The position numbers were made by a program, and so were the translations under genes. Under the pieces are notes generated by a model. It was not told where the DNA came from. It searched no databases and saw only the letters and a list, made by a program, of their open reading frames with translations. From a virus: DNA of 31,714 bases. Of this stretch, positions 1 to 31,714 are shown piece by piece. The number at the start of each line of letters is the position of its first letter. Positions within the stretch are counted from its first letter, which is position 1. The stretch is taken from IMG/VR virus record IMGVR_UViG_3300021961_000377, positions 1-31,714 of that record; one strand, written 5' to 3'.

Positions 1-203
1 ACGTATGGGGTTTCTCAAAACATTATCCAGATGTAGAATGGTCAAGTCCTATTGATGATTGTCTTTTGGTGGATCCTTTAGCAGAATTATATATATTAGG
101 AAGTGAGATTGATTATGTGAATGAACTTGGTGGTTCTTTTCTTAAGGTAAATAATCCATCATCTACTTCTAGCTGTGGGTGTGGTGAATCTTTCGGAGTG
201 TGA
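1..203 (+). CDS. A-type iron-sulfur cluster carrier (IscA/SufA/HesB-like), C-terminal part
   Basis: The reading frame is open from the left edge (first full codon at base 3) to a TGA at 201-203, leaving about 66 residues. The end carries the family signature: NPSST, then a C-G-C-G-E-S-F run, as in A-type Fe-S scaffold proteins, where the two C-terminal cysteines bind the cluster together with an upstream cysteine that lies outside the window. Such proteins deliver Fe-S clusters to client enzymes in the cytoplasm. The stop lies 1 nt before the proposed GTG start of uvsY, so the two are probably cotranslated. Truncated by the window, not by mutation. Family call fairly sure; client unknown. Confidence 0.75.
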   Translation, partial: VWGFSKHYPDVEWSSPIDDCLLVDPLAELYILGSEIDYVNELGGSFLKVNNPSSTSSCGCGESFGV

Positions 204-204
204 T

Positions 205-642
205 GTGAAGATTGAAGAAATTATATCTATGTGGCAAGGTGATGCCAAGATTGACGAGACGGAATTATCTCGTGAAAGTCTGAATATACCAATTCTACAC
301 GGTAAATATTTAAAACATTTTTCTGATGAGAGACTGAAACTTCGTGCTCTCAAAATGAAACATAAAATACTACAGCAAAGACTTATGGACTATTATAGAG
401 GTGATCTGAATAATCCAGAAGATCTTGCTGAATTGGGTCGTGAGCCATATCCATTTAAGAGACTCAAACAAGAAGTTTCTTATTATGTGGATACAGATAA
501 GGAGATGATCCAACTTAATACGAAAATTGCATATCAGCAAGAGGTTGTTGATGTGTTAGAAGAAATACTTAAATCAGTAAATACCAGAAACTTTTTGATT
601 AAAAATAGCATCGATTTTTTGAAATTTACGGGTGGTCAGTGA
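205..642 (+). CDS. uvsY: UvsY-like recombination mediator
   Basis: About 145 residues, close to T4 UvsY (137). In T4, UvsY loads the UvsX recombinase onto gp32-coated single-stranded DNA. The arrangement resembles T4 UvsY: a short N-terminal segment (KIEEIISMWQGDAKID), a basic helical centre (KHKILQQRLMDYYRGD), a motif ending in DTDKEM, and a helical C-terminus ending in a FLIKN-type segment. I chose the GTG at 205 because GGAG at 195-198 sits 6 nt upstream; a GTG at 175 in the same frame would add ten residues but lacks a Shine-Dalgarno sequence and overlaps the Fe-S gene more. Followed by uvsW, as in T4. Confidence 0.8.
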   Translation: MKIEEIISMWQGDAKIDETELSRESLNIPILHGKYLKHFSDERLKLRALKMKHKILQQRLMDYYRGDLNNPEDLAELGREPYPFKRLKQEVSYYVDTDKEMIQLNTKIAYQQEVVDVLEEILKSVNTRNFLIKNSIDFLKFTGGQ

Positions 643-678
643 TGCTTTATATTATGGATAAAATAACAATGAGAACAA

Positions 679-2184
679 ATGTCCAAAGCAGCATGGAGCA
701 CTTCGAATTTATTATTAGAACAGAATGATATACGTGGGAATACCTTGATTATTTCGAAGGCAAATGAAGTATATATGAAAGTGGATGCAGAACCTGTGAT
801 TCGTCAGGAACTGTCTGATTACTTTACGTTTACTGTACCAGGTGCAAAGTTTATGCCTGCATATCGTAATCGTATGTGGGATGGTAAGATGCGTCTCTAT
901 AACGCGATGACTAAGGAATTATACCTCGGTTTATTGCCGTATGTACAACATTTTGCCAACGAACGTGAATATGAAGTGGAGGTTGAAAATGATATTGATT
1001 TGCAGGAATCATTTTCACTGGAAGAGGCAAATGAATTTATTGGGACATTGCAAACTAAATTTACTCCTCGCGATTATCAAACGGAGTCTTTTGCTCATTG
1101 TGTTAGGAATCATAGGAGTTTACTTGTTTCACCTACAGCTTCGGGTAAGTCTTTTATTATATGGCTTTTAACTCAGTGGTATGGTGATAGCAAAACACTT
1201 CTGATTGTTCCTACAACATCTCTCGTACATCAAATGAGATCGGATTTTATTGAATATGGTTCAAATGAGGATGATATTCATATTATCATGAGCGGTCAGG
1301 AAAAGATGACAGATGCTCGTATTGTAGTCTCAACCTGGCAATCCATTTATAAACTGCGTAAGGATTGGTTTGCACAATATGATTTAGTAATTGGAGACGA
1401 ATGTCATTTATTTAAGGCAAAGTCTCTCACATCAATTATGACAAAATTAATTGATTGTAAGTACCGATTTGGATTTACTGGTACCTTGGATGGCACACAA
1501 ACTCATAAACTGGTTTTGGAAGGTTTATTTGGTAAGGTAAAACAGTTTGTAAAAACGAGAGAACTGATTGATCAAAATCATCTTGCTAAGTTTAAGATCA
1601 AAGCCTTGGTGCTAAAATATACTGATGAGGAAAAGAAACTTGTCAGTAAAATGAACTATCAGGACGAGATAGATTTTATCGTTACCAATCCACGAAGAAA
1701 TAAATTTATTAAAAATCTAACATTATCACTGAATGGAAATACACTTTTACTCTTTCAATATGTTGACAAACACGGCAGAGTATTGTATAATAATATATCC
1801 AAATCGGTAAATAGTAATAGAAAGGTATTCTTTGTTTATGGTGGGACAGATGCAGAGACCAGGGAGCAGATCCGTGCTATTACCGAGACGGAAAAAGATG
1901 CAATCATTATTGCTTCCTATGGTACGTTTAGCACTGGGATTAATATTCGCAACCTTCATAACATTATTTTTGCTTCTCCCACTAAGTCTCGTATTCGTAA
2001 TCTTCAGTCTATTGGCAGAGGGTTGCGAAAAGGCGAGTCAAAAGATAAGGCAATTTTGTTCGACATTGCTGACGACATCAGACATAAAAAGAAAGTAAAT
2101 TATACACTTAATCATTTTGCTGAACGAATTAAAATATATAACGACGAGGAATTCGAATATAAAATCTATAATATTAATTTATAG
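679..2184 (+). CDS. uvsW: UvsW-like DNA/RNA helicase, superfamily 2
   Basis: 501 residues, nearly the length of T4 UvsW (503). UvsW unwinds R-loops and branched recombination intermediates and helps switch T4 from origin-dependent to recombination-dependent replication. Visible helicase motifs: Q-like motif with RDYQ near 131-134, Walker A SPTASGKS at 151-158, DECH box at 240-243, FTGTLDG at 266-272, and a motif VI of the form QSIGRGLRKGE near 445. The N-terminal ~110 residues correspond to the small DNA-binding domain of UvsW. The ATG at 679 has only a weak purine-rich sequence before it (AATGAGAACAA). Very likely correct. Confidence 0.92.
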   Translation: MSKAAWSTSNLLLEQNDIRGNTLIISKANEVYMKVDAEPVIRQELSDYFTFTVPGAKFMPAYRNRMWDGKMRLYNAMTKELYLGLLPYVQHFANEREYEVEVENDIDLQESFSLEEANEFIGTLQTKFTPRDYQTESFAHCVRNHRSLLVSPTASGKSFIIWLLTQWYGDSKTLLIVPTTSLVHQMRSDFIEYGSNEDDIHIIMSGQEKMTDARIVVSTWQSIYKLRKDWFAQYDLVIGDECHLFKAKSLTSIMTKLIDCKYRFGFTGTLDGTQTHKLVLEGLFGKVKQFVKTRELIDQNHLAKFKIKALVLKYTDEEKKLVSKMNYQDEIDFIVTNPRRNKFIKNLTLSLNGNTLLLFQYVDKHGRVLYNNISKSVNSNRKVFFVYGGTDAETREQIRAITETEKDAIIIASYGTFSTGINIRNLHNIIFASPTKSRIRNLQSIGRGLRKGESKDKAILFDIADDIRHKKKVNYTLNHFAERIKIYNDEEFEYKIYNINL

Positions 2185-2199
2185 AGAAAGGGTTTACTT

Positions 2200-2580
2200 A
2201 TGAAGGCAAACGTGTTATATTTTAAGTTAGTTACAGGAGAACATATCATCTCTATTATTGATAGTATGGATCAAGAATATATTTTATTGCACAAACCTTT
2301 GCAATTATTTTTGCAAAATACCATGGGCGGTGCATCAGTAAGAGTGGCAAAATGGATTCCATTTACAGATGAAAATGACTTTCCTCTACAAGTTCGCCAT
2401 GTTCTCATGAAGGCAAAACCTACAAAAGATATAATAGATTATTATTTTAACGCTTTGGATAGGTTAAATGAAATCATAAATACCAAAGAGGAAACACAGG
2501 ATTTTTTAGAAAAAGATGAAGAGGAAATAACTCTGGCTATGTTTGAAAAGTTTTCTAATACTAGTATAGTGGTGCACTAA
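2200..2580 (+). CDS. Conserved-looking hypothetical protein, possible small beta-barrel
   Basis: 126 residues, not recognised with certainty. The first ~60 residues read as alternating beta strands (VLYFKLVTGEHIISIID, then a second hydrophobic strand YILLHKPLQLFLQ), which could suit an Sm-like or other small barrel; this is inference from pattern only. The second half is acidic and helical, ending FSNTSIVVH. AGAAAGG at 2184-2190 precedes the ATG. It sits between uvsW and the late sigma factor, with its stop overlapping the next ATG (TAATGG), so it is cotranslated with gp55. No catalytic motif seen. Confidence 0.7.
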   Translation: MKANVLYFKLVTGEHIISIIDSMDQEYILLHKPLQLFLQNTMGGASVRVAKWIPFTDENDFPLQVRHVLMKAKPTKDIIDYYFNALDRLNEIINTKEETQDFLEKDEEEITLAMFEKFSNTSIVVH

Positions 2581-3149
2581 TGGTTAAAACAAAAAAAACA
2601 AAACAGCACTATGTAAATAATAAGGAATTTCTTGCGGCTATGATTGATTACCGTGAGAAAGTTGAAATTGCTAAGAGCGAGGGAAAGGAACGACCTCTCG
2701 TATCACCATATATCGGTGAATGCCTTATGAAGATTGCAGTGAATTTATCACACAAGCCAAATTTTATTAACTACACTTTCAAGGAAGAAATGATTTCGGA
2801 CGGTATTGAAAACTGTCTGCAATATATTGATAATTTTAATCCTGAAAAATCACAGAATCCATTTGCATATTTTACTCAGATTATTTACTATGCATTCCTT
2901 CGTCGTATTCAAAAGGAAAAGAAACATCTCTATACAAGGTATAAGTTAATGGGTGAGATGGAAGTGATGAACATGACAAGCGATAATCAAGCTCACGATT
3001 CATCTGATTATACACCAGCCGGTAAGGCAAATGAGTGGAGCCGTGAACATGTTAGTGTATTTATTGAAACTTTTGAAGAAACCAAGCGCCGGAAAAGGAA
3101 TAAGAATAAGAATGCAATGCCCATTGATGTTTTATTAAATGATGAGTAA
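2580..3149 (+). CDS. 55: Late-transcription sigma factor gp55
   Basis: 189 residues (T4 gp55 is 185). gp55 replaces the host sigma on RNA polymerase and recognises the late -10 element TATAAATA; it also binds the sliding clamp. Similarity to T4 is clear in YVNNKEFL near the N-terminus, EEMISDGIENC, the segment FNPEKSQNPFAYFTQIIYYAF (sigma region 2-like) and RRIQKEKKH. The C-terminus ends MPIDVLLNDE, a hydrophobic tail in the position of the T4 clamp-binding tail (SLDFLYE). Start overlaps the stop of the preceding gene. A fitting late promoter (TATAAATA) occurs at 15698. Confidence 0.9.
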   Translation: MVKTKKTKQHYVNNKEFLAAMIDYREKVEIAKSEGKERPLVSPYIGECLMKIAVNLSHKPNFINYTFKEEMISDGIENCLQYIDNFNPEKSQNPFAYFTQIIYYAFLRRIQKEKKHLYTRYKLMGEMEVMNMTSDNQAHDSSDYTPAGKANEWSREHVSVFIETFEETKRRKRNKNKNAMPIDVLLNDE

Positions 3150-3152
3150 TTA

Positions 3153-4223
3153 ATGAAGGCGGCCATAATTACAGATACACACTTTGGTGTAAGAAACGAC
3201 AGTCAAACCTTTCTCAATTTTTTTGATAAGTTTTATAGTAATGTCTTCTTTCCGTATCTTATTGATAATAATATCACTACTATATTTCATCTTGGCGATA
3301 TTGTGGATAGAAGGAAGTTCATTAACTATGTAACTCTACGAGAGTTCAAGAGAATTTTCGTTCAGCCATGCATTGATAATAACATCAAACTCAATGTTAT
3401 TGTCGGTAATCATGATATTCCATATCGTAATACCAACGAGGTCAATGCACTAAATGAACTGTTCGGTGATGAGTATGATCTGATTGATATTTTTTCTGAT
3501 GTAAAAGATGTAGAGTTCGGTGGTTGTGGTATTACCATGTTACCATGGATTAATAATGAAAATTATGCCGAATCCATGCAGTTCATTAAAAATACAAAAT
3601 CACAGGTTCTCTTCGGTCATCTTGAAATTCGTGGTTTTGAAATGTATCGTGGTATGAAAAATCCACATGGTATGGAAGCAGCTCTATTTGATAAATTTGA
3701 TCTTGTCTGTTCTGGGCATTTTCATCACAAGTCACAGGGCGGCAATATCCACTATCTAGGCAATCCATATGAGATGACCTGGAATGATTATAATGATCAG
3801 CGTGGATTTCATATTTTTGATTCTGAGAAAAGAGAGTTGACTTTTATTCAAAATCCGTATAGAATATTCCATAAGATTTGGTATGATGATACCGAAATGA
3901 AACTTGAGGAATTTATTGCCAGTTTTGATTTTGACTCTTATAAAGATACTTATGTAAAAGTAATTGTTCAGAATAAAACAAATCCATATTGGTTCGATAT
4001 TGTGATGGATCATTTGTATAAGGCAAATCCAGCAAATATCTCTATTGTTGATGATCATAAAAATCTTGATCAGCAATCGGAGGAGGAGATTATTTCTGAA
4101 GCCGAGGATACACTGACAACCCTACACAATTTTGTAAATCAGATGGATACCAATGTCGACAAGGCACTGCTAAATCAACTGTTTGCTAATTTATATACAG
4201 AAGCGCAGAGCATGGAGCTTTAA
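3153..4223 (+). CDS. 47: Recombination endonuclease subunit gp47 (Mre11-like)
   Basis: 356 residues (T4 gp47: 339). With gp46 it forms the Mre11-Rad50-type complex that resects DNA ends and degrades host DNA. Calcineurin-like phosphoesterase motifs are all present: D8-x-H10 (TDTHFG), GDIVDR at 48-53, GNHD at 85-88, GHLEIRG in the middle, and SGHFHHKS. These residues bind two catalytic metal ions. The gene starts 4 nt after gp55 and runs directly into gp46, whose start lies 1 nt past its stop. The C-terminal ~100 residues are helical and probably contact gp46. Confidence 0.93.
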   Translation: MKAAIITDTHFGVRNDSQTFLNFFDKFYSNVFFPYLIDNNITTIFHLGDIVDRRKFINYVTLREFKRIFVQPCIDNNIKLNVIVGNHDIPYRNTNEVNALNELFGDEYDLIDIFSDVKDVEFGGCGITMLPWINNENYAESMQFIKNTKSQVLFGHLEIRGFEMYRGMKNPHGMEAALFDKFDLVCSGHFHHKSQGGNIHYLGNPYEMTWNDYNDQRGFHIFDSEKRELTFIQNPYRIFHKIWYDDTEMKLEEFIASFDFDSYKDTYVKVIVQNKTNPYWFDIVMDHLYKANPANISIVDDHKNLDQQSEEEIISEAEDTLTTLHNFVNQMDTNVDKALLNQLFANLYTEAQSMEL

Positions 4224-4224
4224 T

Positions 4225-5940
4225 TTGATATATTTTCATAATGTTCGGTGGCAAAACTTTTTGTCTACCGGAAATGTTTGGACAGATGTTCAACTTGATC
4301 GAAGTCCAAATACCTTGGTTATAGGTGAAAATGGTGCGGGCAAATCCACAGTGCTAGATGCTCTGTGTTTTTCGCTGTTTGGTAAACCGTTTCGTAAAAT
4401 CAATAAACCTCAGCTTGTCAATTCTGTAAATCAAAAAGACACTCTTGTAGAGGTCGAGTTTTCTATTGGTAGTTCACGGTATAAAATTATCCGTGGTATG
4501 AAACCTAATGTATTTGAAATCTATAAAGACGATCATCTGATTAATCAGACAGCATCTGTTCGCGATTACCAACAACAGCTTGAACAGAATATCCTCAAGC
4601 TTAATTTTAATTCGTTCACGCAGATCGTAATTCTTGGTTCGTCAACCTTCGTTCCATTTATGCAGTTACCAGCACAGCAGCGCCGAGAAATCATTGAGGA
4701 TCTACTTGATATTAAGATCTTTACTGCAATGAATGTCTTGCTTAAGGAACGGTTACAGAATAATAAAGAGAATATTAAAGAGATCAAGAATAAAGCTGAT
4801 GTCGAGCAGGAAAAGCTTGATGTTCATCAGAATTATGTTGACGAGATTCGGTCAAAGAACAAAGAGAGAATAGAAAATCTTAAAGCTGAAATCTTAAAGT
4901 GTGAGAGTACCATTGGTGTTCTTACTCTAGATATTGATACAAATAATAAAAAGGTTGCTGAACTTCAGGGGAGCGTAAGTGACGAGGATTCGGTTCACAA
5001 GAAACTCAATCAAATTTTGAATATTGAATCCAAGCTTGAGGATAAGACTAAGAAACATAAGAGAGAAATTAAATTTTATCAAGATAATGATCACTGTCCT
5101 ACATGTGATCAGGATATTGATGACGCCATTAAATCAAGCAAGATTCACGAGAGTCAGACAAAGGTGGATCAGATTACAGACGCTCTCAATAAATTACAAA
5201 AAGAGTTGGAAAAAGAAAATCAGCGGCTTCTAGATATCTCAGAAATCAATAATGAAATCAAAGAATATCTTGAAAAGATTTCTGATGGTAATAACCAAAT
5301 TTCGTCTCTAAATAAGTATATCGCTCAACTTCGTACCAATATTGATTCTGAGGTTTCTGATACCGGTGACCTTAAGGAAGAAAATAAGAAGATAAATGAG
5401 CTGAAAAAGTTATTGAAAAAATTAGAGGAAAAAAGGGAGGAATATATCAACGAGAAAGAATTGCTTGATGTGGCTGCTGAACTCTTGAAGGATAAGGGAA
5501 TCAAGACTCAAATTGTTCGGCAGTATGTTCCGGTGATGAATAAGCTCGTAAATAAATATCTGGCGGCAATGGAGTTCTTCGTAAGTTTTGAACTTGACGA
5601 AAACTTTGAAGAGATTATTAAATCCAGGCATAGAGACTCATTTAGTTATGCATCATTCAGTGAAGGTGAAAAAATGAGAATTGACCTATCTCTACTATTG
5701 ACCTGGCGTTCCATTGCAAAGATGAAAAACTCTACCAATACCAATCTATTGATTCTTGATGAAGTCTTTGATGCTTCATTAGATTCTAATGGTTGTGATG
5801 AGTTCCTAAAACTGCTCGATGAACTAGGTAAAGATACTAATGTGTTCGTGATCTCCCACAAGGGGGATGTGCTACAAGATAAGTTCCGTTCTGTAATTAA
5901 ATTTGAAAAACATAAAAATTTCTCGAGGATGGCAGCATGA
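4225..5940 (+). CDS. 46: Recombination endonuclease subunit gp46 (Rad50-like ATPase)
   Basis: 571 residues from a TTG start (T4 gp46: 560). ABC-type SMC-like ATPase partner of gp47. Walker A GENGAGKST at about 34-42, a long coiled coil interrupted by a zinc hook CPTC near 291-294, the signature FSEGEK near 478-482 and Walker B LLILDE near 508-513 followed by a D-loop (FDASLD). I chose TTG at 4225 because GGAG at 4214-4217 lies 7 nt upstream and the resulting start (MIYFHNVRWQNFLSTG) aligns with the T4 N-terminus; an upstream TTG at 4183 would overlap gp47 and adds unrelated residues. Confidence 0.93.
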   Translation: MIYFHNVRWQNFLSTGNVWTDVQLDRSPNTLVIGENGAGKSTVLDALCFSLFGKPFRKINKPQLVNSVNQKDTLVEVEFSIGSSRYKIIRGMKPNVFEIYKDDHLINQTASVRDYQQQLEQNILKLNFNSFTQIVILGSSTFVPFMQLPAQQRREIIEDLLDIKIFTAMNVLLKERLQNNKENIKEIKNKADVEQEKLDVHQNYVDEIRSKNKERIENLKAEILKCESTIGVLTLDIDTNNKKVAELQGSVSDEDSVHKKLNQILNIESKLEDKTKKHKREIKFYQDNDHCPTCDQDIDDAIKSSKIHESQTKVDQITDALNKLQKELEKENQRLLDISEINNEIKEYLEKISDGNNQISSLNKYIAQLRTNIDSEVSDTGDLKEENKKINELKKLLKKLEEKREEYINEKELLDVAAELLKDKGIKTQIVRQYVPVMNKLVNKYLAAMEFFVSFELDENFEEIIKSRHRDSFSYASFSEGEKMRIDLSLLLTWRSIAKMKNSTNTNLLILDEVFDASLDSNGCDEFLKLLDELGKDTNVFVISHKGDVLQDKFRSVIKFEKHKNFSRMAA

Positions 5941-6380
5941 TTTTCCGTGAAGTAACAGAGGATAGAAGTTATATAGTTGATGATGATCCAGTTCGACCAG
6001 AGTTAAGTTATGCATTTAGGACAGGATTTAATCGGCAAATGTTCGTGATTGAAAATGAATTCACTGGTGATCCATCAGCGGCAATTTGTGTAGCGTATAC
6101 AGATAAAATTCCCAAAACTGTTGATGATCTCGAGTTTGTTGACTTTATGGATCCGGCTCGTGTCGCTGTTTTTTATACTGTATGGTCTTATGAAAAAGGC
6201 GCTGGTCGTAAGATCGTATTTGAAGCGGTAAAATGGATTAAAGAAAATAAGCCTGAGATCATGCGATTTGTTACGTTAAGTCCAAAGACTGAAATGGCTC
6301 GACGATTTCATCATTCAAATGGTGCTATTACACTGAGTGAAAACGAAGTAACTGATAATTATGAATATAGGAATGTATGA
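5937..6380 (+). CDS. GNAT-like acetyltransferase (putative)
   Basis: 147 residues. The centre carries GAGRKIVFEAVKWIKENKP followed by RFVTLSPKTEMARRFHHSNGA, which looks like the acetyl-CoA-binding helix and the later beta-alpha part of GNAT proteins, where the field before the last strand typically reads A-x-x-x-Y/F-x-x-x-G. The usual R/Q-x-x-G-x-G/A loop is only approximate (EKGAGRK). Substrate unknown. Its start overlaps the gp46 stop (ATGA) and its stop overlaps the peptide deformylase start, so it is part of the same translational block. Family assignment is an inference from pattern. Confidence 0.55.
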   Translation: MIFREVTEDRSYIVDDDPVRPELSYAFRTGFNRQMFVIENEFTGDPSAAICVAYTDKIPKTVDDLEFVDFMDPARVAVFYTVWSYEKGAGRKIVFEAVKWIKENKPEIMRFVTLSPKTEMARRFHHSNGAITLSENEVTDNYEYRNV

Positions 6381-6913
6381 TGGCTGTTTATGTGTTAGTT
6401 GATACAAACGAATCGATTCTCAAGAAATCAACTGAAGCTTTTGATTTTAAAAATCCTCAAATTGATCCGAAGCAGTTAGCAGAACAACTTGCTGAGACCA
6501 TGATTCTTAATAATGGAATAGGCCTCGCTGCTCCACAAGTTGGAATACCACTATCGGTATTTGTAGTCGGCGATCCAACGAATAAGGAATCTACCATCGC
6601 GATGTTCAATCCAAAAATTGTTGACACTTTCGGTGAGATGGTATACTATGATGAAGGTTGCTTAAGTTATCCAGGTCTGTATATTAAGATCAAGAGACCC
6701 GCAGGAGTAAAAATTCGATTTACAGATATGTATGGCGAAGTTGCTACGCTAAAATATAGTGGAATGACTGCAAGAGCGATTCAACATGAATATGATCACT
6801 TAGAAGGTATATTATATACTAAACGAGCTAATAGGTATAATCTTGATAAAGCTCGCAAATCTTACAAAATGATGATACGACGCAGAAAGAAGGCAGCAAA
6901 AAATGAGCAGTAA
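6380..6913 (+). CDS. def: Peptide deformylase
   Basis: 177 residues. Removes the formyl group from the N-terminal methionine of new proteins. All three catalytic motifs are intact (numbering from the ATG at 6377): GIGLAAPQVG at 47-56, EGCLSYPG at 93-100 with the metal-binding Cys95, and QHEYDH at 136-141 with the HExxH metal ligands H137 and H141 and catalytic E138. Two tandem ATGs exist at 6377 and 6380; AGGA at 6369-6372 is 4 and 7 nt away, favouring 6380. Phage deformylases are known in T4-like cyanophages. The C-terminus is strongly basic (RRRKKAAKNEQ). Confidence 0.93.
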   Translation: MAVYVLVDTNESILKKSTEAFDFKNPQIDPKQLAEQLAETMILNNGIGLAAPQVGIPLSVFVVGDPTNKESTIAMFNPKIVDTFGEMVYYDEGCLSYPGLYIKIKRPAGVKIRFTDMYGEVATLKYSGMTARAIQHEYDHLEGILYTKRANRYNLDKARKSYKMMIRRRKKAAKNEQ

Positions 6914-7304
6914 TTGGGTTAAGGATATGAATGATATGCACACTAAGTATGGTGTGCACGAGTGGGTGAAGAACAATCCTGATAAGCTATCAGAATATCT
7001 TGAGTTTCGATTAAACTTCCTGCAAGAAGAACTCGATGAGACCAGAGCCGGTGCTATTCTAGAAAAAAATCCAGAAGAAGTAGTTGACGGTCTTATTGAT
7101 CTGTGTGTTGTGGCAATTGGTACCCTAGACGCTTTCGGAGTTGATGCCCATAAAGCATGGGATGAGGTTCTTAAGGCGAATATGGCAAAAGAGGTTGGAG
7201 TTAAGCCAGAGCGGCCGAATCCTCTTGGTCTGCCAGATCTCATCAAACCAGAGGGCTGGACCAATCCTTCTCATAAGGAAAATCATGGCATCATTCCTAA
7301 GTGA
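6903..7304 (+). CDS. MazG-like nucleotide pyrophosphohydrolase
   Basis: 133 residues. All-alpha NTP pyrophosphohydrolase fold: EELDET near residues 40-45 followed by EVVDGLIDL gives the E-x-x-E...E-x-x-D metal-binding pattern. These enzymes convert NTPs or dNTPs to monophosphates. The C-terminal stretch rich in Pro (KPERPNPLGLPDLIKPEGW) is typical of phage MazG-like proteins. Because a dCMP hydroxymethylase lies just downstream, a dCTP/dUTPase role like T4 gp56 (same superfamily) is possible: it would supply dCMP and keep unmodified dCTP out of DNA. That role is inference. Confidence 0.8.
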   Translation: MSSNWVKDMNDMHTKYGVHEWVKNNPDKLSEYLEFRLNFLQEELDETRAGAILEKNPEEVVDGLIDLCVVAIGTLDAFGVDAHKAWDEVLKANMAKEVGVKPERPNPLGLPDLIKPEGWTNPSHKENHGIIPK

Positions 7305-7348
7305 TTGATATTGTACTATATTTTTTTTGAAAAAAAGTTAAAAAAAGG

Positions 7349-7377
7349 TTTACATATTTAACGAATTGTGGTATTAT
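7349..7377 (+). promoter_or_regulatory. Early (host sigma70-type) promoter P1
   Basis: TTTACA at 7349-7354, 17-nt spacer, TATTAT at 7372-7377 with TGG just before the -10 (extended -10). It belongs to a family of at least six promoters here with the same layout, resembling T4 early promoters (GTTTAC -35). A TAAGTGATTGAT box lies 51 nt upstream of the -35. Drives the small-gene block starting at 7407. Confidence 0.8.
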
Positions 7378-7406
7378 GTATATATGATGATTGAGGAGAA
7401 AATATC

Positions 7407-7769
7407 ATGAAACGCACAGGAGCATATATTCGTACTGTAGACCTCCAGTCAGAAGATGACATGGAATGGCTTAAGTCTTTCCGCAAGGAAATGTCTGATC
7501 TTAACAAGTTCAACAAGAAACACGATCTATCACGCCAATATGTGCGCTGGCTGAAGCGGGTCGTTTATTCTCGCGTTAAGGTGTCTGCCAATGGGCGCCT
7601 TGGAAAGAATAATCCGAACGCAATCAAGTATCGCTCGAAGCATACTGGTAAGTCTTATCCTGGTTCGCATCAGCGTATCCTGTTAGGTGACGCACGTTAT
7701 GCGGACATCTACGTGCACACGGTCGTTGATTATCCCTACGGTCAAGTCGACACGACGAGTTACATGTAA
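7407..7769 (+). CDS. Hypothetical early protein, basic
   Basis: 120 residues, first gene behind promoter P1, with GAGGAG at 7392-7397 upstream. Very basic in the centre (KHDLSRQYVRWLKRVVYSR, then KYRSKHTGKSYPGSHQR), so nucleic-acid contact is plausible. The N-terminus (TVDLQSEDDMEWL) is acidic and helical. No family recognised. Its TAA overlaps the next ATG (TAATG), indicating translational coupling. Being in an early operon, it may act on host functions, but nothing in the sequence proves this. Confidence 0.7.
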   Translation: MKRTGAYIRTVDLQSEDDMEWLKSFRKEMSDLNKFNKKHDLSRQYVRWLKRVVYSRVKVSANGRLGKNNPNAIKYRSKHTGKSYPGSHQRILLGDARYADIYVHTVVDYPYGQVDTTSYM

Positions 7770-8029
7770 TGGCTAAAAAAACATACGTTTTTGATCTCGA
7801 GGTTCTTCGTATACTTGACAAGAAGCCTCTGAGTGAAGCTAAGACTCTCACCCTCGAGATCTTAGCGAAGTCAGAAACTGAAGCAGTTCGATTGAATCGC
7901 TTGGTTTATGACATTAACCGTGCTCCTACTTCAGCTGAAGTAGCGCGCATTATGTGGACCACTTATATGGCTGGCACCGGTTATCGCGTGCACGGATCAT
8001 CGTGGGACAAGCACTACAGGAGTGTCTGA
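7769..8029 (+). CDS. Hypothetical protein
   Basis: 86 residues, unrecognised. The N-terminus MAKKTYVFDLEVLRILDKKPLSEAK is followed by a helix rich in Glu/Ala and Arg, and a C-terminus with aromatic and Gly residues (MAGTGYRVHGSSWDKHY). Start overlaps the previous stop; its own TGA overlaps the ATG of the next gene (TGATGG). Part of the P1 early block. Confidence 0.65.
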   Translation: MAKKTYVFDLEVLRILDKKPLSEAKTLTLEILAKSETEAVRLNRLVYDINRAPTSAEVARIMWTTYMAGTGYRVHGSSWDKHYRSV

Positions 8030-8457
8030 TGGATACACGTTCTCGGATTGGAAACGTCGGTGAAGAAATCGTCGTTGAACAGATTAAAGGTGCTATTCGC
8101 ACCGACGACTGGTGGGACTCTGAAAAGGATGGTACCATAGGTTCTGAACGATATGAGGTGAAGACTATTCGTCTCAATCGTAAGACGCAAAGTTTCTGGC
8201 AGAGTGGTAATCTCAAGAAGCTCGATGAGGTAGATCGTTTCTATATCATTCGAGTTCCTATGGATACCGAGCCGCTCTCAGTCTGTGCTCTCTATGTTGT
8301 TGAAAATCATAGAGAGTGCTTCAATGAAGCTCGTAGGAATGACGGTGGAAAAGTTCGTGCTTATCCATTGACATCTTGCAAAAAAATTGTTAGTATGGAT
8401 AATGATACAGCAAGGTTCTTGCAGGTTAACTCATCCAAGATTTCAAAATGGACGTGA
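8029..8457 (+). CDS. PD-(D/E)XK nuclease-like protein
   Basis: 142 residues. NVGEEIVVEQI at the N-terminus, then EKDGTIG with D34-G-T and RYEVKT with E43-V-K45: spacing and residues match the PD-(D/E)XK core, in which D and E-x-K bind the metal and activate water. That suggests a small DNA endonuclease or a structurally related DNA-binding protein. Start at 8029 is supported by AGGAG at 8018-8022, 6 nt upstream. Lies three genes upstream of gp42. Substrate unknown; a degradation or DNA-processing role is inference. Confidence 0.6.
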   Translation: MDTRSRIGNVGEEIVVEQIKGAIRTDDWWDSEKDGTIGSERYEVKTIRLNRKTQSFWQSGNLKKLDEVDRFYIIRVPMDTEPLSVCALYVVENHRECFNEARRNDGGKVRAYPLTSCKKIVSMDNDTARFLQVNSSKISKWT

Positions 8458-8477
8458 TACAAACTAGGAGATTTGTT

Positions 8478-8882
8478 ATGAAGAAGAGTAAGATTGAAAA
8501 GGTGACAATGGAGCAAGTCTTTGACGATTGGGTAACCGGTCGGAATGATTATACGACTGCAGGATTTCTGCAACACATGGGCATTGCGTTTGATTCTTCG
8601 GAAGCAGACAAGTACCGTAAGGTGGTATATGAGTTCAATCGGAAGAACAAGGATAATATTACCGAGTTAGGTTATTCTCCTAAGTTTGCCGGCCAAGGTC
8701 GTCGTCCTGCTAAGATCTGGGGTTTTATCAATGCTTTAGTTAGCAGCAATAATTCTATCGATGAAGCTATTGATGCTGCCTTAAAGTCGTTCATGAATAA
8801 AGAGCAGGCAGTCGAGTATCGTGATCATCATGTGTTACCGCTCCTCGCTCGGATTAACCAGAAGATTGGAGAGTTAACGTAA
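8478..8882 (+). CDS. Hypothetical protein
   Basis: 134 residues from ATG 8478, chosen because AGGAG at 8466-8470 lies 7 nt upstream; a longer frame would start at 8448 inside the preceding gene. The segment GRNDYTTAGFLQHMGI followed by KYRKVVYEFNRKNKD is helical with regularly placed basic and aromatic residues, perhaps a DNA-binding helical domain. The second half (NNSIDEAIDAALKSFMNKEQAVEYR) is predicted helical. No family recognised. Stop overlaps next start (TAATGG). Confidence 0.65.
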   Translation: MKKSKIEKVTMEQVFDDWVTGRNDYTTAGFLQHMGIAFDSSEADKYRKVVYEFNRKNKDNITELGYSPKFAGQGRRPAKIWGFINALVSSNNSIDEAIDAALKSFMNKEQAVEYRDHHVLPLLARINQKIGELT

Positions 8883-9205
8883 TGGCTGATAAAGAGTCCG
8901 TGAAAGTTCTTCAAGAGTGCATCGACCTGCAACTCAAGAAGTCTCAAGACTATCAGTCTGAGAACTCAAGCGTTTTACAGGCGATGCACTATCGTCGTGG
9001 TGTTGATACTATCCATGATATTATTATTGGTAAGCTTCAACGAGCCACTTCTCTTATTGAGTCTGGTCGTGATCCTAACTTCGAATCTCTCGAAGACACT
9101 TACAAGGATATGATTAATTACGCATCTTTTGCAGTGTCTTATATGCGTGGAAAGATGGAAGGCCAGGATCCAGATAGGGATATGTTTAATGCAAAGCGTA
9201 AGTGA
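8882..9205 (+). CDS. DUF1599-like protein (nucleotide modification associated domain 1)
   Basis: 107 residues. The pattern K-K-S-x-D-Y (KKSQDYQ) near residue 20, TIHDIIIGKLQRATSLI in the middle and ESLEDTYKDMINYASFAVSY at the end resembles DUF1599: a small helical domain with a metal-binding-like E...D..NYA motif, related to all-alpha NTP pyrophosphohydrolases and named for its frequent linkage to DNA base modification genes. Directly followed by dCMP hydroxymethylase, with which it overlaps by 17 nt. The family call is from memory of the motif; function likely in modified nucleotide pools (inference). Confidence 0.6.
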   Translation: MADKESVKVLQECIDLQLKKSQDYQSENSSVLQAMHYRRGVDTIHDIIIGKLQRATSLIESGRDPNFESLEDTYKDMINYASFAVSYMRGKMEGQDPDRDMFNAKRK

Positions 9206-9878
9206 CATTCGTCAATATTTTATCGACGAACTTGCTGCTGAAAACTTTGTGACCGACAAGACAGGTGTAAAAACCATTGAACTTGTCGGCGCAAGTTTTC
9301 ACGCAGACGAGCCAACTATCTTTGGTAAACTTAATGATGACTATATCAAGCGCGAACTTGCATGGTATAAATCTAAGTCACTTAATGTTAATGATATTCC
9401 AGGGAAGACTCCTGAGATATGGAAGATGGTTGCCGACAAAGATGGATATATCAACTCGAACTACGGTTGGTGTATCTGGTCAGATGAGATCGATAGTTCT
9501 GATACTGTTATGCGAAATAAAGGTCGGCACAATCATGGCCAATATTGGCGTGTGTACAATGAGCTCTCTAATAATAGAGACTCTCGTCGAGCTGTAATGA
9601 TATACACTCGGCCAACTATGCATGAAGATTATAATAGAAATGGTATGTCTGACTTCATGTGTACGAATGCTGTGCAGTATCTTATTCGAGATGATGTTCT
9701 CAACGCCATCGTTCAAATGAGATCTAACGATGTAGTGTTTGGCTATCGTAATGACTTTGCCTGGCAAGATTACGTTGCTTCATTGCTTGAAACTGCTCTC
9801 AGATGTGATGGTCGAAAAATTATTTGGAACGTAGGAAGCTTGCATGTATATGAACGACATTTCTCGCTCGTGGAATGA
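9189..9878 (+). CDS. 42: Deoxycytidylate 5-hydroxymethylase (gp42)
   Basis: 229 residues, very similar to T4 gp42, a thymidylate-synthase-fold enzyme that turns dCMP into 5-hydroxymethyl-dCMP using methylene-tetrahydrofolate. Long matches include DKTGVKTIEL, GASFHADEP, the NSNYGW segment, DSRRAVMIYTRP and SDFMCTN. Catalytic Cys158 and Asp189 correspond to T4 Cys148 and Asp179 (constant offset of 10); the Asp selects cytosine over uracil. Start at ATG 9189 is supported by AGGGA 9176-9180. The C-terminus ends right after SLHVYERHF, about 20 residues earlier than in T4. Strong sign of hydroxymethylcytosine DNA. Confidence 0.93.
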   Translation: MQSVSDIRQYFIDELAAENFVTDKTGVKTIELVGASFHADEPTIFGKLNDDYIKRELAWYKSKSLNVNDIPGKTPEIWKMVADKDGYINSNYGWCIWSDEIDSSDTVMRNKGRHNHGQYWRVYNELSNNRDSRRAVMIYTRPTMHEDYNRNGMSDFMCTNAVQYLIRDDVLNAIVQMRSNDVVFGYRNDFAWQDYVASLLETALRCDGRKIIWNVGSLHVYERHFSLVE

Positions 9879-10329
9879 AAAGTATCTTGGGCTTGCGCGT
9901 TTTGTCTCAAGTTGGAGCAAAGATCCTTCTACTCAAGTAGGAGCTGTTGCAGTCGGTGACGTTGGTCAGATACTCGCTACGGGTTATAATGGATTTCCAA
10001 GAAGTATTAATGACTCAGAATATCGATTGACAAATCGTGAAGAAAAGTATAAGTTTGTAGTACATGCTGAAATGAACTGCATATATAACGCAACTCACAA
10101 TGGAGTATCACTGAAAGGCGCTACACTATATGTATGGGGCCTACCTGTATGCAGTGAATGTGCAAAGGGTGTAATTCAAGTTGGTATCAAGCACGTTGTG
10201 ATGCCAAAAGATGAAGGTGTTGTCCCTTTGAAGTGGACTAAATCTTTTTTAGAAACTGCTGAAATGTTTGATGAAGTTGGCGTGACATATGAAAAAATCA
10301 GTATTAGTAGTTGGAATGAATCCATCTAA
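9844..10329 (+). CDS. cd: Deoxycytidylate deaminase
   Basis: 161 residues. Zinc-dependent dCMP to dUMP deaminase, supplying dUMP for dTMP synthesis. Active-site motifs: H74-A-E76 (FVVHAEMN) and C103-S-E-C106 (PVCSECAKG). DPSTQVGAV and TGYNGFPR are also typical of dCMP deaminases, which are usually regulated by dCTP and dTTP. AGGA at 9833-9836 lies 7 nt before the ATG. Overlaps the 3' end of gp42 by 35 nt, and its own end overlaps the following gene by 41 nt. Confidence 0.92.
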   Translation: MYMNDISRSWNEKYLGLARFVSSWSKDPSTQVGAVAVGDVGQILATGYNGFPRSINDSEYRLTNREEKYKFVVHAEMNCIYNATHNGVSLKGATLYVWGLPVCSECAKGVIQVGIKHVVMPKDEGVVPLKWTKSFLETAEMFDEVGVTYEKISISSWNESI

Positions 10330-10651
10330 AGTATCTTATTGTGGTACTTTTAAGAGACTTGAAAATTGGATGGAACGTGTTGGTGTAACATATTATGGAT
10401 TTATGAACGTATACAACGAGCAAGGATCTTTTAAAAAAACAGATATTGATTATGAATATGTTTCGCAATGTATAAATAATCACACCACTATCGTAGCACT
10501 TGGTAATGTAGCATCTGAAGTTCTCACTAAGTTGGATAAAGATCATTTGAAAATGCCACATCCAAGTGGGTTGAATAGGTTACTAAACAACAAGGAATAT
10601 GAAAAACAAAAACTAAGTGAACTTAATGAGTATGTTAGTGAGCTACTCTGA
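10289..10651 (+). CDS. MUG-like member of the uracil-DNA glycosylase superfamily
   Basis: 120 residues. The N-terminal motif VLVVGMNPS and the C-terminal motif MPHPSGLNRLL match motifs A (G-I-N-P-G) and B (N-P-S-G-L-S-R) of MUG/TDG glycosylases, and IVALGNVASEVL is the usual strand-turn-helix between them. It is shorter than cellular MUG (about 168), so only a minimal fold remains. It could excise or bind modified or mismatched bases; given its place in the modification cluster it may read or process altered cytosine or uracil. Motif A ends in Ser rather than Gly, so activity is uncertain. Confidence 0.6.
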   Translation: MKKSVLVVGMNPSKVSYCGTFKRLENWMERVGVTYYGFMNVYNEQGSFKKTDIDYEYVSQCINNHTTIVALGNVASEVLTKLDKDHLKMPHPSGLNRLLNNKEYEKQKLSELNEYVSELL

Positions 10652-10703
10652 ACTCCCAGTCAAGGTCTCTCACTCTAATAAACTGACATAACAGGAGAAA
10701 CAA

Positions 10704-11981
10704 ATGTCTAAGATTAAAGTCGGCATTATTGGTGTCGGAAACTGCGCTCAATCTCTCGTAGAAGGCGTACAATATTATATTACTAATCCATCAGATACGG
10801 TTGGACTCATGTATCCAGATATTGGTGGATACACAGTCAACGATATTCAATTTGTAGTTGGTTTTGACGTTGACCGCCGCAAAGTGAATCGTCCACTTAA
10901 AGACGCTCTAAGAGCTAAACCAAACTGCGCTATGTATCATGTTGACGAGATCGATGATACTTGTGTCGCGACAAAAGCTATGGTATATTCTGGTCCAGAG
11001 CTTGATGGTGTTGCAGCACACATGCTTGATTATCCAGAAGATATTTCATTTAGAACTGGCGCTGAATCAGCTAAGTCATTTGATGATATCGTTGAGATCG
11101 TAAAGCAGAGTGGAGTTGATGTTCTCATCAATTATTTGCCCGTTGGTTCTGAAAAAGCCACTAAGTTTTACGTGGATGTAGCACTTGCTGCTAAAGTGCA
11201 TTTTGTAAACTGTATTCCTACTCTCATTGATACTAATACGACCAAGATTATTGAACAGAAGTTTATCGATAATGGTCTTACTATCGTTGGTAACGACATG
11301 CGGTCTGCATGGGGAGCATCACGTATGAGTGAAGTACTGCAGGGGGCTATGATTGATTCCGGTCTTATGGTAACTCAACATATTCAGATGAATATGGCGG
11401 CTGGTTCTACACAGGGGCAAGAAAATATTAGAACTGGACGTACTGCAAACTGCGATTTCTTGAATATGGCAAAACAAGAAAGACTTCATGACAAGCATGT
11501 CTCTAAGGAGAACGTGTTGAAAGGACAGAATGTAGTTCGCAATGAACCAACTGCTGGTATGACATTGTACGCGGGACCATCGTTAACAGTACTACAAAAG
11601 CCTGGTTCAGCTTATGTTGGATCAGATAACAAGATTGCAAACTTTGATATTGTTGCATATGGTTTTGGTGGCGCTCGATACGAGCTCACTGCTCGACTGT
11701 CTGTCCAAGACTCACCAAATTCTGGTGGTGTAGTGGTATCAGCAATTCGTTTCTGTAAAGTTGCGTCTGAGATGGGTATTGTAGGTTATCTTCGTGGCCC
11801 ATCAGCTTGGACTCAGAAAACGCCTCCTCTTCAGTTAAAGACTGAAGACGCAAAGTTTGAGTGCGACGCTCTTGCTCGACGAGAACTTACAAATCTTACT
11901 AGTATTCAGCTAAGTAAAAACTCACCAAAGGCCTCTAAGTTACAGTATACTTTTCAGGCTGGAAGCACAGACTACGAATAA
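10704..11981 (+). CDS. ino1: myo-Inositol-1-phosphate synthase
   Basis: 425 residues. NAD-dependent enzyme converting glucose 6-phosphate to inositol 3-phosphate (1L-myo-inositol 1-phosphate). Rossmann start GIIGVGNCAQSLVEG at 8-22 with GxGNCAxS; VVGFDVDRRK next; INYLPVGS and the block FVNCIPT in the middle; GDMRSAW-like segment NDMRSAWGASRMSE; the C-terminal stretch KIANFDIVAYGFGG and LSVQDSPNSGGVVV correspond to the dimerisation/catalytic domain. CAGGAGAAACAA precedes the ATG. Directly followed by a HAD phosphatase. A phage gene of this kind could serve host metabolism or supply inositol for DNA decoration; context favours the latter (inference). Confidence 0.88.
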   Translation: MSKIKVGIIGVGNCAQSLVEGVQYYITNPSDTVGLMYPDIGGYTVNDIQFVVGFDVDRRKVNRPLKDALRAKPNCAMYHVDEIDDTCVATKAMVYSGPELDGVAAHMLDYPEDISFRTGAESAKSFDDIVEIVKQSGVDVLINYLPVGSEKATKFYVDVALAAKVHFVNCIPTLIDTNTTKIIEQKFIDNGLTIVGNDMRSAWGASRMSEVLQGAMIDSGLMVTQHIQMNMAAGSTQGQENIRTGRTANCDFLNMAKQERLHDKHVSKENVLKGQNVVRNEPTAGMTLYAGPSLTVLQKPGSAYVGSDNKIANFDIVAYGFGGARYELTARLSVQDSPNSGGVVVSAIRFCKVASEMGIVGYLRGPSAWTQKTPPLQLKTEDAKFECDALARRELTNLTSIQLSKNSPKASKLQYTFQAGSTDYE

Positions 11982-12352
11982 TGATCGTTGTAAATAGTTA
12001 CGATATTGATGGGGTTATCATAATGGGCGAAGATAATGAGGGTCTTCGCCCAGGCCCTAACGATGTAATCATCACTGGTAGATCATACACTCAAAAGGAA
12101 GAAACATTAAGTATACTCCGTGGAAGGGGCATAAATAACTTTGTGTTTTTCAATCCTCTATCTCGCACGCACGAAGATTATAGTCGTGCAACTTCTGGAA
12201 GACACAAAGCAAAAGTATTGACATCTCTTTATGACTGTGGTACTATCGTAGCTAGGCATTTTGAAGATGATCCAATACAAATTGAAATGATTAAGAATTA
12301 CGGTCCAATCACTGTTAATGTGATACAAATTGGAAATTATAATGAACTATAA
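11981..12352 (+). CDS. HAD-superfamily phosphatase
   Basis: 123 residues. HAD motifs in order: SYDIDGVI near residues 6-13 (D-x-D nucleophile and acid), VIITGRS (motif II Ser/Thr), GRHKAKVL (motif III Lys), and HFEDDPIQIE (motif IV acidic pair). No large cap insertion, as in small phosphatases acting on compact or macromolecular substrates. Start overlaps the stop of the inositol phosphate synthase (TAATGA), so the two are produced together; removal of the phosphate from inositol phosphate is the simple reading (inference). Could also act on DNA-linked phosphate, like T4 polynucleotide kinase phosphatase. Confidence 0.7.
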   Translation: MIVVNSYDIDGVIIMGEDNEGLRPGPNDVIITGRSYTQKEETLSILRGRGINNFVFFNPLSRTHEDYSRATSGRHKAKVLTSLYDCGTIVARHFEDDPIQIEMIKNYGPITVNVIQIGNYNEL

Positions 12353-13403
12353 TTATGATTGGTGGTCTTATGATAAAAACTTGATGAGAGACTTTAATTG
12401 GTTTCTCTATAAAGTGAATCAACGCGCTTGCATTAATCTTGGTTATATAGATGAAGAATACCAATCACTTAATCGCGACGGTGAAGAAGATTATGGTCTT
12501 GGTAAAGACGTAGAATACTTTCATCCGACAATAACACTTGACGATAGAATGAGATATATAGCGCAAAATATTGCGCAATCTGATATGTCTCATTTTAATA
12601 TTCTTGGCAATACGATTATCTCTCACTTTTATGGAGCAAGGGGCGTACATCAGACAGTAACTGGTTCTGATGATCCAAATGATTGTTTTGTTGATTTTGA
12701 TCGTATTGCAGATGGCGATGATGATCTAGTTGAGTTCTATCGCAAGACAATTGACTACCAATCTAAGGTAAATAAGAAACCAATTTGGGGAACAACTGAA
12801 TTACACACATCGATTCAAACCGGTGCAAGAAACTATTGTCGACAAAAATCAGCTAACCCACAGAGGGAATTTCATCCAGTTGATGTTCTCGAATGGGTCG
12901 CGTCTTTTAGAGATAATGGTATCGGCGAAAAGCTATTAAAAACTGACTCTATGAAAGAAGCTTATGATATTCTCACAACACAAAGAGGAATTGGAGAATA
13001 TTATGGATTTCATTGTGGCGCGTCGACGAGTGTACTACCATTTTTAAAATATCATCACGATCAAAGATTTGTAGCGCCAGGACCCGGCGCAAGGTATACT
13101 ATTCAAAAACTTTGGCCTGAAGCGCCAAAGAAATTATACGATGAAGCAATTTATTTCTTAAGAGAAAATAGTGACGAAATTGGACTTACTGAAAACGTTG
13201 AGTTTCATGAAAAAGCTTATAACATTGATGGTATATTTACACAAGAGCAAGATAGTTTAAAATATTACGGAACTGAAGTTTTATCTTGTCAGTTTGGAAT
13301 CTATTTACAAATTAGAAATGATAAAAAAGCATGTGATAGGCGTAAAGTGTCTCGAATAGAGATTTCACAAAATACGTTAGAGGATTTTCTATGCGGAGCG
13401 TAA
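12342..13403 (+). CDS. Putative DNA base hypermodification protein, helix-hairpin-helix glycosylase-like fold
   Basis: 353 residues from ATG 12342 (a TTG at 12330 is also in frame). Around 215-224 it has RGIGEYYGFH, a helix-hairpin-helix-like GIG motif, and about 20 residues later VAPGPGARYTIQKL near 244-257. This GxGxYxxxx...GPGAR arrangement resembles the alpha-glutamyl/putrescinyl thymine pyrophosphorylase and hydroxymethyluracil kinase helical families found in phages with hypermodified bases. The C-terminus ends NTLEDFLCGA, a putative sliding-clamp peptide shared with the polymerase. Family call moderate; exact reaction unknown. Stop overlaps the next gene by 13 nt. Confidence 0.5.
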   Translation: MNYNYDWWSYDKNLMRDFNWFLYKVNQRACINLGYIDEEYQSLNRDGEEDYGLGKDVEYFHPTITLDDRMRYIAQNIAQSDMSHFNILGNTIISHFYGARGVHQTVTGSDDPNDCFVDFDRIADGDDDLVEFYRKTIDYQSKVNKKPIWGTTELHTSIQTGARNYCRQKSANPQREFHPVDVLEWVASFRDNGIGEKLLKTDSMKEAYDILTTQRGIGEYYGFHCGASTSVLPFLKYHHDQRFVAPGPGARYTIQKLWPEAPKKLYDEAIYFLRENSDEIGLTENVEFHEKAYNIDGIFTQEQDSLKYYGTEVLSCQFGIYLQIRNDKKACDRRKVSRIEISQNTLEDFLCGA

Positions 13404-14497
13404 TTGTAGCACCATTTATACCAATTTCATTTCAGGTACACTCACACCGCGCTGCCCAGGGTGTGATATATGCAGACATACTCAAGCAGTCTGGCCACTG
13501 TGCTGATATTGATATTAACATGTCACGATCAAACGTTCAGGGTGAAAACGCTATTGATGAAAATAAGTATCAAGACTTTAATGAATACGATAGACTCTAC
13601 ATTTATCACGGTAATGATAGGCCAGCTGACTCAAAAGATCTCAATTTTTTTGGTGGAGTGAAACACTTTCCTCACGCATATAATATTAGAAATATTTCTA
13701 AGTTCAAAGGCGAGGTTTATTCAGTTCCATACGATATGCCTGATTATGCATCGATGTTGAATAATAAACTTACTAAATTCAAAGAAAAGTATCCGGATTT
13801 TACAAATAAGACAGTCCGTGATTTTTATGATACTGATATTGAGAATCTCAAAAAGATACAAGAAAGAGCAATTACAATTAATCCAATCGGGCCTTGGGAT
13901 AAGTTAGTTGCCGGCGATAGCCACGCGATCTGTATGTATCGGCCAGGTTGGAACGTAAATTCAGTTCCATTTAAAACACTACATGGAGCTTTAGAACAAG
14001 GTCTTGAAACATTTATTACAGTTCCAAATGTAAATCATGTAGAATTTTACTTTGGTAATATCGATATTCGTCATCATGTTTGTCGTCTTGAAAACACTCA
14101 TGAAGTTATAGATAAACTTGTAAATAGATATATTGATCAGGTAAGCAAGATGAGTTATAAATCAAAGGCGATTTATGAGCTGTTACCTATTGAAAATGAA
14201 AGTAGAACTTTACCTAAGAGCGGATTCTATGATGGTAAACCATTCTGGGGTTCTTGGCAAGAGAGAACAAATGCTCGAAAATATTTCAATGAACAAATGA
14301 AGTTAAAGACAAAAAACACTGATATTGAATTTAAAGAGTGGATCACTCCAGAATTTTATAATGAGAAAGGTGAGATGGATTTTAAAGTTATGGAAAAGCC
14401 TAAGTCAGTTCATCTTTCGAGAAAGTACTATCCTTATTGGCAAGGATTAGAGTATAATGGCATAAAGAAAACAAACTTGGAAGATTTTTTCTCATGA
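13391..14497 (+). CDS. Two-part protein with SGNH/GDSH hydrolase-like C-terminal half
   Basis: 368 residues. The first ~160 residues (start RSVIVAPFIPISFQVHSHR, then IYHGND) are unrecognised, perhaps Rossmann-like. The second half opens with AGDSHAI (Ser-containing GDS block at about 175-178) and has YFGNIDIRHHVC near 217-228, like the FGEID-C-R-x-H block of SGNH-fold proteins of bacterial glycan and sulfation clusters. These would be blocks I and III/V of an esterase or acyltransferase. Ends TNLEDFFS, the clamp-like tail. AGAGGA, inside the LED codons of the upstream gene, serves as its ribosome site. Confidence 0.5.
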   Translation: MRSVIVAPFIPISFQVHSHRAAQGVIYADILKQSGHCADIDINMSRSNVQGENAIDENKYQDFNEYDRLYIYHGNDRPADSKDLNFFGGVKHFPHAYNIRNISKFKGEVYSVPYDMPDYASMLNNKLTKFKEKYPDFTNKTVRDFYDTDIENLKKIQERAITINPIGPWDKLVAGDSHAICMYRPGWNVNSVPFKTLHGALEQGLETFITVPNVNHVEFYFGNIDIRHHVCRLENTHEVIDKLVNRYIDQVSKMSYKSKAIYELLPIENESRTLPKSGFYDGKPFWGSWQERTNARKYFNEQMKLKTKNTDIEFKEWITPEFYNEKGEMDFKVMEKPKSVHLSRKYYPYWQGLEYNGIKKTNLEDFFS

Positions 14498-15702
14498 AAC
14501 ACGCAGCTATCATTCCCCTTATTGGCGGTGAAGTACTCGCCTCTGACCAAGTGTGGGGTAACCGACCAGAATATATTTTAAGCTATTCAGCTTTTAAGGA
14601 TAATGAATCACACTTACTTAATTATTATAATAACGAGATTCCTTATCACGTACTTGATGAAGGAGGTTCGGCTCCTGGAAGAGTAGACGTTGTATCGTCT
14701 GTTTGTCCATGTGCTGGTTTAAGCCAATATCATTCTAAGCCCGGCGCTCACAACGAGAATAATCAGTGGATGAGGAAGACAGCTCATTACATTCTTGGTG
14801 AGGTAAAGCCACTCGTTTTTTGGGGTGAGAACGCTCCAGCGCTCGTAGGTAAGATTGGTAAGTTTATGCTCGATGAGTTGAGACAAATCTCTCTTGATAA
14901 TGGATATGGCATGAGCGTATATCTTACTAAGAACCTATCGCATGGAGTCGCACAATTTCGTAAGAGATCGTTTTATTTCTTTTGGAATAAAAAAGAGTTT
15001 GGTGAAAAGACGCCCATCTTAAATTATTATGAACGGCCGCATCAAAGGATCGAAGAAGTTATTGCCAATGTGACAAGTAACTTCCAGATGGAACCAATTA
15101 ATAAAGGAACTCCATCTAAGGATGATCCATATTATCGTTATCTTTTAGAGGAAGTACTCGATGGAGCTTCTCATAAAGAGTATTATAACATACTCGAAGC
15201 TCAACCATCTCGCGGTAATGATGTGGAGTCTATCTTAACAGATGTATATCAAAAAGACTATCGTGAAATTGGTGCATGGATGGAAAAAGAAGGATATGAA
15301 AGAGAAGTTCCAAAGTGTGAGAGAAAATATCTCAAGCTTGCTGATGGCGGTAATATCATGCGACGTGGAACTATAGTGCCAAAGGATTATATCGGCGCTT
15401 TTGTAGGTCATTATCCAAACATGCTCACTCATCCATATGAAGATAGATATATAACTTATCGAGAAGCTATGACTATTATGGGTTTACCGAGTGATTATGA
15501 ATTACTAAATCCTTCGAGATCTACTAATCATATTTGTCAAAATGTGCATTTTCAAACTTCGACAGATATGGCAACTGAAATCAAAGCCGTCTTAGATGGT
15601 GAGAGAAAATTTGCAGACACTGATTTCTTGTTTCAAAACAATTATCAGAAAAAACATGAAATTTGGAATGAAAGGCAGGCAACACTTGAGCATTTCCTAT
15701 AA
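14494..15702 (+). CDS. C5-cytosine DNA methyltransferase homologue
   Basis: 402 residues. Motif IV SVCPCAGLSQ at 69-78 with the nucleophile Cys73, motif VI GENAP at 111-115, motif VIII QFRKRSFYFFW from 154, and a C-terminal part with TYREAMTIMGLPSDYEL and ICQNVHFQTSTDMATEI, matching motifs IX-X. Motif I is weak (IPLIGGEVLASDQ). The catalytic set looks intact. The enzyme would flip a cytosine and attack C6; in DNA already carrying 5-hydroxymethylcytosine, plain methylation is not obviously useful, so a changed reaction or a different target is possible. Ends ATLEHFL, a clamp-like tail. ATGA overlap with the preceding gene. Confidence 0.75.
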   Translation: MKHAAIIPLIGGEVLASDQVWGNRPEYILSYSAFKDNESHLLNYYNNEIPYHVLDEGGSAPGRVDVVSSVCPCAGLSQYHSKPGAHNENNQWMRKTAHYILGEVKPLVFWGENAPALVGKIGKFMLDELRQISLDNGYGMSVYLTKNLSHGVAQFRKRSFYFFWNKKEFGEKTPILNYYERPHQRIEEVIANVTSNFQMEPINKGTPSKDDPYYRYLLEEVLDGASHKEYYNILEAQPSRGNDVESILTDVYQKDYREIGAWMEKEGYEREVPKCERKYLKLADGGNIMRRGTIVPKDYIGAFVGHYPNMLTHPYEDRYITYREAMTIMGLPSDYELLNPSRSTNHICQNVHFQTSTDMATEIKAVLDGERKFADTDFLFQNNYQKKHEIWNERQATLEHFL

Positions 15703-15964
15703 ATACAATGAAGGCAATCTGATTGCCGAAATTCAAGACTATATTGATGGTACTTACGGTGAACACTATTCCACAAACAAATACCAAGCAACTGAGTTCA
15801 TCATCGACGGTGGTCATGGTGAAGGATTTTGCATTGGTAACGTAATGAAGTATGCTCAGCGTTACGGTAAGAAGGATGGATATAACCGAAAAGATTTAAT
15901 GAAGATCATCCATTATGCGATTATTGCCATGCACGTACATGATCTAGAACATGAGGAGAAGTAA
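15671..15964 (+). CDS. DUF3310-like protein
   Basis: About 97 residues. The C-terminal ~60 residues follow the DUF3310 pattern: GFCIGNVMKYAQRYGKKDGYNRKDLMKIIHYAI, i.e. G-[FL]-C-x-G-N-x-x-K-Y-x-x-R-x-x-x-K followed by D-L-x-K-x-x-x-Y. The domain is common in phages and often called a nucleotide kinase, without firm proof. I chose ATG 15671 (GGA just upstream); in-frame ATGs at 15656 and 15596 are also possible, all inside the methyltransferase gene, in another frame. Ends 0 nt before the glycosyltransferase gene; GAGGAG before its stop serves as that gene's ribosome site. Confidence 0.65.
   Translation, partial: KGRQHLSISYKYNEGNLIAEIQDYIDGTYGEHYSTNKYQATEFIIDGGHGEGFCIGNVMKYAQRYGKKDGYNRKDLMKIIHYAIIAMHVHDLEHEEK
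15698..15705 (+). promoter_or_regulatory. Putative late promoter (TATAAATA)
   Basis: Perfect match to the T4 late -10 element recognised by gp55, whose homologue is encoded here. It spans the stop codon of the methyltransferase gene. A transcript from about 15717 would carry the whole glycosyltransferase gene at 15965. May also be chance within coding sequence. Confidence 0.4.
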
Positions 15965-16804
15965 ATGGCTGAAATTACTATTGATATTGAGGAACTAAGA
16001 AAAAGAAAGATTTTTGTAGCTACACCAATGTACGGTGGTATGTGTGGCGGTCAGTATACAAAATCAACAGCTGAGCTTGCAAAACTTTGTCAGGCATATG
16101 GTATTACCATTGATTTCTTTTATCTTTTCAACGAATCGCTAATTACAAGAGCACGTAATTATTGTGCTGATGAGTTTCTTCGACAGAAGGATTTTACTCA
16201 TCTTATGTTTATTGATTCAGATATTGGTTTTAATCCAAACGATGTTCTTTCTCTCGCCGCACTTGCGGTAGACGATAAGGATATTATTTGTGGTCCATAT
16301 CCAAAGAAGACCATTTCTTGGGAAAAAATTAAAAAGGCAGTGGATAAAGGATTTGCCGACGAAAATCCACACGAACTACAGAACTTTGTTGGCGACTTTG
16401 TGTTTAATCCAACCGAAGGTCAGACTGAAATTCCACTTAATGAACCAGTTGAAGTTCTTGAGGGTGGTACTGGATTTATGATGATCCAAAGAGAAGCATT
16501 TGAAAAGTTCGAGGAAGCATATCCAGACCTTCATTATAAACCAGATCATGTACGATCAGCAAATTTTGATGGCACCCGTGAGATCATGTGTTACTTTGAT
16601 GCTCTTATTGATCCAAAGTCAAAGCGGTATTTATCGGAAGACTATATGTTCTGTCAGTGGTCACGTGAGATCGGTCTGAAGGTTTGGATGTGCCCTTGGA
16701 TGCAGTTGTCACACACGGGTACATATACCTTTGGTGGTTCTCTTACCCATCTTGCACAGGTCGGTGCATCTGCTACTGCTGATCCAAATGAAAAAATTAG
16801 ATAG
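15965..16804 (+). CDS. Glycosyltransferase, GT-A fold (putative)
   Basis: 279 residues. KIFVATPMYGGMCGG near the N-terminus is the nucleotide-sugar-binding start; MFIDSDIGFN at 81-90 holds the D84-S-D86 metal motif; GGTGFMMIQREAF near 169 and LSEDYMFCQW later correspond to acceptor and catalytic-acid regions; LSHTGTYTFGG lies near the end. Such proteins transfer a sugar from a nucleotide donor. In T4 two enzymes glucosylate hydroxymethylcytosine, but those are GT-B; this one is unrelated in fold. Position behind gp42 and the methyltransferase homologue suggests DNA as acceptor (inference). AGGAGAAGTAA lies before the ATG. Confidence 0.7.
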   Translation: MAEITIDIEELRKRKIFVATPMYGGMCGGQYTKSTAELAKLCQAYGITIDFFYLFNESLITRARNYCADEFLRQKDFTHLMFIDSDIGFNPNDVLSLAALAVDDKDIICGPYPKKTISWEKIKKAVDKGFADENPHELQNFVGDFVFNPTEGQTEIPLNEPVEVLEGGTGFMMIQREAFEKFEEAYPDLHYKPDHVRSANFDGTREIMCYFDALIDPKSKRYLSEDYMFCQWSREIGLKVWMCPWMQLSHTGTYTFGGSLTHLAQVGASATADPNEKIR

Positions 16805-16812
16805 TATTTTTG

Positions 16813-16841
16813 TTTACTTAACCAATGATTTGTGGTATTAT
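16813..16841 (+). promoter_or_regulatory. Early-type promoter P2 for the clamp operon
   Basis: TTTACT at 16813-16818, 17-nt spacer, TATTAT at 16836-16841, preceded by TGTGG (extended -10). Predicted start near 16848 leaves a leader of about 39 nt with GAGGAT before gene 45. Separate transcription of gp45 from the upstream modification genes. Confidence 0.8.
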
Positions 16842-16886
16842 TATTAAATTAACCGTCAATATTTGTCATTTATGTGAGGATAAGAA

Positions 16887-17537
16887 ATGAATATCTCAAC
16901 CAACACTCTTTCTGTGCTAAAGAGTTTTACTTCTATTAATCCATCTCTTTATGTAAATTCAGGAAACGTCATCAAGACTATTTCACCTCAGAAGACCATC
17001 ATTGGTCGGGCCGAGGTTGACGACAGTTTTGATGTGCCGTTCGGTATCTATGATCTGAATCAGTTCCTCAGTACTGTAAGCATCTTCGAGTCACCTGACT
17101 TTGAGTTTAGTGATCGTTCGGTTGAAATCAAGAATGGTGTGTCGTCTGTAACCTATGGTTATGCCGATGCCAATATGATTATGCAGGCTCCAGAAAAGGA
17201 TCTAGATTTACCTGATACTGTCGTTGAATTTGAACTCAAGGACGCGGTATTCAAGAAGACCATGCAGGCGGCTAGTGTTCTTCAGCTTCCTAACTGGTCT
17301 GTTATTGGCGCCGGCGGTGATGTGACTCTGGTTGTTGGTAACTCTAAGGATGAGTCATCTAATACCTTCCGTCACGTTGTCGGTTCGACCGACCTTGACT
17401 TTGAACTTGTTTTCAAGGTAGAGAATCTTCGGTTTATGCCTGCTGATTATAAAGTAAAGATTTCTTCGAAGGGCATTAGCCACTTCTCAACTAATGGAGG
17501 TAAGCTGCAGTACTACATTGCAACTGAAAGCCGGTAA
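16887..17537 (+). CDS. 45: Sliding clamp gp45
   Basis: 216 residues (T4 gp45: 228). Homotrimeric ring that tethers polymerase gp43 to DNA and activates gp55-dependent late transcription. Similarity to T4 runs along the length: N-terminal LSVLKSFTSINPSLYVNSG, FDVPFGIYDLNQFLS, and a C-terminal NGGKLQYYIATESR like the T4 ending with a YVVALE-type strand. GAGGAT before the ATG. First gene of the block 45, zinc-ribbon protein, 44, small genes, 62, regA. Proteins encoded in this window carry candidate peptides that could dock on it. Confidence 0.93.
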   Translation: MNISTNTLSVLKSFTSINPSLYVNSGNVIKTISPQKTIIGRAEVDDSFDVPFGIYDLNQFLSTVSIFESPDFEFSDRSVEIKNGVSSVTYGYADANMIMQAPEKDLDLPDTVVEFELKDAVFKKTMQAASVLQLPNWSVIGAGGDVTLVVGNSKDESSNTFRHVVGSTDLDFELVFKVENLRFMPADYKVKISSKGISHFSTNGGKLQYYIATESR

Positions 17538-17544
17538 TAGTAAA

Positions 17545-17676
17545 TTGGTAAAGTGTGAAAAACATCCTGATTATACCGGTTCTAAAAAACCTAGAACCAA
17601 ATGTGAAAAGTGTAAAGAGATCTGGGAAACGGCAGAGCTTCTAAAGATTCCAGATTTTCTGAAACGCAAACCTTAA
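17545..17676 (+). CDS. Small zinc-ribbon-like protein
   Basis: 43 residues from a TTG start. VKCEKHPDYTG and TKCEKCKEIW give two CxxH/CxxC-type pairs (C-x-x-H and C-x-x-C), which would bind one zinc. Similar short C..HP.Y...C..C proteins occur between genes 45 and 44 in T4-like cyanophages. Start lies 7 nt after the gp45 stop; no strong Shine-Dalgarno sequence, so reinitiation after gp45 is likely. Function unknown. Confidence 0.6.
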   Translation: MVKCEKHPDYTGSKKPRTKCEKCKEIWETAELLKIPDFLKRKP

Positions 17677-17690
17677 CTAAGGATTATATT

Positions 17691-18623
17691 ATGCAAGAAT
17701 TGTGGGTAGAGCGATATCGTCCGTCCAAGATCGACGATTGTATTCTTCCAACAGAGCTTAAGCAAACATTTGTCAACTTCGTGGGCAAAAACTATGTGCC
17801 AAATCTTCTCCTCACCGGCGGTCCTGGTGTTGGCAAGACTACTGTTGCAAGGGCGATGCTGGAAGAATGCGGCTTTGATTATATCGTAATTAATGGTTCG
17901 ATGAATGGTAACATCGACACACTCCGAGTCGAGATCAAAAACTTTGCATCGACTGTATCACTTACCGGTGCTCGTAAATATGTAATCCTTGACGAGGCCG
18001 ACTATCTTAATCCTCAGTCGACTCAGCCTGCTCTCCGTAACTTCATGGAAGAGTATTCTAAGAACTGTGGATTTATTCTGACCTGTAACTTCAAGAACCG
18101 GATTATCGAACCACTACATTCTCGATGCTCAGTTGTCGAGTTCAAGATTCCAGGTAAGGAAAAGGCAAATCTTGCTTCATCATTTATGGCAAGAGTTCAA
18201 AATATTCTTAAGAGTGAGAATATCACTTTTGATCCACAGGTGGTTGCAGAGCTTATCAAGAAACATTTTCCTGACTGGAGAAGAGTGCTCAATGAATTAC
18301 AACGATATAGTGCTACTGGTAATATTGACACTGGCATTCTTGTCAATTTGGGCGATGATAATTTTAAGAAACTCATCTCCCTTCTGAAGGATAGAAACTT
18401 CAAGGAAATGCGAAAATGGGTCGGTCAGAACTCTGATATCGAATCAACAGTTCTTTATCGTCGTTTGTATGATACAGCATCTGAATATATTGTTGATCGT
18501 TCCATTCCTCAACTTGTTCTACATATTGCCGATTATTCTTATAAATCGGCATTCGTTGCGGATCAAGAAGTTAACCTCGTTGCATGTCTCACTGAAATTA
18601 TGACAGATTGTGAGTTCAAGTAA
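17691..18623 (+). CDS. 44: Clamp loader large subunit gp44
   Basis: 310 residues (T4: 319). AAA+ ATPase that, with gp62, opens and loads the gp45 clamp. Starts with LWVERYRPSKIDDCILP, has Walker A GGPGVGKT at 43-50, Walker B VILDEADY near 97-104 and the arginine-finger SRC motif (LHSRCSVVEF) near 142-145. HFPDWRRVLNELQRYS corresponds to the sensor 2 region of T4 (FPDFRKTIGEL). AACTAAGGATTATATT precedes the ATG. Sits in the canonical order upstream of gp62. Confidence 0.95.
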   Translation: MQELWVERYRPSKIDDCILPTELKQTFVNFVGKNYVPNLLLTGGPGVGKTTVARAMLEECGFDYIVINGSMNGNIDTLRVEIKNFASTVSLTGARKYVILDEADYLNPQSTQPALRNFMEEYSKNCGFILTCNFKNRIIEPLHSRCSVVEFKIPGKEKANLASSFMARVQNILKSENITFDPQVVAELIKKHFPDWRRVLNELQRYSATGNIDTGILVNLGDDNFKKLISLLKDRNFKEMRKWVGQNSDIESTVLYRRLYDTASEYIVDRSIPQLVLHIADYSYKSAFVADQEVNLVACLTEIMTDCEFK

Positions 18624-18628
18624 GAATA

Positions 18629-18799
18629 ATGTGGGAATACTGGTGTAAAGCAATAGGAAGTAAAGCATATGACGATGATGATAAAGCTGACCGAGTTGCA
18701 ATTATTCGTACTGGGTGGGTATTCCTTCACATTCTTACTTGCCTTAGTATTATCTTAAATGCAATTGCAAATCATGGTTGGAGACTGCTTGGATTATGA
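18629..18799 (+). CDS. Small membrane protein, conserved type
   Basis: 56 residues: start MWEYWCKAIGSKAYDDDDKAD, then a hydrophobic segment from about 28 to 47 (TGWVFLHILTCLSIILNAIA) and a short basic end. Small proteins beginning MW-x-YWCKA-x-G are familiar between clamp-loader genes in T4-like cyanophages. One transmembrane helix is predicted by eye. Start is 5 nt after gp44; its stop overlaps the next ATG (ATGA). Function unknown. Confidence 0.65.
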   Translation: MWEYWCKAIGSKAYDDDDKADRVAIIRTGWVFLHILTCLSIILNAIANHGWRLLGL

Positions 18800-18951
18800 A
18801 CCTGACATTTCATGGAAAGTCGAAAGAGGCCTGTGAGTGGGTAGTTGAAAATTATAAGAATTATAAATTATATTCTGACAATAAAACTATTCAACAGTGG
18901 TTAAAAGAATCAGAGGAAAGGTTGCATGAACTCGAAACTCAACAAGAGTGA
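18796..18951 (+). CDS. Small hypothetical protein
   Basis: 51 residues (start MNLTFHGKSKEACEWVVENY, end ERLHELETQQE), helical and charged. Overlaps the preceding gene by ATGA and runs 26 nt into the next gene. No family recognised. Its reality rests on tight packing and coupling. Confidence 0.55.
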   Translation: MNLTFHGKSKEACEWVVENYKNYKLYSDNKTIQQWLKESEERLHELETQQE

Positions 18952-19594
18952 ATGTGCTATTATTTTAGGAAATGGAGAATCACGCTTAAATATTGAATTA
19001 CCAGAACTGGTAAGAACATATGGTTGTAATGCAATTTATAGAGATCAGAAGGTTGACGATTTAATTGTTGTGGATCCTGCAATACAGCATGAGATTTATT
19101 CATCTGGATATGTAATGGATAGAAGATGCTGGTTTGCCTCATGGAGTCCAGTTCACAATAGTCGTGAGGTAAAGGCTCTCATGGAGTTTACGCCAGCTGA
19201 TAATATTATACAAAATAAAAGAACAACTGATCTTTGTTCCATTGCTGGTATGGGCGAAAAATTCTATATCACCTGGATTTTAGATAAAGATATGGTTACC
19301 AACATTGGATCGATTGACAAATCATCCGGTGAGGTTGCAATTGAGATGGCTATAAAGCATAAAAAGAAACATATCTTTATGCTTGGTTTTGATGGTGGGG
19401 GAAATATTTATCGAGGTACAGACCATTATTATGATGAGGATGGGCCTTACGATGAATGGTACGATGGACACGAAGATATATACAATAAGAATCCTGATGT
19501 TACGTTCTATCGTGTAAATTGTAATATGCAGGAATCTCTTATGCCGAACTGTTTGCATATTGATAATGAAACATTTAGAGAGTTGTTACCATGA
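18926..19594 (+). CDS. Unknown Rossmann-like protein, possibly glycosyltransferase-related
   Basis: 222 residues. N-terminal strand-loop AIILGNGESRLNI, then YGCNAIYRD and LIVVDPAIQHEI, later SSGEVAIEMAIKHKKKHIFMLGFDGGG. The G-N-G-x-S...G-x-N...V-D-P...G-x-x-A-x-x-x-A...L-G-F-D layout resembles DUF115/sialyltransferase-like proteins in which a nucleotide-sugar sits near the first glycine loop; this is pattern inference only. GGAAAGG precedes the ATG. Lies between gp44 and gp62, an odd place for a non-replication gene, and overlaps gp62 by 4 nt. Confidence 0.55.
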   Translation: MNSKLNKSECAIILGNGESRLNIELPELVRTYGCNAIYRDQKVDDLIVVDPAIQHEIYSSGYVMDRRCWFASWSPVHNSREVKALMEFTPADNIIQNKRTTDLCSIAGMGEKFYITWILDKDMVTNIGSIDKSSGEVAIEMAIKHKKKHIFMLGFDGGGNIYRGTDHYYDEDGPYDEWYDGHEDIYNKNPDVTFYRVNCNMQESLMPNCLHIDNETFRELLP

Positions 19595-19980
19595 ACCCAT
19601 TTGATTATGTTAATGCAATCAACTCCGGTAAGGATATTATGTCTGGTACCGATAATGACGCATTGGCCGAAAAGGGATATAATCCATTCCTGACAAATCG
19701 TCAGTTATCATATTTTGAGGATACAATCCACGTTGCCAATGCAATGAATATGCATTCCAACCTAGAAAACAAACTACAATTTTCATTTTTAATAAATATA
19801 GTGAGGCCTAAAAAGCGATTTGCCAAATGGGCCAAGACTGAACATCATGATGATCTTGAGGCGGTGGTAGAATATTATGGTTACAGCTATGAAAAAGCCA
19901 AACAGATCATGGATATTCTGTCTTCTCAACAGATAAAAGATATAAAAACAAAGCTTGAGAAGGGTGGAGTGAAAAAATGA
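19591..19980 (+). CDS. 62: Clamp loader small subunit gp62
   Basis: 129 residues, shorter than T4 gp62 (187) but like the cyanophage form. Key segments: NPFLTNRQLSYFEDTIHVANAMN, KLQFSFLINIVRPKKRFAKWAK (RPKKRF-x-KW is the best anchor, cf. T4 PRGKRYGKWAK) and VEYYGYSYEKAKQIMDILS. Forms the clamp loader with gp44 and bridges to primed DNA. Start overlaps the upstream stop and its own TGA overlaps the regA ATG. Confidence 0.82.
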   Translation: MNPFDYVNAINSGKDIMSGTDNDALAEKGYNPFLTNRQLSYFEDTIHVANAMNMHSNLENKLQFSFLINIVRPKKRFAKWAKTEHHDDLEAVVEYYGYSYEKAKQIMDILSSQQIKDIKTKLEKGGVKK

Positions 19981-20384
19981 CTTTTGATATTAACAATCTA
20001 GTCGAAGTACGACTACGTAACGAAGACGATTTCCTTAAAGTGAGAGAGACACTTACTCGGATTGGTGTCGCCTCTAAGAAGGAAAAGACCCTATATCAGT
20101 CTTGTCATATACTGCACAAGCAGGGACGTTACTATATTACTCATTTTAAAGAACTTTTTGCTCTCGACGGCAAACCATCCAATATGTCAGAGTCGGACAT
20201 TGCCCGCCGAAATACCATTGCCAACCTACTCAAGGAATGGGAACTAGTCGACATACTAAAATCGGAGCAGACCGAAAATCCGATCGCTCCGATTAGCCAG
20301 ATTAAGGTTCTACCCTATAAGGAGAAGAACGACTGGGAGTTAGTTGCTAAGTATAATATCGGTAAGAAGAAGACGGTTAACTAG
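19977..20384 (+). CDS. regA: Translational repressor RegA
   Basis: 135 residues (T4: 122). RegA binds the initiation regions of many early mRNAs, including those of genes 44, 45 and regA in T4. Near-identical stretches: EDDFLKVRETLTRIGVAS, LYQSCHILHKQGRYYITHFKE, and the C-terminal NDWELVAKYNIGKK. About ten residues longer at the N-terminus and tail. GGGTGGAG before the ATG. Its end overlaps by 8 bp with the convergent GNAT gene on the other strand. Confidence 0.95.
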   Translation: MTFDINNLVEVRLRNEDDFLKVRETLTRIGVASKKEKTLYQSCHILHKQGRYYITHFKELFALDGKPSNMSESDIARRNTIANLLKEWELVDILKSEQTENPIAPISQIKVLPYKEKNDWELVAKYNIGKKKTVN

Positions 20385-20919
20385 CAACTGCGTAGATTTC
20401 TGCATCTGTATCGAATAAGTCAAACATATTCGATACCAATTCACGTTTGCCAGGCTTAGGAAAATCCATGATCTTAGAGTATTTGGATTTTCGAGCCATC
20501 ACGACAATCGAACTATCCTTCGCTAACTCATTCCAGACATAACGACCGCCGGGTGACTGTGAGTCACCGGCACGAAGGTTATAGCCTTTCTTGAGCAGGA
20601 ACGAATAGAGCCGTTTGGCTAGTTTCTGACCACGGTAACGAGAGTCGACCTGAGTCAGATCCACGTGCCAATGACGCTTGTCCTTGCTCAGCTCGATGTG
20701 AGCAACAATCTTGAACCTAGTCGTCACCACATTGTCGAATGCTGATCGCATACGCTTAGAGGTGTCCATATCGTAGACCCAGATCTCGACGTAGTTCTTG
20801 TCGGTACTGTCATCCATATAGATCTTGAACCCACCACGAGAACCGAGATATGTCTGATCCTCGTCGATGATGCCGTAGCCGAGAGCTACGCGTTTGTTCA
20901 TTTTGATCTTACTGGGCAT
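20377..20919 (-). CDS. GNAT-family acetyltransferase-like protein
   Basis: 180 residues on the minus strand. Core: VDLTQVDSRYRGQKLAKRLYSFLLKKG, containing the acetyl-CoA-binding RYRGQKLA loop (Q/R-x-x-G-x-A), followed by LRAGDSQSPGGRYVWNEL, a sequence familiar from phage GNAT proteins. Target unknown. I chose the ATG at 20919 rather than 20940, as it lies next to the end of the preceding minus-strand gene; an ATG at 20901 is also possible. Second gene of the minus-strand early transcript; runs tail-to-tail into regA. Confidence 0.7.
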   Translation of the reverse strand: MPSKIKMNKRVALGYGIIDEDQTYLGSRGGFKIYMDDSTDKNYVEIWVYDMDTSKRMRSAFDNVVTTRFKIVAHIELSKDKRHWHVDLTQVDSRYRGQKLAKRLYSFLLKKGYNLRAGDSQSPGGRYVWNELAKDSSIVVMARKSKYSKIMDFPKPGKRELVSNMFDLFDTDAEIYAVAS

Positions 20920-21073
20920 CGATGATCTCCATCTCGACATATTTCATAAGGTCAAGAACCTTACGCTTCTCGTCGGAGGTCAGCCGATTGAGCTGACGAC
21001 GGATGTGGCGAGGGCTGTCATCCTCTGCGATCCGCTTGATGACGTCAATCATCGTGGTGTAGGTGTATTCCAT
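20909..21073 (-). CDS. Small early hypothetical protein
   Basis: 54 residues (start MEYTYTTMIDVIKRIAEDD), helical, charged, with a stretch HIRRQLNRLTSDEKRKVLD suited to a small alpha-helical domain. Start ATG 21073 chosen for AAGGAG just upstream. Its leader and first codons are nearly the same as those of the divergent gene at 21298 (shared leader GATTGATAAGGAGACA, then codons for Tyr-Thr-Tyr), so the two promoters are an inverted duplication. Confidence 0.65.
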   Translation of the reverse strand: MEYTYTTMIDVIKRIAEDDSPRHIRRQLNRLTSDEKRKVLDLMKYVEMEIIDAQ

Positions 21074-21105
21074 AGATGTCTCCTTATCAATCATCATATG
21101 TACAT

Positions 21106-21132
21106 ATTATACCATCTTCTAAAAAAAGTAAA
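21106..21132 (-). promoter_or_regulatory. Early promoter P3, minus strand
   Basis: On the minus strand: TTTACT (21132-21127), 15-nt spacer, TGG then TATAAT (21111-21106). Spacer is shorter than the 17 nt of the other promoters, compensated by a consensus -10 and TGG extension. Mirrors P4 across the inverted repeat. Confidence 0.7.
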
Positions 21133-21146
21133 TAAGTTTTTTTAAA

Positions 21147-21221
21147 AAAATATGTAATGATATCAATGGCTTATAAAAAAAGTGAAAAAAATGCTAAGCC
21201 ATTGATATCATTACATATTTT
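21147..21221. repeat. Perfect 27-bp inverted repeat between divergent promoters
   Basis: Left arm 21147-21173 and right arm 21195-21221 are exact reverse complements, separated by a 21-nt A-rich spacer. Each outer end lies 14 bp from a -35 element (21132 on minus, 21236 on plus). The arm contains the palindrome TGATATCA and, read toward each promoter, begins TAAGCCATTGATATCATTAC. It could form a cruciform, act as an operator, or be a relic of promoter duplication. Confidence 0.9.
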
Positions 21222-21235
21222 CGTGCACTTTTTTG

Positions 21236-21264
21236 TTTACATATTTCTGGTTTTATGGTATTAT
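21236..21264 (+). promoter_or_regulatory. Early promoter P4
   Basis: TTTACA at 21236-21241, 17-nt spacer, TATGG, TATTAT at 21259-21264. Predicted start falls at 21271, on an ATGATG that is in frame with the gene at 21298. Best-conserved member of the family; upstream TAAG...ATTGATATCATTAC box 41 nt before the -35. Confidence 0.85.
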
Positions 21265-21297
21265 ATAACTATGATGATTGATAAGGAGACAAACACC

Positions 21298-21702
21298 ATG
21301 TACACCTACAGCGATCAACTGATCTCCGACCTCCACAAGGACGCTCGTGGCTTTCGGCCGCATGAAGCCTTCTGGGAAGGTTGGACCCAGTCTGATGGCG
21401 ACAACAAGCAGGCCATCTGGGATGGTCTCTGTCGTGAAATGGGCCGCCGTCAAGAGGTGGAGGCTCGCCATGAAGCCTATCTCCTCGCCAAGTTCAAGGA
21501 GGAGGTTCAGTCCTGCATCGAACTAGGTGCTGGTGACCGCCAGACGGCTCTGCGTTGGATGACGCAGAACGAGACGTTCTACCACAGCCAGGACATTGAG
21601 CGCTGGGTATGGAAACAGGGCATCCTGTTCACCGACGAGGGCCGGAAGCTCGTTGAAGAGTTGAAGACCATCATTGTCTACAAGGAGGACGACGATGTTT
21701 GA
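21298..21702 (+). CDS. Hypothetical early protein
   Basis: 134 residues, mostly helical and charged: RPHEAFWEGWTQSDGD, CREMGRRQEVEARHEAYLLA, DRQTALRWMTQNETFYHSQD, and KLVEELKTIIVYKEDDDV at the end. Start chosen at ATG 21298 behind AAGGAG at 21283-21288, though the frame is open from ATG 21271, the likely transcript start. Visibly richer in G+C than the replication genes. No family recognised; an early host-takeover role is only suggested by the promoter. Confidence 0.7.
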   Translation: MYTYSDQLISDLHKDARGFRPHEAFWEGWTQSDGDNKQAIWDGLCREMGRRQEVEARHEAYLLAKFKEEVQSCIELGAGDRQTALRWMTQNETFYHSQDIERWVWKQGILFTDEGRKLVEELKTIIVYKEDDDV

Positions 21703-21862
21703 AGGTGATCTAGCAGCCGCATGGGATGTGGCAAAATGGCTTATCATTGCCGCCTTTACCCTCGGCATCATGGTCTCTGTAATTACCTCAGCCTTTAAAC
21801 TTGGACTGAAGCTGTGGTGGGTCGTGTTTATCGGTGCTGCATTATTGTGGTTTTATGGTTGA
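21695..21862 (+). CDS. Small two-helix membrane protein
   Basis: 55 residues with two hydrophobic segments, about 12-30 (WLIIAAFTLGIMVSVITSA) and 37-54 (WWVVFIGAALLWFYG). AAGGAG at 21682-21687 lies 7 nt before the ATG and inside the end of the preceding gene, so the two are coupled. Two-TM early phage proteins often sit in the inner membrane, but no function can be read here. Confidence 0.65.
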   Translation: MFEGDLAAAWDVAKWLIIAAFTLGIMVSVITSAFKLGLKLWWVVFIGAALLWFYG

Positions 21863-21887
21863 CATAATTACCATATTGTGATAGTAT
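21859..21887 (+). promoter_or_regulatory. Early promoter P5
   Basis: TTGACA at 21859-21864 (overlapping the end of the preceding gene), 17-nt spacer, TGA, TAGTAT at 21882-21887. The predicted start lies at 21894, on an ATGATG in frame with the next gene. Confidence 0.78.
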
Positions 21888-21914
21888 ATACATATGATGA
21901 ATAAGGAGATGATT

Positions 21915-22127
21915 ATGATCAGTGAATGGAAGAAGTCGGATTGGCGTTCAACGGAAACGTGGGAGTCGGTCAACTGCTCAAGCGGTGATGTGACGATCAC
22001 TAAGATTGGTGAAAACTTTGTTGCTCGTGATCCAAACGGTATGCTGGTTTCTCAGTTTCCCGATACCTGGCAAAACACCGTTCGGATGATGGAATGTTGC
22101 TTTACTTGGCACATCAAGGTTGCGTGA
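21915..22127 (+). CDS. Hypothetical early protein
   Basis: 70 residues (MISEWKKSDWRSTETWESV..., end CFTWHIKVA). AAGGAG at 21903-21908 is 6 nt upstream. Beta-rich middle (GDVTITKIGENFVARDPNG), possibly a small single-domain protein. No family recognised. Frame also open from ATG 21894. Confidence 0.6.
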   Translation: MISEWKKSDWRSTETWESVNCSSGDVTITKIGENFVARDPNGMLVSQFPDTWQNTVRMMECCFTWHIKVA

Positions 22128-22128
22128 A

Positions 22129-22326
22129 ATGGGTGACATTATCAAAATCCGTGGCTTGACACGACACGGTAAGAACCGTGTTCGTGAGCACGGTGAGATG
22201 TGGGAAGTGACTGAATGGAAGTCCGACCTGCGTCCTGGTCAACAGTCGATTCGCTCTCTTAAAACTGGAGAAGAGCGTTGGCTAGATCCTGATAATTTCG
22301 AGGTAGTGTTACCTGAAAGGTTTTGA
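22129..22326 (+). CDS. Hypothetical early protein, SH3-like pattern
   Basis: 65 residues. GDIIKIRGLTRHGKNRV, then MWEVTEWKSDLRPGQQSIRSLKTGEERWLDPDNFEVVLP: alternating strands ending in W-L-x-x-x-x-F-E, as in small SH3-like barrels; inference by pattern. AAGG at 22116-22119 before ATG 22129. Overlaps nothing essential; followed by tRNA-Asn. Confidence 0.6.
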   Translation: MGDIIKIRGLTRHGKNRVREHGEMWEVTEWKSDLRPGQQSIRSLKTGEERWLDPDNFEVVLPERF

Positions 22327-22331
22327 ATTAT

Positions 22332-22406
22332 TCCTCAGTAGCTCAGCGGTAGAGCAGACGGCTGTTAACCGTCCGGTCGGTGGTTCGAATCCATCCTGAG
22401 GAGCCA
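22332..22406 (+). tRNA. tRNA-Asn (anticodon GUU)
   Basis: Acceptor TCCTCAG (22332-22338) pairs with CTGAGGA (22396-22402). D arm GCTC...GAGC, anticodon stem GACGG/CCGTC with loop CTGTTAA and anticodon GTT at 22364-22366, T arm GGTGG-TTCGAAT-CCATC, discriminator G, CCA encoded at 22404-22406. All stems perfect. The phage itself is rich in AAC/AAT codons. Confidence 0.95.
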
Positions 22407-22423
22407 TTTTTAAGGAGACGCTT

Positions 22424-22597
22424 ATGGAATATGCGATTACTATTTTGAGTCTTGCTGTAATCTGCTTAGTTGTAGTGAATGTGATTGATTATTTTTGGCA
22501 TAAGCGCATTGAGCATCGTCTTGACCGATTAGATGGTGCAACACAAAATAACTTGCGCCGTCAGAAAAATATGCAACATGAGGATTTGTTGAAGTAG
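22424..22597 (+). CDS. Small membrane-anchored protein
   Basis: 57 residues. N-terminal hydrophobic helix about 4-24 (ITILSLAVICLVVVNVIDYF), then a basic, charged tail (HKRIEHRLDRLDGATQNN, ending QHEDLLK) likely cytoplasmic. AAGGAG at 22412-22417 lies 6 nt before the ATG. It lies between the two tRNA genes. Function unknown. Confidence 0.6.
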   Translation: MEYAITILSLAVICLVVVNVIDYFWHKRIEHRLDRLDGATQNNLRRQKNMQHEDLLK

Positions 22598-22604
22598 TCA
22601 ATAT

Positions 22605-22680
<76 letters not shown>

Positions 22681-22702
22681 CAAAAAAATATTAGAAAATC
22701 TA

Positions 22703-22731
22703 TTTACAAACAATGTAGGATGTGGTAGTAT
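22703..22731 (+). promoter_or_regulatory. Early promoter P6, upstream of the hammerhead
   Basis: TTTACA at 22703-22708, 17-nt spacer, TGTGG, TAGTAT at 22726-22731. Transcription would begin near 22738, so the RNA starts about 16 nt before the hammerhead ribozyme. Confidence 0.8.
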
Positions 22732-22753
22732 ATAAACATAATGATTAATCAAT

Positions 22754-22802
22754 CTGTCTCTGATGAGTCCGTAGGGACGAAACCCCGAAAGGGGTCAGAC
22801 AG
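22754..22802 (+). ncRNA. Type I hammerhead ribozyme in a 5' leader
   Basis: Stem I CTGTCT (22754-22759) pairs perfectly with AGACAG (22797-22802). Core CTGATGA at 22760-22766; stem II GTCC (22767-22770), loop GTAG, GGAC (22775-22778); core GAAA at 22779-22782; stem III CCCC (22783-22786), GAAA tetraloop, GGGG (22791-22794); then T and C, so cleavage is predicted after C22796. Every invariant core residue is present. Stems II and III are closed and stem I open, hence type I. Cleavage would cut the leader of the gene at 22844. Confidence 0.92.
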
Positions 22803-22812
22803 CAATACTGTC
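22798..22812 (+). other. Alternative hairpin sharing the ribozyme's 3' strand
   Basis: GACAG (22798-22802), loop CAATA, CTGTC (22808-22812). The GACAG strand is also the 3' half of hammerhead stem I, so this hairpin competes with the ribozyme fold, and after cleavage would sit one nucleotide from the new 5' end. Confidence 0.7.
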
Positions 22813-22843
22813 AATTTTGAAACTGAAAAGAAAGTGACTTATT

Positions 22844-23089
22844 ATGACAAAGACTGAACGCGTTCTCACCGCACTACAGAATGGTGAGCAGCTTACTGTG
22901 AAGCAGATCCGTGCACGCTTTGGCGTTGCCAATCCGACCGCACTGATTAACCATCTTCGTCAGAACGTCGGTGTTGCTATTTATAGCAATGCTCGTACGA
23001 ATAAGGGTGGCGAGACACGGAACTTCTACCGCATCGGCACTCCTTCTCGTAAGGTTATTGCAGCAGGCTATCGCGCACTAGCTGCATAA
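22844..23089 (+). CDS. Small winged-helix-like DNA-binding protein
   Basis: 81 residues. TERVLTALQNGEQLTVKQIRARFGVANPTALINHLRQ is a helix-turn-helix: the second helix is TVKQIRARFG, the recognition helix NPTALINHLRQ; a wing follows (YSNARTNKGGETRNFYRIG). Likely a transcription regulator or DNA-binding protein. Its leader carries the hammerhead; before ATG 22844 only weak GAAAAGAAAG is seen, so translation may depend on leader structure. Followed by a strong hairpin. Confidence 0.7.
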   Translation: MTKTERVLTALQNGEQLTVKQIRARFGVANPTALINHLRQNVGVAIYSNARTNKGGETRNFYRIGTPSRKVIAAGYRALAA

Positions 23090-23093
23090 TCAA

Positions 23094-23148
23094 AATAGGG
23101 GAGCGGAAACATCATTCTCCTTATCATCAACTTTTCCGCTCCCCTATT
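23094..23148 (+). terminator. Strong 16-bp hairpin with a 23-nt loop (terminator or sRNA)
   Basis: AATAGGGGAGCGGAAA (23094-23109) is the exact reverse complement of 23133-23148. A T-run (CTTTTT at 23151-23156) follows, so it probably ends transcription of the gene at 22844. The loop holds ATCATTCTCCTTA (23111-23123), itself the exact complement of TAAGGAGAATGAT at 23156-23168 and of the GATAAGGAGA ribosome sites of early genes. Confidence 0.75.
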
Positions 23149-23176
23149 GACTTTTTAAGGAGAATGATTATATATA
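23147..23176 (+). promoter_or_regulatory. Candidate promoter for hsp20
   Basis: TTGACT at 23147-23152 (overlapping the 3' arm of the preceding hairpin), 18-nt spacer, TATATA at 23171-23176. Transcription would start near 23183 and give a leader of about 50 nt. Confidence 0.5.
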
Positions 23177-23181
23177 GTAAT

Positions 23182-23236
23182 GAGGATGCCTGATGGGTCC
23201 TCTACTATTAACCTTGCTAATTAGGAGGTAACTATG
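23182..23236 (+). promoter_or_regulatory. ROSE-like RNA thermometer candidate in the hsp20 leader
   Basis: The ribosome site AGGAGG (23223-23228) can pair with CCTTGCT (23212-23218) across an AATT loop: U-A, C-G, G opposite G, U-A, U-G, C-G. A UUGCU strand facing the Shine-Dalgarno with an unpaired G-G is the hallmark of ROSE thermometers, which repress small heat-shock genes at low temperature and melt on heating. A second hairpin, GAGGA (23182-23186) with TCCTC (23198-23202), lies upstream. The downstream gene is hsp20, the usual ROSE client. Confidence 0.65.
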
Positions 23237-23722
23237 GTTACTAAGCAAAATATTGCGACTCTTCGCAATCTCGATCCATTCTTCGTCGGCTTTGACCGCT
23301 TTTTTAAACAAATCGAATATCTTGACCGGGTAGACGCGTTCACTCGGCCTCAATCATATCCACCCTATAATATTATTAGCATGGATGATGATCGTTATCA
23401 GATCGAACTGGCAGTTGCTGGTTTTTCTGAGGATGATCTTGAAGTCGTTTATCAAGACAGCAAAATCTCAGTTATAGGGGAGATAAAAAGAGAGGATGGA
23501 GAATCAGGAAGCGTACTGCACAAAGGAATTGCAAACAGGCATTTTGCCCGACAGTTCACTCTTGCCGACACTATCGAAGTGGAGGGAGCGGAACTTAAAA
23601 ACGGTATGCTCATCATCTCACTCAAAAACATCATCCCAGATAGTAAGAAGCCTCGCCAAATTAAAATCGCGGCCGGAGGTCAGACTATTGAAGGGAAAAA
23701 GGAACTCTTAACTGAAGGATAG
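23234..23722 (+). CDS. hsp20: Small heat-shock protein (Hsp20/alpha-crystallin)
   Basis: 162 residues. ATP-independent chaperone that holds unfolding proteins. N-terminal part LDPFFVGFDRFFKQIEYL is IbpA-like; the alpha-crystallin domain runs from about 50 to 138 (IISMDDDRYQIELAVAGFSEDDLEV, then HKGIANRHFARQFTL), and the signature is AELKNGMLIISLKNIIP (consensus A-x-L-x-N-G-V-L). The C-terminal tail has KPRQIKI, containing the I-x-I motif as I-K-I used in oligomers. Strong AGGAGG ribosome site 5 nt before the ATG. Phage Hsp20 proteins occur in T4-like cyanophages. Confidence 0.93.
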   Translation: MVTKQNIATLRNLDPFFVGFDRFFKQIEYLDRVDAFTRPQSYPPYNIISMDDDRYQIELAVAGFSEDDLEVVYQDSKISVIGEIKREDGESGSVLHKGIANRHFARQFTLADTIEVEGAELKNGMLIISLKNIIPDSKKPRQIKIAAGGQTIEGKKELLTEG

Positions 23723-23728
23723 AAACTA

Positions 23729-23757
23729 TTGACCTTTATCATGCTTCGTGATATAAA
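23729..23757 (+). promoter_or_regulatory. Promoter for gene 43, overlapping the start region
   Basis: TTGACC at 23729-23734, 17-nt spacer, TATAAA at 23752-23757. The expected start is 23764-23765, that is, on the ATG of gene 43. TATAAATT also nearly matches the late -10 element. Confidence 0.6.
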
Positions 23758-23764
23758 TTAGACT

Positions 23765-26260
23765 ATGGTGACATTCTACACTTCAGTCGAGAGAACGGCC
23801 AACGACATTCTGTATGTTGGCTATGACGGGAAACGAAGAGTGGTCGAGAAGGTTCGCTTTCAACCGACCCTCTTCGTTCCTACTCGTAATAAAACAAAAT
23901 ATCGTACCCTCGATGGTTATACCGTCGACTCTATTCAACCTGGCAGCATGATGGATTGCCGGGACTTTATCCGTGAGACAGAGGCGGATAACTTTCCCAT
24001 ATATGGAAATCGAGATTATATCGCTCAGTTTATTGGTGACAAATTTCCAGATGGCTGCATACCAGATACCTCGGTGATGAATATCTCATTTATTGACATT
24101 GAGGTACAATCAGATCAAGGTTTTCCAGAGCCTTCTCTGGCTCAACAGCCAATCACTGCCATTACAATCAAAAATAATCTTGATGATACCTTCTACACTT
24201 GGGGTATTGGCGGATTTGAATCTGACAACTCTATTGTTCAGGATAAGCGTATTGAGTACATTCGTTGCCAAGATGAATTTGTTCTTCTAAAGAGTTTTCT
24301 AACTCACTGGCAGAAAAACACACCTGATATTATCAGTGGTTGGAACTCGGAAGACTTCGACATGACATACCTTATTAATCGTGTTGCGCGAGTCCTCGGT
24401 GAGGATCAACTTCGTAAGTTCTCATTGTTTAATATCAAACCAGAAGCTCGAGATACATCCTATAATATTATCGGTACTACCCAACTTGACTTTATGAAAC
24501 TCTTTAAGAAGCTTGGTTATAACTATGGTAACCAGGAGTCATATAAACTTGACAACATTGCAAACGTTGTACTTGGCGAAAAGAAACTCGACTATTCTGA
24601 GTACTCCTCCCTTGCGGCTCTATACCGTGAAAATCATCAGAAGTTCATTGATTATAACATCCGGGACACTCAACTCGTCGAGCGAATGGAGGACAAGACA
24701 GGGTTTATTGCTCTCGCTATGACACTTGCTCATAAGGCTAATGCGAATTACGTGACTTCTTTTGGGTCTGTGAAGATCTGGGATACGTACATCTACAATG
24801 TGTTGAAAAAGCAAAATATAGTTCTTAATCCACAAGATGAAGTTAATAGCGATAGGCGAATTGAAGGTGCTTATGTTAAAGAACCTCAGAAAGGTATGCA
24901 CGAGTGGGTCTGTTCATTTGACTTGAATTCCCTGTACCCGCATCTTATCATGCAGTATAATATGTCACCTGAAACTATTATGGACGGCGTGCTACCTGGC
25001 GTGGATGTGGAAAGTCTATTGTGTCATATAGATCTCAATATTCCTAAAGATGCATGCGTTGCTTCTACTGGCCAATTGTTCAGTACTAAATCAAAAGGCG
25101 TTTTCCCTCAGATCGTTGATAGTCTCTACAATGAACGTACAATTGTCAAGAAAAAAGCACTTGAAGCAAAACAACTCCTTGAAAATACTGCCAAGGATCA
25201 GGTGTTTGAGAGAGCTCAGATTGAAAAAGATATTGCCAGGTTCGACAATGAACAAATGGCAGTTAAAATTCTGATGAACTCTCTTTATGGTGCTTTGTCG
25301 AATAAATGGTTTCGATATTATGATATTCGAATGGCAGAGGCAATTACCATTTCCGGACAGCTTACAATTCGTTGGGCTGAGAATACTATCAATGAATATC
25401 TCAATCGTATACTTAAAACAAATAAAGTCGATTATGTTATTGCTATCGACACTGACAGCCTTTATGTTAGAATGGGTGAGCTCGTCAAACAAGTCATGCC
25501 CAATGAAACTGACCAAGATAAAATCTGTAAGTTTATAGACAAAGTGTCAGAGCAGAAGATTGAACCTCTCTTAGAAAAAACTTATAAAAATCTTAAAGAA
25601 TATGTGCATGCCTATGACCAACGTATGCATATGAAACGAGAGATTATTGCATCGAAGGTTATCTTTACTGGTAAAAAACGGTATATTGCAAACGTGCTCA
25701 ATAACGAAGGTGTACAATATGCAAAACCAAAGATCAAGATTACCGGTATTGAATCAGTTCGATCTTCGACCCCTCAGGTGTGCCGTAAACTCATTGAAAA
25801 GACTCTATCGCTCATCATGAACAAGGATGAATTTGCTGTACAAAAATTCATTGAAACCGCCAGAGGTGAGTTCCAAAAACTAAATCCAGAAGATGTTGCC
25901 TTTCCTCGTGGTGTATCTAATATATGGAAACAGCAAAAAGAAGGTGTTGGTGTTCCTATTCACGTTCGTGCATCTCGTCGCTATAATCAACTGATAAAAG
26001 AGTTGAATATAAATAATAAATATGAAGAGATAAAGAATGGTGATAAGGTTAAATTTACATATCTGAAAATGCCAAATCCAGCTAAACAGAACGTGATTGC
26101 CTTTCCTATTATTTTACCACCCGAGTTTGATCTGAAACGATTTATAGACTATGATATGCAATTTGACAAGTCTTATGTTGAACCTATCAAGAACATACTT
26201 GATGCTATTGGATGGTCGGTAGAAAGAACAAATACTTTAGAGGATTTTTTTAATGGCTGA
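23765..26260 (+). CDS. 43: DNA polymerase gp43 (family B)
   Basis: 831 residues (T4: 898). Replicative polymerase with 3'-5' exonuclease. Exonuclease motifs: DIE near 110, SGWNSEDFDMTYL and YNIRDTQLVERM. Polymerase motifs: A DLNSLYPH at 386-393, B KILMNSLYG at 501-509, C DTDS at 562-565, and KKRY later. N-terminus VTFYTSVERTANDILYVGYD aligns with T4, fixing the start. No Shine-Dalgarno sequence is visible before the ATG, and the promoter lies immediately upstream. C-terminus NTLEDFFNG is the clamp-binding tail, equivalent to T4 SLDFLFG. Stop overlaps the next gene. Confidence 0.96.
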   Translation: MVTFYTSVERTANDILYVGYDGKRRVVEKVRFQPTLFVPTRNKTKYRTLDGYTVDSIQPGSMMDCRDFIRETEADNFPIYGNRDYIAQFIGDKFPDGCIPDTSVMNISFIDIEVQSDQGFPEPSLAQQPITAITIKNNLDDTFYTWGIGGFESDNSIVQDKRIEYIRCQDEFVLLKSFLTHWQKNTPDIISGWNSEDFDMTYLINRVARVLGEDQLRKFSLFNIKPEARDTSYNIIGTTQLDFMKLFKKLGYNYGNQESYKLDNIANVVLGEKKLDYSEYSSLAALYRENHQKFIDYNIRDTQLVERMEDKTGFIALAMTLAHKANANYVTSFGSVKIWDTYIYNVLKKQNIVLNPQDEVNSDRRIEGAYVKEPQKGMHEWVCSFDLNSLYPHLIMQYNMSPETIMDGVLPGVDVESLLCHIDLNIPKDACVASTGQLFSTKSKGVFPQIVDSLYNERTIVKKKALEAKQLLENTAKDQVFERAQIEKDIARFDNEQMAVKILMNSLYGALSNKWFRYYDIRMAEAITISGQLTIRWAENTINEYLNRILKTNKVDYVIAIDTDSLYVRMGELVKQVMPNETDQDKICKFIDKVSEQKIEPLLEKTYKNLKEYVHAYDQRMHMKREIIASKVIFTGKKRYIANVLNNEGVQYAKPKIKITGIESVRSSTPQVCRKLIEKTLSLIMNKDEFAVQKFIETARGEFQKLNPEDVAFPRGVSNIWKQQKEGVGVPIHVRASRRYNQLIKELNINNKYEEIKNGDKVKFTYLKMPNPAKQNVIAFPIILPPEFDLKRFIDYDMQFDKSYVEPIKNILDAIGWSVERTNTLEDFFNG

Positions 26261-26651
26261 TATACCAGCAGAATATGCAAATCTGGACTATGGCTTTAGT
26301 GCAGTAGACGAAGCCACATTTCAAGCAAATCAAGATTCAGCAGAATCCACACCGCCATCTATTGACGAAAATGATCTCACGCGTGTAGTGCTCAACGCGC
26401 TTGCTCCACTTGAAGATAAGTTAGATACGTTGCTGACTCGACGTAATGTCGAGGAATCAGATGATGTACAACTTGCAATTGCACAGGCTCAGTCAGAAAT
26501 TTCTGGCAAGGTTGTAGAGCTTGAAAAATTAGTCATGCCATTGCTTGTAAATTTACTTAAGACATCCGATAAGGAATATATTTATTGGCCTGATAGAGCC
26601 ACTAAGGTTCAGGCAACGATTGATAAAGTCTTAGCTATCACTCGAGGCTAA
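26253..26651 (+). CDS. Conserved-looking hypothetical protein
   Basis: 132 residues. N-terminal ~45 acidic and disordered (DIPAEYANLDYGFSAVDE), then a helical region (LNALAPLEDKLDTLLTRR and KVVELEKLVMPLLVNLLKT), and a closing motif DKEYIYWPDRATKVQATIDK familiar from T4-like phages. No catalytic residues recognised; a structural or assembly role is conceivable. Starts inside the polymerase gene with the ribosome site AGAGGA provided by the LED codons of gp43. Confidence 0.65.
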   Translation: MADIPAEYANLDYGFSAVDEATFQANQDSAESTPPSIDENDLTRVVLNALAPLEDKLDTLLTRRNVEESDDVQLAIAQAQSEISGKVVELEKLVMPLLVNLLKTSDKEYIYWPDRATKVQATIDKVLAITRG

Positions 26652-26652
26652 T

Positions 26653-27627
26653 ATGGCTTGGTTAACTCTTATTGTGGCATTAGCCATCTCAGGCGTTGCT
26701 GCATGGTATAGTATTGTCGGTTTGATGGCAATCTTTGCTGCCGCTGCACTTCCCATTGCGATTATGGGTGGAGTGTTGGAGGTTGGTAAATTACTTACTG
26801 CCTCTTGGCTGTATCAAAACTGGAAGACAGCTCCGAAGCTGTTGAAAAGTTATTTAACAACAGCAGTTATTGTGCTGATGTTTATTACATCAATGGGCAT
26901 CTTTGGTTTTCTATCCAAAGCTCATATCGATCAGACGTTGGTTGGGGGAGATAATTCTTTAGAAATTCAATCACTCGATCAACAGATCGAACAGGAGCAA
27001 AGGAGAATTAAAGATGCCGAAATGGTCATCAGACAGCTTGACACGGCAGTCCAGACGCTTATTGACTATGACCGTATACGCGGAAGAGATGGCGCTATCG
27101 CCGTGCGCCAAAGCCAAGCTGTGGAACGTACCTCACTCTCCGGAATCATTTCTGAAGCTAGCAAAAACATTAAACAACTCAGAGATGAAAAACAGCCATT
27201 ACAAAGGCAACAGCTCCAACTAGAAGCTGAAGTTGGGCCTATTAAATATATTGCAGCTCTTTTCTATACTGATACAAATAAGAATGTGTTAGAGGAAGCA
27301 GTAAGATGGGTTATTATTACCATTATTTTCGTATTTGATCCATTGGCGGTTTTATTGGTAATCGCTGCTAATATGAGTTTATCAAAGCCTAAGAGAATTA
27401 AAACGGCAGTTAATGTAGCAAAGGATTGGGAACCAGTTGAAGTAGAAACTGATGAACCAATGGCTGTAGATAAACCTGAAACAGATCAGGTTGAAACATG
27501 GAAAGAACCATTATATTATGATAAGTCTCTTCGTGAAAAACAAAATGAGCAATCATTAAAAAATAATGGTACATACGGTCCAAATAAAACTGTAACTGCA
27601 TATGGATCTAAACAGGAAAAGGATTGA
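26653..27627 (+). CDS. Integral membrane protein with coiled coil
   Basis: 324 residues. Three hydrophobic helices near the N-terminus (about 2-18, 22-44, 66-87), a long coiled coil (about 100-190, with IQSLDQQIEQEQRRIKDAE and KQLRDEKQPLQRQQLQLEAE), another membrane segment near 216-240 (WVIITIIFVFDPLAVLLVIA), and an acidic, charged tail of about 75 residues. This layout is known for a conserved protein of T4-like marine phages with no assigned role. Inner-membrane localisation is likely. Coupled to the upstream gene by 1 nt. Confidence 0.7.
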   Translation: MAWLTLIVALAISGVAAWYSIVGLMAIFAAAALPIAIMGGVLEVGKLLTASWLYQNWKTAPKLLKSYLTTAVIVLMFITSMGIFGFLSKAHIDQTLVGGDNSLEIQSLDQQIEQEQRRIKDAEMVIRQLDTAVQTLIDYDRIRGRDGAIAVRQSQAVERTSLSGIISEASKNIKQLRDEKQPLQRQQLQLEAEVGPIKYIAALFYTDTNKNVLEEAVRWVIITIIFVFDPLAVLLVIAANMSLSKPKRIKTAVNVAKDWEPVEVETDEPMAVDKPETDQVETWKEPLYYDKSLREKQNEQSLKNNGTYGPNKTVTAYGSKQEKD

Positions 27628-27652
27628 CTTTTCCTACAATAAATTATAAAAT
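27624..27652 (+). promoter_or_regulatory. Promoter for uvsX
   Basis: TTGACT at 27624-27629 (overlapping the TGA of the upstream gene), 17-nt spacer, TAAAAT at 27647-27652. Lacks the TGG extension of the early family. Leader of about 25 nt with AGGAG before gene uvsX. Confidence 0.65.
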
Positions 27653-27683
27653 ACACTATACTTTGTTTTTATAGGAGACGTGG

Positions 27684-28763
27684 ATGACTGACTTTTTTCG
27701 CAATATTGTAAAAGAACTAAACGACGAGAATACAAATGTCGCAGCTGACGGACTGGGCAGCAGTGAGTTTGGGGATACTATTGATACCGGCTCTTATATT
27801 TTTAACGCCGCTCTATCTGGCTCCCTTTTTGGTGGTGCACCAAATAATAAAGTACTTGCGCTCGCTGGCGAAAGCTCCACCGGAAAAACTTTTTTCGCTC
27901 TTGGCATGGTCAAGCGTTTTCTTGATGATAATCCCACTGGTGCTTGCTTCTATTTTGATACTGAAGCAGCTGTAACTAAGGATATGATGGAATCACGAGG
28001 TATTGACTCTAAGCGAGTTATTATCTCTGAGCAAGAAACAATTCAAAAGTTTCGCCATACAGCAATTCAGATCCTCGACAATTATGCAAAGGCTGATGTT
28101 TCAACTCGGCCTCCTATGCTGATGGTACTTGACTCTCTCGGTCAGCTTTCAACTACCAAAGAGGTAGAGGATACCACAAGTGGTGCAGAGACTCGTGATA
28201 TGACTAAGGCACAGCTGATTAAGGCTACATTCCGAGTTCTGAATCTAAAGCTTGCCAAGGTCGATGTACCACTTATCGTAACAAATCACGTATATGATGT
28301 AATTGGCTCATATGTACCCATGAAGGAAATGGGTGGTGGTTCTGGTCTCAAGTATACGGCCTCACAGATCGTATTCCTATCCAAGAAGAAGGATAAGGAT
28401 GGCAAGGATGTTGTTGGTAATATTATCCGTTGCCGTATGATCAAGTCTCGTTTTACAAAAGAGAACAAAGACGTTGAGGTTAAACTGCGGTACGACACTG
28501 GACTTGACCGATACTATGGTCTGCTCGATCTTGCTGAAAAGTACGATATTATTAAGAAGGTGAGTACACGTTACGAACTGCCTGATGGTCGTAAGGTTTT
28601 CGGTAAAGCGATTAATGAAAATCCAGAAGAATATTTTACCAATGAAATCCTACAGCAGTTGGAAAAGGCGGCTCAAAAGGAATTTCTTTATGGTAAGGGA
28701 GATGATGAAATGCCGGCAATGATGGATACAGTCGAAGAAGAGCTTGAAAATGCTGAAGTATGA
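27684..28763 (+). CDS. uvsX: UvsX recombinase (RecA-like)
   Basis: 359 residues (T4: 391). Forms filaments on single-stranded DNA and catalyses strand exchange; loaded by UvsY. Walker A GESSTGKT at 62-69, Walker B MLMVLDSLG near 145-153, then GAETRDMTKAQLIKATFRVL and LIVTNHVYDVIGSYVP, with the GGGSGLKYTAS loop 2-like segment. AGGAG at 27673-27677 before the ATG. The C-terminal end is acidic (EEELENAEV) as in RecA proteins. Very secure. Confidence 0.95.
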   Translation: MTDFFRNIVKELNDENTNVAADGLGSSEFGDTIDTGSYIFNAALSGSLFGGAPNNKVLALAGESSTGKTFFALGMVKRFLDDNPTGACFYFDTEAAVTKDMMESRGIDSKRVIISEQETIQKFRHTAIQILDNYAKADVSTRPPMLMVLDSLGQLSTTKEVEDTTSGAETRDMTKAQLIKATFRVLNLKLAKVDVPLIVTNHVYDVIGSYVPMKEMGGGSGLKYTASQIVFLSKKKDKDGKDVVGNIIRCRMIKSRFTKENKDVEVKLRYDTGLDRYYGLLDLAEKYDIIKKVSTRYELPDGRKVFGKAINENPEEYFTNEILQQLEKAAQKEFLYGKGDDEMPAMMDTVEEELENAEV

Positions 28764-29064
28764 AGTCCTTTATGACGAATATAAAAATGAAGATTTAGCC
28801 AGAGTTCTATTGACAGACGAAAAGTGGAATGGTATAATCTATCATTATCAGACGGTAAAATTTCTCGATGAGGATGATGGTGATGCCGTCATGCAATTTG
28901 AATATGATGTTGTAGAGGCGCCACCTGACTTTAATGTGGAAGAACTCGAACCTGAAGATCAGAAAGAGTTTGAAACAATGTTAGGTGATATTTTGGTTGA
29001 AATCATTAGGGAGGCATTAGAGAGTGAGAATAGAACAGACAATACTGAGCAACCTGATCTATGA
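28750..29064 (+). CDS. Acidic hypothetical protein
   Basis: 104 residues from ATG 28750 (frame opens at 28744). Strongly acidic: FLDEDDGDAVMQFEYDVVEAPPDF, VEELEPEDQKEFETMLGDIL. Beta strands in the first half, helix at the end. Overlaps uvsX by 14 nt and gp41 by 41 nt. Equivalent small acidic genes occur in this place in T4-like marine phages, but I cannot assign a function. Confidence 0.65.
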   Translation: MLKYEVLYDEYKNEDLARVLLTDEKWNGIIYHYQTVKFLDEDDGDAVMQFEYDVVEAPPDFNVEELEPEDQKEFETMLGDILVEIIREALESENRTDNTEQPDL

Positions 29065-30442
29065 TGAATCATATGCAAGGAGGGTTCTTCCTTTCTTAAA
29101 GAAAAATTATTTTCAGGAGCAAGCTGAGCAGATATTGTTTTTAGAAATCGAAAGCTTTGTTGAAAAGTATAATGGTCTCCCCACTAAAGAAACTCTTTTA
29201 ATTGAACTAAATAAAAAGGAAAATATACCTGAACAGATTTTTAAAAATCTGATTGAATATGTTGAGCAAATTACCTTTGAGAAAAAAGATTCGACATGGC
29301 TCATTGATAACACGGAACAATTCTGCCAAGAAAGGGCTGTGTACAATGCAATTATGGAATCTATTTCGATTATTGAGGGGCAATCAAAAACTACAGACAG
29401 GGGTGGAATACCTACTATACTGGCTGATGCTCTTGGCGTGTCTTTTGATGATCATATTGGTCATGATTTCCTTCTAGATGCAGAGGAACGATTCGAGTTC
29501 TATAATAAGAAAGAGGATCGAATCCCGTTCGATCTTGACTACTTTAATACAATCACCAAAGGTGGTCTACCACGTAAAACACTAAACGTGCTTATTGCAG
29601 GCACTGGTGTCGGCAAAACGCTTGCTATGTGTCATATGGCTGCATCAAACATGCTTAGCGGTAAGAACGTACTTTATATCACGTTGGAAATGGCCGAAGA
29701 ACGTATTGCTGAACGAGTTGACTCAAACCTATTGAATATTCCCGTGAATGAACTCGTTGGATTTCCTAAAAAGATCTACGACGACAAGATCAATAAACTG
29801 AGGAAGAAAACTTCCGGTAAACTTATCGTTAAGGAGTTTCCAACCGCAACAGTCGGACCAAATCACTTCCGGCATCTGCTTAACGAACTAAGTCTCAAAA
29901 AGAATTTTCAACCCGATATTGTCTACATCGACTATATTAATCTGTGTACATCAAGCCGACTCAAGTATGGATCAAACGTAAATAGTTATAGTTATATAAA
30001 GGCCGTAGCTGAGGAACTTCGTGGCTTGGCAGTTGAGAAAAATATACCGATTGTCAGTGCAACTCAGCTTAACAGAGCCGGTTTTACCAACAGCGATCCT
30101 GGCCTTGAGGATACATCTGAATCGTTTGCTCTACCAGCAACGGTCGACTTTATGTGTGCTCTTATCTCGACCGAAGAGATGGAACAACTTGGTCAGATTA
30201 TGATTAAACAGCTTAAAAACCGATATGGTGATCCAACCCAGAACCGTCGGTTTGTTGTCGGAGTAGACAGAGCCAAAATGAGACTCTACAACGTAGAGCA
30301 ATCGGCACAGAGTGATATTGTGGACGATCGACCAGTTATGGATAAATCAGAATTTGCTGAGAGATTTGACGAAGAGGAGAACATGAAATGGATGACAAAG
30401 AAGGCGGGCCGGAAAGACTTCAGCAAGCTATTTGCCAGTTAA
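29024..30442 (+). CDS. 41: Replicative DNA helicase gp41 (DnaB-like)
   Basis: 472 residues (T4: 475). Hexameric 5'-3' helicase of the fork, paired with primase. GTG start (AGGGAGG at 29009-29015 upstream) begins MRIEQTILSNLIYDESYARRVLPFL, like T4. Walker A AGTGVGKT near 192-199, Walker B-like IVYIDYINLC near 302, QLNR loop (SATQLNRAG) near 345-353, and a final arginine-finger-region KNRYGD. Partner primase not in the window. Its end overlaps a small gene in another frame. Confidence 0.94.
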   Translation: MRIEQTILSNLIYDESYARRVLPFLKKNYFQEQAEQILFLEIESFVEKYNGLPTKETLLIELNKKENIPEQIFKNLIEYVEQITFEKKDSTWLIDNTEQFCQERAVYNAIMESISIIEGQSKTTDRGGIPTILADALGVSFDDHIGHDFLLDAEERFEFYNKKEDRIPFDLDYFNTITKGGLPRKTLNVLIAGTGVGKTLAMCHMAASNMLSGKNVLYITLEMAEERIAERVDSNLLNIPVNELVGFPKKIYDDKINKLRKKTSGKLIVKEFPTATVGPNHFRHLLNELSLKKNFQPDIVYIDYINLCTSSRLKYGSNVNSYSYIKAVAEELRGLAVEKNIPIVSATQLNRAGFTNSDPGLEDTSESFALPATVDFMCALISTEEMEQLGQIMIKQLKNRYGDPTQNRRFVVGVDRAKMRLYNVEQSAQSDIVDDRPVMDKSEFAERFDEEENMKWMTKKAGRKDFSKLFAS

Positions 30443-30564
30443 AAATGATGGAACCTGAAGCAAGGCAGAAGTATCTTAACTATTGTGAGCTTGAACTAAA
30501 ATATGCAGATGGTTGGTCTGCACAACATTATAAAGATTATTTAGAGGCTGCAAAATATGTATGA
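30388..30564 (+). CDS. Small hypothetical protein overlapping gp41 end
   Basis: 58 residues in a different frame from gp41 (start MDDKEGGPERLQQAICQLK, end YLEAAKYV). AGGAG at 30375-30379 lies 8 nt upstream of the ATG. Helical, with motif LKMMEPEARQKYLNYCELELKY. Stop overlaps the start of the next gene. Too short for confident annotation by similarity; supported by ribosome site and packing. Confidence 0.6.
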   Translation: MDDKEGGPERLQQAICQLKMMEPEARQKYLNYCELELKYADGWSAQHYKDYLEAAKYV

Positions 30565-30760
30565 GATTCGTAAGGCTGGTAACGTATACCGAGTTTATGA
30601 TCGTGTGAACAAACAGTATATTGCGCACACCAATTCAAAGCATACTGCTGATGAGCTGGTTACAGATACCCTGCACCACTGTGGGTTCCAAGGTTTCATC
30701 CCAAATTTCTTTTTGCGAGACCTCGAGTACGGTATAAAAATTCAAAAAAATATTAAGTGA
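30557..30760 (+). CDS. Small hypothetical protein
   Basis: 67 residues (MYEIRKAGNVYRVYDRVNKQYIAHTN..., end KIQKNIK). Beta-strand start with paired Tyr, then helix. AGAGG 10 nt upstream. Its stop lies in the TAAGTGATTGAT box that precedes promoter P7. Unrecognised. Confidence 0.6.
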   Translation: MYEIRKAGNVYRVYDRVNKQYIAHTNSKHTADELVTDTLHHCGFQGFIPNFFLRDLEYGIKIQKNIK

Positions 30761-30794
30761 TTGATTTCATTACCTTTTTTTTATAACTTTTTTG

Positions 30795-30823
30795 TTTACA
30801 TATTTCCTAACATATGGTATTAT
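30795..30823 (+). promoter_or_regulatory. Early promoter P7
   Basis: TTTACA at 30795-30800, 17-nt spacer, TATGG, TATTAT at 30818-30823. Upstream box TAAGTGATTGATTTCATTAC begins 41 nt before the -35, exactly as in P4. Predicted start near 30830, on an ATG in frame with the small gene at 30849. Confidence 0.82.
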
Positions 30824-30848
30824 ATACATAATGGTTAAGGAGATGAAC

Positions 30849-30938
30849 ATGTCTAAGGTTATCGAAATCGTTGGAAGCATTGCTTTCTTCACCGCCCTCT
30901 TCGGCGCTTGCTGGTTCGTACTCGTGGTGACCGGCTAA
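30849..30938 (+). CDS. 29-residue membrane peptide
   Basis: First gene after P7, AAGGAG at 30837-30842 before ATG 30849. Mostly one hydrophobic helix (IVGSIAFFTALFGACWFVLV) ending TG. Its TAA overlaps the ATG of the metallopeptidase gene (TAATG). Tiny phage membrane peptides can disturb or modify the host membrane, but this is only a possibility. Confidence 0.55.
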   Translation: MSKVIEIVGSIAFFTALFGACWFVLVVTG

Positions 30939-31429
30939 TGATGGACATTACCATCAAGGGTGGATCTAAAACCCAGCGTGAACTGATCGCTGATGTGACA
31001 GATCATATGGCACCTATCATTCTTGGCTCACGAATGGCTAAAGTCGTTCAGATCGACTACTTAATCAAGCGTAAGCTCGATGCTGATGGCTGGTGTGAGT
31101 GGATGGATGATAACCTCCGACCCCGTGAGTTCAAGATTCAAGTTCGTGCTGAACAGACCTATAGTGATCTGATTCTCACGATCTGTCATGAACTGGTACA
31201 TGTTCGGCAGATGGCTAAACGAGAACTGTATGAGATTTTCTCACCTAGACAGATGCAGGTATGGAAAGGTAAACGTCTGAAAAAGGCAATTCCGTACGCC
31301 AAGCAACCTTGGGAGGCCGAGGCATATAAATTACAAGAAGGTCTTGCAAAGAGGTTTGTGAAAGAAACTGGTTTCGTCTATACCAGTGCGATGAAGGCAA
31401 GAGACAAAAGGATTAGTACAAATGTCTGA
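30938..31429 (+). CDS. SprT-like zinc metallopeptidase
   Basis: 163 residues from ATG 30938 (a second ATG follows at 30941). HELVHVRQ holds the HExxH zinc site near 89-93, with the third ligand probably in PWEAEAYKLQ about 40 residues later; RPREFKIQVRAE and YSDLILTI precede the site. Arrangement fits SprT-like/Spartan-type minimal metallopeptidases; such phage proteins are usually unassigned. Coupled to the membrane peptide before it. Function (degrading a host or DNA-bound protein) is inference. Confidence 0.65.
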   Translation: MMDITIKGGSKTQRELIADVTDHMAPIILGSRMAKVVQIDYLIKRKLDADGWCEWMDDNLRPREFKIQVRAEQTYSDLILTICHELVHVRQMAKRELYEIFSPRQMQVWKGKRLKKAIPYAKQPWEAEAYKLQEGLAKRFVKETGFVYTSAMKARDKRISTNV

Positions 31430-31637
31430 TTATGGTGAAATGATCTACAATGTCACTCGTGATATTGCCCGGTGGGACTTAAAGCGCAAAGGGTTTAATA
31501 CCGACTCAGATAGTGTTGAGGCTTGGGTCGAAGGAATTCAATCCTATTCCAAGAATAATGAATGGGAAGCGCTTTGTAAGGAATATTGGGCTGAATATCA
31601 TGGTAATGCGGAACGATCGCGACAGTCGTATCATTAA
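31422..31637 (+). CDS. Small hypothetical protein
   Basis: 71 residues (start MSDYGEMIYNVTRDIARWDL, end ERSRQSYH), helical, with WEALCKEYWAEYH near the end. Overlaps the preceding gene by 8 nt. No strong ribosome site; unrecognised. Confidence 0.55.
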   Translation: MSDYGEMIYNVTRDIARWDLKRKGFNTDSDSVEAWVEGIQSYSKNNEWEALCKEYWAEYHGNAERSRQSYH

Positions 31638-31714
31638 CAACCTCTTCCGGTTGGCTCAAGATATAGAACCTGTGAAGTCGAGTCGGCTTGCGGCTTGTCT
31701 CATTCTCAAAAATA
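31606..31714 (+). CDS. Start of an unidentified gene, cut by the window
   Basis: ATG at 31606 opens a frame that is free of stops to the right edge (36 codons; begins MRNDRDSRIINNLFRLAQDI). It overlaps the preceding gene by 32 nt. Only weak GG upstream. Too short to identify. Confidence 0.4.
   Translation, partial: MRNDRDSRIINNLFRLAQDIEPVKSSRLAACLILKN

Follow-up and report, generated by a model that had tools for sequence, protein, structure and literature searches.

Three adjacent genes in a 31,714-nucleotide stretch of viral DNA (IMG/VR record IMGVR_UViG_3300021961_000377, positions 1 to 31,714; hereafter the window) code for proteins with the same C-terminal ending as the phage's own DNA polymerase, gp43 (Table 1). 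Judging from the sequences, this ending is very likely a C-terminal sliding-clamp-binding motif (SCBM) that docks DNA-acting hypermodification enzymes on the surface of gp45 used by gp43, modifying newly copied DNA. The original prediction, that an aGPT-like protein, a protein designated P2, and a C5-cytosine methyltransferase (C5-methylase) homologue may all dock on gp45, is supported by the analysis below. The four C-termini on which it was based proved correct when re-read from the open reading frames, and the clamp gene it named has a PF09116 match (E 6e-11), with gp45 of RB69 (E 4e-17) and of T4 (E 2e-15) as its best PDB matches.

Table 1. Positions in the window of the tail-bearing genes, their tails, the clamp and related features
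Feature	Position	Strand	Basis or remark
aGPT-like protein, 357 aa	12330..13403	+	HMUDK_hel domain (PF18723)
Tail NTLEDFLCGA of aGPT-like protein	13371..13400	+	Tail score 17.2
P2, 368 aa	13391..14497	+	phrog_13881 (function not assigned); SGNH/GDSL-hydrolase fold in AF2 model
Tail TNLEDFFS of P2	14471..14494	+	C-terminus; gp43-tail matrix
C5-cytosine methyltransferase homologue, 402 aa	14494..15702	+	PF00145
Tail ATLEHFL of C5-methylase homologue	15679..15699	+	C-terminus; gp43-tail matrix
gp45 sliding clamp, proposed docking partner	16887..17537	+	PF09116; PDB matches
gp43 family-B DNA polymerase	23765..26260	+	Profile match
gp43 clamp-binding tail NTLEDFFNG, reference motif	26231..26257	+	T4 and RB69 gp43 precedent
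gp55 late sigma factor	2580..3149	+	Ends MPIDVLLNDE
Inositol-3-phosphate synthase homologue, precursor-type cassette enzyme, without tail	10704..11981	+	
dCMP deaminase, precursor enzyme, without tail	9844..10329	+	

The aGPT-like protein matches the HMUDK_hel family with an E value of 1.6e-11, and its structural model has a weak and possibly fortuitous likeness to PUGT, the phage 5-PmdU glycinyltransferase, as a candidate PUGT/AADT-like 5-phosphomethyl-pyrimidine transferase fold (TM ~0.4-0.5, E ~1-2). The C5-methylase homologue matches its family with E 3e-15 and contains the catalytic PC, ENx, and QxRxR motifs, present as CPCAGLS (VCPCAGLS), ENAP, and QxRxR; a role as a CmoX carboxymethyltransferase was considered and ruled out, as the SPPC motif is absent and VCPCAGLS is found instead. 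Neither Pfam nor NCBIfam places P2 in a named family; its AF2 model resembles SGNH/GDSL hydrolases (Foldseek E 4e-6, prob 1.00, TM 0.35 by query and 0.58 by target), and GDSH and GNID blocks are invariant among its homologues, giving P2 both the fold and the GDS and GN blocks that characterize these hydrolases. The initial description of all three as modification proteins thus has no family assignment behind it for P2, whose role in modification we infer from its neighbors and its tail.

Several neighboring genes may bear on the base chemistry. In 97 of 97 loci, the aGPT-like gene has an inositol-3-phosphate synthase homologue no more than 3 kb away (in the window, 10704-12352 with 12330-13403), and this homologue is absent from all 28 of the 28 loci that have P2 without aGPT; an inositol-derived base modification is our guess. 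A thymidylate-synthase-family protein (PF00303; 9129-9878), possibly a pyrimidine hydroxymethylase, adjoins the dCMP deaminase, and the product of 10289-10651 shows weak similarity, short of the cut-off, to the uracil DNA glycosylase superfamily (E 1.4e-4). Elsewhere in the window, genes for tRNA-Asn (22332-22406) and tRNA-Thr (22605-22680) lie within a stretch of raised G+C.

C-termini were scored with a matrix trained on 17 non-redundant gp43 tails and nothing else, using a cut-off of at least 8. The claim that the shared ending goes beyond chance was borne out, with the same four proteins taking the top four places among 47 scored window ORFs (21.7, 17.2, 15.2, and 11.7) and the next best scoring 2.0. 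Homologues were taken from IMG/VR, each read through to its stop codon, and families were counted as non-redundant sequences from 382 loci. The cut-off is reached by 17 of 20 aGPT-like representatives, 37 of 43 for P2, and 47 of 79 for the C5-methylase, the rest of which are mostly xLxxF[MLI] variants; together this is 101/142, compared with 9/3,316 background C-termini and 0/337 across ten control families, and because the sequences share descent, the Fisher value is descriptive only. These counts already refute an origin by chance or shared ancestry, whether through convergence on hydrophobic ends or through recent copying of a DNA segment, an origin that we find barely credible. The motif is short, and a broader pattern without the acidic residue, which we rejected as too loose, also picks up genes with no relation to these enzymes, among them one for a conserved baseplate hub protein; however, the tail is retained in relatives down to ~27-45% identity, and the same residues are encoded by codon strings that differ among all four genes. 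The tail is thus not a copied DNA segment, and in view of the differing codons we reject both duplication of a gene and copying of DNA as sources of the common ending.

Loss of the tail in close homologues had been set beforehand as the outcome counting against docking on gp45; instead, it is strongly kept, distant homologues included, and nearly all homologues of the three enzymes in IMG/VR end x-L-x-x-F-[FLMI]. Compared pairwise, the sequences are 0.82-0.90 identical at the core L and F positions, against 0.09-0.23 in the preceding 16-residue linker. In the AF2 models, pLDDT is below 50 at residues 341-349 and 355-357 of the aGPT-like protein and for residues 351-368 of P2, and this low-confidence modelling is consistent with flexibility of both tails.

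The tails also match the gp43 ending of their own phage, in the Aeromonas lineages as in the window. Aeromonas phage gp43 ends NNLFDMFDI, and P2 of phages phiAS4 and 25 ends TLELFDI; in 44RR (L124:4849-7236) and UP87 (L425:2965-5382), P2 and aGPT are fused, and a single tail, SLDGLFAI, stands at the fused C-terminus. Among the 246 ORFs of 44RR and the 259 of phiAS4, a gp43-like ending is limited to gp43 and the P2/aGPT protein. The gp43 of S-B43 was left out of the comparison, as its match extends no further than query residue 753 and the frame as annotated has the ending NKPVQMIEI. The adjoining genes and the fusions would suit a tail that is a structural or assembly element joining the modification enzymes to each other, its likeness to gp43 being coincidental; but gp43 has the same ending, the ending varies with gp43 by lineage, the linker is poorly conserved and the tail modelled at low confidence, and the carriers have different folds, all of which make such a role highly improbable.

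The tail is lost where there is no T4-type clamp. We found no gp45 match in S-TIM5, phage G, PTm1, or ctUhy936, and the tail is absent in five of five homologues from these phages (the S-TIM5 C5-methylase and AGT, the phage G C5-methylase, the PTm1 P2, and the ctUhy936 TAGT). A clamp is not always accompanied by tails: in XG4, which encodes gp45 and whose gp43 ends SLDDLFM, the C5-methylase homologue lacks the tail, and CmoX, CmoY, and CmoA of S-B43 lack it although gp45 (44% identical) is present, which rules out a universal tail rule for phage modification enzymes. Sequence alone names no binding partner, and at least two ligand sites have been described on gp45, leaving some room for a different partner that reads the gp43 C-terminus, such as the clamp loader, RNA polymerase, or a recombination protein. 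We consider this improbable, since the published ligand of such tails in T4 and RB69 is gp45, homologues from gp45-less phages lack the tail, and T4 alpha-GT is itself known to bind gp45. Because the tails follow the gp43 ending of their lineage, are missing without a T4-type gp45, and are carried by homologues of T4 alpha-GT, the site on the clamp used by gp43 is by far the more probable target.

A scan of seven complete contig sequences from phages, each of 56-164 kb, places the strict motif mostly on gp43, P2, C5-methylase, aGPT, and AGT (T4 alpha-GT homologues), and also on a recurrent 186-203 aa ORF and a 122 aa ORF, both of unassigned identity. The 186-203 aa ORFs of L040, L054, L031, and L042 end xVExFxKxF or RIERFLKxF, a second candidate clamp-like tail. 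Carriers outside the query families are T4 alpha-GT homologues (PF11440), TAGT (PF20691), and GT4-type and GT10-like glycosyltransferases; several of the nine background matches are putative DNA glycosyltransferases, and the nine also include a baseplate hub protein and an unassigned 148 aa protein. DNA-decorating enzymes of seven or more kinds, for the most part unrelated to one another, have the tail in T4-like marine phages. Among the enzymes, it is restricted to those expected to act on DNA, and the precursor-making neighbors (inositol-phosphate synthase, dCMP deaminase, sugar epimerase, UDP-sugar dehydrogenase, and nucleotidyltransferase) are without it. About half of the AGT-like representatives also lack the tail, and several of these, just ~30% identical, may be other glycosyltransferases. 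A GT2-like protein encoded between the C5-methylase homologue and gp45 (15965-16804), conserved in many related phages, is likewise tail-less.

We propose that the core [TS]-L-[ED]-x-F-[FLMI], followed by 0-3 residues and borne on a flexible linker, acts as the clamp-binding motif, by which the aGPT-like protein, the SGNH-fold P2, and the C5-methylase homologue would dock on the gp45 surface also used by gp43. Having the same tail as the phage DNA polymerase, these enzymes probably ride the sliding clamp; tethered to it and sliding with it, they would modify newly copied DNA. We infer physical binding to gp45, the timing during replication, and the chemistry of the base, with modification presumably following replication on the moving clamp. 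If so, hypermodification in many T4-like phages would be physically coupled to replication by one portable peptide, and this coupling would go some way toward explaining how new DNA gets its modifications ahead of any encounter with restriction enzymes. Because several proteins found by the tail alone are putative DNA glycosyltransferases, the tail offers a sequence test for DNA-acting modification enzymes among uncharacterized phage genes, and its deletion would separate clamp docking from catalysis. More speculatively, the gp45 trimer could be an assembly platform whose three sites hold the pathway enzymes, the base being passed from the C5-methylase homologue to P2 and then to aGPT behind the fork, with the tail as a portable address label by which AGT, TAGT, and GT4 are recruited and new modification enzymes can be recognized from the C-terminus alone; we regard this fuller scheme as doubtful.

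In T4, gp43, gp55, and gp33 bind gp45 through interchangeable C-terminal motifs on divergent linkers (PMC2988020). The window tails are similar in being hydrophobic/acidic peptides at the extreme C-terminus, on divergent and apparently flexible linkers, in a phage that encodes gp45; they differ in lying on base-modification enzymes and in their consensus, TLEDFF rather than SLDFLF. The gp55 of the window has a divergent tail resembling that of T4 gp55, SLDFLYEAND. T4 alpha-GT likewise pairs a DNA hypermodification enzyme with a T4-type clamp, its interaction with gp45 being described in Sommer 2004 and shown again in 2026 (PMC13216743), a precedent that the original prediction did not mention. 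Clamp binding in T4 was reported not to be the main determinant of the larger share of glucosylation attributable to alpha-GT (PMC13216743), and the T4 enzyme ends FDIITK with no such tail, unlike its marine homologues, which have a C-terminal extension ending GLEEFF. In S-B43, a phage with gp45, a C5-methylase homologue also starts a hypermodification pathway (CmoX/CmoY; PMC12783734), but CmoX has SPPC and no clamp tail, in contrast to the CPCAGLS and tail of the window enzyme. A eukaryotic parallel is DNMT1-PCNA (cited in PMC9690074), in which a sliding clamp recruits a C5-cytosine methyltransferase to new DNA, as we propose for the window; there, however, a single enzyme is involved and not a set of unrelated ones. 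Our literature search, which covered few subscription journals, found no report of one clamp tail common to several modification enzymes. With clamp docking by one modification enzyme already known from T4 alpha-GT, the principle is not new; what does appear to be new is that many modification enzymes use it as a common tag.

Follow-up and report, generated by a model that had tools for sequence, protein, structure and literature searches.

The window (the whole stretch of viral DNA analysed here, 31,714 nucleotides) is a 31.7-kb virus record with T4-type replication genes, namely a gp44-like clamp loader and a gp43 polymerase (phrog_168, phrog_262), and its earlier assignment to a T4-like phage stands. 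Described phages share no more than about 47% identity with this polymerase, and cyanophages come nearest. An Hsp20 gene sits between the polymerase and the gene for an 81-aa winged-helix-like protein, which has distant relatives in Methylophilales, Pelagibacter and Stenotrophomonas phages. Elsewhere in the window, a 425-aa ORF at 10704-11981 resembles, by eye, a myo-inositol-1-phosphate synthase, an unusual cargo in a T4-like replication region. The features in and around the leader of the winged-helix gene are as follows.

22332-22406, plus strand: tRNA-Asn (GTT), the upstream part of a small tRNA region (ARAGORN; Rfam tRNA, 67.8 bits)
22605-22680, plus strand: tRNA-Thr (TGT), ending 73 nt before the ribozyme (ARAGORN; Rfam tRNA, 69.5 bits)
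22703-22731, plus strand: sigma70-like promoter TTTACA-17-TAGTAT, its second hexamer preceded by TG and its start predicted at about 22738 (consensus scan, 9/12 matches)
22754-22802, plus strand: type I hammerhead ribozyme, stem I open (letters, Rfam, fold, core pattern, pair counts in relatives)
22796-22797, plus strand: predicted self-cleavage site, with the 2',3'-cyclic phosphate on C22796 and the 5'-OH on A22797 (C17 (GUC) position in the hammerhead consensus)
22798-22812, plus strand: predicted 5'-terminal hairpin of the cleaved mRNA, GACAG-CAATA-CTGTC, overlapping the 3' strand of stem I (pairing probability; relatives)
22844-23089, plus strand: 81-aa winged-helix-like protein (phrog_4973, E 2.5e-10; weak HTH_39 match, 19 bits against a cut-off of 21.3)
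23094-23148, plus strand: inverted repeat AATAGGGGAGCGGAAA / TTTCCGCTCCCCTATT with TTTTT after it, probably terminating the winged-helix transcript (by eye; its loop is longer than those the terminator scan covers)

As the preliminary description had it, the hammerhead lies 3' of a sigma70-like promoter and shortly (47 nt) before a winged-helix-like ORF, and its placement 16 nt past the likely transcription start is reasonable. The promoter is kept in the related loci L001, L004 and L008 and is recognisable in L017; it is absent from L016, where the hammerhead comes after an ORF stop, and from L207, which differs upstream. Both of the latter front the same winged-helix gene without the window's promoter.

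Structure of the hammerhead

The type I hammerhead proposed earlier at 22754-22802 proved correct in every coordinate, with an exact core and three perfect stems. As read from the sequence, stem I pairs CTGTCT (22754-22759) with AGACAG (22797-22802) and runs into the core CTGATGA (22760-22766); stem II pairs GTCC (22767-22770) with GGAC (22775-22778) around loop II, GTAG; GAA follows at 22779-22781; and stem III pairs ACCCC (22782-22786) with GGGGT (22791-22795) around a GAAA loop, leading to the cleavage-site C, C22796. The core is surrounded by helices of 6, 4 and 5 pairs, all perfect, of which stem I is open. The type I invariants CUGANGA, GAA(A) and UH are found at 22760-22766, 22779-22782 and 22795-22796, and the cut foreseen after C22796 agrees with the hammerhead consensus position.

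The Rfam search that had been suggested gave a divided answer: RF00163 (Hammerhead_1) is the best family for 22754-22802, with E 5.5e-5 when 251 nt are searched and 1.6e-6 for the record as a whole, but its 27.6 bits do not reach the curated cut-off of 34 bits. None of 14 control genomes gave an RF00163 match. The window contains a single match to the core pattern where 100 shuffles contain none, and the minimum-energy fold of 22750-22805 is the hammerhead (-20 kcal/mol, z -2.6). With a home-made structural descriptor, 199 hammerheads were counted among the fetched loci, a number that is no frequency because these loci were partly chosen for hammerheads, against one in the same sequences reversed, which argues that the motif is specific.

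Natural fast hammerheads dock a loop of stem I on loop II. Stem I of the window is an uninterrupted 6-bp helix with neither loop nor bulge, and the ribozyme may therefore cleave slowly at cellular Mg2+; the near-invariance of loop II (GTAG) among relatives hints at a tertiary contact elsewhere. By its sequence, 22754-22802 is a real type I hammerhead for which self-cleavage is predicted, and it would cut itself in the cell co-transcriptionally.

The ribozyme family and its short form

The same hammerhead occurs in 11 of 80 viral loci encoding the winged-helix protein (L001-L008, L015-L017) and is absent from more distant homologues. A family scan using the 5' part of the ribozyme alone, CTGTCTCTGATGAGTCCN{2,8}GGACGAAA, with nothing required downstream, returned 31 contigs, to which a second pattern added L220, L223 and L224. 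Together with the window these comprise 24 distinct forms in phage contigs, 15 of which lead into a conserved pseudoknotted RNA that we call RNA X and nine into a short hairpin; no third arrangement 3' of the hammerhead was seen among them (31 contigs, the window and the three additions). The mRNA-leader placement emphasised in the preliminary description is therefore true of the window but is not the commonest context, since most distinct members head the pseudoknotted RNA. That description had the ribozyme right but gave only part of its place in the family, and in this sense its interpretation is partly supported.

The core is unchanged in all 24 distinct members. Across 13 distinct relatives, 99.5% of the hammerhead's cells are paired, and sliding the register of the pairing partner leaves only 30-40% paired. 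In stem III, 11 cells are changed on both sides, compared with 2.7 in shuffles (0/500 reach the observed value), and the variants among short forms are themselves compensated (CCCC/GGGG, CGCC/GGCG, CTCC/GGAG, CAC/GTG). Both sides of stem II have changed in L220 (GTTC/GAAC), while the only variation in stem I is a U-A pair replaced by U-G. The outcome that had been named as counting against the ribozyme, loss of the stems in relatives without covariation, is the opposite of what is seen: the stems are kept and stem III is compensated. In the short-form leaders, little varies within the ribozyme and hairpin, while upstream of them L016 and L207 can no longer be aligned. The hammerhead structure is under selection and is preserved by compensatory change. 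Among the variants, L205, L206, L212, L217 and L220 carry stem III insertions of about 30 to more than 80 nt with the core intact, and the cleavage triplet of L212 and L217 is GUA, not GUC.

The short form, to which the window belongs, ends in a feature that the preliminary description had missed. After cleavage the mRNA is predicted to carry at its 5' end the hairpin GACAG-CAATA-CTGTC (22798-22812), a competitor of stem I. The hairpin has 5 bp, a pairing probability of 0.97-0.98 in the 3' product, and a counterpart in 9/9 distinct short forms, with the general shape AG(A/G)CAG-N5-8-CTGTC; RNA X is absent from all nine, the window included. A search for 5' hairpins after phage type I hammerheads in general found them in 10/118, compared with 7.6% in shuffles, and since this is no excess the hairpin appears to be a property of this particular family. 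A related architecture may arise by another route in L009 and L010, homologues that have no hammerhead. Here the promoter TTGACT-17-TAGAAT is followed by a hairpin of 8 bp whose predicted start is about +2, so that promoter placement is expected, from the sequence, to give directly the mRNA architecture that cleavage would give the window. In L011, L012 and L014, a different structured RNA (CCGAGACGAAGTAAGGGGTGGTATCTCGGACCACACAAAGGAAAGCTCCTTACTTC) occupies the same leader slot, about 100 nt before a hammerhead-less winged-helix homologue; Rfam, searched with E up to 1, returned nothing for it.

Some winged-helix genes carry the long form. In L003, L007 and L015, a conserved extra RNA, RNA X, lies between ribozyme and gene, and the long leaders of L003 and L007 and the short leaders of L001-L006 precede winged-helix genes whose proteins are 96-98% identical. 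Comparison of L003/L007 with L083, and of L207 with L140, shows long and short leaders exchanged between winged-helix alleles, as if recombination had swapped a ribozyme cassette.

RNA X and phage tRNA arrays

RNA X is about 115-190 nt long and would be released by the predicted cut in 15/24 distinct forms. After the cut it starts AGACA-GC, followed by a helix (helix a) with RUGGU in its loop; this RUGGU forms P1 with ACCAY, located at the 3' end of the RNA, and P1 makes a pseudoknot and encloses P2 and P3. P1 shows G-C to A-U changes in four rows and U-A to G-C changes in two. Over the whole RNA, 20 cells are changed on both sides, against 7.4 in shuffles (0/500), and the covariation score of 0.265 exceeds the 0.133 of shuffles (0/500) and lies far above that of slid registers. 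Helix a was tested by arm swapping and not by columns, because it crosses P1 and because MAFFT misplaces both helix a and L209. Swapping arms between sequences weakens helix a (18/5000 permutations reach the real value) and P2 (6/5000). RNA X is structurally conserved, and would accumulate as a processed RNA.

A covariance model built from 12 rows with the variable insert trimmed recovers members outside the training set (L110, E 7.8e-9; L223, E 8.9e-7) and has no match in the window. Rfam 15, searched with RNA X of L218 at E up to 5, gave only a spurious U6atac at 3.5; a search of L220 at E up to 1 had no match inside RNA X; and Rfam gathering scores on five related loci returned tRNAs only. 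Three different members used as blastn queries against cultured phages gave no RNA X, the only similarity being a short one within the hammerhead, to Agrobacterium phage OLIVR1. Patterns for the 3' end or the core that require no hammerhead revealed no RNA X lacking the ribozyme, and each genuine match was hammerhead-led. Pattern matches in L221, L222, L226 and L227 were dismissed as protein-coding-like or otherwise due to chance, and L239 (E 0.002) was left out as unconvincing. RNA X is a single locus per record, the two entries in one record being adjacent pieces split by the model. One scan of bacterial genomes for relatives yielded a Polynucleobacter MAG contig carrying type III hammerheads and nothing else.

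The setting of RNA X is frequently, not universally, a tRNA array. Arrays of 7 to 32 predicted tRNAs are present in L100, L110/L164, L179, L209, L211, L218, L220 and L205, and L223, L224 and L210 have no tRNA within the fetched stretch. The spacing is tight: the next tRNA begins 4-6 nt past the end of the RNA X model in L110, L164, L179, L220 and L211, and a tRNA ends 2-6 nt before the ribozyme in L209, L110 and L164. Two large RNA X records (188 and 197 kb) and the record of L100 encode a T4-type capsid protein, and the only RF00163 match in each of the two large records is the one at RNA X. The ends of tRNAs are set by RNase P and host nucleases, which would not set the 5' end of a non-tRNA; for an RNA X embedded in a tRNA array, the hammerhead would do so. 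In the array of L205, at 4031-4428 on the minus strand, ARAGORN also predicts a permuted-type tmRNA (tmRNA*).

Known systems, rival readings and significance

Hammerheads have been described in phages and prophages, some of them flanking single genes or short gene blocks, with cleavage in vitro and in E. coli for some (Perreault et al., 2011; PMC3088659); a 2017 review treats their role as an open question (PMC6155905), and a 2023 paper recalls their enrichment near genes of Mu-like phages (PMC10085705). The present family shares with the type I hammerheads of RF00163 the same core, three helices, open stem I, a phage setting and a position near gene starts. It differs in that a window or genome has a single ribozyme, not several (G001 and G002 give one RF00163 match apiece), and in its invariant stem I and loop II sequence, its score below the cut-off and its constant continuation into RNA X or a short 5' hairpin. 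We rejected a prophage hammerhead array, the window having a single copy, and likewise a retrozyme or viroid-like circular RNA, which needs two hammerheads where there is one in the window and one per large RNA X genome. RAGATH-1-hammerhead (RF03152) also combines a hammerhead with an extra hairpin, though upstream, and the window scores 24.5 bits against its cut-off of 56.3; a minus-strand match to CRISPR repeat RF01328 (E 0.17) is due to chance. Other unannotated type I hammerheads, belonging to other families, occur in two cultured phages, Agrobacterium OLIVR1 (L289, MT234338, 1510-1559) and Xanthomonas RiverRider (L291, MG983743, 596-645). Some loci, among them L177, L157, L167, L174 and L188, have many hammerheads, roughly one per gene, with 10 in about 10 kb of L177. 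In 105 pattern-selected loci with 174 distinct hammerheads between them, 68% of the hammerheads are at most 100 nt before an ORF start (22% of random points) and 5% lie inside long ORFs (random 41%).

Several T4-like systems invite comparison. According to its annotation, the T4 tRNA cluster contains the non-tRNA stable RNAs rnaC and rnaD (species 1 and 2 RNA), as the arrays here contain RNA X, but that region has no hammerhead, and an identity with RNA X was rejected because the RNA X model, run on the T4 tRNA region (L225) with E up to 1, found nothing there. T4 RegB likewise creates 5'-OH and 2',3'-cyclic-phosphate ends in early-gene leaders (PMC3014915), but it is a protein nuclease that cuts at GGAG, unlike a hammerhead. 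Searches with REGB_T4 (six related records) and with T4 RNA ligase 1 (related records) found no match, and in each case the controls were equally silent. The manA and wcaG RNAs are structured leader RNAs of marine T4-like cyanophages, manA also occurring before ibpA (PMC2864571); unlike the window's leader they have no reported ribozyme, and their Rfam families have no match at curated cut-offs in the window or five related loci. We found no report in the open-access literature, the scope of our search, of a hammerhead heading a tRNA-array RNA. Phage hammerheads are already known; the fusion to a tRNA-array RNA appears to be new.

We judge it reasonably probable that the hammerhead is a self-processing module which sets the 5' end of a structured RNA and, in the window's lineage, that of the winged-helix mRNA. 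In most distinct members, the cut would free the 5' end of an RNA X encoded among tRNA genes. In the window, the promoter-proximal 59 nt would leave as a fragment with a 2',3'-cyclic phosphate, and the mRNA would then start with 5'-OH-A and form a 5-bp hairpin from nucleotide 2. As this hairpin takes up the 3' strand of stem I, it would promote product release and prevent religation, making cleavage irreversible. A 5'-OH beside a hairpin should resist 5'-end-dependent decay, and the winged-helix mRNA would probably be protected by its new end. In T4, the 5'-OH ends made by RegB need phosphorylation by PNK before RNases G and E act (PMC3014915). The 5'-OH need not protect the mRNA, however, because RNase E can also enter directly without a 5' monophosphate (PMC2948425). 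In its fullest form, which we are inclined to accept if only narrowly, this account makes the hammerhead with RNA X a new class of phage noncoding RNA whose own ribozyme excises it from tRNA transcripts; in the window, the ribozyme would have been re-used to reset the mRNA 5' end and so bring a protective hairpin to the terminus.

The doubts about this module that come from the ribozyme itself carry different weight. It could be an inactive chance look-alike, as its score below the Rfam gathering threshold and the missing docking loop of stem I might suggest; the descriptor contrast with reversed sequences, the covariation and a core conserved in 24/24 distinct members make this very improbable indeed. 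A more substantial concern is timing. In a nearest-neighbour calculation, which treats secondary structure only and has no energy terms for the core or tertiary contacts, the hammerhead fold stays at P of about 0.3 as far as 22810; from 22812 on, with the CTGTC arm transcribed, it is down to about 0.01-0.03. Either cleavage outpaces some 10 nt of elongation or the downstream arm limits cleavage, a question the model poses, and slow cleavage would lose to refolding since the fold drops once this arm is transcribed. The leader might then be a regulator and not a constitutive trimmer, cut only if the ribozyme acts before the arm (22808-22812) emerges, with slow Mg2+-dependent cleavage, a bound ribosome or protein, or polymerase speed deciding between cut and uncut leaders. 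The predicted collapse from 0.30 to 0.01 falls exactly at 22812, and similar drops are seen once the RNA X arms emerge in L003, L218, L110 and L084, and also in L016. Against this, the argument draws on a secondary-structure energy model, and the alternative hairpin that would sequester the core is weakened by the stem II change of L220 and is not conserved as such; we regard a switch of this kind as unlikely.

Two further readings concern the relationship between the long and short forms. The window's hammerhead could be a remnant left when RNA X was deleted from the leader, perhaps still cleaving and with no role of its own, and the occurrence of both forms before near-identical winged-helix genes indicates that loss or gain is recent and easy. 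Nine distinct short forms nevertheless keep a perfect core, a compensated stem III and the hairpin, although their proteins are down to 70% identical and their flanks diverge, which makes a relic improbable. Alternatively, the hammerhead with RNA X could be a riboswitch- or attenuator-like cis-regulatory leader of the downstream gene, the window's short form being constitutive. RNA X of L003, L083 and L140 does end in a T-run (CCACCGTTTTTTT, CCACATTTTTTTTT) directly before the winged-helix ribosome-binding region. In the five loci with a tRNA 4-6 nt downstream, however, no protein gene follows, and several T-runs in tRNA-followed forms are interrupted or short; we hold this reading, too, to be doubtful.

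If the hammerhead is a self-processing module, as we favour, the family offers a concrete role for a phage ribozyme, that of a dedicated 5'-end maker for a noncoding RNA in a setting where RNase P makes the ends of tRNAs, and the same role would have been carried over to an mRNA leader in the window's lineage. Long and short leaders before near-identical genes amount to a natural experiment that sets the ribozyme alone beside the ribozyme with RNA X. In the cases tested, curated Rfam cut-offs miss the whole ribozyme family, and following it exposes an undescribed, structurally conserved RNA in the tRNA arrays of T4-like phages.
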